Shown here piece after piece: positions 1-35,195 of a DNA stretch of 35,195 nt. The stretch comes from a virus. The notes under the pieces were generated by a model. The model worked only from the letters and a program-made list of their open reading frames with translations, was not told the DNA's origin and made no database searches. The stretch is taken from IMG/VR virus record IMGVR_UViG_3300025155_000021, positions 1 to 35,195 of that record; one strand, 5' to 3'. The stretch's first letter is position 1; every line of letters begins with the position of its first letter. Both the position numbers and the translations under genes were made by a program.

Positions 1-1344
1 GCCCGCCGCGATCCGCAGGGACAGGCCCAACTCCTGATCCCACGAGCGATCCAGGAGGATTCTCAGGTCCTCCCACACCTTCAGGTCTGTTTCCGGACTC
101 CCGCGGAATATGGCGTATTCGATCAGCCAGCTTTCCTCGTGCTTGCCCCATGCGTCGACGGATGCCTCGATGCGGTCTGCCTGAATGTCGACGCCGATCG
201 TGAGGACGAGCCCGCCCGCCGGAATAGAGGCCGGGTACTTCTCGCGCCGGGAAAGGAGCGTCCCGTCGTCGATGACGAGTCCTTCCTCTTCCCATACTTC
301 GGCGAGCTTCGTATTCGTCCATACTTTCAGCGCGGAGACGTCCCGGGTCTTCCTGGCGTCCAGGAACTCCTGCGCGATGGCGTCCCATGAGAGCCAGCCG
401 AGCGGCGAATAGAGGGAAGAGAGGAAAAACCCCGCGGGCTTCCCGCGCCCAGGCGCCTCGGCGATCCACCGCCCGGATTCGAGCATCCAGGTCTTGTACC
501 GCTCATCGATCGGTTCGCCGCAATGCTCGCACTTATAACGGACCGGACTTGTGAGCCGGTACTTCTCGTCCTTCTCGAATACGATCTGCCCCCACTTGAG
601 CCACTGCTCACCCTTGCAGAACGGGCAGGGGACGAAATACCGACGCTTGTCGGATAATTCGTACCGCCTCTCGATCCGGGACCGCCCCGCCTCCGTTGGA
701 GTCGATGTCTCGAAAATCTTCTTCCGGGAAGAGAACGTTGCCGTACGCGCCTCGGCCAGCCCGCACGGGTCGCCTTCCCCGCCGCAATCGTCGGGGTATG
801 GGTCGATCTCGTCCATGAACAGGTAACGCGCCGGCATAGACCGCAAACTTGTTGCCGATTCCGCCCCGGTGATGACCAGGATCCCGCCGGGGAACTGCTT
901 GACGAGAATTGTGTTCCCGGAATCCCGCACCCGGGCGTCTTTCACCTTCCCTTGCAGCGCGGGGGTATTCCGGATCGTGGGTTGAACGCGCTGCTTCGAG
1001 AACCGCTTCGCCATGTCCAGGTTCGGCTGGACGGCCAGCATCGGCCCCGGCGCCATCGCGATGACGTACCCGATCCAGTTATTCCCGCTTTCCGTCGCCC
1101 CGATCTGCGATCCCTTCATGAAGGTCACGCGCTGGACCGGAGAAGACGGAGAAAGGCAATCCATGATCTCCCGTAAATACGGCGTGCGGGAGGTGCGCCA
1201 CTGCCCCGGCTCGGCGGATGACACCGGCGGGAGGATTCGCTCCCTGTCCGCCCACTCCGAGACGGTCAGGAGGGGATCGGGCTTCAGGCCCTCCCGGAAC
1301 GAACCTCCGTAGGCGACCGCACCGTCAATTTGCCGCGAACTCAT
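1..1344 (-). CDS. terL: Terminase large subunit, GpA family (3' end outside the window)
   Basis: This is the ATPase-nuclease motor that packages phage DNA into the prohead. About 448 residues are visible from an ATG at 1344, and the frame is still open at base 1. I see a Walker A-like motif KGSQIGATE (about residues 77-85), a Walker B motif LFMDEID (175-181) and a TSTPT motif III (214-218). Two CxxC pairs (C240/C243 and C272/C275) form a zinc ribbon typical of lambda gpA relatives. The nuclease domain begins with GVDIQADR (about 384-391), which supplies a catalytic Asp. The start overlaps the end of the terminase small subunit gene by 20 bases in another frame, so the two are co-translated. 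The C-terminal rest of the nuclease lies outside the window. Confidence 0.95.
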   Translation of the reverse strand, partial: MSSRQIDGAVAYGGSFREGLKPDPLLTVSEWADRERILPPVSSAEPGQWRTSRTPYLREIMDCLSPSSPVQRVTFMKGSQIGATESGNNWIGYVIAMAPGPMLAVQPNLDMAKRFSKQRVQPTIRNTPALQGKVKDARVRDSGNTILVKQFPGGILVITGAESATSLRSMPARYLFMDEIDPYPDDCGGEGDPCGLAEARTATFSSRKKIFETSTPTEAGRSRIERRYELSDKRRYFVPCPFCKGEQWLKWGQIVFEKDEKYRLTSPVRYKCEHCGEPIDERYKTWMLESGRWIAEAPGRGKPAGFFLSSLYSPLGWLSWDAIAQEFLDARKTRDVSALKVWTNTKLAEVWEEEGLVIDDGTLLSRREKYPASIPAGGLVLTIGVDIQADRIEASVDAWGKHEESWLIEYAIFRGSPETDLKVWEDLRILLDRSWDQELGLSLRIAAG

Positions 1345-1804
1345 GGAGCACCTGGGAGAGCTCCTGCCGCAACGTGGAGTTGACCCGCGCGCGGTCGTTC
1401 TCAGCGGCGAGGATCGCGTCCACTCGGTCGGGGACGATCAGGATCATGTCCCGCAACTCCCGGCCAAGGGTAAACGCCGACCTGCGGCACTCCTCGGTTT
1501 TGTGGATGGATCCGATACGCTCCTCGTAATCTATCTGCGCGATATCGGCCTGTGTTCTCGTAAGCCGTTCCTTCGCGGCGATCACCCCGCCCTTCTTCTG
1601 GTTGATCCCCCACCCCGCGATCCGGCCTTCCGCCCGGTCCTGCCAGAATTTAATGAACCAGTGGATGCAGGCTACGAGCGGATACCGCCCCTTGCCCGCC
1701 CTGGGCATTCCCTCCTGAACGAGCTGCTGGATGCGCCTCGGCGTGACGTTGAGAATCTTCGCCAGCCTGTTGATATCGACTTCGGCAACCGGGGGATCAC
1801 TCAT
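1325..1804 (-). CDS. terS: Terminase small subunit, Nu1-like
   Basis: The 159-residue product is the DNA-recognition subunit of the packaging motor. Residues 5-45 form an excisionase/Nu1-type winged helix-turn-helix (DINRLAKILNVTPRRIQQL, followed by GMPRAGKGRYPL). The middle is a helical region rich in Arg, Lys and Glu that would serve oligomerisation. It lies directly upstream of terL, and its ATG overlaps the TGA of the ParB-like gene (ATGA at 1801-1804). The length fits the lambda Nu1 family (around 180 residues). The assignment rests on the HTH and on the position before a GpA-type large subunit. Confidence 0.85.
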   Translation of the reverse strand: MSDPPVAEVDINRLAKILNVTPRRIQQLVQEGMPRAGKGRYPLVACIHWFIKFWQDRAEGRIAGWGINQKKGGVIAAKERLTRTQADIAQIDYEERIGSIHKTEECRRSAFTLGRELRDMILIVPDRVDAILAAENDRARVNSTLRQELSQVLHEFAAN

Positions 1805-2265
1805 AGTTCAGCCCCACACGCCGGGCAAGTCGCTATTCCCTTCCCGTTGTCGCGTTCCGGCGGCGGTGCAAGCCCAAAGATGTTGTTTATCTCCAGCCCG
1901 TTGAAGCCGACTTCCTGCATCAACTCCTCGTCGATCGCGGCAAGCAGGTCCTCGTCCCACTCGCCGAGGTTCTTATTCTCCCGAAGGTTCGCCTCCCGGT
2001 ACTCCGCCTCGGATAGTTTGCGATTCGGCACCCGGATATCGATGGTTTCGTTCCCGCGGCCCAACAGTTTGAGGATGTTTACCCGCTGATGGCCGGAAAC
2101 GATGCGGCCGTCCAGGTCCACAACGGGGATCGACATCAAGTTGAACTTGGACAGAGATTTCTTCAAACCTTCCGCTTGCTTCTTCGTCATCCGGCGGGGG
2201 TTCTTCTCCCACGGCGTCAACTCCGAAACCCTGCGTTGTTCGGTGTGCCAAACAAGATCCGGCAA
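1801..2265 (-). CDS. ParB/Srx-like nuclease-domain protein
   Basis: The 154-residue product has a ParB N-terminal-like fold: VSELTPWEKNPRRMT near the start, then IPVVDLDGRIVSGHQRV with the characteristic GHQR box, then REANLRENKNLGEWD. Phages often carry such a protein just before the terminase, sometimes fused to a methyltransferase domain; here it ends with a single CPAC pair. I chose the TTG start at 2265 because GGAGG lies five bases upstream (2271-2275). The frame is open to a TTG at 2319, but that start has no ribosome binding site and would add a hydrophobic tail unlike the family. It overlaps terS by four bases. Whether it binds DNA, cuts it or hydrolyses CTP cannot be told from sequence. 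Confidence 0.8.
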   Translation of the reverse strand: MPDLVWHTEQRRVSELTPWEKNPRRMTKKQAEGLKKSLSKFNLMSIPVVDLDGRIVSGHQRVNILKLLGRGNETIDIRVPNRKLSEAEYREANLRENKNLGEWDEDLLAAIDEELMQEVGFNGLEINNIFGLAPPPERDNGKGIATCPACGAEL

Positions 2266-2370
2266 GGGGGCCTCCGTAACTATGTGAAGCGAAATGGGAA
2301 TTGGGAAAATCGGAAGCAAGATATCAAAAGGGATTCGAATATACCCTCGATGGAATGCCGCCGGAAGAAC

Positions 2371-3102
2371 CTAGGATCTTGCCGTCGCCAGCGCCTTGGC
2401 GAACGCGCGGTCGAACTCGCCGGGCCATATCTCACCGACAAACCTCCGGGAGATTTCGTAGAAGGGGTATCGCTTGCTGTAGAGCGGCTTCCTTTTAACC
2501 GCCACCAACGCCATCAACATGCTTTGGCCTTTGATCTCCCATATCCCTCTTTGCGTAGCCCAGTATCGTACAGTCCTTTTCGCCCGCTTCCTCGACCTGA
2601 CCGTTTCGTTCTGGAGCCGGTCAGTGTGCGCCTGTAACGCGGATAGGATCTGTTGAACTTGTCCTCGGGACATGTTGCCGTAGGCGTCTAGGCGTGCTCC
2701 ACGCCCAGGGACGAAGTACGTTCCCTTCGGATACGCCCCGCGCTTGCCTTGCGGGCTCATGGTGGTGACACGCTGTTGCAGGAACAATTCAAGCGCCTTA
2801 AGCGGTCGCCCCCCGCCCTCGACTTGAGAGGGCATATACTCCTCGGCCCTCGCTGCCCAAGGCTTCTTAAACCCCACCCATGCCGACAAGTCGCTCTTCG
2901 TTGCAGGCTTTACCCGTATTGCCCTCAGCGTGTACGGCGTGGGACGATCAAATACCCGGTGCATTTCCGAGTATTGCCTATCTCTCACCTTGGAGGCGGT
3001 GCGGGTGAGGGCGACCATCGTCGCATACCGAGTTTGTTTAGGCAGATCCACCCCGATAGATTTTAGGGCGGTCCCCAACCCCTTGACCTCGATCTGGATC
3101 AC
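2371..3102 (-). CDS. Phage minor tail protein Z-like (tail completion)
   Basis: The 243-residue basic protein starts with a short beta strand and an amphipathic helix (MIQIEVKGLGTALKSIG), followed by RYATMVALTRTASKVRDRQ. This layout is typical of lambda GpZ and related tail-completion proteins, where a helix carrying an Asn/Thr-x-x-Ala motif precedes a basic core. The rest alternates basic segments (RSRKRAKRTVRY) with a C-terminal helix. Its place between the terminase block and small hypothetical genes is unusual, because tail-completion genes normally follow the capsid. It overlaps the next upstream gene by four bases. The family call is moderate; another tail or head-tail joining role is possible. 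Confidence 0.5.
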   Translation of the reverse strand: MIQIEVKGLGTALKSIGVDLPKQTRYATMVALTRTASKVRDRQYSEMHRVFDRPTPYTLRAIRVKPATKSDLSAWVGFKKPWAARAEEYMPSQVEGGGRPLKALELFLQQRVTTMSPQGKRGAYPKGTYFVPGRGARLDAYGNMSRGQVQQILSALQAHTDRLQNETVRSRKRAKRTVRYWATQRGIWEIKGQSMLMALVAVKRKPLYSKRYPFYEISRRFVGEIWPGEFDRAFAKALATARS

Positions 3103-3407
3103 GCCCTCCCCGCCCTTTCATCCGACGGCCACTTCCCCCGCTCCGCATCCGCCATCTCCACGATCCCCCGGGATACCTGCTCGATCGTCCACGCCATCTT
3201 CGGATCCTCGTGGACGCACCGCTGCCACAACGTCATCAGCAGGTTCCCCACGTTGTCGCTATTCCCGTACGACAGCAGGAGGCATCCCGGCGGATCGGCG
3301 GGGATGTTGGCCAGCAGGAGGAAGGAACTGCATGGCCGGACGTAGGCGTCACAGTGGACATCGATGGGATGGTGGGCGCCGTCGATATGGAGGGTGACTT
3401 CCCTCAC
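3099..3407 (-). CDS. Hypothetical phage protein, 102 aa
   Basis: I do not recognise this protein. It starts at a GTG that overlaps the TGA of the 46-residue gene upstream (GTGA at 3404-3407) and ends overlapping the GpZ-like gene, so it belongs to one translationally coupled unit. The N-terminal half is beta-rich and contains VRPCSSFLLLANIPADPPGCLLL. The C-terminal half is helical with MAWTIEQVSRGIVEMADAERG. There is no signal peptide, membrane segment or metal motif. Confidence 0.65.
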   Translation of the reverse strand: MREVTLHIDGAHHPIDVHCDAYVRPCSSFLLLANIPADPPGCLLLSYGNSDNVGNLLMTLWQRCVHEDPKMAWTIEQVSRGIVEMADAERGKWPSDERAGRA

Positions 3408-3544
3408 GCCGCCCTCTCGAACGCCATGTCGAAGTAGTTCTTCCGCTCCTGCCGCAAGATCATACGCAACTCGGCTACGTTGTCGGCGATGCAGATGCGG
3501 ACGCGCTTGAGCGTGATCTTATCGACGCCGGACACGAGCCACAT
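3404..3544 (-). CDS. Small hypothetical protein, 46 aa
   Basis: The ATG at 3544 has a purine-rich GCGAGG sequence just upstream and the gene ends in GTGA shared with the next gene. The product (MWLVSGVDKITLKRVRICIA and onward) is basic, beta-like at the start and helical at the end (ELRMILRQERKNYFDMAFER). It is the first gene after the terminator at 3557-3597, so transcription reaching it must read through that terminator or start just upstream. The support is the ribosome binding site and the tight coupling; the function is unknown. Confidence 0.6.
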   Translation of the reverse strand: MWLVSGVDKITLKRVRICIADNVAELRMILRQERKNYFDMAFERAA

Positions 3545-3556
3545 TACCTCGCTCCC

Positions 3557-3597
3557 AAAAAAAAAGGGCCAGCCATCCTCGTGGGATGCCGACCCTT
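3557..3597 (-). terminator. Intrinsic terminator after the lipoprotein gene
   Basis: On the minus strand a stem AAGGGTCGGCATCC / GGATGGCTGGCCCTT with loop CACGA is followed at once by a run of nine T residues (plus-strand A run 3557-3565). This is a textbook rho-independent terminator. It sits 24 bases after the stop of the lipoprotein gene and would isolate that gene from the packaging genes downstream. Confidence 0.85.
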
Positions 3598-3620
3598 CCG
3601 TTCCCGCTTGTGGCGGGGGA

Positions 3621-4058
3621 TCAGTCCAACGTTGTGCTGTCGCTTACTTTCTCCCAAAATGTTTCGAATAAAACGTTGTCGATCTGCGTCCATGTTACCA
3701 GCGTCATCGAATCATCTGTTGCGATGCGCATGGAATAAACCCTGAGCGTTCCTACCCTCAGCCGGATGTACGCCTCGATGTAGCCCACGGAAGAGTACGA
3801 TTCAGCCGTGTAGTCGTATTCCCCCCCGCCCCACGGCGGAGGGTATGAGGACATCTGCGCCCAGATCCGTGTCTCCCCAATTTCCAGTTCGCCCGTGTAC
3901 CCGCCTTGTTCAGCGCCATTACGATAATACGCCATCAGGGTGTACGACCCGACAAGGCTTACGCCTGGAGACGTCAAGGAAACCGATGTGGGGCTACTCC
4001 CTCCCCCGCAAGAAGAGAGCAGGATTGCGAAAATCAGGAGCGGGAGGATTTTCTTCAT
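3621..4058 (-). CDS. Small secreted lipoprotein (possible moron)
   Basis: The 145-residue product starts MKKILPLLIFAILLSSCGGGSS, a type II signal peptide with lipobox LSSC, so the mature protein should be lipid-anchored at Cys19. The rest is a beta-rich domain of about 125 residues (GSYTLMAYYRNGAEQGGYTGELEIGETRIWAQ, then repeated strand-like segments) that resembles lipocalin-like or META-type small barrels, but no family is certain. The frame is open upstream to 4298, but the lipobox and a GAGG site before 4058 fix the start. It has its own promoter-like sequence and a strong terminator, as in phage moron genes that are expressed from a prophage. Surface exclusion of other phages is a possible role, by inference only. 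Confidence 0.8.
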   Translation of the reverse strand: MKKILPLLIFAILLSSCGGGSSPTSVSLTSPGVSLVGSYTLMAYYRNGAEQGGYTGELEIGETRIWAQMSSYPPPWGGGEYDYTAESYSSVGYIEAYIRLRVGTLRVYSMRIATDDSMTLVTWTQIDNVLFETFWEKVSDSTTLD

Positions 4059-4103
4059 GCTGCCTCGCGTTGTGCGTCGGAGACAACTTTGACCTATGGG
4101 TGC

Positions 4104-4133
4104 ATATTGCCGGAAATCGATTCTCATTGTCAA
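4104..4133 (-). promoter_or_regulatory. Promoter-like sequence before the lipoprotein gene
   Basis: The minus strand has a perfect TTGACA at 4128-4133, an 18-base spacer and a weak -10 CAATAT at 4104-4109, ending about 46 bases before the lipoprotein ATG. The -35 overlaps the stop codon of the upstream gene. The -10 is poor, so this is a candidate only. Confidence 0.45.
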
Positions 4134-4516
4134 GCCCCTTTTTTCGTCGGACATCTCCCCGCGCACCCGTCCCTCCCGCAAAGCCCCCGGTCGCTTAATT
4201 CCGCGCAGAAATCGCACAGCGCCCGATCGAGTAACCACTTCTCGTGCGGCGACCAGTTGCGCGGCGAGTCCTGCGCGATGTAATGCTGCGCAAACCATGA
4301 TTTCTCCCGGTCCCTCGGATGCGGCTGGCGGCAGATACCCGGATCATGGCGATCGGCGACCATCTCCACCGACAGGGCCAACACGACGGCACCGAGCGCC
4401 CCCGTGCCGCCTCCGCCGAGGTGATCCGGATCGGGGTCGAAACCGGATCCTACACGCCACACGTCGAGGATTTCGAACGCCCAAGCGAAGGCGTGATGGG
4501 GAGACGAAAACTTCAC
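4130..4516 (-). CDS. Hypothetical phage protein, 128 aa
   Basis: I do not recognise this protein. It begins MKFSSPHHAFAWAFEILDVW and has a glycine-rich turn (HLGGGGTGALG). The C-terminal part is helical and rich in Trp, His and Cys (SWFAQHYIAQDSPRNWSPHEKWLLDRALCDFCAELSDRGLCG). The paired Cys residues (CDFC and later GLCGRDGCAGRC) could bind a metal. It overlaps its upstream neighbour by four bases. An antitermination or other regulatory role is conceivable for a helical, Cys-containing protein in this position, but nothing in the sequence proves it. Confidence 0.6.
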   Translation of the reverse strand: MKFSSPHHAFAWAFEILDVWRVGSGFDPDPDHLGGGGTGALGAVVLALSVEMVADRHDPGICRQPHPRDREKSWFAQHYIAQDSPRNWSPHEKWLLDRALCDFCAELSDRGLCGRDGCAGRCPTKKGA

Positions 4517-4716
4517 GTCGTCGCTTCCTCCGCCTCGGGTGCCTTCGCCCTGCGCTTCCGCGTCCCCTTGGGATACGCCCGCTTCGCCGGAGCTGACGGC
4601 GCGTTCTGATTCCGAAGGAACGACCCTAATCCCTCGTCGCTCGTGATCGCAATTGATCCGTCGATTCCCGTTACAAGCACTCTCCCATCAGAAATCAACT
4701 CCACCTCGAATTTCAT
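4513..4716 (-). CDS. Small hypothetical protein with basic tail, 67 aa
   Basis: The product starts with a beta-hairpin-like segment (MKFEVELISDGRVLVTGIDGSI) and ends in a basic, Ala/Pro-rich tail (APAKRAYPKGTRKRRAKAPEAEE). It shares ATGA overlaps with both neighbours. The tail could bind nucleic acid; no family is recognised. Confidence 0.6.
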   Translation of the reverse strand: MKFEVELISDGRVLVTGIDGSIAITSDEGLGSFLRNQNAPSAPAKRAYPKGTRKRRAKAPEAEEATT

Positions 4717-4922
4717 GTTGCCTCCTTTGGCCCGTGGGCCGGTTGATGGTTCGTTTCATCCTCCCTCGGCCAGCATTCATCCGTCGCCTCTCCCCGCTCG
4801 TCCATCACCCGCAGCCCCGGCTCCTTGCAGAGTTGACACGCGAATATCTGCTTTCGCTGCAAGGGGCGCGTGTCGAATTTGGAACCGCACTTTGTGCAAA
4901 TACACCACACGGCGTCAGGCAT
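4713..4922 (-). CDS. Small zinc-ribbon protein, 69 aa
   Basis: Two CxxC knuckles (CTKCGSKF at about residues 9-16 and FACQLCKEPG at about 28-37) make a compact zinc ribbon of the type found in many small phage proteins and in RNA-polymerase or ribosome-associated factors. The rest is acidic and probably disordered. It overlaps the VRR-NUC gene by eight bases at its 5' end. The function is unknown. Confidence 0.65.
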   Translation of the reverse strand: MPDAVWCICTKCGSKFDTRPLQRKQIFACQLCKEPGLRVMDERGEATDECWPREDETNHQPAHGPKEAT

Positions 4923-5229
4923 CTATGGCCTCCATGACTTCCTCGACGGACCGCGCCGTGATCGCCAGCCCGCCCGATTCGTTGACCGTGTTCAGGAACT
5001 CCCGCTGCTTCTCCGCCCTCTTCTTCGTCGTCGATCCTCCCGGCCTCTTCACCTCGATCGACAGGAAGCGCCCTCCCGGAAGAACGCCGATGATATCTCC
5101 GCCGCCTTCGACCCCGAATTTCAGCGGACGCCCTCCGACGAACACCGTGCGGGTGTTGTTCCGCCACGCGAAGATCCTTTTCAGACGCAGGTACCCGAGG
5201 ATCTGCGCCTGGATGGCGGACTCGTTCAC
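4915..5229 (-). CDS. VRR-NUC domain endonuclease
   Basis: The 104-residue product is a stand-alone VRR-NUC (PD-(D/E)XK) nuclease, a family known to cut branched DNA. The key sequence is FGVEGGGDIIGVLPGGRFLSIEVKRPGGSTTKKRAEKQREFL, with catalytic D (GGGD), then E-x-K in SIEVKRP, then Q and FL on the helix. The GTG start at 5229 is chosen because GGAGG lies four bases upstream and the GTGA overlaps the stop of the preceding gene. The frame is open to 5346, but that extension overlaps the upstream gene fully. It sits next to the replisome organiser and helicase, which fits a role in resolving replication or recombination intermediates. Confidence 0.85.
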   Translation of the reverse strand: MNESAIQAQILGYLRLKRIFAWRNNTRTVFVGGRPLKFGVEGGGDIIGVLPGGRFLSIEVKRPGGSTTKKRAEKQREFLNTVNESGGLAITARSVEEVMEAIDA

Positions 5230-5402
5230 TTCGCCTCCACTGGGTACGCCAACCTCATGGATGCGCCGAGAGTTATCAACCCGGCCGCCACAAGTTTCCC
5301 TGCCGTCTTGCGCTCCCGGATCTCGACGTAGCAACCTTTCGGACATCGCCGGATACGCTTCAGTAGGGCTTCCTGCGGCCTGGATAACTTCACTGTGCCC
5401 AT
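5226..5402 (-). CDS. Small winged-helix-like protein, 58 aa
   Basis: The ATG at 5402 has a strong AAAGGAGACGAC leader and the stop overlaps the VRR-NUC GTG. The product (starts MGTVKLSRPQEALLKRIRR, then CPKGCYVEIRERKTAGKLVAAGLIT) reads like a minimal winged helix, with a helix, a turn and the pattern R-x-x-TAGKLVAAGLI typical of a recognition helix and wing. No exact family is recognised. Confidence 0.65.
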   Translation of the reverse strand: MGTVKLSRPQEALLKRIRRCPKGCYVEIRERKTAGKLVAAGLITLGASMRLAYPVEAK

Positions 5403-5420
5403 GTCGTCTCCTTTCGGTTC

Positions 5421-6176
5421 TTATTGAACATCGGTTTTCTCAAGTATCTGTATGATATTGCTTGGATTTTTTATGATGTAATTGAATGTGGCGCACCAAT
5501 CTGGATATTTTGTGGACGTTTTCCTGCCCGATAGCCAGTCATCGGCATGGATTCCGTTCAGGATCTTCTTCCAGGATTCCTCATTGAGGCGGCAGTCCCG
5601 GATTCTGGCTGAGCATTTCTTCTTCCTGTCGGTGGATAGATTTTTAACCTTCGGTATTTTTACCAAACGATCCTCTGAGAAGAAATCGACGGCTTGATTC
5701 CAGAGCTCTGCCATCTTCTCGGGAGAGAAGGAACCGTTGCCTGGCGGAACTCCAATTCCGGAGTTCCCTTCCTCTTCTACTTCTACTTCTACTTCGGGGT
5801 TGACTAATTCTGGAGTTACTCCGGAGTAATTCGGGAGTTTGTCCCTCCCTAACTTGTCGGGATTAAGGGTCTGATGCTCGGATAAAAACTTCGTCGAGTG
5901 AATCCAAAATCTTCCATCAAATTCGAACCATTTGACGTTTGTGCGCTCTGAAATTTCCTTCAAATATATGGGTATGTTTTTTTCGGTCAGATAGGGTATC
6001 CGAGGGCAAATTTCGCCCTTGATGAACCCCGGGCTGCCGTTCATTTTTCCAAATCCGCTGTAATGTGGGACCAACATACAGAAAAGTACGGCTGAATTTG
6101 GCGAAAGTGAGGCAAATCCCTTCGAATCTGAGATGTCTTTCGTGAGCATTCGGCCTTTTGTCTTCGGGGATGTCAC
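5421..6176 (-). CDS. Phage replisome organiser / replication initiation protein
   Basis: The 251-residue product fits the layout of phage replication proteins such as lambda O-like and DnaD-like organisers. The N-terminal 100 residues form a winged helix (SPNSAVLFCMLVPHYSGFGKMNG, then LTEKNIPIYLKEISERTNVKWFEFDGRFWIH). An acidic low-complexity linker (EVEVEVEEE) follows. The C-terminal domain carries MAELWNQAVDF, KNLSTDRKKKCSARIRDC, WKKILNGIHADDWLSGR and YPDWCATFNYIIKNPSNIIQILE, a pattern seen widely in replication proteins that load a helicase. The next gene downstream is a DnaB-like helicase, joined by an ATGA overlap. The gene is more AT-rich than its neighbours, which suggests separate acquisition. 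Confidence 0.8.
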   Translation of the reverse strand: MTSPKTKGRMLTKDISDSKGFASLSPNSAVLFCMLVPHYSGFGKMNGSPGFIKGEICPRIPYLTEKNIPIYLKEISERTNVKWFEFDGRFWIHSTKFLSEHQTLNPDKLGRDKLPNYSGVTPELVNPEVEVEVEEEGNSGIGVPPGNGSFSPEKMAELWNQAVDFFSEDRLVKIPKVKNLSTDRKKKCSARIRDCRLNEESWKKILNGIHADDWLSGRKTSTKYPDWCATFNYIIKNPSNIIQILEKTDVQ

Positions 6177-7129
6177 TTGAATGTCCTCTGATTTTGGGAG
6201 GAACCTTTGTACTCGATTGCCATCGCCGGTTCGTATTTCCTGCGGCTACCATCGAACCGAACGTACCGCTTCCCGCCCATCGTCCAACGTGGTTTTCCAG
6301 ACAATATGTACCCCACCGGTTGACGGGAGTTCGTTTCGGAATCTTCGAGCGGGTGATGGAGGATGAACGTCTCGGAGGATACCTGCGTGATGGCTCCGGA
6401 CCCCAAGACGCTGTGAGCGGTCGGTTTCGGTTCTGAATCGTCCCGGTCGGGCTTCCTTAAGTGGGCGATTACGATGATGGGTATCTCAAGTTCCTGCGCC
6501 AGCCCTTTCAGGGCCTTCGCCGCTACCCGCTCCGTCTCGTAGGAGTTCTTGTCCACGCTTGTCAGGTAGGAGAAATTATCGATCACCACCAGGTCAATCG
6601 CCTCTTGTCGTACCGTTTTCTGGATGATGTCGATGTGCTGCTTCCAGGACAGGTCGCGCTCCGGCTCGAAGAAAAGATACCCGGACGCCTGAATGATGGC
6701 GTAGGCCTCCGCCTCATCGGATTCAGACAGGACGGCTTTCCCGAGAACGTGGCCGGCCACAACTTCAAACGTCTCGTCTGCGGTCAACTCCAGACAATAG
6801 TTCCAGACCTTCACACCCTTGCGGGCCATCGGCCAAGTAAGATTCACGGCCAACGTGGTTTTCCCCGTGCCCTGATACCCGGCGAAGCAATAGACGTTCG
6901 CCCGCCTGAACGGGCCTGCCCACACATCCCACCATTCGATCCCCGTGGGGATGGCGTGTTCTCCGCGCTCCCGGCGGAGGCGTATCTTCTCGAAACAGTA
7001 TTCGGCGGTAAGTGCTCGGGAAAACTTCTCCCGCATTCCGTCGAGGGTTTGTAGATAGCCCCGCCGGAAGCGTATCTCTTCGAGCGTCTGCCGCTTCTCC
7101 CGCTCGATATCGAGCGGCGTTACAGGCAA
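6173..7129 (-). CDS. DnaB-like replicative helicase (RecA-fold ATPase)
   Basis: The 318-residue product is a RecA-type ATPase of the DnaB/Twinkle group. I see Walker A GYQGTGKTT (84-92), Walker B VVIDN (181-185), a sensor-like segment VIAHLRKPDRDD and the C-terminal LSGKPRWTMGGKRYVRFDGSRRKYEP. DnaB's N-terminal primase-binding domain is absent, as in many phage helicases; a short helical region of about 60 residues takes its place. The start is a TTG at 7129 that overlaps the preceding gene by ten bases; an internal ATG at residue 32 is an alternative. It would unwind DNA at the fork after loading by the organiser protein encoded next to it. Confidence 0.85.
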   Translation of the reverse strand: MPVTPLDIEREKRQTLEEIRFRRGYLQTLDGMREKFSRALTAEYCFEKIRLRRERGEHAIPTGIEWWDVWAGPFRRANVYCFAGYQGTGKTTLAVNLTWPMARKGVKVWNYCLELTADETFEVVAGHVLGKAVLSESDEAEAYAIIQASGYLFFEPERDLSWKQHIDIIQKTVRQEAIDLVVIDNFSYLTSVDKNSYETERVAAKALKGLAQELEIPIIVIAHLRKPDRDDSEPKPTAHSVLGSGAITQVSSETFILHHPLEDSETNSRQPVGYILSGKPRWTMGGKRYVRFDGSRRKYEPAMAIEYKGSSQNQRTFK

Positions 7130-7293
7130 AGGTATGCCGCCAATTCTTCTATTCCCCTCTCGTAATCTTCAGGCATGACATCCGCGACGATGAGCTTCCC
7201 TTCCTCGTAGTCCCGCCAACTCCGCGACCCGGCGCGAAGCCCGTTGATGGCGAAAATGGCCGGCAGGGAGGTGTCCTTGGCTTCGACGCTCAT
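7120..7293 (-). CDS. Small acidic hypothetical protein, 57 aa
   Basis: The ATG at 7293 follows a GGGGGG stretch and overlaps the stop of the upstream small gene (ATGA). The product starts MSVEAKDTSLPAIFAINGLR, then SWRDYEEGKLIVADVMPEDYERGIEELA. It ends inside the helicase start region. No family is recognised; tight coupling is the main support. Confidence 0.6.
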   Translation of the reverse strand: MSVEAKDTSLPAIFAINGLRAGSRSWRDYEEGKLIVADVMPEDYERGIEELAAYLCL

Positions 7294-7409
7294 TTCGCCC
7301 CCCTTCGCCTAACGACCACCGTATCGGGATGCCCGCCGGCGTATCGTTCGTGCTTCATCGGGCCGCATAGTTCCCACCCGTCCGATTGGTAGTGGGGCAA
7401 ATCGCGCAC
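7290..7409 (-). CDS. Small hypothetical protein, 5' end probably altered by HNH insertion
   Basis: The clear coding part reads RDLPHYQSDGWELCGPMKHERY and ends HPDTVVVRRRGAK. The arrangement of a short strand, an amphipathic helix with DGWEL and a final strand of valines before RR is common in small phage proteins. The GTG at 7409 is the only usual start left, but it has no ribosome binding site. Coding-like residues (YFYIF) continue upstream as far as the HNH stop region. The 3' end shares ATGA with the next gene. The original start was probably lost when the HNH gene inserted. Confidence 0.5.
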   Translation of the reverse strand: MRDLPHYQSDGWELCGPMKHERYAGGHPDTVVVRRRGAK

Positions 7410-7438
7410 GAAAATATAAAAATATAAGTGCGCTGAAT

Positions 7439-8095
7439 TTATAGTAAGTACCCCATTTCCTGCATGAACTGGATCGGATCTTTCCCCTGCTTTTTTAGGT
7501 TGCATGTTGGACACGTCGCCTGAATGTTTCCATCGGCATTCTTCCCTCCACGGGAAAGGGGCACAATGTGGTCCAAATGGTATCCGGTTTCCTTTAGATT
7601 CTTTTTACAAATGGCGCATTTGCCCCTCTGTAAAGCAATTAACTTCTCAGACAATCCGGCAGAAAGTTTCCCTCCGCACTCCTTTTCTTTCGCCCGCCGG
7701 TTGTGTGCCCGTAATTTTCCAAGCTCCGGGTTTGCCTTTCTGTATTCGGCTTCCTTTTTCTTTATCTTTTCTTTATTAGCCGTCCGGTATGTCCGTTTAT
7801 AAACTGCCGCCTTTTTTGGGTTGGCTTTATTCCATTTATCGCGACGATCCTTTTCTTTGTGTGGGTTAGCCTTGCTCCACGCAGATTTATATTCTTTAAC
7901 CTTCTCGGGGTTATTTTTTTCCCATTCTGATTTTTTCTCCCTTATTCTTTCGGCGTTCTTAATTCTCCATGCCGCAGTGAGGGCTTTTGACCTGTCCTTA
8001 TTTTTTGCCTTCCATGCTGCGTTGCAAGCTTTCACCTTCTCTGGGTTTGCAGCCCGGTATGCGGCCCAGTATTCCCTCGCTTTTTCTTTGCTCAA
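7439..8095 (-). CDS. HNH endonuclease with basic repeat region
   Basis: The 218-residue product has two parts. Residues 1-130 are about ten repeats of 11-13 residues around the consensus A-W/Y-x-x-x-N-P-E-K-V/I, very rich in Lys, and probably form a long DNA-binding helix array. Residues 140-210 are an HNH nuclease: GKCAICKKN, then HLDHIVPLSRGG, then CPTCNLKKQG. The start is a TTG at 8095. The gene lies between a methyltransferase gene and a small gene whose 5' end looks damaged, and it is more AT-rich than the flanks. These are signs of a free-standing homing endonuclease. Confidence 0.85.
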   Translation of the reverse strand: MSKEKAREYWAAYRAANPEKVKACNAAWKAKNKDRSKALTAAWRIKNAERIREKKSEWEKNNPEKVKEYKSAWSKANPHKEKDRRDKWNKANPKKAAVYKRTYRTANKEKIKKKEAEYRKANPELGKLRAHNRRAKEKECGGKLSAGLSEKLIALQRGKCAICKKNLKETGYHLDHIVPLSRGGKNADGNIQATCPTCNLKKQGKDPIQFMQEMGYLL

Positions 8096-8142
8096 AACGC
8101 ATCCCCCTCGGCGGCGAAGATGTAGGCGTAGTGCCAGATCAT
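8092..8142 (-). other. 16-codon ORF, possible remnant of a gene split by the HNH gene
   Basis: An ATG at 8142 overlaps the methyltransferase stop (ATGA) and opens a frame encoding MIWHYAYIFAAEGDAF, which ends at the HNH start. Its HYAYIF core resembles HLYFYIF, encoded just before the small gene at 7290-7409. It may be the original 5' end of that gene, now separated from it, or simply a coupling peptide. Confidence 0.35.
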
Positions 8143-9137
8143 TCCGCCACGGCCTTGCTTAATTCCTCCGCCTGCGCGGTTTCGAAGAGGGTCTTTTGTT
8201 CCTTGTCCTCATCCGTTGCGGCTCGGCGGACGTTCTTCACCGCCTGCCGGTAATAGGAGGGCTTGAGTTCCACACCTACCCCGCGCCGCCCCATCCGAAC
8301 CGCCGAATAGACTTCGGATCCCACGCCCATAAACGGGGTGATAACGGTTTCGCCCGGGTTCGACCACAGGGTAATCACGCGGTCGATCACGTCGAGCTGC
8401 AGCGGGTGGACGTGTTTCTCGTCTTCGGAATCCCGCGCCGCCTTGAAAGGGAGGACGCGGGAGATTCGCACGTCATCCCAAAACGCTGAGGCGTACTGTC
8501 TCCATATCCAGTGCGAAAACCGGTTCTCAATCTGGTTCCCGGCCCATCCCCTGTATTTCAATAACTCGTGAGGATGCTTCCGCTCCCCGGCGTACTCCAT
8601 CAACCCGGTCGGATGTGCGATCGGAACCTTGTTCTCGCCATTCTTTCGGAACACCAGCAGGTAATCGGCGGACGCAACGGAACACCGGGAGGAATCCTCC
8701 ACGATGGTTTTATGCGCGAGGTTCTTCGCCATCGTGCGGTTGCGAACCCCGAGGGGTTCTTTCCAGACCGCATACCGGGCGATGTACCTGAACCCCTCTC
8801 GCTCATGTAGCCGGATGATGTCTCCGGGGAAATCCGTCAGGTAATCCGTCCCACAATTTCCCGAGGGTATGTCCATGCAATGCACCGCCGTCATCCGCCC
8901 GGGCAGGGTGATACGGAACAGTTCGCGCACGGCGAAGGTGTAGTGCTCGAAAAATTCCTCATAGTTGCGGCAGTTCGACAAGTCGCGCTCATTCGATGAA
9001 TACTGGAATAATCCGCAAAAAGGCGGACTGTATAAAGATAAATGGATGGATTCACTTGGAAGTGTGGGCAATATCTCACAACAATCCCCACAATAAATTG
9101 CATACCGATCTGTGATTTCTTGGTCTAATATATTCAC
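8139..9137 (-). CDS. Site-specific DNA methyltransferase, N4-cytosine/N6-adenine type
   Basis: The 332-residue product is a beta-class amino-methyltransferase. The catalytic motif IV is SPPF near residue 38 (HLSLYSPPFCGLFQYS). The SAM-binding motif I comes late (VITPFMGVGSEVYSAVRMGRRGVGVELKPSYY, about 265-296), the order that defines this class. The S-P-P-F form is common in N4-cytosine enzymes, but N6-adenine cannot be excluded. The target-recognition region lies between the motifs. The GTG start at 9137 overlaps the stop of the endonuclease VII-like gene. No partner restriction endonuclease is visible, so it most likely protects phage DNA from host restriction. Confidence 0.9.
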   Translation of the reverse strand: MNILDQEITDRYAIYCGDCCEILPTLPSESIHLSLYSPPFCGLFQYSSNERDLSNCRNYEEFFEHYTFAVRELFRITLPGRMTAVHCMDIPSGNCGTDYLTDFPGDIIRLHEREGFRYIARYAVWKEPLGVRNRTMAKNLAHKTIVEDSSRCSVASADYLLVFRKNGENKVPIAHPTGLMEYAGERKHPHELLKYRGWAGNQIENRFSHWIWRQYASAFWDDVRISRVLPFKAARDSEDEKHVHPLQLDVIDRVITLWSNPGETVITPFMGVGSEVYSAVRMGRRGVGVELKPSYYRQAVKNVRRAATDEDKEQKTLFETAQAEELSKAVAE

Positions 9138-9679
9138 TGGCTTGTCCTTTCCTGATTTATATAATGTGCCGCCCGAATCATCCGTTCTGGGTTATCCTTG
9201 AATTGCCCCAGCCCAGCATTGCATCCAGAACACAACAGCCCACGCACGACGCCTGTTTGGTGATTGTGGTCTACTACTAAGACCTTCTCTGTAGATGTTT
9301 TGCATATGGCGCACACTCCGCCTTGATCTTCAAAAAGTGCATTGTATTCCGCCAGCGATATCCCAAATTCAGCGCGGAGATATTGGTCGCGGTAGCGTTC
9401 CGGGTTTGCCTTTCTCCAGGCACTCATGGCGCTTATATGGCGATTAGGGTCTTGACGGTATCGCTCTCTCATATATGCGTTCCTCTGCTCCCTCATGTGT
9501 TCCCGGTAGATGGCCCCAACGGCCAATTTGCGGTCCCTGTTGTTCGCACCCCAACAGCGCGACCGCTCCTTTACGACCTCCCTATTTGCTATATATTCAT
9601 TGCGCTTTCGCTCGCGAATTCGTTCTTGATTCAATTCGCGATACCGCTTGTGATATTCGGGGTTATAGCTCATAACCAA
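9134..9679 (-). CDS. Endonuclease VII-like HNH nuclease
   Basis: The 181-residue product ends in a recombination-endonuclease-VII type HNH domain: FEDQGGVCAICKTS, then VVDHNHQTGVVRGLLCSGCNAGLGQFKDNPERMIRAAHYI. These give the zinc-binding CxxC pairs and the DHxH catalytic motif. The N-terminal 110 residues are Arg-rich repeats (YRELNQERIRERKRN, MRERYRQDPNRHISAMSAWRKANPERY) of the same kind as in the HNH gene at 7439-8095. It overlaps the SF2 helicase gene by ten bases. Phage endonuclease VII homologues cut Holliday junctions during packaging, but many relatives are homing enzymes; the repeat region favours homing. Confidence 0.85.
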   Translation of the reverse strand: MVMSYNPEYHKRYRELNQERIRERKRNEYIANREVVKERSRCWGANNRDRKLAVGAIYREHMREQRNAYMRERYRQDPNRHISAMSAWRKANPERYRDQYLRAEFGISLAEYNALFEDQGGVCAICKTSTEKVLVVDHNHQTGVVRGLLCSGCNAGLGQFKDNPERMIRAAHYINQERTSQ

Positions 9680-11061
9680 TGCGGGACACTTGCATCAGAC
9701 GTGAAAGCGGTGACTCGCTTAACACCGACCGCTTGGTTCATGTTAGCCACCAGATTTGTAAACATACGATCGGCTGCTTGCTGTTTTCTTTGCATGTTTT
9801 TCAGCACACCTCGTTCACCCTCTGTCGTGATAATGTCGACCGTTACCTTTTCCGTCTGTCCAAACCGATAACACCGTCTAACTCCTTGGTAGTACTGTTC
9901 GTAACTGTGCGATGGGAAGAAGGTTACGTGGGCGCAATTTTGGAGATTCAACCCCCACGCCCCTATAACCGGCTTGCAGACCATCACCCGCAGTTGGCCT
10001 GATGCGAACGCGAGGAACTTTTCCTCCTTCGCCTCATCCGAATCTGCACCGCTTACCTGTTCCGCGTCCGGGATGATATCCGCAAGGCGGTCGCCCTCAC
10101 GGTTTAAGTGACACCATACGAGGGCGGGTTTGCCGGTATCGTTTACAAGTCCCGCAACCTTGTCGCATCGCTCCGTGATTGTGCGGCGTCTTTCCTCGCG
10201 CTGCTCGTACAGGCCAATGGCCGGCAAGGAAAACAGCATCCCGTCCGGTGCGGTGTTCGTGTCCACAAGGTGCTCATTCTCGGTCAGCGGCGGGAGAATG
10301 AATTTCCCGTCATCGAACCCGAGGTCGGATGGGCGCCGCATCGCCCGCGCCCATGAGGAAACCCACCGCCAGAACGGGATCTCGGCGTGGCCTTTCAGAC
10401 GCCACTTGGCCCGCTCATCAAGGGATGCGAAGTTCTGTCCGCGGTGGCGGTAAACGGTCGGGCGGATTGTGTTCTGTTCGTTCTTGAAGAACCGCCCGAG
10501 CATATCCATGTACCCGAGTTCTCCGAGGGCCTCGGAGGACGTGCCGAGTTCAATGTAATCATTCGGCGCGGCGGTGGCCGTGCAAAGTAGCCGATACCGG
10601 ACCTTCCGCATGAAATCCGTGACCGCCACTTTCGTGGCCCCCTCGAAAGATTTTAGGATGCTGGACTCATCGCAAACGACGCCCGCGAAGTCCTTCGGGT
10701 CGAAGTAATGCAGGCGCTCGTAATTTGTCACAATGATCCCGGGGAATAACTTTCCGTCGCCGGATCGGTGCGCCTCGATTCCGAACTTCTCCGCCTCGCG
10801 GATCGTCTGCGCGGATACGGCCAGCGGAGTGAGGATCAGGACGCGGGCGTTTTCCTTGCAGACGATGTTCTCCGCCCATACCAACTGCATCGGGGTTTTC
10901 CCCATCCCGCAGTCACAATACAGCGCCGCCTTCCCCTTGAGGATAGCCCATTCGAGAAGTGCCACCTGGAAATCGAACAGGAAATCCGGCATCCATACCG
11001 GATCGAACCCGTCGGTGGATCCCAACTGTGATTTCCTGTCCAGAAACTCCGCGTATTCCAC
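9670..11061 (-). CDS. SF2 (SNF2/DEAD-like) helicase
   Basis: The 463-residue product is a superfamily 2 helicase of the kind common in phage early operons. It has motif I GMGKT (52-56), motif Ia LILTPLAVSAQT, motif II DESS (131-134), motif III LLCTATAAPND and the C-terminal lobe with VWCHLNREGDRL, VMVCKPVIGAWGLNLQNC and motif VI YYQGVRRCYRFGQ. The RFGQ ending is typical of SNF2-like ATPases. The GTG start overlaps the TAG of the upstream 58-codon gene (TAGTG). It probably acts in replication or recombination; the exact partner is unknown. Confidence 0.88.
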   Translation of the reverse strand: MEYAEFLDRKSQLGSTDGFDPVWMPDFLFDFQVALLEWAILKGKAALYCDCGMGKTPMQLVWAENIVCKENARVLILTPLAVSAQTIREAEKFGIEAHRSGDGKLFPGIIVTNYERLHYFDPKDFAGVVCDESSILKSFEGATKVAVTDFMRKVRYRLLCTATAAPNDYIELGTSSEALGELGYMDMLGRFFKNEQNTIRPTVYRHRGQNFASLDERAKWRLKGHAEIPFWRWVSSWARAMRRPSDLGFDDGKFILPPLTENEHLVDTNTAPDGMLFSLPAIGLYEQREERRRTITERCDKVAGLVNDTGKPALVWCHLNREGDRLADIIPDAEQVSGADSDEAKEEKFLAFASGQLRVMVCKPVIGAWGLNLQNCAHVTFFPSHSYEQYYQGVRRCYRFGQTEKVTVDIITTEGERGVLKNMQRKQQAADRMFTNLVANMNQAVGVKRVTAFTSDASVPHWL

Positions 11062-11237
11062 TATCCCCTCCCCCTCGGATACCGCTCGATCCTCTCGTCC
11101 ATCTCCCGGGCGATGGCCCGGATGCGCTCCTGCCGGTCGATGTCATCTTCGATGCGGGACAGGCGCTCGCTCATGTCCGGACACGCAATCAGGATGCAGC
11201 GCAGCCGCCAATCGGGGCAGGATGTATTACATATCAT
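11061..11237 (-). CDS. Small Cys- and Arg-rich protein, 58 aa
   Basis: The ATG at 11237 opens MICNTSCPDWRLRCILIACPDM, followed by a charged helix (SERLSRIEDDIDRQERIRAIAREMDERIERY). Four Cys residues at the N-terminus could bind zinc. The stop overlaps the helicase GTG by one base, so translation is coupled. The function is unknown. Confidence 0.6.
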   Translation of the reverse strand: MICNTSCPDWRLRCILIACPDMSERLSRIEDDIDRQERIRAIAREMDERIERYPRGRG

Positions 11238-11337
11238 TTACAGCCCCCCATCCGCTGGCCCGCGCCAGCCGTGCGTTTGCGGAGCCTACGTCCTGCAACC
11301 CGCGTGTATCAAGGCTTTGCGGGCCACCGGCTTTCAT
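11227..11337 (-). CDS. Small ORF, first gene of the leftward operon, 36 aa
   Basis: The ATG at 11337 has a strong GGGAGG site eight bases upstream. The product starts MKAGGPQSLDTRGLQDVGS and ends in an Ala/Arg-rich helix (ANARLARASGWGAVND). It overlaps the next gene by 11 bases. It would be the promoter-proximal gene of the replication operon. No homologue is recognised. Confidence 0.5.
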   Translation of the reverse strand: MKAGGPQSLDTRGLQDVGSANARLARASGWGAVNDM

Positions 11338-11486
11338 GCCGCTATCCTCCCTGCGCCCGCTTTCCTTCCACCCGTAAGTGATTGATTGTAAAAGGAATTA
11401 AAAATATCTTGCCCGCAGGAATAATATGTATTGACATTGTTATGACGACATGAGACTATGGAGGCAACAAAGCGGGAGGTGACGAG
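11338..11486. promoter_or_regulatory. Divergent control region between the leftward operon and the small rightward operon
   Basis: This 149-base, AT-rich stretch separates genes read in opposite directions. Reading right it has TTGACA (11431-11436), 17 bases, then GACTAT (11454-11459) preceded by TGA, an extended -10 feature, and a GGGAGGT site at 11474-11480 before the ATG at 11487. Reading left I see only weak -10-like AT runs (TATTAT around 11421-11426). The rightward promoter is a good candidate; a leftward one must lie here but cannot be pinpointed. Confidence 0.5.
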
Positions 11487-11876
11487 ATGACGATCAAGTG
11501 GACGACCCCCAGGGGTAGCGCGGTGGAGCTGGAGCTTATAACCTCCGAGACGATCAGCGCAGACGGGGACAAGGTCAAGACGCCTTGCTATAAATTGGAG
11601 TGCCGGGTACTCACGGCGCCGAAGCTGTGCCTGCACGCTCCAACCATCGTGACACATCCTGTCGCCGGCCTGTGCCTGCGCGAGATTGTCTGTGGCCGCG
11701 AGACGCTTGTGCCGGTCACCGCCGAGGTCGCAGATGCAGTTACGGCGATGGTCAATGAGTATCGCGCCGAGATGGACCGCCGTAACGCCGAGTGGATCAA
11801 AGGTGTGCGCGAGTACGACGCGCACACCGCCCGGATGCGCCGGGCCGGGTATTGTGATGACCCGAACGCCGGGTAA
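11487..11876 (+). CDS. Hypothetical protein, 129 aa
   Basis: The ATG follows GGGAGGT at the best spacing. The first 60 residues are beta-rich (MTIKWTTPRGSAVELELITSE, then CYKLECRVLTAPKLCLH). A metal-site-like cluster of Cys and His follows (CLHAPTIVTHPVAGLCLREIVCGRE). The last 50 residues form a charged helix (AVTAMVNEYRAEMDRRNAEWIKG). Proteins opening with K-W-TTPRG are widespread in bacterial mobile elements but uncharacterised. It is the first of two genes on this short rightward operon. Confidence 0.65.
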   Translation: MTIKWTTPRGSAVELELITSETISADGDKVKTPCYKLECRVLTAPKLCLHAPTIVTHPVAGLCLREIVCGRETLVPVTAEVADAVTAMVNEYRAEMDRRNAEWIKGVREYDAHTARMRRAGYCDDPNAG

Positions 11877-11900
11877 ACCCCCAACCGATAGGAGGACATC

Positions 11901-12245
11901 ATGTACGGTATCCAGCAGAGACGGCACTACTACACCGGCACGCTCAATGTCATCGAGGGTTGGCACTGGATCGGCCTGTACCACGATCAGCCCGACGAGT
12001 ACCGGAGCATCGCGGCGGCCCGGGAGCGCATCCGGGAGATGGAGACATCCACCCACGAGACGGCACATGGAGAGTACGCCCGTCCGGATTATCGCGTCCG
12101 CAACATCAAATCTCGCCGGACGGGATGGATCCAGGTCCGCGTTACCATCGCGGAGTCCGACGATATCTCCACCCTCGCCGCGGAATCCGGCAAGACCGTC
12201 TCCGAGTACGTCCGCGACCGGGCACTCCGCAAGCCCGTCAAGTAG
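11901..12245 (+). CDS. Hypothetical protein with C-terminal ribbon-helix-helix-like domain
   Basis: The 114-residue product has an N-terminal aromatic-rich part (YYTGTLNVIEGWHWIGLY), a helix (YRSIAAARERIREME) and a basic C-terminus, WIQVRVTIAESDDISTLAAESGKTVSEYVRDRAL. That C-terminus reads as a ribbon-helix-helix fold: one strand (QVRVTI) and two helices, the second being the typical T-V-S-E-Y-V-R-D-R-A-L. This suggests DNA binding, perhaps as a regulator of the divergent operons. GGAGGACATC precedes the ATG. It ends 29 bases before the converging methyltransferase gene. Confidence 0.65.
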   Translation: MYGIQQRRHYYTGTLNVIEGWHWIGLYHDQPDEYRSIAAARERIREMETSTHETAHGEYARPDYRVRNIKSRRTGWIQVRVTIAESDDISTLAAESGKTVSEYVRDRALRKPVK

Positions 12246-12274
12246 ATCGGGGCATTGGGAGCAGGGCATCGGAT

Positions 12275-12826
12275 TCATCCCCATTGCTCCGCCATCGCGT
12301 CGGCGATGCCCTGTAGTGTGCGGCTCCTGTTCTTCCAGCGATTTGGCCCTGGTGGTTCGCGGTGTACCCGGTTGTCGCGGCCCTCCACAATCTTCGTCGG
12401 CACAAGTTTCGGCAGGTTCTTTAGCCATAAGCATGTGGCCTTAGTCTCGGGATGGCCGAACATCCACGGCTGAATGATCTGATCGGGCTTGCGTATACGC
12501 GTGCTGATGATGGAGATGGGGTTCTCCAAGGCGATGCGCGGGATCGGAGCGTCGAGAAGAAAGTGGACAAACTCCAAGGCCTCTTCCTGCTCGCACTCCT
12601 TGCCCTTGAACCACCGCGCTCCGCTGACGGCAAGGTGGGTACACGGAGGGTGGGCGATCAACAGTTGCCAGCCGCGACCTTCGATGTAATCCAGAACGTC
12701 GCCCTCAAGGTGCCGTTCTCCGAACGCCTCGGACGGGAGGATGTCGCAGGACCATGCGTCATGGCCGCGATCCAGGAAGGCGTCACGGACGATGCCCGAA
12801 AACTCGCAGGCCACTAACACCCTCAT
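12275..12826 (-). CDS. C5-cytosine methyltransferase-like protein
   Basis: The 183-residue product starts MRVLVACEFSGIVRDAFLDRGHDAWSCDILPSE, which matches the SAM-binding motifs I-II of C5 methyltransferases. It continues with WQLLIAHPPCTHLAVSGARWF, a motif IV with the catalytic PPC Cys, and IALENPISI, the ENP of motif VI. At 183 residues it is about half the size of a full enzyme and lacks motifs VIII-X, but this compact form is common in phages. It may methylate DNA alone, need a partner, or have another role on DNA. It is the last gene of the repressor operon. Confidence 0.8.
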   Translation of the reverse strand: MRVLVACEFSGIVRDAFLDRGHDAWSCDILPSEAFGERHLEGDVLDYIEGRGWQLLIAHPPCTHLAVSGARWFKGKECEQEEALEFVHFLLDAPIPRIALENPISIISTRIRKPDQIIQPWMFGHPETKATCLWLKNLPKLVPTKIVEGRDNRVHREPPGPNRWKNRSRTLQGIADAMAEQWG

Positions 12827-12845
12827 CTCCTCGCCCTTTCGCAGG

Positions 12846-13073
12846 TCATCGGGCGGGGGCCAGCATCATTTCCGGGGACTTCGGCCTTACCGCGTCCTCA
12901 ACGTCCTGCGCGATCCTCCATTGCTCCGAGGTGGCCTCAGACCATTTGACCGCCCTCGTCGTCCCGCATGGACAATTCCAGAGTATCAACGCAGGTTCAT
13001 CTTTCAGCCCGCGTTGCAAGCCGATAATCGTTGGGCTTTCAGTTATGCGTCCGCAACAATTACAGGGTTGCAT
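12846..13073 (-). CDS. Small zinc-binding protein, 75 aa
   Basis: Two Cys clusters, CNCCGR near the start and WNCPCGTTRAV in the middle, form a zinc ribbon; the rest is helical (SEATSEQWRIAQDVEDAV). The ATG at 13073 overlaps the end of the HNH gene by 14 bases. The frame is open further upstream, but that part lies inside the HNH gene and does not look coding. The function is unknown. Confidence 0.6.
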   Translation of the reverse strand: MQPCNCCGRITESPTIIGLQRGLKDEPALILWNCPCGTTRAVKWSEATSEQWRIAQDVEDAVRPKSPEMMLAPAR

Positions 13074-13635
13074 ATGGTTTAATTGTTCTCCTCTGGTCCT
13101 TGATTGACCTCTTGTGAGCCCAGTGTCTTCCCTTACGGCACATGTCATGATTGTTGTCTGTGAGTGTTCCAAGCCATAAGTGTTTTGGATTTACGCAGGC
13201 GGGGTTGTCACATTTGTGAAGCACATTAAATCCATAAGGAATTGGGCCAAAACAGAAAATCCATGAATACCGGTGCGATAGAATAATCTTATTCCCGTTC
13301 AAACCAAAACAACCGTATCCCTTGGGATTTTTATAGGCTATCCAATTCCAACACTCGCTTTCCTCTTCGCCCTTTTTCACCTTTATCCAAAATCTTGATT
13401 CAATGGAACAGCGATTCATCATGTTATGTCCAGTGATAAACTGCTTATTTCTTCCGTTTATGACTGTTGTTTTTCCTCCGCAACCGCATTCACATAGAGT
13501 AGGAGTTGGTTGTCTGAATTTTACCTTTTGTTGGTGGCCACACAGGAAGCGCTTCTCCTGTCCTTTTATACCGCCCCGTTTGTCAGTGTATTTATAAACG
13601 CCAGTTTCCCCGCCGCATCCGCATTCGCACTTCAT
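13060..13635 (-). CDS. HNH homing-type endonuclease with zinc knuckles
   Basis: The 191-residue product starts with two related zinc knuckles, CECGCGGETGVYKY...FLCGHQQK and CECGCGGKTTVINGRNKQFITGHN, then has an HNH_3-type nuclease: ESECWNWIAYKNPKGYGCFGL, HRYSWIFCFGPIPYGFNVLHKCDNPACVNPKHLWLGTLTDN. The HNH_3 core is known from free-standing and intron-encoded homing enzymes. I chose the ATG at 13635 because it shares ATGA with the ribbon-helix-helix gene; the frame is open to 13758, but that part overlaps the upstream gene. The gene is clearly AT-richer than its neighbours, so it is a likely recent arrival. Confidence 0.85.
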   Translation of the reverse strand: MKCECGCGGETGVYKYTDKRGGIKGQEKRFLCGHQQKVKFRQPTPTLCECGCGGKTTVINGRNKQFITGHNMMNRCSIESRFWIKVKKGEEESECWNWIAYKNPKGYGCFGLNGNKIILSHRYSWIFCFGPIPYGFNVLHKCDNPACVNPKHLWLGTLTDNNHDMCRKGRHWAHKRSIKDQRRTIKPYATL

Positions 13636-13811
13636 GCCCCCGCTTCCTTCCTCTCCACTTCGCGGAGGATGACATTTCTCATCCACACGCTGATGTGTAA
13701 ATCCTGTTTGAGTGCGGCTCGGCAGACGGATTCGAACTCTCTGTCCGACAGGTAACATTGGGCGCTGTTCCTACGCTTCGTTGCAGGGTCGAGGAACTGT
13801 CGGCGGCCCAT
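13632..13811 (-). CDS. Ribbon-helix-helix-like small protein, 59 aa
   Basis: The product starts MGRRQFLDPATKRRNSAQCY and continues LSDREFESVCRAALKQDLHISVWMRNVILREVERK. One strand after a basic arm and two helices, the second with S-V-W-M-R-N-V-I-L-R-E, match a MobC/Arc-like ribbon-helix-helix. The ATG at 13811 follows the repressor stop by one base, so the two are co-translated. It may be a second regulator of the switch. Confidence 0.65.
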   Translation of the reverse strand: MGRRQFLDPATKRRNSAQCYLSDREFESVCRAALKQDLHISVWMRNVILREVERKEAGA

Positions 13812-13812
13812 G

Positions 13813-14028
13813 TCAGGCGGCCGGAGCCTTGCCGTTCTGTTCTGTGACAAGATCCTGCACCCCGACGATTCCCTCCGTGGCCCGTATGATCTTGGCGATG
13901 TTCGTCCCGTCGGGAATGACATCGGGTTCGTCGAGTAGTCGGTACACCGTGGAGAGAGGCACGCCGGAAAGCTCCGCGAAGTCTTTCCGGGTGAGATTGA
14001 GTTTTCCGAGATAGGCGGATAGTTTCAT
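13813..14028 (-). CDS. Small HTH repressor (Cro/CI-like)
   Basis: The 71-residue product is a bare helix-turn-helix protein: MKLSAYLGKLNLTRKDFAELSGVPLSTVYRLLDEP is an XRE-type HTH with the recognition helix PLSTVYRLL. It has no CI-type cleavage domain. The ATG at 14028 lies seven bases after a TATGAT -10 box, so its mRNA would be leaderless, as with lambda cI from PRM. A TTG at 14067 is in frame but lies within the promoter -35. The gene heads a leftward operon with a ribbon-helix-helix protein, HNH nuclease, zinc protein and methyltransferase. It most likely controls the divergent promoters beside it. Confidence 0.8.
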   Translation of the reverse strand: MKLSAYLGKLNLTRKDFAELSGVPLSTVYRLLDEPDVIPDGTNIAKIIRATEGIVGVQDLVTEQNGKAPAA

Positions 14029-14034
14029 GGCGGC

Positions 14035-14064
14035 ATCATACCATTGGCGGAATTTCTCTGTCAA
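14035..14064 (-). promoter_or_regulatory. Strong sigma70-type promoter of the repressor gene
   Basis: On the minus strand TTGACA (14059-14064, perfect) is followed by an 18-base spacer and TATGAT (14035-14040, five of six). The ATG of the repressor starts seven bases after the -10, so the transcript probably begins at or next to the start codon. Confidence 0.75.
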
Positions 14065-14096
14065 CAAGAAAATAATGCTTGCAATCTGATTCCGCC
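14046..14096. promoter_or_regulatory. Operator-like inverted ATTCCGCC arms in the divergent promoters
   Basis: GGCGGAAT (14046-14053) and ATTCCGCC (14089-14096) are exact inverted copies. Each lies in the spacer of one of the two divergent promoters, four to five bases after the -35, in the same orientation relative to its promoter. They are probable binding sites for the repressor encoded at 13813-14028. Confidence 0.5.
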
Positions 14097-14109
14097 CGTG
14101 GAATACTAT
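14079..14109 (+). promoter_or_regulatory. Rightward promoter candidate
   Basis: TTGCAA (14079-14084) and TACTAT (14104-14109) are 19 bases apart; an alternative -10 AATACT gives 17. It faces the long rightward operon and contains one ATTCCGCC arm. The match to consensus is moderate; the divergent layout is the main support. Confidence 0.45.
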
Positions 14110-14116
14110 CCCCAGG

Positions 14117-14245
14117 TTGATCGAACTGGGCTACGGCCCGACGTGGTGCCGGGAGATCGTTCGCAAGCTGCGGATTGCGTCAGGGATCGACGGATCAGGT
14201 GGCGGGGCAAGCCCGGATGCAGTAAGGGATTCGATCTTTGACTGA
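14117..14245 (+). CDS. Possible small first gene of the rightward operon, 42 aa
   Basis: A TTG at 14117 opens a frame with coding-like composition: LIELGYGPTWCREIVRKLRIASG, then SPDAVRDSIFD. It ends one base into the tRNA. The start lies eight bases after the -10 TACTAT and has no ribosome binding site, so it would need leaderless translation from TTG. It occupies the place of cro in a lambdoid map, but no HTH is clear. It may also be non-coding. Confidence 0.3.
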   Translation: MIELGYGPTWCREIVRKLRIASGIDGSGGGASPDAVRDSIFD

Positions 14246-14321
14246 CTCGGGTGGCGGAATGGCATACGCGGGCGGCTTAAACCCGCCTTACATGAGGGTT
14301 CGACTCCCTCCCCGAGTACCA
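14245..14321 (+). tRNA. tRNA with UAA anticodon (Leu-like D arm, short variable loop)
   Basis: The full cloverleaf can be drawn: acceptor ACTCGGG/CCCGAGT with A73 and encoded CCA, D stem GCG/CGC with GG in the loop, anticodon stem GGCGG/CCGCC with loop CTTAAAC, and T arm GAGGG/CCCTC with loop TTCGACT. The anticodon is UAA, reading the leucine codon UUA, and the TGGCGGAATGG D region and A73 are leucine-like. The variable loop is only TTACAT (six bases), whereas bacterial leucine tRNAs have a long arm. It is thus either a minimised phage tRNA-Leu or a tRNA of uncertain charging. It sits at the head of the rightward operon and could help decode rare UUA codons. Confidence 0.85.
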
Positions 14322-14324
14322 GAA

Positions 14325-14532
14325 GGGGCGGCGCGGCCCCGGCGCACCGGGGATCAATCCAATGGCATGGGGCACCCCATCGGAGCGACTGCCCGGGTAG
14401 GTATCCAATCCTGCCGCCGCCCCGCACCACTCTCGCGCTCCGCAAGGTCGACGCGAGATGGCTACCGAGGGCGCGAAACCCTTGGGCAGGGAAGGATGGC
14501 GTGACAACGCTTGGCCATCACCCTCGGTAGCC
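14325..14532 (+). ncRNA. Highly structured untranslated RNA region after the tRNA
   Basis: Three strong closing stems follow one another. GGGGCGGCG (14325-14333) pairs with CGCCGCCCC (14415-14423) and encloses hairpins CCCCGG/CCGGGG (14337-14352) and ATGGG/CCCAT (14367-14380). TCTCGCG (14431-14437) pairs with CGCGAGA (14452-14458). GGCTACCGAGGG (14460-14471) pairs perfectly over 12 bp with CCCTCGGTAGCC (14521-14532) and encloses GATGGC/GCCATC (14495-14519). No good ORF with a ribosome binding site lies inside. It is followed after ten bases by the AAGGAGG of the next gene. It may be an independent small RNA processed from the tRNA transcript, or a structured leader. I do not recognise a known RNA family. 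Confidence 0.6.
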
Positions 14533-14553
14533 GCCCAAATTAAGGAGGAAAAC

Positions 14554-14823
14554 ATGGACAAGAAAGGGTTTGAGGATCTTCGCAGGGGATATGAAGTCGC
14601 AAAGAAACTGGAACGGAATATCGACAACACGCGGCAGATCGTGGACGGCATTCGCAGACGGCAGGCGAAGGGAACATCGGATTATGAAGTCTCGTTCAGG
14701 CGCAAGGCGGACGGCTACAACAGCTCCATCTACGTGACCATCCCCGAGCACGTTGTCGCCGCAATGGTACCTGGACTCAAGATCGCGCTGGACAATATGC
14801 GCGAAGAATTCAAGGCGCTGTAG
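14554..14823 (+). CDS. Hypothetical phage protein, 89 aa
   Basis: A perfect TAAGGAGG leader precedes the ATG. The N-terminal half is a charged helix (KGFEDLRRGYEVAKKLERNIDNTRQIVDGI). The C-terminal half has two strands and a helix (DYEVSFRRKADGYNSSIYVTIPEHVVAAMVPGLKIALDNMREEF). No family is recognised. It is the first clear protein gene after the structured RNA and may be controlled by it. The frame extends to an ATG at 14458, but that would translate the RNA stems. Confidence 0.7.
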   Translation: MDKKGFEDLRRGYEVAKKLERNIDNTRQIVDGIRRRQAKGTSDYEVSFRRKADGYNSSIYVTIPEHVVAAMVPGLKIALDNMREEFKAL

Positions 14824-14832
14824 GAGACCCCA

Positions 14833-14997
14833 ATGACCTGCACCGGAGTCTGCCGCTGCCACTCGTGCCCGGATTGCGAGCCGGATGAGCATCGTGCCTC
14901 CCGGATGCCCGATCACTTGCCGACCGTCGATCCTTTGTTCCTCGACGCGATCACCGATCCCGCACCGGAGGATATCAAGGAGAAGGAGGGGAAATGA
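14833..14997 (+). CDS. Small Cys-rich protein, 54 aa
   Basis: The product starts MTCTGVCRCHSCPDCEPDEH, a zinc knuckle with up to five Cys residues, then an acidic tail ending KEKEGK. Its TGA overlaps the ATG of the next gene. GGAGACC lies six bases before the start. The function is unknown. Confidence 0.55.
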   Translation: MTCTGVCRCHSCPDCEPDEHRASRMPDHLPTVDPLFLDAITDPAPEDIKEKEGK

Positions 14998-15260
14998 GTC
15001 ACACGCCGGGGCCGTGGAAATTAGAGCACGACTGGCGAGAACAGCCGGGAGCGATCATCATCCTGAGTGCCGATAATCAGATAGTGGCCGACGCATGGGC
15101 ACCCCGCATCGAGAGGGTCGCCAACGCCCGCCTCATCGCCGCCGCGCCGGAACTGCTGGAGGCGCTAAAAAGCGCGGTGGCAAGGCTCGACGGGCATGAA
15201 GGCCCCGATGACAACGCGGATCTCCGCGCAATCATCGCCAAAGCGGAGGGCCGCCCATGA
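14994..15260 (+). CDS. Phage protein of the SHTPGPW...NARLIAAAPELLEAL family
   Basis: The 88-residue product opens MSHTPGPWKLEHDW and carries VANARLIAAAPELLEALKSAV. This combination marks a small protein found in a great many tailed phages; its function is unknown. The ending (LRAIIAKAEGR) is the usual one. It is coupled to both neighbours by ATGA overlaps. Confidence 0.8.
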   Translation: MSHTPGPWKLEHDWREQPGAIIILSADNQIVADAWAPRIERVANARLIAAAPELLEALKSAVARLDGHEGPDDNADLRAIIAKAEGRP

Positions 15261-15574
15261 AACTCGGGATCACTTTCGGCGCACTCGCTCCGCGCATCGA
15301 GGAACAACTCCCGGAGTCTGTTAAAACGAAGGGAGGGGCTATGACGCACCCGTACATCACCGAAGAGGATAGCAAGCGCATCGAGAAAGATTTCACGTAC
15401 CACCCGCCGAAGCCCGACCAAGTGCCCCGGTACAACCTAATCCGGGATCGCGCCCGGACGTTCGCATTCCGGATCGTGGAGAATTGCCCGCCGTCCCGCG
15501 AGCGGTCGCTTGCGTTGACGCACTTGGAGGAGGCCGTGATGTGGAGTAATGCTGCGATCAGTAGAAACGAGTAA
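15257..15574 (+). CDS. Acb2/Tad1-like domain protein (probable cyclic-nucleotide sponge)
   Basis: The C-terminal 70 residues read FTYHPPKPDQVPRYNLIRDRARTFAFRIVENCPPSRERSLALTHLEEAVMWSNAAISR. This is the pattern of the Acb2/Tad1 hairpin domain: the H-P-P-x-x-x-Q turn, the S-R-E-x-S-L-A-L-T-x-L-E-E-A helix and the final W-x-N-A-A-I. Characterised members bind the signal molecules of CBASS and Thoeris immune systems. An ATG at 15341 with a GGGAGG site is the likely start of the domain alone. The longer frame from 15257 adds 28 residues (MKLGITFGALAPRIEEQL...) that look like the start of another small phage protein, perhaps a fused remnant. The family call is from recall and needs a profile search. 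Confidence 0.65.
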   Translation: MKLGITFGALAPRIEEQLPESVKTKGGAMTHPYITEEDSKRIEKDFTYHPPKPDQVPRYNLIRDRARTFAFRIVENCPPSRERSLALTHLEEAVMWSNAAISRNE

Positions 15575-15589
15575 CGGAGCGGAGGGGAA

Positions 15590-16102
15590 ATGAAGAAGAT
15601 CGCGCTCGTCACGTCGCTCCACCGCTTGCGGCAGCACAACGCATGCGAAGGCCGCTACGCGCGTCTCGTCTCCAAACTCGGCCCGGAGTGGGGCGACAAG
15701 GACGATATCAATCTGCTGGATATACTTGAGCACAACGGAACTGCCGACTGCCTGTGGGCGCTACGCGCCACGGTGAAGCATCCGGACGGCGACAAGGTGA
15801 TGCGCCTAATGGCCGCCGATTTCGCGGAAGCCGTGCTGCCCATCTTCGAGAAGGAATACCCCAACGATGACCGCCCACGGAAGGCCATCAAGGCGGCGAG
15901 GGACTTTGCGAACGGAAGGATAACCGCTAAGGATCTGACCGCCAGGGACGCCGCCTTGGCCGCCGCCAGGGACGCCGCCTTGGCCGCCGCCAGGGACGCA
16001 GGGGACGCCGCCTGGGGCGCCGCCGCAGGGGCCGCCACAGGGGCCGCCACAAGGGCCGCCCAAGCGGAGATCATCCGCCAGTACCTAAAGGAGGGCAATT
16101 AA
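15590..16102 (+). CDS. Imm5-like 'putative immunity' domain protein with Ala-rich repeats
   Basis: The 170-residue product starts MKKIALVTSLHRLRQHNACEGRYARL and carries INLLDILEHNGTADCLWALRA and MAADFAEAVLPIFEKEYPNDDRPRKAIKAARDFANGRI. This pattern is widespread in bacteria and phages and is labelled a putative immunity-protein domain; its function in phages is unknown. Residues 117-160 are repeats of A-A-x-D-A-A-L-A and G-A-A-x-G-A-A, encoded by near-identical GCCGCC-rich units (about 15950-16060), a likely place for copy-number change. It overlaps the next gene by one base. Confidence 0.7.
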   Translation: MKKIALVTSLHRLRQHNACEGRYARLVSKLGPEWGDKDDINLLDILEHNGTADCLWALRATVKHPDGDKVMRLMAADFAEAVLPIFEKEYPNDDRPRKAIKAARDFANGRITAKDLTARDAALAAARDAALAAARDAGDAAWGAAAGAATGAATRAAQAEIIRQYLKEGN

Positions 16103-16200
16103 TGCGCCGCCTGATCTGCTTCCTGTTCGATCATCGTACCTTCTCGTTCCCCTCCGGCGCGGTGGTATGCAAGCGGTGTTGGGAATGGTGGCCGGGATGA
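16102..16200 (+). CDS. Small basic Cys/Trp-rich protein, 32 aa
   Basis: The product starts [20 protein letters not shown] and ends [12 protein letters not shown]. Short proteins of the form M-R-R-x-x-C-x-x-F-x-H-R...V-C-x-R-C are seen in other phages and probably hold one zinc. The gene overlaps its neighbours by one and four bases. Confidence 0.6.
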
Positions 16201-16328
16201 ATCCAAAATTCGTCGCGGGTATCGGCGGGATTGTGCTGCTTGTCGGACTCTACATCGCAGGGCTGGCGGGTGCCGCCTACATCGGCTATCTCATCATCCT
16301 CGCGCTGAAGAAATACGTGGGAGGGTGA
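16197..16328 (+). CDS. Small membrane protein, 43 aa
   Basis: After MNPKFVAG there are two hydrophobic stretches ([19 protein letters not shown] and [10 protein letters not shown]) ending KKYVGG. It is coupled by ATGA to the gene before and GTGA to the gene after. The function is unknown. Confidence 0.6.
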
Positions 16329-16702
16329 AGATGGGCGTGGAAATCAAGAATGCAGTCATCGAGAGTGCCACAATAACGAGCGATGACCACGGGTGCCTGT
16401 CTGCATGGGTCTATCTTGACTACGGAGGTTCCGGTCAAGGCTTCGGCGGATACGCCCTCTATCTCCCGAAAAGTTTTACGCATCACAAATTGGGATCCGT
16501 CGCTGGTCATTTCATCTGGCGCGTAATGGAAATCGCGGGAGTTACCGAATGGTCAAAACTAAAAGGAAAGACGGTGAGGGTTAGGGGGGCCTATTCTGGC
16601 CCCATCGAGGCCATCGGCCACATCGTAAAAGACGATTGGTTCAATCCATCGAAAGATTTCAGGGAGGAAGAAGGGAAATGCAAATCACACTCGAATGGCT
16701 AA
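16325..16702 (+). CDS. Hypothetical phage protein, 125 aa ([14 protein letters not shown] family)
   Basis: The central sequence [22 protein letters not shown], followed by [29 protein letters not shown] and [17 protein letters not shown], marks a conserved family common in phages and prophages of Proteobacteria; its function is unknown. The start is either the GTG at 16325 (overlapping the previous stop) or the ATG two codons later. The 3' end overlaps the solenoid gene by 25 bases. Confidence 0.75.
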
Positions 16703-17457
16703 AAGAAAAAAATGCCTGCGCCGATGGCGTCGAATGGTTTCAGCGCAACTTCCCCGCAGGCGGCGGATACCAAGCCGTCCTTGACGCGCTAGCCCACGAA
16801 AACCTGTCGTCGTGGGGATCGTGGCTGTTGTCTACCGCCGGTCCTGCCGGTACTGTCCTGAAAATCAATGGCGACTATGAGGCGCATTTTGGCCTGTACT
16901 TCGCGGGCCGAGTTGAAATTTCGGAATCCATAAAAGTCGCCGGGCATTTTTTGGCCGGTTCGGGCATCAAGGCCGGTTCGGGCATCAAGGCCGGTTCGGG
17001 CATCAAGGCCGGTTCGGGCATCGAGGCCGGTTCGGGCATCAAGGCCGGTGAGGGCATCGAGGCCGGTGAGGGCATCGAGGCCGGTGAGGGCATCGAGGCC
17101 GGTGAGGGCATCGAGGCCGGTTGGGGCATCGAGGCCGGTGAGGGCATCGAGGCCGGTTGGGGCATCGAGGCCGGTTGGGACATCGAGGCCGGTGAGGGCA
17201 TCGAGGCCGGTGAGGGCATCGAGGCCGGTTGGGGCATCAAGGCCGGTGAGGGCATCGAGGCCGGTGAGGGCATCGAGGCCGGTGAGGGCATCGAGGCCGG
17301 TTCGGGCATCAAGGCCGGTGAGGGCATCAAGGCCGGTGAGGGCTACGGCATTTTCGCAGGCGTCCGAATCAAAATTTCAAACTGGTCAAAACACGCCCTG
17401 GTTGTTGCCAAAAAGAAACCGACGAATCTCATCTCCGGGGAGTGGAAGGAGAAGTAG
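16678..17457 (+). CDS. Gly-rich hexapeptide-repeat solenoid protein
   Basis: The 259-residue product has an N-terminal domain of about 92 residues ([21 protein letters not shown], then [21 protein letters not shown]). This is followed by 22 units of A-G-x-G-I-E/K in which x is Ser, Glu or Trp, and a C-terminal strand-rich end ([24 protein letters not shown]). With I in the inward position and G-x-G turns, the repeats fit a parallel beta-helix, perhaps left-handed as in hexapeptide proteins. The ATG at 16678 follows GGGAGGAAGAAGGGAA. The role is unknown; a rod-like binding surface is the most the sequence supports. Confidence 0.75.
16954..17349 (+). repeat. 18-bp tandem repeat array, 22 units
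   Basis: The unit is GCCGGTnnnGGCATCrAG, in phase with the reading frame. The variable codon is TCG, GAG or TGG, and one unit has GAC in place of the second Gly codon. The last unit is diverged. The reverse strand and another forward frame are also open, an effect of the 18-bp period. Confidence 0.95.
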
Positions 17458-17478
17458 GGATCTGATGGGAGGAGCCCC

Positions 17479-17613
17479 ATGAACACCATTTTCCGTCGGT
17501 TATCCGACGCCGAGTACGACTCGTTTCAGCCGTTCGTCAAGTGGCGCGGCTTAAAAATCTTCGCGGTCATCATCCTGATCGCCGTGTTGATCAAATGGAT
17601 TGTGCGCACATGA
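17479..17613 (+). CDS. Small single-span membrane protein, 44 aa
   Basis: GGGAGGAGCCCC precedes the ATG. The product has a charged head (MNTIFRRLSDAEYDSFQPFVKW) and one membrane helix (IFAVIILIAVLIKWIV). The stop overlaps the next ATG. The function is unknown. Confidence 0.6.
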   Translation: MNTIFRRLSDAEYDSFQPFVKWRGLKIFAVIILIAVLIKWIVRT

Positions 17614-17756
17614 ACACTTGTCTTTGCGGTTGTGGAGTTAAGGCAAACAGTCGGTATATACATGGCCATAACCGGCGTGGCAGGTTGGCGGACATCGCCA
17701 TCTGCGCGTTCATCGTGTGCGTGATGGCGTGGGCTGGAGCGGGGTGGATCGGATGA
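17610..17756 (+). CDS. Zinc-knuckle plus membrane helix protein, 48 aa
   Basis: The N-terminus MNTCLCGCGVKANSRYIHGHNRRG is a C-x-C-G-C-G...H-G-H-N zinc knuckle, the same module that occurs twice in the HNH endonuclease at 13060-13635. A hydrophobic helix (IAICAFIVCVMAWAGAGWIG) follows. It is coupled by ATGA at both ends. It may be a domain-capture product. Confidence 0.6.
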   Translation: MNTCLCGCGVKANSRYIHGHNRRGRLADIAICAFIVCVMAWAGAGWIG

Positions 17757-18109
17757 CGATGCCGATCCGTTACGTCATCGACAAGCCGGGGGAGTATTAC
17801 ATAGCCATCAAGGATACAGGTTTCATGAAGATTGACGCTGTGCCGATAAAGTTGAAGGAGCTTCCCGGCGTCGATCTTTTCTTCCATGCGGATTATAGCG
17901 GATTCGGGTGCAAGATTTCCCACGGGCTAACTGGCCTCGCCTTCCCCGGATACCACGAAAGCAAGAGAGAGACGATGCAAGGAGCGAGGGATTGCCTGAA
18001 TAGGTCGAAGCATCCCTTTGATAAAGTTGTGAAGAAAGGACTCCTGTTGCTGAAGAAATGGAACCGTGGGGATTACTCTCCCCGCTACCGGAAGGAAGGC
18101 GGGAAATGA
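17753..18109 (+). CDS. Hypothetical protein, 118 aa
   Basis: The ATG overlaps the previous stop. The product has beta-type segments (YVIDKPGEYYIAIKDTGFMKIDAVPIKLKELPGVDLFFHA), a Gly turn (DYSGFGCKISHGLTGLAFPGY) and a C-terminal basic helix (NRSKHPFDKVVKKGLLLLKKWNRG). No family is recognised. Confidence 0.65.
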   Translation: MTMPIRYVIDKPGEYYIAIKDTGFMKIDAVPIKLKELPGVDLFFHADYSGFGCKISHGLTGLAFPGYHESKRETMQGARDCLNRSKHPFDKVVKKGLLLLKKWNRGDYSPRYRKEGGK

Positions 18110-18234
18110 CCTTCCCCGACTGGCAGCGCATCGTGCCGGAGGAGGAGGCTTTCTGTGAATGGTGTGGGTGGTCGGAAATTTTCTGTGCCTGTCCGCTTGA
18201 CAAGCCGGAGGTAGATGAAGGCGATGCCGAATAA
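18106..18234 (+). CDS. Small acidic Cys-rich protein, 42 aa
   Basis: The product MTFPDWQRIVPEEEAFCEWC, then GWSEIFCACP, has two CxxC/CxC clusters that could form one zinc knuckle, and an acidic tail. It overlaps neighbours at both ends. The function is unknown. Confidence 0.55.
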   Translation: MTFPDWQRIVPEEEAFCEWCGWSEIFCACPLDKPEVDEGDAE

Positions 18235-18319
18235 GCCGATCGATGAACCCATACATAGCGAACAGGCATTCAACCGAAGGGGTTGGCAGAACGAAAGAAA
18301 AAAGGAGGCAATGGTATGA
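18224..18319 (+). CDS. Possible small ORF bridging to the annealing-protein gene, 31 aa
   Basis: An ATG at 18224 inside the end of the previous gene opens MPNKPIDEPIHSEQAFNRRG and runs through the AAAGGAGG site to overlap the next ATG (ATGA). It may be a real peptide or only a coupling device. Confidence 0.4.
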   Translation: MPNKPIDEPIHSEQAFNRRGWQNERKKEAMV

Positions 18320-19227
18320 GCGGAGAAGTAGCACGGATCGAGGTACAGGAGTCGCGCCCGATGTCGCTTCCGGAAATGAAGGAGCAGATGCGCGTCCTGG
18401 ACGAACTCCTGAAGCACGTCATGAAGAAGGATGTCCACTACGGGACGATCCCCGGCACGAAGAAGCCAACGCTCTACAAGCCGGGGGCTGAGAAGATCAC
18501 GGCATCCTTCCGCTTGGTCCCCCGCTCTATCGTCGAGGACCTGTCCGGCCCGGACTTCTTCCGGTATCGCGTGAGGGTGGAGCTGTACAACCGGGACGGC
18601 GTGATCCTCGGGGAAGGCATCGGGGAATGTTCGACGCTCGAAGAAAAGTACATGTGGCGGGCGGCGGTCTGTGACGAGGAGTTCGCCGCAACGGGCGAGG
18701 ACCGCAGGCGGGTGAAGTATGCGAAGGGACAGGGCGGCTCCCACTACACCGTCAAGCAGATCCGGACGAACGCCGCCGACATCGCCAACACCGTCCTGAA
18801 GATGGCCGACAAGCGGGCGTACATCGCCGTGGTCCTGAAGGCGACCGCCGCGTCGGACGTGTTCGATCAGGACCTCGAAGACCTGCCGCCGGAAGTGAGG
18901 GACGGAATCGTCGGGGACGGGAAAGAGCCGGTGAAACCGCCGCGGGAGAAGGCCGCATCCTCCGAACCCGAGAAGCCCGAAGCGGAACTCCGCGCCGAGC
19001 TGCTGTCGATGTGCGAGGTGATCGGCAAGGTGAACGGACTCAAACCGGAGGAGATCCTTTACTCCCTCACCGTGAACAAGGAGGGGAAATATGGCGAGTC
19101 CGATTTCGCGGCCATCAAGTTCTCCATGTCGAAGAAGGGCGGCGGGGAGTGGTCTCCGCTGAAGGCGTTCCACTCGAAGGCCAAGGAACAGTTCGACAAG
19201 GCGACGAAGGAGAGCGAGCAGGGATGA
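18316..19227 (+). CDS. Putative single-strand annealing / recombination protein
   Basis: The 303-residue product has a conserved core: MKKDVHYGTIPGTKKPTLYKPGAEKITASFRL, YRVRVELYNRDGVILGEGIGECSTLEEKYMWR, then NTVLKMADKRAYIAVVLKATAASDVFDQDLED. This family is frequent in phages and lies, as here, directly before a PD-(D/E)XK nuclease gene. The pairing resembles RecT/RecE-like recombination systems, so single-strand annealing is a reasonable inference. The C-terminus after a Pro/Glu linker has a small helical domain (LLSMCEVIGKVNGLKPEEILYSL). AAAGGAGGCAATG leads the ATG at 18316. Confidence 0.6.
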   Translation: MSGEVARIEVQESRPMSLPEMKEQMRVLDELLKHVMKKDVHYGTIPGTKKPTLYKPGAEKITASFRLVPRSIVEDLSGPDFFRYRVRVELYNRDGVILGEGIGECSTLEEKYMWRAAVCDEEFAATGEDRRRVKYAKGQGGSHYTVKQIRTNAADIANTVLKMADKRAYIAVVLKATAASDVFDQDLEDLPPEVRDGIVGDGKEPVKPPREKAASSEPEKPEAELRAELLSMCEVIGKVNGLKPEEILYSLTVNKEGKYGESDFAAIKFSMSKKGGGEWSPLKAFHSKAKEQFDKATKESEQG

Positions 19228-19808
19228 GCTTTACCTTCCGTGAAGAAGATCATTCGTACTGGCTTTCGGACCGCCGCCTTGACGGTGTGACGGAAACGCT
19301 TGGCGGGGCCGGGATGATCGACTCTCGTTTCTTCACGGAAGAGGCGCGGACGAGAGGCCAACACGTGCATCGTGCCACTGAATACATAGATAAAGGCAGC
19401 CTTGATTGGACCGCGCTCGATCCGGTCCTCGTTCCGTACTGTGAGGCGTATCGAAAGTTCATCGAGGACACGCGGCCGGAGATAATCCTGTCGGAGAAGG
19501 CGTCTTATCATCCACAACATCTATATGCGGGCCGGTTGGACCGCATCCTGAAGATCCGCGACAAACTAGCCATCGTGGATTTCTCCACGGGCGATCCGCT
19601 TCCGGCGAAATACGTTCAAGTGGCGGCGTACTGGCAACTGGCACTCATCAACGAAAAGATATCGGCCCCGTGCGGGCATACGCTTTGGCTTAGGAACGAC
19701 GCGACCTATCGTCTCTCTCCTCCGATCGGCGTTACGGAGATGAGGCGCAACTTCAACATATTTTTAGCTGCACTGGCAATATGCCGGTGGAAAAAGGAGG
19801 CGGCATGA
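19224..19808 (+). CDS. PD-(D/E)XK superfamily exonuclease-like protein
   Basis: The 194-residue product follows the RecB/Cas4-type nuclease layout: HSYWLSDRRLDGVTETL, GQHVHRATEYIDKG, ILSEKASYHPQHLYAGRLDRILKIRDKLAIVDFSTGDPLPAKYVQVAAYWQLAL. The G-x-x-D and Q-x-x-A-Y motifs are in place. In the E/D-x-K position the sequence is DFSTG, with Ser where the catalytic Lys normally stands. It may therefore be a weak or inactive nuclease, or the Lys may be supplied elsewhere. ATGA overlaps on both sides tie it to the putative annealing protein and the next gene. Confidence 0.75.
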   Translation: MSFTFREEDHSYWLSDRRLDGVTETLGGAGMIDSRFFTEEARTRGQHVHRATEYIDKGSLDWTALDPVLVPYCEAYRKFIEDTRPEIILSEKASYHPQHLYAGRLDRILKIRDKLAIVDFSTGDPLPAKYVQVAAYWQLALINEKISAPCGHTLWLRNDATYRLSPPIGVTEMRRNFNIFLAALAICRWKKEAA

Positions 19809-19993
19809 AGGCGGTATTTACGGTGAGACTGCAGAAGGGATATCTGATAGTCGAACGGGAAACTTTAGCAATCACGGTGGATGAAATAGCAACGGCGACG
19901 GTCGTGGATGACGATTCCTACGACGCTCGCGACAAGGTGGGCCGGATCGCCGCTGACATCCTCAATCCACTGAAGGAGGCCCCCGGTGAGTGA
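19805..19993 (+). CDS. Small hypothetical protein, 62 aa
   Basis: The product has two strands (MKAVFTVRLQKGYLIVERETLAI) and a helix (DARDKVGRIAADILNPL). It overlaps the nuclease gene by four bases and the next gene by eight. Its place in the recombination cluster suggests an accessory role, but no family is recognised. Confidence 0.6.
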   Translation: MKAVFTVRLQKGYLIVERETLAITVDEIATATVVDDDSYDARDKVGRIAADILNPLKEAPGE

Positions 19994-20687
19994 CCCCGCC
20001 CACACCATCGACGTGACTCCAGAGGCCGAGGAAGTTGCGGCCCTTGCCCTCCCTATCCCCGATCAGGCAAAGGCGCTGGTCATACGAGATGATGCCTCGC
20101 TCCGAAACGGCAACGAAATCCTGCTGACGATCAAGGATCTCCGAAAAAAGATCGCGGATACCTTCGGGCCGATTTGCGCCGCCGCTTTCGCTGCGCACAA
20201 GACCGCCGTCAAAGCACAGAAGGACGCCGAGGCCCCTCTAATCGAGGCGGAAACAATCATAAAGCCTTCCATCGCTCGGTATATGTCCGAGGTCGAGCGA
20301 AAGCGCCGGGAGGAAGAGAGTCGCATCCGGAAGGAGATGGAACGGCAGGCAGAGGAAGAAGCCCTTGACGCCGCCATTGAAGCAGAAGCCGAAGGTGCGT
20401 CCCCGGAGGATGTACAGGCCATCGTCGATGCCCCTGTATTTATCCCGCCACCTATTGCCCCTGCCGGGCCGAAACTTGAGGGCATCAGTATTCGGAAGGT
20501 GACGAAGTTCCGGGTTGTGGACATGAAGGCACTCGTGCAAGCCATCGCCCGGGGGCAGGTTACAATCGCAGCCGTCATGTCGAACGATACCGTGATCGGA
20601 GCACAGGCGCGTTCCCTGAAAACGTCCCTCCGTTGGCCGGGAGTCGAAGTATGGGAAGAGGATTCTGTCGCGGCAGGGAGACGGTAA
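19986..20687 (+). CDS. Coiled-coil phage protein, recombination-associated
   Basis: The 233-residue product starts at a GTG with GGAGG upstream. Residues 30-135 are a long coiled coil (LTIKDLRKKIADTFGPICAAAFAAHKTAVKAQKDAE, then SEVERKRREEESRIRKEMERQAEEE). A Pro-rich hinge (VFIPPPIAPAGPKLEG) and a small C-terminal domain (KVTKFRVVDMKALVQAIARGQV, then GVEVWEE) follow. Proteins of this type often accompany phage annealing proteins; their function is unknown. Confidence 0.65.
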   Translation: MSDPAHTIDVTPEAEEVAALALPIPDQAKALVIRDDASLRNGNEILLTIKDLRKKIADTFGPICAAAFAAHKTAVKAQKDAEAPLIEAETIIKPSIARYMSEVERKRREEESRIRKEMERQAEEEALDAAIEAEAEGASPEDVQAIVDAPVFIPPPIAPAGPKLEGISIRKVTKFRVVDMKALVQAIARGQVTIAAVMSNDTVIGAQARSLKTSLRWPGVEVWEEDSVAAGRR

Positions 20688-20692
20688 TTTAG

Positions 20693-21259
20693 ATGCACAG
20701 CAAGGAACAGAACCGAATATATCAGGCCGCATGGCGTGCTTCTCATCCTGAGCGCGACCGCGCTAATTACACCGCATGGCGTGCCGCCAATCCTGAAAAG
20801 GTCCGTGCGGCAAAAGCGAAATATCGGGCGGCGCACGCGGAGAAAGTCCGAGCATATATGGCGGCGTACCGCGAGGCGCATCGTGAGCAAGCCAGGGTAA
20901 CGCAGGCAAAATATCGGGAAGAACACCCAGAGGAAACACGATTGGCCATGTTGGCTTGGAGAGATGCCCGCGCGCGGGGAGAGGGGGAGGGGATGGCAAC
21001 CATGCCAGAAGCAAATATCACGCTAAATATAGATTGCCCGCGTTGTGCTGGAGTAAAGGAATGCTCTAAATGTGGGTGTAATATGTACCACAACGCAAAG
21101 GCCGGATGGTACTGCCCTGAATGTAAACTAGCCCTCTTGAAGGAGGTTGCAAAAGCGGCAGATGTATACCTTTTCGGCAATAAGCATATATGCCCTGACG
21201 ATTGCTCATCGTACAACGCGCTTAGCACCGCCCTGCGCTCGCTGAAGGAGGGAAGATGA
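20693..21259 (+). CDS. Homing-type repeat region fused to a Cys-rich protein
   Basis: Residues 1-90 are six to seven repeats (RANYTAWRAANPEKVRAAKAKYRAAHAEKVRAYMAAYREAH) like those before the HNH domains at 7439-8095 and 9134-9679. No HNH motif follows. Instead, from MATMPEANITLNIDCPRCAGVKECSKCGCNMYHNAKAGWYCPECKL the protein is a double zinc ribbon that ends in a helix. GGGGGAGGGG stands directly before the internal ATG at 20993, so the Cys-rich part could also be made alone. This looks like an endonuclease N-terminus grafted onto a resident gene. Confidence 0.65.
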   Translation: MHSKEQNRIYQAAWRASHPERDRANYTAWRAANPEKVRAAKAKYRAAHAEKVRAYMAAYREAHREQARVTQAKYREEHPEETRLAMLAWRDARARGEGEGMATMPEANITLNIDCPRCAGVKECSKCGCNMYHNAKAGWYCPECKLALLKEVAKAADVYLFGNKHICPDDCSSYNALSTALRSLKEGR

Positions 21260-22113
21260 TGACGGAAGAACAATTGTACAATCATGCGATTTGCCCCGAT
21301 TGTGGCCCCGCCGACAAATGCGACGAGGACCGTTGCTGCTTAACGTGCGGGGCAGATTTAGTGCTCGGGGATTACATCGACGAGATCATGAAGGAACTGA
21401 AGGAGCGCAGGGAGGCGGGATACGGGGCGGATCGAGCCGTCGCTGAGCGCATCCGGCAGAAGTCCGTCGAAGGTTGGACGCCGGAACATGACTCGCAACA
21501 CGATCAAGGGGAACTGGCGATAGCGGCGGCCTGCTACGCGCTGAACAAGATGCCCGCATTCGTAGACTTATGGTGGGCTAATACTTGCGAATGGTGGCCG
21601 TGGCATCCCGATTGGGATAAGCGCGAGAAACACGACCGGGAGCGGTCCCTTGAAATCGCCGCCGCGCTAATCATGGCCGAACTTGATCGTATCCGCGCCG
21701 CCCTCGCCCGTGCCGAGGAAGCGGAGATGTTTCGCGCGGACATGGTAGCGGTGGTGAAAGATTGGGAGCGCATAGCCAACGAATCTTTACAACAGCGCGA
21801 CTCCGCCCTCGCCCAACTCGCGGAGAAGGAGAAACTTGTTTGCAGAATGGCGTGGTCGATAGAGGAACTCCACGAAAAGATGGGTTGTTTATGCGATGCG
21901 GACGAGCCGTGTATCCATCGCGCCGCCCTTTACTCTTCCTCTCCCTGCCGCCACGCGAAAGAGGCGGAGAGATTGGAAGAAGCACTTGTGAACCTCATGA
22001 AGTCATCAGATGCGTCATGGTACTCAGGGAGTCATGGAGGACACGACTGGCGGGAAACGGTCGATGCGGCGCATATGGCATTGGTGAAATATGGACGAAA
22101 GGAGACGCCATGA
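21256..22113 (+). CDS. Phage protein with GWTPEHDxQH domain, 285 aa
   Basis: The first 30 residues are Cys-rich (ICPDCGPADKCDEDRCCLTCGADL). Next comes RIRQKSVEGWTPEHDSQHDQGELAIAAACYALN, then WPWHPDWDKREKHDRERSLEIAAALIMAELDRIR, a domain repeated in very many phages without known function. The remainder is a coiled coil (LQQRDSALAQLAEKEKL) and a second His/Cys region. Such long helical proteins in early operons are often assembled from modules. GGAGGG precedes the ATG. Confidence 0.7.
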   Translation: MMTEEQLYNHAICPDCGPADKCDEDRCCLTCGADLVLGDYIDEIMKELKERREAGYGADRAVAERIRQKSVEGWTPEHDSQHDQGELAIAAACYALNKMPAFVDLWWANTCEWWPWHPDWDKREKHDRERSLEIAAALIMAELDRIRAALARAEEAEMFRADMVAVVKDWERIANESLQQRDSALAQLAEKEKLVCRMAWSIEELHEKMGCLCDADEPCIHRAALYSSSPCRHAKEAERLEEALVNLMKSSDASWYSGSHGGHDWRETVDAAHMALVKYGRKETP

Positions 22114-22841
22114 CCGACGAAGAAAAGAAAGATTGGGCGATCATGTTGGATATTGCGAAGCGCAACTTGTCGATGCCGATAGAGGACAAGCAGTTCAGGG
22201 CGGCGCAGCAAGTGTTTATCGCCGCAGACGCGGAACTCACCCGCCTTCGCTCCTTCGCCGCCAAGGGAGATAAACTGTGCTTGGCAGCAGATGCGGGCCA
22301 GGAGTTGGCTGACGCCATCACCTTCAACCACAGGGAACGGATCCAACTGGCGCTCTCCCGATGGTATTCGGTACGCCATTTCCCAACCCCCTGCCGACAC
22401 GAAGAGGAACTAAAAGTGGCGCGAGAAACCATTGCTGGACAGGAAGCGGAGAGAGGGATGAGTTACAACGAGCAAGACGTTTATCGGATACCGCCGTCTC
22501 CGTCCATGACGGGTGTGATGTGGCGGGACGCTTACTTCGAAAAATGCGCCGAGGTACATCGTGTCCAGGCCTGCGCGCAGGAGGATTTGTACGCCAACGC
22601 CGCCGAACTTACCCGCCTCCGTGGGATCGCCGAGAACGAGAAGGGGCTGCTCGACATCATCAAGCGGGATGAGGCGGAGTTGAAGCTTCTCCGCGCCCTC
22701 GCCGAACGTGCGGAGGACGTAGAGGGAATATCGGACATTATCGGGCGGTGTGCGTTAGGCGAAGCGTATACGGTAATGGACAGGGGCTTGTTCGATGAAC
22801 ATTCCCGCGCCGTCTCTGCCCACCTGAAGGAGGGGAGATGA
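22110..22841 (+). CDS. Hypothetical helical phage protein, 243 aa
   Basis: The product is almost all helix: DEEKKDWAIMLDIAKRNLSM, AELTRLRSFAAKGDKL, AAELTRLRGIAENEKGLLDII and AELKLLRALAERAEDVEGISDII. The A-E-L-T-R-L-R segments recur and resemble those in the neighbouring gene, which suggests duplication of helical modules. It starts at an ATG overlapping the previous stop. No function is known. Confidence 0.6.
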   Translation: MTDEEKKDWAIMLDIAKRNLSMPIEDKQFRAAQQVFIAADAELTRLRSFAAKGDKLCLAADAGQELADAITFNHRERIQLALSRWYSVRHFPTPCRHEEELKVARETIAGQEAERGMSYNEQDVYRIPPSPSMTGVMWRDAYFEKCAEVHRVQACAQEDLYANAAELTRLRGIAENEKGLLDIIKRDEAELKLLRALAERAEDVEGISDIIGRCALGEAYTVMDRGLFDEHSRAVSAHLKEGR

Positions 22842-23042
22842 CCTATAACTGGTGGCCCGTATCGGAGCAAATCGGCAAGGAGCGGCACCTTGTCGGGATG
22901 GACTGCAACCTGGTGGACATCCCCAACCTGTTCCGCACAAAGAAAGCGGCTGATGCGTTCATCGCCGACTGGAAGCGGGAGAGTCCTGTGGTGAAAACGT
23001 GGGGGCTGAAGGCTGTGCGGATTCCGATAACCTACCCGCCCG

Positions 23043-23050
23043 AGGGGAAG
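23043..23050 (+). repeat. Target-site duplication, left copy (AGGGGAAG)
   Basis: AGGGGAAG here is repeated exactly at 26766-26773 on the far side of the element; a following G on both sides makes nine bases possible. The length fits IS1-family duplications. Confidence 0.8.
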
Positions 23051-23068
23051 GGTAGTGGGTCAGTTTGA
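23051..23068 (+). repeat. Left terminal inverted repeat of the transposon
   Basis: GGTAGTGGGTCAGTTTGA pairs with TCAAACTGACCCACTACT at 26748-26765; 17 of 18 bases match in inverted orientation, with the outermost base differing. Confidence 0.85.
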
Positions 23069-23077
23069 GATGCGTGT

Positions 23078-23093
23078 GCTTGAGAGGTCAGGC
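23078..23093 (+). promoter_or_regulatory. Degenerate copy of the transposon operator box
   Basis: GCTTGAGAGGTCAGGC resembles the perfect palindrome GCTTGAGCGGTCAAGC before the transposase, with two differences. It lies ten bases inside the left inverted repeat. No good promoter surrounds it. Confidence 0.45.
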
Positions 23094-23169
23094 AATGGTT
23101 GTTCACTTGGCGTGGTGTCCGCGATATGATGCGCGAATTAGGATCGGTCTCGTATGGGGGAGAAAAGGT

Positions 23170-24129
23170 TTGCAAGGAAGCGAAATCGCCACCTTATCGG
23201 TTGGTATCGGCGCAACCATATGGTTTGCGGTTTTCCCCCCAAGGACTATTCTGATGAGACTAATTCTTGGGATTTTTGCCATCGCTTTTTTAATATATGG
23301 CCTCACAACGATTACCTTGGAGTATGTAGCCATGAAAGTTTCATTATGGCCGATTGTAATTATTGGAGGAGTTGTAGGATGTATCGCCGCAGGATTGGCA
23401 TGGAAACAATCTATAAAACATCCTGCCCAAGCCGAACGACCTAAACTAACCGATGAGGTGACCACACTGCCGGAAATTCCTTCGCCGCAAGCAACACGGC
23501 AACCCGAGAAGGCACAGCCAGAAACTAAACAGACTCCACACCCGAGTAAAACATCTCCTTCTCCCGCGCAATCGAAACAAAAAGATGTTGATACAGGGTT
23601 AACTTTCCGAGAAGTACCACCTGAAAGTCTAGGGTTTAAGCGAACCGTGCCTGACAGTTTTACGATTGAGTTTGGGACAAACAAAGGGACATTCCCAACA
23701 GAACTCCTGGAAAGGCAGGTGCCATTTGAAAGACTTATCGGGATCAAGGCTGATGGCGATCTCCCACTAAAGGTTTATTTCGATAAAGACGGCGACATGA
23801 AGATCGACGCAACAATATACGAAAGTCGCGGAAAGGTTGCTGCGGTCATTAAATCCAGTAATTTCGCTGTTATAAACAGCGGATGGGACAGAAATTGGGA
23901 TCCAGTTGCCTTTGAAATTGTCGATGAAAGGCAAAATCCAATATTTCAGATTGAGAGAATAAATTGGAATTTCCTTAAGTTAAGGGGTTTATTAATCACT
24001 TCTGAGGGGGCTGTTTTTGCAATCACGGACAGTGCATTAATTATTAATCCTACAGGACAAGTAGCACCTCCGAAGCGACTGTTTCAGTACCCCGGCAATG
24101 CCCACTTGCATCAACGTGTAGGGAAATAG
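23170..24129 (+). CDS. Membrane-anchored cargo protein of unknown function
   Basis: With the TTG start at 23170 (GGGGGAG seven bases upstream) the product has about 319 residues. Three membrane helices come first (IATLSVGIGATIWFAVF, LILGIFAIAFLIYGL, PIVIIGGVVGCIAAGLAW). A Pro/Gln/Lys/Ser-rich linker of about 60 residues follows, then a soluble beta-rich domain (FTIEFGTNKGTFPTELLERQVPFERLIG, then MKIDATIYESRGKVAAVIKSSNFAVINSG). The frame is open upstream into the inverted repeat, but no good start is there. I do not recognise the family. The layout (membrane anchor plus sensor-like domain) occurs in cargo genes of mobile elements. Confidence 0.65.
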   Translation: MQGSEIATLSVGIGATIWFAVFPPRTILMRLILGIFAIAFLIYGLTTITLEYVAMKVSLWPIVIIGGVVGCIAAGLAWKQSIKHPAQAERPKLTDEVTTLPEIPSPQATRQPEKAQPETKQTPHPSKTSPSPAQSKQKDVDTGLTFREVPPESLGFKRTVPDSFTIEFGTNKGTFPTELLERQVPFERLIGIKADGDLPLKVYFDKDGDMKIDATIYESRGKVAAVIKSSNFAVINSGWDRNWDPVAFEIVDERQNPIFQIERINWNFLKLRGLLITSEGAVFAITDSALIINPTGQVAPPKRLFQYPGNAHLHQRVGK

Positions 24130-24154
24130 TATTTGAGAAAGGGGTATCTGATTG

Positions 24155-24994
24155 TCAGTTTAGCAACGAGGCGATCTCCTCCACCGACCACACGTGATCC
24201 GATACCCCCGCTTCCATCGCGGGTGTAACCCTCAACGTCTGATGGATTCGCGCAAAGTTGTAGTACATGAAATGCAGGCTCACGGCATGGCTCAGGTTCT
24301 CCACCTTTTTCGAGAAAGCATTCGTTAGCCGCGTGAATCGGCGCATGCTCATCCGCATGGTAAGATTGTTCCGTTCCACATAGCTGGTCGATATGTATTT
24401 CGGATCGGGTTCTCCGTTGATCTTGGCAACTCGCGTTCCTGTGCATTCTGCGGGGCTATATTTGGTGTCAGGATTTTTATTGCTGTTCTCGCTTCCGTAC
24501 ATCTTGACCAGCATCGCGTAATCGACGTTCCCGGAGAAGGAGTTTTCCACGGCATCAACATATTTTCGGTAGCCGTCTGATGTCAGTTGGATTCGGTGGG
24601 CAAGTCTTCCAGCGAGGTTATTTATGAACTCAGCAGCATGCTCAGCGGTCCGGCGGCCAATCTTCCAACAAGGGACCAGTTTCGTATCAGCGCAAATCGC
24701 CGTGAAGGTCCATACGTCACCGAACCCAAACTGATCCTCGTATTTTTCAGGGACATTCCTTCCCTTCGCGTAACAGAAGCTCCATACCTCATCGACCTGG
24801 ACGCGCTTGCAGTTCAGGTTGTGGAAGGTTTTATCCTGGTACTCCGCGCATGCCTTGCCAAGATCGGCAAGGAGCTTGAGCACCGTGCCCTTGGCCGCGC
24901 CCGTCATGCGGGACGTGGCGCGGATCGAGTTCCCCTCTACCAAGGCGGCTACGATTTGCGCCCTCTGCTTCGTGCTCAGCCTATTCATCTCCAT
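24155..24994 (-). CDS. IS1-family transposase
   Basis: The 279-residue product starts with an HTH domain (STKQRAQIVAALVEGNSIRATSRMTGAAKGTVLKLLADL). The catalytic core has D68 in VQVDEVWSF, D140 in LTSDGYRKYVDAVE and E207 in SYVERNNLTMRMSMRRFTRLTNAFSKK, the IS1-type DDE triad. The C-terminus, HFMYYNFARIHQTLRVTPAMEAGV, is also typical. The gene is intact in one frame, unlike classic IS1 with its frameshift. The nearby promoter carries a palindrome, so expression is probably repressed. Confidence 0.88.
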   Translation of the reverse strand: MEMNRLSTKQRAQIVAALVEGNSIRATSRMTGAAKGTVLKLLADLGKACAEYQDKTFHNLNCKRVQVDEVWSFCYAKGRNVPEKYEDQFGFGDVWTFTAICADTKLVPCWKIGRRTAEHAAEFINNLAGRLAHRIQLTSDGYRKYVDAVENSFSGNVDYAMLVKMYGSENSNKNPDTKYSPAECTGTRVAKINGEPDPKYISTSYVERNNLTMRMSMRRFTRLTNAFSKKVENLSHAVSLHFMYYNFARIHQTLRVTPAMEAGVSDHVWSVEEIASLLN

Positions 24995-25017
24995 CCCCCC
25001 TCAAGCCTGATGTATTC

Positions 25018-25046
25018 ATCATGCTTGAGCGGTCAAGCAATGTCAA
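25018..25046 (-). promoter_or_regulatory. Transposase promoter with embedded palindromic operator
   Basis: On the minus strand TTGACA (25041-25046) is followed by 17 bases and CATGAT (25018-25023). The spacer holds the perfect palindrome GCTTGACCGCTCAAGC (25023-25038), placed where a bound protein would block RNA polymerase. A half copy, GCTTGAGCGG on the plus strand, lies upstream at 25070-25079. Confidence 0.65.
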
Positions 25047-25124
25047 CAAGTATTTTCTGCCCCCGCTATGCTTGAGCGGAAATGCATCTTGACACGGGAT
25101 ACAACCGTGGGTTATAAATAAAGG

Positions 25125-25208
25125 TGCCCGTGGTGGGACTCGAACCCACAAGGCCGGCCAGCCAGCGATTTTAAAGACCGCCGTGTTTGCCAGTTTCACC
25201 ACACGGGC
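25125..25208 (-). tRNA. tRNA-Leu-like gene with UUA anticodon (ochre-suppressor candidate)
   Basis: The cloverleaf is complete: acceptor GCCCGTG/CACGGGC with A73, D stem GTG/CAC with GG in the loop, anticodon stem GCGGT/ATCGC (one G-U pair), loop CTTTAAA, a 15-base variable arm, and T stem GTGGG/CCCAC with loop TTCGAGT. Position counting puts T-T-A at 34-36, so the anticodon UUA reads the stop codon UAA. The long variable arm and A73 are those of tRNA-Leu, whose synthetase does not need the anticodon. CC but not the final A of CCA is encoded. It lies inside the transposon between the transposase and a cargo gene. Shifting the loop to give UAA would break the anticodon stem. Confidence 0.8.
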
Positions 25209-25220
25209 ACCAGGTTGTGA

Positions 25221-25234
25221 CCCCCTAACGGGGG
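25221..25234. other. Small hairpin just upstream of the tRNA
   Basis: CCCCC-TAAC-GGGGG forms a tight hairpin 13 bases before the tRNA 5' end (in tRNA orientation). It may affect tRNA processing or mark the end of the upstream transcript; no other role can be seen. Confidence 0.35.
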
Positions 25235-25242
25235 CAGGGTAT

Positions 25243-25295
25243 GGGTGAGACGAGCGGACCGCCAAGCCTACTCCGTCTCACCCACTTTGTTTTTT
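25243..25295 (+). terminator. Intrinsic terminator, plus-strand orientation
   Basis: GGGTGAGACG (25243-25252) pairs perfectly with CGTCTCACCC (25274-25283) and is followed by TTTGTTTTTT. It would stop rightward transcription running antisense through the transposase and tRNA towards the DUF5343-like gene. No plus-strand gene ends just before it. Confidence 0.65.
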
Positions 25296-25362
25296 ACGGG
25301 CCTCCCTGCGATGCCCTGTCACTAATAATTTCATTACCGATCCTCCTTCCTAGGGGAAATCA

Positions 25363-26082
25363 TTATTTCTTTTCCCCAAGACCCAATGTAATGCGCACAA
25401 TTTGTACAAACCGATCTACATCCTCCACGTTGTAGTCTTGATTCATTGTAAGAGTCCATATTTTGCCAATACCAATAGATATCGGTATCCGAACCATTCC
25501 TTCGGGTGGTTTCTCGTCACCACTATGCTGAAATTCTTGCTCACCACCCTTTGCGCCGTTGTTTCCCTGTTGACCATGTGTCTTTTTCTGGCGTGTTCCG
25601 CCTGGTTGCCTTTGTCGTCGTATCTTCTGTATATATTTTGAAAGTTGTATGTCCCCATCCTTTGCTATAGATATAAAGAAAGCAACGCATTTACGTATTG
25701 TATCACCTGAAATACCTAGCCCTTCAAACCTCTCATCAAGTTGCCTAGAAGTAGCGGTTTTAAGATCAAAATTTTCTGAAAAAAGAAAAACATATGATTC
25801 CTTTACAATACCATTGTAGTATTTTTGCTTTTCTTCACCCTGAGCCTTGACTAGATTTGTCAATTTCTCCGTAGGCTTGCCGTCATCTGCTGTCAATTTC
25901 AAGTAACGCAGTGCATGAAGTATATTGGTTTGTGTTGCGCCAGAGAGGCTTCCCATGACGCTTCGGTCAATACGACCAGGGAGACCGTGACCCCGCAGCC
26001 CGTCCACGAAGTTCTTAAATGATTTGTAGGCGACGTACGGAGGAACAGGCTTCCGGCCCCCATCAGTTTCGCCCTTCGTCAT
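25363..26082 (-). CDS. DUF5343-like protein
   Basis: The 239-residue product has the family signature PPYVAYKSFKNFVDGLRGHGLPGRIDRSVMGSLSGATQTNILHALRYLKLTADDGKPTEKLTNLV, an N-terminal winged-helix-like region. It is followed by a helical part (TSRQLDERFEGLGISGDTIRKCVAFFISIAKDG), a Gln/Gly-rich linker and a C-terminal strand-rich end (VRIPISIGIGKIWTLTMNQDYNVEDVDRFVQIVRITLG). DUF5343 proteins are common on mobile islands, often near defence genes; their function is unknown. It is clearly AT-richer than phage genes. GGAGG precedes the ATG at 26082. Confidence 0.8.
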   Translation of the reverse strand: MTKGETDGGRKPVPPYVAYKSFKNFVDGLRGHGLPGRIDRSVMGSLSGATQTNILHALRYLKLTADDGKPTEKLTNLVKAQGEEKQKYYNGIVKESYVFLFSENFDLKTATSRQLDERFEGLGISGDTIRKCVAFFISIAKDGDIQLSKYIQKIRRQRQPGGTRQKKTHGQQGNNGAKGGEQEFQHSGDEKPPEGMVRIPISIGIGKIWTLTMNQDYNVEDVDRFVQIVRITLGLGEKK

Positions 26083-26112
26083 GATCGTCTACCTCCAATT
26101 TTTTATACCGGT

Positions 26113-26141
26113 AGAGTCTCATGCCACAATCCGTATGTCAA
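26113..26141 (-). promoter_or_regulatory. Promoter of the DUF5343-like gene
   Basis: TTGACA (26136-26141), 17 bases, then GACTCT (26113-26118) preceded by TGA (extended -10). The -10 is weak, but the -35 and spacing are ideal. Confidence 0.5.
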
Positions 26142-26169
26142 TACCCCATCTGCCGTCTACCGACTTTTT

Positions 26170-26198
26170 TTGAATCTGCTTTTTGGCATGACTAAAAT
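26170..26198 (+). promoter_or_regulatory. Promoter of the small rightward gene at 26221
   Basis: TTGAAT (26170-26175), a 17-base spacer and TAAAAT (26193-26198, five of six) lie 22 bases before the ATG. It diverges from the DUF5343-like promoter. Confidence 0.6.
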
Positions 26199-26220
26199 GT
26201 CTAAAAAAAGGGGGTGCGCC

Positions 26221-26400
26221 ATGAGGGGCGATATCGTCGTGGTCAGATCCTTTACGGGAGATCAACTTGAGCGGCGGGTTTGGAGCGAAACCGATAAAAC
26301 CATCTATGTGGTGAACGAGGAAAGCTTCGGTCTGCTGATGTCAGGAAAAGAAGCGCCAATGCCGATAGGGTTCCGGCGGGAGGACATTATTCAGAATTAG
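26221..26400 (+). CDS. Small hypothetical cargo protein, 59 aa
   Basis: GGGGG lies six bases before the ATG. The product is MRGDIVVVRSFTGDQLERRV, then WSETDKTIYVVNEESFGLLMSGKEAPMPIGFRREDI. Its beta-barrel-like pattern (DIVVVRSF, RRVWSE, TIYVVNEE) and P-I-G-F-R-R-E-D ending recur in small proteins encoded near mobile elements. The function is unknown. Longer in-frame starts lie inside the promoter and are rejected. Confidence 0.6.
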   Translation: MRGDIVVVRSFTGDQLERRVWSETDKTIYVVNEESFGLLMSGKEAPMPIGFRREDIIQN

Positions 26401-26450
26401 GATCAGGAGGGCACCGGCTTGGGAAGAGTAGGGAGATTAGGTTTAGGAAA

Positions 26451-26699
26451 TTACTTCTTGGTCGTTTTCGCCCAACGTGTCTGCGCCGCCTTCTTGGCGA
26501 TCTCCTTCCGCTTCTTCGCGGATAGCTTGGCCGCTCGGGCCTTTCCGCCTTTTAGTCCGCCTAATCGTCCGAGGGCAACGGCTGCGGGATTCTTCTTCGT
26601 CGGTTCAGATATTGGCTTCTCTTCGCTCGTGGCATCCGCCACAATCGACGCGGCAAGTTGGGAGATATCGCGGGGTCGCCTCTTCTTTGGGGTTGTCAT
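26451..26699 (-). CDS. Small very basic KGG-motif protein, 82 aa
   Basis: The product ends ALGRLGGLKGGKARAAKLSAKKRKEIAKKAAQTRW, a sequence found in many bacterial mobile elements. The G-L-K-G-G-K-A-R and I-A-x-K-A-A-x-x-R-W motifs resemble KGG stress-type and histone-like proteins. The N-terminus is basic and disordered. It is likely to bind nucleic acid. It has its own promoter containing the same operator-like box as the transposase, so it may be co-regulated with transposition or be the regulator. Confidence 0.7.
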   Translation of the reverse strand: MTTPKKRRPRDISQLAASIVADATSEEKPISEPTKKNPAAVALGRLGGLKGGKARAAKLSAKKRKEIAKKAAQTRWAKTTKK

Positions 26700-26705
26700 G
26701 CATCA

Positions 26706-26735
26706 AGGATAGCATTAGCGGTCAAGCATAGTCAA
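26706..26735 (-). promoter_or_regulatory. Promoter of the KGG-protein gene with related operator box
   Basis: TTGACT (26730-26735), 18 bases, then TATCCT (26706-26711). The spacer contains GCTTGACCGCTAATGC, matching the transposase operator except in one half. It lies seven bases before the ATG at 26699, so the mRNA would have almost no leader. Confidence 0.5.
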
Positions 26736-26747
26736 CGGCCCGGCAAA

Positions 26748-26765
26748 TCAAACTGACCCACTACT
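26748..26765 (-). repeat. Right terminal inverted repeat of the transposon
   Basis: TCAAACTGACCCACTACT is the inverted partner of 23051-23068, with one mismatch at the outermost base. Confidence 0.85.
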
Positions 26766-26773
26766 AGGGGAAG
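26766..26773 (+). repeat. Target-site duplication, right copy (AGGGGAAG)
   Basis: This is an exact copy of 23043-23050 directly beyond the right inverted repeat. Confidence 0.8.
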
Positions 26774-26788
26774 GAGGAAGTTGACAAC

Positions 26789-26818
26789 CCCTCCCGCCCG
26801 TTTGACAATGCGGGAGGG
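26789..26818. terminator. Hairpin between converging operons
   Basis: CCCTCCCGC (26789-26797) and GCGGGAGGG (26810-26818) form a 9-bp stem with a 12-base loop just after the leftward lysis operon. No T run follows on either strand, so it may stabilise mRNA ends rather than terminate by itself. Three TTGACA-like words (near 26781, 26802 and 26824) flank it. Confidence 0.4.
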
Positions 26819-26829
26819 AGAGTTGACAG

Positions 26830-27159
26830 TTATCCCGGCGCCCCTGTGATGAACCGAAGCAGGGGGCGTATCCACCGGAATTTGACCTCCAGCAGCGCGA
26901 TGAATCCGGCGATTGTACCCCATACGATCATCCGGATGGCAGCAGTGCGGAACGTGCGCCGCGTCTCGATCGCTCCTTCCTGAAACGATCTGACGAAATC
27001 CAACAGGCTGGCCATGTCCTTCGGCTCGATGTCGTACCGGCAGACATGATGCTTCTTCACCTCCACGGCGATCGCGGCGACATCGGCATCAGTAAGCACC
27101 ATCTTCCGTGGAGGATGGTAGGACAAATCGCGCCGCTCGGGGCCAGTGTAAGATTGCAA
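26830..27159 (-). CDS. Small membrane protein, holin-like candidate, 109 aa
   Basis: The N-terminal 60 residues are soluble (PERRDLSYHPPRKMVLTDADVAAIAVEVKKHH, then MASLLDFVRSFQEGAIETRR). A single membrane helix follows (AAIRMIVWGTIAGFIALLEVKF) and a short tail. The layout resembles small phage proteins of the DUF6127 kind that sit beside lysis genes and may be holin-related. It is the last gene of the leftward lysis region. Confidence 0.55.
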   Translation of the reverse strand: MQSYTGPERRDLSYHPPRKMVLTDADVAAIAVEVKKHHVCRYDIEPKDMASLLDFVRSFQEGAIETRRTFRTAAIRMIVWGTIAGFIALLEVKFRWIRPLLRFITGAPG

Positions 27160-27282
27160 TCCGATGCCCCCTTCAATGATTTCAATTACTTGCGTTTTTT
27201 CGTCGCCTCATTAAAAGTGCATTTCTGGGGATATCCATTTGATATCAAGTATCTATAAAATTTCCCTCCCGATTTATTATAC

Positions 27283-35034: not shown

Positions 35035-35195
35035 TCATAACGCCGCCTTGAACTGCTCCCGCGTGACGGGAGGTTTCCCTTCGAGGACGCGCAGACGGTT
35101 CTCGTGATTGAACGCAGCGAGGAATGCCTTGCGAAGGAACGCATCGAGATCGGCCTTCGCTTCCTGCGCTGCTATCTCTTCGGCGGGCGGAGGCA
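35035..35195 (-). CDS. C-terminal end of a phage structural-region protein (5' part outside the window)
   Basis: The frame enters from the right edge and ends in a TGA at 35035. The visible 52 residues (AEEIAAQEAKADLDAFLRKA, FLAAFNHENRLRVLEGKPPVTREQFKAAL) are helical. The motif N-H-E-N-R-L-R-V-L-E-G-K-x-x-x-T-R-E-Q-F is seen at the ends of small phage proteins in tail gene regions. The function is unknown. The 40 bases after it hold only an uncertain 19-codon ORF. Confidence 0.6.
   Translation of the reverse strand, partial: PPPAEEIAAQEAKADLDAFLRKAFLAAFNHENRLRVLEGKPPVTREQFKAAL

Follow-up and report, generated by a model that had tools for sequence, protein, structure and literature searches.

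A candidate structured mRNA leader beside the tRNA-Leu gene of a siphovirus

INTRODUCTION

Between a phage tRNA gene and the protein-coding gene that follows it lies a GC-rich stretch of 208 nt with extensive potential for base pairing, which raises the question of whether this stretch is an RNA with a function of its own, the untranslated leader of the next gene, or simply a spacer. The locus is found within a window of 35,195 nt, by which we mean the whole stretch of viral DNA that was analyzed (positions 1 to 35,195 of IMG/VR record IMGVR_UViG_3300025155_000021). The original prediction, made from the sequence alone, held that the stretch carries three perfect stems, lacks a credible open reading frame, cannot be matched to the GOLLD and ROOL RNAs of phages, and represents either a new small RNA or a structured leader for the gene beginning at position 14554 (gene 14554). 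Herein, we weigh these proposals against several other readings of the region.

RESULTS

Genomic setting of the structured region

The window covers part of the genome of a siphovirus, which is ~49 kb in length. A contig of 49,360 bases (3300025326_000054) is 100% identical to the entire window and encodes terminase, portal, head, and tape-measure genes, and a 127-base piece of the window maps at both of its ends. Two other contigs carry the structured region with an identical sequence, which makes an assembly error unlikely.

The structured region has a G+C content of 70% and is located in the interval between a divergent repressor-like gene and the early genes, where it occupies 208 of the ~230 nt that separate the tRNA from gene 14554 (Table 1). 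In the rightward direction, the order is tRNA-Leu(UAA), the structured stretch, a Shine-Dalgarno (SD) site, gene 14554, a PHROG-1273 protein, and an Acb2/Tad1-type protein. Thus, the region does immediately follow a phage tRNA, as originally described. The product of gene 14554 has no match in Pfam or PHROG.

Table 1. Features of the locus, with positions given in window coordinates
Feature	Position	Strand	Basis
Divergent Cro/CI-like helix-turn-helix (HTH) gene, 71 aa from ATG 14028	13813..14028	-	Pfam HTH_3, E 5e-5
tRNA-Leu(UAA) gene, encoded CCA, short class I-type variable loop	14245..14321	+	ARAGORN; Rfam tRNA, 54.5 bits
Domain 1, 9-bp closing stem around four small hairpins, cloverleaf-like	14325..14423	+	Predicted fold; z -1.64
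Hairpin 2, perfect outer stem of 7 bp	14431..14458	+	z -1.65
Domain 3, three-way junction with perfect 12-bp closing stem (14460-14471/14521-14532)	14459..14533	+	z -4.16
Shine-Dalgarno site AAGGAGG, 5 nt upstream of ATG 14554	14542..14548	+	Sequence
Gene 14554, 89 aa, first gene past the structured region	14554..14823	+	Positive codon score

Several neighboring features merit description in their own right. The HTH gene is preceded by an extended -10 promoter on the minus strand (TTGACA-18-TATGAT, 14064-14035; 11/12 in the promoter scan) that ends 6 nt upstream of its ATG (14064-14028). From the position of this promoter, transcription likely starts at or near ATG 14028, and the arrangement suggests a leaderless, repressor-like transcript. 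Shortly past the structured region, positions 15257-15574 (+) encode an Acb2/Tad1 hairpin-domain protein (Pfam PF24729, E 1e-19), which is likely an anti-CBASS/anti-Thoeris sponge. This is followed at 15590-16102 (+) by an Imm5-like protein whose C-terminal tandem repeat is alanine-rich (ARDAALA).

Bacterial tRNA-Leu is normally of class II. The tRNA-Leu(UAA) of the window carries the same short type of variable loop as T5-like Vibrio phages, and it shares 79.5% identity with the class I-type tRNA-Leu genes of those phages. A second tRNA at 25123-25208 (-; Rfam, 56.6 bits) is a class II (Leu-like) tRNA whose anticodon, UUA, would decode UAA, the ochre stop codon. No obvious recoded gene was found among the 27 open reading frames examined, which end with TGA (15), TAA (8), or TAG (4). 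Directly downstream of the ochre tRNA is an IS1-family-like transposase (24155-24994, -; PF03400), and the gap together with the start of the transposase gene (24820-25122) folds with a z-score of -4.9, possibly as the end of an IS1-family-like element.

One of three predicted domains is stronger than expected by chance

The perfect stems of 9 bp (14325-14333/14415-14423), 7 bp (14431-14437/14452-14458), and 12 bp are present where they were first noticed, and the predicted minimum-energy fold of 14325-14532 (-106.3 kcal/mol) holds all three domains and essentially all of the stem pairs. Domain 3 is predicted to enclose two hairpins joined by junction strands of 7, 3, and 1 nt, and its pairing probability is ~1.0 in every context folded (starts at 14113, 14245, 14325, and 14429). 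Two candidate pairings between domains (14381-14387/14436-14442 and 14403-14415/14485-14497) were rejected on their ensemble probability of 0.0. Domain 3 ends 9 nt before the SD site, and the pairing probabilities (14543-14549) leave the SD site unpaired with the three domains. The ATG of gene 14554 likewise lies outside domain 3 and is unpaired with it. When 14325-14600 is folded, a portion of the SD site is predicted to pair with the beginning of gene 14554 itself.

Fold strength was compared with 200 dinucleotide shuffles. The whole 208 nt has a z-score of -2.79, and 2 of the 200 shuffles folded equally well. This was true of 15/200 shuffles for domain 1 and 13/200 for hairpin 2, but of 0/200 for domain 3. 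The impression that the fold is notable therefore holds for domain 3 and not for the other two domains, whose z-scores are about -1.6.

These values bear directly on the simplest rival explanation, which is that the region is a very GC-rich spacer with no dedicated function whose stems arose mostly by chance. Perfect 9-bp stems with gaps of up to 90 nt are common in the window (22 versus 11.4 expected from shuffles), such that stems 1 and 2 are ordinary for a sequence of 70% G+C. The 12-bp stem of domain 3 is the only one in the window with a gap of up to 60 nt (0.11 expected), although at least one such stem also arose in 9 of 100 shuffled windows. Likewise, 25 of the 4,684 75-nt windows of the 35-kb sequence reach z ≤ -4, as does domain 3, several of them lying in tandem repeats or coding genes, and ~15 of 676 sliding 208-nt windows (both strands) score below the structured region. 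For domain 3, the minus strand gives a fold at least as strong as that of the plus strand (z -5.3 versus -4.0), and therefore the fold does not reveal which strand is transcribed. The domain 3 stem is thus mildly to clearly unusual, in a manner that gives no indication of strand. Against an origin by chance stand the result that domain 3 outperforms all 200 shuffles and its place in a compact phage genome, where it occupies a non-coding interval directly 5′ of a ribosome-binding site. On balance, we consider the absence of any dedicated function somewhat unlikely.

No part of the window folds with lower z-scores than the minus strand of a tandem repeat array at 16953-17343, where they reach -7.4.

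Coding potential and transcription signals

With codon scores trained on 14 genes of the window, each of the six frames across 14325-14532 scores below zero, whereas gene 14554 scores above it. The claim that the region lacks a credible open reading frame is largely upheld by these scores, with the reservation that one frame, open from ATG 14458 through position 14823, traverses domain 3 in the reading frame of gene 14554. Perhaps, then, gene 14554 begins at ATG 14458, such that domain 3 contributes an extension of 32 residues to the N terminus of its product. The codon score of the added segment (14458-14553) falls between those of true and false frames and is ambiguous: scores this low occur in 17% of true chunks, and scores this high occur in 9% of false chunks. 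However, its value of -0.05 compares poorly with the 0.16 to 0.48 observed within gene 14554 proper, and no strong SD sequence precedes ATG 14458, whereas a strong one precedes ATG 14554. No protein family match was obtained for the longer frame, nor for an antisense frame or a frame running through the tRNA. We regard an N-terminal extension as improbable.

A scan of the plus strand from 13600 to 15000 revealed no sigma-70 promoter-like site, and its only terminator-like site (13816-13833) lies neither close to the structured region nor between the tRNA and gene 14554. A weak promoter-like site at 14079-14107, which was read by eye, matches at 8/12 positions and falls below the scan threshold. 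The lack of promoter and terminator consensus sequences from the tRNA to gene 14554 argues against a separate small-RNA gene. Of the two roles originally offered, the leader of gene 14554 is consequently the better supported, as is also indicated by the short distance between domain 3 and the SD site.

Comparison with known RNA families

At Rfam gathering thresholds, only tRNA is found within the window. The Rfam search that the original prediction had proposed also yielded no family at a meaningful score in the structured region when permissive settings were used, the best match being tRNA-Sec over domain 1 (18.9 bits against a cut-off of 47, E 0.43). We also considered hammerhead ribozymes, whose core consensus is CUGANGA / GAAA / NUH. 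Although domain 3 has similar junction strand lengths, its junctions read CGCGAAA/AAG/A rather than CUGANGA/GAA/H, and this candidate was rejected given that the core residues are absent and there is no Rfam match. Like GOLLD and ROOL RNAs, the region is phage-encoded and adjoins a tRNA gene, but it is unrelated to them, in line with the original failure to match it, with no Rfam match to either at the gathering threshold or at E ≤ 5. It is also far shorter, considering that many members of GOLLD are longer than 800 nt (PMC12286853).

The position of the region near the start of a presumed early transcript invites comparison with the put RNAs of phage HK022. Antitermination by put RNAs acts through the zinc-binding domain of the RNA polymerase beta′ subunit. 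By analogy, the region might fold as nascent RNA near the early transcript start and bind RNA polymerase, such that terminators are read through. As with putL and putR, a folded RNA would reside in an early-transcript leader alongside a repressor-like gene, and the junction is ~350 nt downstream of the weak 14079-14107 site, compared with ~270 nt between PR and putR (PMC9378689). Domain 3, at 75 nt, is also close to the ~70 nt of HK022 put RNA. However, put RNAs consist of two tandem stem-loops (PMC9378689), whereas domain 3 is predicted to be a single three-way junction, and no sequence relationship was found. A put-like function therefore seems quite unlikely to us. Domain 3, possibly in combination with domain 1, might instead belong to a new class of cis- or trans-acting phage RNAs, for instance as a protein-independent antiterminator whose architecture differs from that of put and which shares the early leader with a tRNA, but we consider this very improbable.

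Least probable of all, and rejected on its score, is the reading of domain 1 as a decayed or atypical second tRNA adjoining tRNA-Leu: the weak tRNA-Sec match arises because the helices of domain 1 stand in cloverleaf-like order, with a 9-bp closing stem, a 6-bp D-like arm with a tetraloop, a T-arm-like hairpin (GGTAGG-TATCCAAT-CCTGCC) adjoining the 3′ strand of the closing stem, and a CCA nearby, but the score is far under the family cut-off, a 5-bp/7-nt anticodon arm is lacking, ~14 unpaired nt follow the D-like arm, and ARAGORN returns only wrap-around or opposite-strand artifacts for domain 1 even at relaxed thresholds.

Search for relatives

No diverged relative of the region was found in pattern scans of IMG/VR or in phages, plasmids, ~1.85 Mb of related-phage loci, and 299 bacterial genomes; the only matches retained were 100%-identical contigs of the same virus. 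Two covariance models (R1 and R2) were run on the ~1.85 Mb of loci, the records, and the genomes, with R1 alone applied to the 299 genomes; each was built from one sequence, such that distant relatives could escape them. Exact DNA patterns representing the tRNA, a loop of domain 1, the 12-bp stem, and domain 3 likewise recovered no outside relative. Weak matches in two loci (L138 and L134) and an exact 18-mer in a third (L198) were dismissed as chance matches inside protein-coding genes, and none of the remaining weak outside matches had an E value better than ~0.2 in the search from which it came.

Protein queries gave a similar outcome. The gene 14554 protein and the HTH protein recovered only the same virus from IMG/VR, the gene 14554 protein had no match in GTDB genomes or phage records, and none of the ~160 loci carrying relatives of the methyltransferase and helicase includes the structured region. 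These searches thus yielded no diverged homologue with which covariation could be assessed. Together with the result that two of the three stems are within chance for a GC-rich sequence, this leaves the proposal of a new RNA family unsupported.

DISCUSSION

The reading that we favor, albeit tentatively and at somewhat less than an even chance, is that the region is an untranslated, structured leader that is co-transcribed with the tRNA and whose 3′ three-way junction would stabilize or insulate the mRNA without pairing with the SD site. Several lines of evidence argue for such a leader: domain 3 is far more stable than its shuffles and is predicted to pair almost fully in every context folded, the SD and ATG lie beyond it and are unpaired with it, no sigma-70 promoter-like or terminator-like site was found on the plus strand from the tRNA to gene 14554, and codon scores are negative across the region but positive in gene 14554. 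The case is weakened because no relative was found from which conservation or covariation could be judged, because the minus strand of domain 3 folds at least as well as the plus strand, and because z-scores of comparable depth are also found within some coding genes of the window. The strong stem of domain 3 may have no role.

If the favored reading is correct, a rightward early transcript would start at some point in the interval that separates the divergent repressor-like gene from the tRNA and would run through tRNA-Leu, the structured stretch, gene 14554, and later genes. Maturation of the tRNA would cut both of its ends, yielding an mRNA that begins at or within the structured stretch. 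We infer that the three-way junction, with its GC-rich 12-bp closing stem, might then keep the 5′ end of this mRNA double-stranded and slow its decay, and might also insulate the SD site from the very GC-rich sequence upstream.

There are precedents for such an arrangement. The ompA-type stabilizers are structured 5′ leaders of bacterial mRNAs. In phage T4, the gene 32 mRNA undergoes RNase E processing 71 nt upstream of its start codon (PMC3014915). The region described herein would resemble these leaders in that an untranslated structure would be situated upstream of a strong ribosome-binding site on a phage transcript, but it differs in that a three-way junction is predicted where those leaders have simple hairpins or a pseudoknot.

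At present, the region represents a single uncorroborated structure from one virus. If it acted on RNA polymerase, it would provide a second architecture for protein-free antitermination. If instead it works as a leader, it would be another case of phage RNA structure in an early control region beside a tRNA gene.

Follow-up and report, generated by a model that had tools for sequence, protein, structure and literature searches.

Why does a tRNA with a leucine-type body present the anticodon UUA, and why does it reside in a transposon inserted into a phage? An anticodon U34U35A36 reads the stop codon UAA. The gene lies in the window, that is, the whole stretch of DNA analysed here, an entire virus record of 35,195 bases, whose genes include those for terminase, tail, replication helicase and endolysin.

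Identity of the tRNA

25125–25208, minus strand: tRNA with a Leu body and UUA anticodon (reads UAA); anticodon loop CUUUAAA, A73, long variable arm; the 3' end reads GCACCT, without an encoded CCA

ARAGORN, one of the checks proposed in the earlier note, was applied to the window and reports a tRNA-Stop(tta) on the minus strand at 25123–25208. The Rfam family RF00005 matches 25125–25208 on the same strand with 56.6 bits (gathering score 29) and an E-value of 8e-10, which excludes a chance match. The body has a 7-bp acceptor stem, a 5-bp T stem, the long variable arm and A73, and thus the complete class II cloverleaf described in the earlier note is borne out. Apart from the anticodon, this is an ordinary Leu-type tRNA when aligned with other phage UUA tRNAs. 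Three other IMG/VR contigs hold the same DNA at 100% identity, hence an assembly slip in a single contig is ruled out.

The anticodon was assessed by counting stem pairs in all registers. For the loop CUUUAAA (CTTTAAA in the DNA) the anticodon stem has 5/5 pairs and the anticodon is UUA, as first read, whereas the next best register yields 2/5. The sequence features of an ochre suppressor are all present: UUA in a 7-nt loop, a 5-bp stem and U33. The loop differs by one base from that of tRNA-Leu(UAA), the anticodons being distinguished by position 35, as had been pointed out, so that one may suppose that the true anticodon is UAA, or that the gene is dead. However, a better register giving UAA was looked for and not found, all arms are intact, and ARAGORN calls UAA for a similar loop in contig L062, hence it discriminates between the two anticodons. 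We find a wrong register or a pseudogene hardly credible.

A pattern search for Leu-type UUA tRNAs in 85,000 genomes, covering the ACACG form of the D arm, produced one match, which was false. Two other odd tRNAs may be mentioned. One, at window positions 14245–14318 on the plus strand, outside the transposon, has the anticodon UAA (reads the leucine codon UUA) and a Leu-like D arm, yet a short class I variable loop, and its CCA is encoded. The other, at 6817–6907 of L309, a 377-kb phage contig, has the UUA anticodon and G73 on a class II body of the Ser type.

The transposon carrying the tRNA

The description of the tRNA as transposon-borne holds: it lies inside terminal inverted repeats flanked by a perfect 8-bp target duplication. 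Since the repeats end at 23051 and 26765 and the flanks are duplicated, the element is 3715 bp long. The shared terminal repeat GGTAGTGTCTCAGTTTGAA and its variants were found by comparing relatives of the IS1-like transposase at 24155–24994; an end at 24145 was replaced by 23051 once the inverted repeats had been located.

23043–23050: left target-site duplication AGGGGAAG, same as 26766–26773
23051–23069, plus strand: left terminal inverted repeat GGTAGTGGGTCAGTTTGAG (family consensus GGTAGTGTCTCAGTTTGAA)
23065–24129, plus strand: cargo ORF of 354 aa with no assigned function; start uncertain, ends with TAG
24155–24994, minus strand: IS1-related transposase, 279 aa, ends with TGA (Pfam PF03400; 55 and 80 viral relatives)
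25018–25046, minus strand: predicted sigma-70-like transposase promoter (TTGACA-17-CATGAT), overlapping the palindrome TGCTTGACCGCTCAAGCA
25220–25236, minus strand: small hairpin TGCCCCCGTTAGGGGGT between the large hairpin and the tRNA, from folding
25241–25285, minus strand: large hairpin from folding, on the 5' side of the tRNA and not followed by a U-tract
25363–26082, minus strand: DUF5343-like protein, 239 aa (Pfam PF17278); TAA stop directly followed by TGA
26451–26699, minus strand: small basic ORF, 82 aa, a conserved mark of the transposon family, upstream of the transposase in about 40 relatives
26747–26765, minus strand: right terminal inverted repeat AGTAGTGGGTCAGTTTGAT, pairing with 23051–23069
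26766–26773: right target-site duplication AGGGGAAG, same as 23043–23050

A 3.7-kb IS1-related transposon has inserted itself into the phage, and the tRNA belongs to its cargo. The transposase scores 28.6 bits with PF03400, above the cut-off of 24.1, and 55.9 bits with the NCBIfam IS1 equivalog, below the cut-off of 100; therefore the element is IS1-related and does not belong to the canonical IS1 family. A motif resembling the palindrome TGCTTGACCGCTCAAGCA precedes the transposases of L015 and L037 as well. The score of the DUF5343-like protein with PF17278 (24.9 bits) is slightly below the cut-off of 27, its match to the PADLOC candidate PDC-M34A is weak (25.5 bits), and its structure predicted from the single sequence has a mean pLDDT of 37, too low for use. 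The 354-aa cargo ORF has no match in Pfam, PADLOC or NCBIfam. The counterpart of the small basic ORF in L159, a Mesorhizobium plasmid, is annotated as 'histone H1'. A terminator scan at the large hairpin (25241–25285) gave none, and the interpretation of the hairpins as terminators was dropped, as no U-tract follows them. Elsewhere in the window, an ORF at 16636–17457 contains a long run of repeats.

Mobility is also suggested by contig L002. It carries the identical element, but beyond 23051 its sequence enters a glyceraldehyde-3-phosphate dehydrogenase (GAPDH) gene. L002 is either a second site of the element or a chimera built at the repeat; in both cases the element is repeated in that sample. 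Contig L004/L008 stops exactly at the repeat.

It might be suggested that the phage itself uses the tRNA, reading UAA as sense in its late genes. Phages that recode UAG or UGA often do have suppressor tRNAs (PMC13037316). However, no UAA recoding was found in a large jumbo-phage survey (PMC13037316), and the tRNA of the window is part of an insertion whose target duplication is perfect. The genes open normally, and UAA ends 14 of 50 hand-picked window genes, which readthrough would lengthen by 0 to 542 codons. Hence UAA is not globally recoded, in agreement with the earlier note, and recoding of the late genes is contradicted and very improbable. The module containing the tRNA is most likely not a phage-recoding device, as the phage keeps its UAA stops.

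The slot upstream of the transposase in related elements

Viral contigs, plasmids and whole genomes yielded about 127 distinct elements in which the transposase is nearly complete, and their tRNAs were detected by ARAGORN and two covariance models. In at least nine relatives the transposase is preceded, on the same strand, by a gene for a tRNA or a tRNA-like RNA, usually at a distance of 60–160 nt; the tRNA carriers form only about 7% of the elements.

Window: UUA tRNA in the slot, class II Leu body
L015 (another phage, transposase 62% identical to that of the window): UUA tRNA in the same place
L157 and its relative L302: GCU tRNA upstream of the transposase
L113: GCU tRNA; transposase degraded
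L200: GCU tRNA upstream of the transposase
L037: AGU tRNA upstream of the transposase
L191: ACA tRNA with a broken anticodon stem
L049: class II UAU tRNA, 372 nt from the transposase
L245: class II UUC tRNA, 780 nt from the transposase
L243: tRNA-like RNA at 3841–3939, 62 nt from the transposase, with an additional hairpin in its 35-nt anticodon loop

The gap between the tRNA and the transposase start is 107–162 nt in the window, L015, L157, L113, L200, L037 and L191. Perfect 8-bp duplications flank the whole element in L015, L157 and L243. In L200, L049 and L113 both repeats were found and the duplication does not match; in L037, L245 and L302 one end was found, and in L191 no end was found with confidence. 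The tRNAs of L157 and L037 have C33 instead of U33.

In a quick tree of the transposases, with modest support, the closest relatives of the window transposase carry no tRNA, the two UUA carriers (the window and L015) are not sisters, and neither are the GCU carriers L200 and L157/L113. Thus the tRNA is an acquired cargo rather than an ancestral part. As to the presence of the tRNA in related elements, which the earlier note proposed to check, the picture is mixed: UUA recurs in L015 and odd tRNAs occur across the tree, but the closest transposases are tRNA-free.

Another tRNA of L245, at 4903–5000, has the anticodon CCU and an expanded D loop; it is located downstream of the transposase and preceded by a large hairpin. 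A search of E. coli with the GCU tRNA as the query yielded no match.

Hairpins and partner proteins

In most elements with a tRNA, folding reveals a hairpin of 10–17 bp a short distance before the tRNA, with no U-tract; it is weaker in L049, and the upstream tRNA of L245 has none. A protein of about 155–180 aa adjoins the tRNA in L157, L113, L200, L069 and L073. These proteins may be aligned as one family, with weak identity (18–24%) beyond the L157/L113 pair, and a similar-looking protein is present in L049. They match no Pfam family; judged by eye, they are candidates for a coiled coil plus a winged helix. The L157 protein has no relative in the viral search, and its genome matches are weak and confined to the last 40 residues or so, these probably being SSB tails. 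The proteins of L157 (3526–4026) and L113 (10310–10816) end with DLDDEIPF, similar to the acidic tip of the single-stranded DNA-binding protein.

L015 has no protein partner, and in the window the neighbour of the tRNA is the DUF5343-like protein. No odd tRNA is adjacent to DUF5343 genes in 299 genomes, hence this pairing has been seen once. Sister elements have toxin-antitoxin-like neighbours, RES/Xre in L160 and Panacea in L049. The 4.4-kb contig L069 (1–4407) has an IS1595-type transposase and contains a UUA tRNA-Leu and a class I GCU tRNA around a partner-type protein; it also encodes a protein with a Panacea (SocA-like) antitoxin domain. In phage L071, at about 1075–1205 of the reverse complement, a GCU-like tRNA is read directly upstream of a UUA tRNA, and is interrupted by a palindromic insertion of about 42 nt flanked by the 8-bp repeat AAGAGCGT. 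In the element of L047 (2257–2465) a related partner protein precedes the tRNA slot, which has three hairpins and no tRNA.

Such arrangements may be explained if the tRNA acts outside translation, as a part of a structured non-coding RNA (a decoy, an RNA antitoxin, a sensor of a tRNA-cutting toxin or a processing signal), the odd anticodon blocking decoding or marking the molecule for a nuclease. The large hairpin, not a terminator, that precedes the tRNA in most carriers, the three hairpins without a tRNA in L047 and the toxin-antitoxin-like neighbours are consistent with this. Since some relatives cannot decode, with the broken stem of L191, the 35-nt loop of L243 and C33 in L157 and L037, a non-translational role is possible; moreover, some allo-tRNAs(UAU) are unusable by E. 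coli and have been proposed to be parts of transposons or toxin-antitoxin systems (PMC7609411). However, the repeated occurrence of UUA and GCU on independent bodies implies that the anticodon itself is selected, and the window tRNA retains all features needed for charging and decoding. We regard a role outside translation as a serious, though lesser, possibility.

Mismatch of anticodon and body

In bacteria, the tRNAs of class II are those for leucine, serine and tyrosine, and the remaining ones are of class I. The mismatch was scored by this rule for class I and class II bodies, and stop-reading tRNAs were counted as mismatched. Seven of the nine distinct ARAGORN tRNAs upstream of the transposase are mismatched, compared to 4/28 at other places, counted in loci retrieved otherwise than by the UUA pattern (Fisher test, p about 0.0009), the nine being not fully independent, as the near-duplicate lineages L157/L302 and L113 inflate the 7/9. 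The seven mismatches are UUA on a Leu body (two cases), GCU on an Arg-like class I body (three cases), and UAU and UUC on class II bodies.

One pair of homologous copies, G257 and G348, allows for estimation of conservation. The elements are 82.4% identical over 1.7 kb, with 76.9% for the partner gene, 83.3% for the hairpin region and 100% (76/76) for the GCU tRNA; the chance of 76 unchanged sites at 82% identity is about 3e-7. The hairpin fold is kept in both copies, with one two-sided change. Only a fragment of the transposase is left in G348, therefore the tRNA is kept there without transposition. No diverged homologue of the UUA element of the window was found, and the 76/76 test covers the GCU tRNA.

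These data bear on the suggestion that the tRNA rides along neutrally, being a tRNA-Leu of the phage or host that was picked up by the transposon and has drifted to UUA. Most elements are indeed tRNA-free, the carriers are scattered on the tree, and UUA tRNAs occur in other phages outside the transposon. On the other hand, the position, orientation and anticodons recur, the mismatched tRNAs are in excess in the slot, and the GCU tRNA is conserved in one lineage. Hence neutral capture is disfavoured, and we consider it unlikely.

Possible function

Leucyl-tRNA synthetase (LeuRS) does not read the anticodon, hence charging of the window tRNA with leucine is plausible. The tRNA would be transcribed and then cut out by RNase P, a host enzyme would add CCA, and LeuRS would charge it with leucine; leucine would then be placed at some UAA stops, resulting in partial readthrough. 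The Arg-like GCU tRNAs would likewise place arginine at AGC and AGU codons. The module is perhaps restrained by the partner protein. On the scale of the family, these IS1-related transposons repeatedly gain an RNA module in a fixed slot upstream of the transposase, the usual order being a regulator-like protein gene, a large hairpin and a tRNA with an anticodon unfit for its body.

Our main reading, with a probability of about one half as judged from the sequences, is that the slot holds a recurrent mobile cargo that tampers with translation, toxin-, competition- or defence-like, and that the window tRNA is built as a leucine-inserting ochre suppressor. That the anticodons UUA and GCU turn up repeatedly speaks for selection acting on decoding or on recognition of the anticodon. 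At that, C33, the broken stem and the giant loop in the relatives argue that the general role may lie outside translation. The earlier suggestion that the element carries its own stop-codon suppressor is thus retained as far as a UUA tRNA-Leu in a transposon is concerned; suppression may not be the general function of the slot, since the latter holds other mismatched tRNAs, some of them unfit for decoding. A more specific version, in which the transposon family spreads ochre and missense suppressor tRNAs, each accompanied by a hairpin RNA and in many cases by a partner protein, the set serving as a translation-corrupting module for competition, addiction or phage defence, is tentative and rather doubtful.

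Relation to known systems

The allo-tRNAs with 8/4 and 9/3 structure (Mukai et al. 2017), from bacteria and metagenomes, have anticodons mismatched to the body (PMC7609411). They include one ochre anticodon, and the UAU forms are linked with a transposon ORF and suspected of transposon or toxin-antitoxin ties (PMC7609411). The window tRNA is similar in that its anticodon is unfit for the body. However, the 12-bp acceptor branch of the allo-tRNAs is 8/4 or 9/3, whereas the window tRNA has the standard 7/5 and a Leu body, and hence falls outside the definition; in addition, inverted repeats and target duplications mark the boundaries of the carrier transposon described here.

Suppressor tRNAs are also known in phages that are not recoded, such as zeta crAss-like phages, and have been proposed to weaken hosts or host defences (PMC12386605). 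As in the window, there is no codon reassignment in the genome. However, those tRNAs read UAG or UGA and are owned by the phage, whereas the one considered here reads UAA and is owned by a transposon inside the phage. The 'tRNAOther' of Bacillus cereus, an odd pseudo-tRNA that is located in a mobile region and whose effects lie outside normal translation, is reported to be non-functional in translation (PMC3399842), whereas the window tRNA is intact.

Transporter insertion sequences, relatives of IS1 and IS1595, share with the element a DDE transposase, short inverted repeats, 8-bp duplications and the presence of passenger genes; what sets the window element apart is its passenger, a mismatched tRNA preceded by a hairpin. 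In the literature searched, largely open-access papers, we found no description of an insertion sequence with defined ends that has a suppressor tRNA as cargo.

Suppressor and mismatched tRNAs from metagenomes have been puzzling: they look functional, and yet the genomes harbouring them are not recoded. The transposon family described here is a carrier for them, with defined boundaries and a fixed slot in which they reside. This slot provides a direct route to collecting mismatched tRNAs and to testing altered decoding as a mobile trait.
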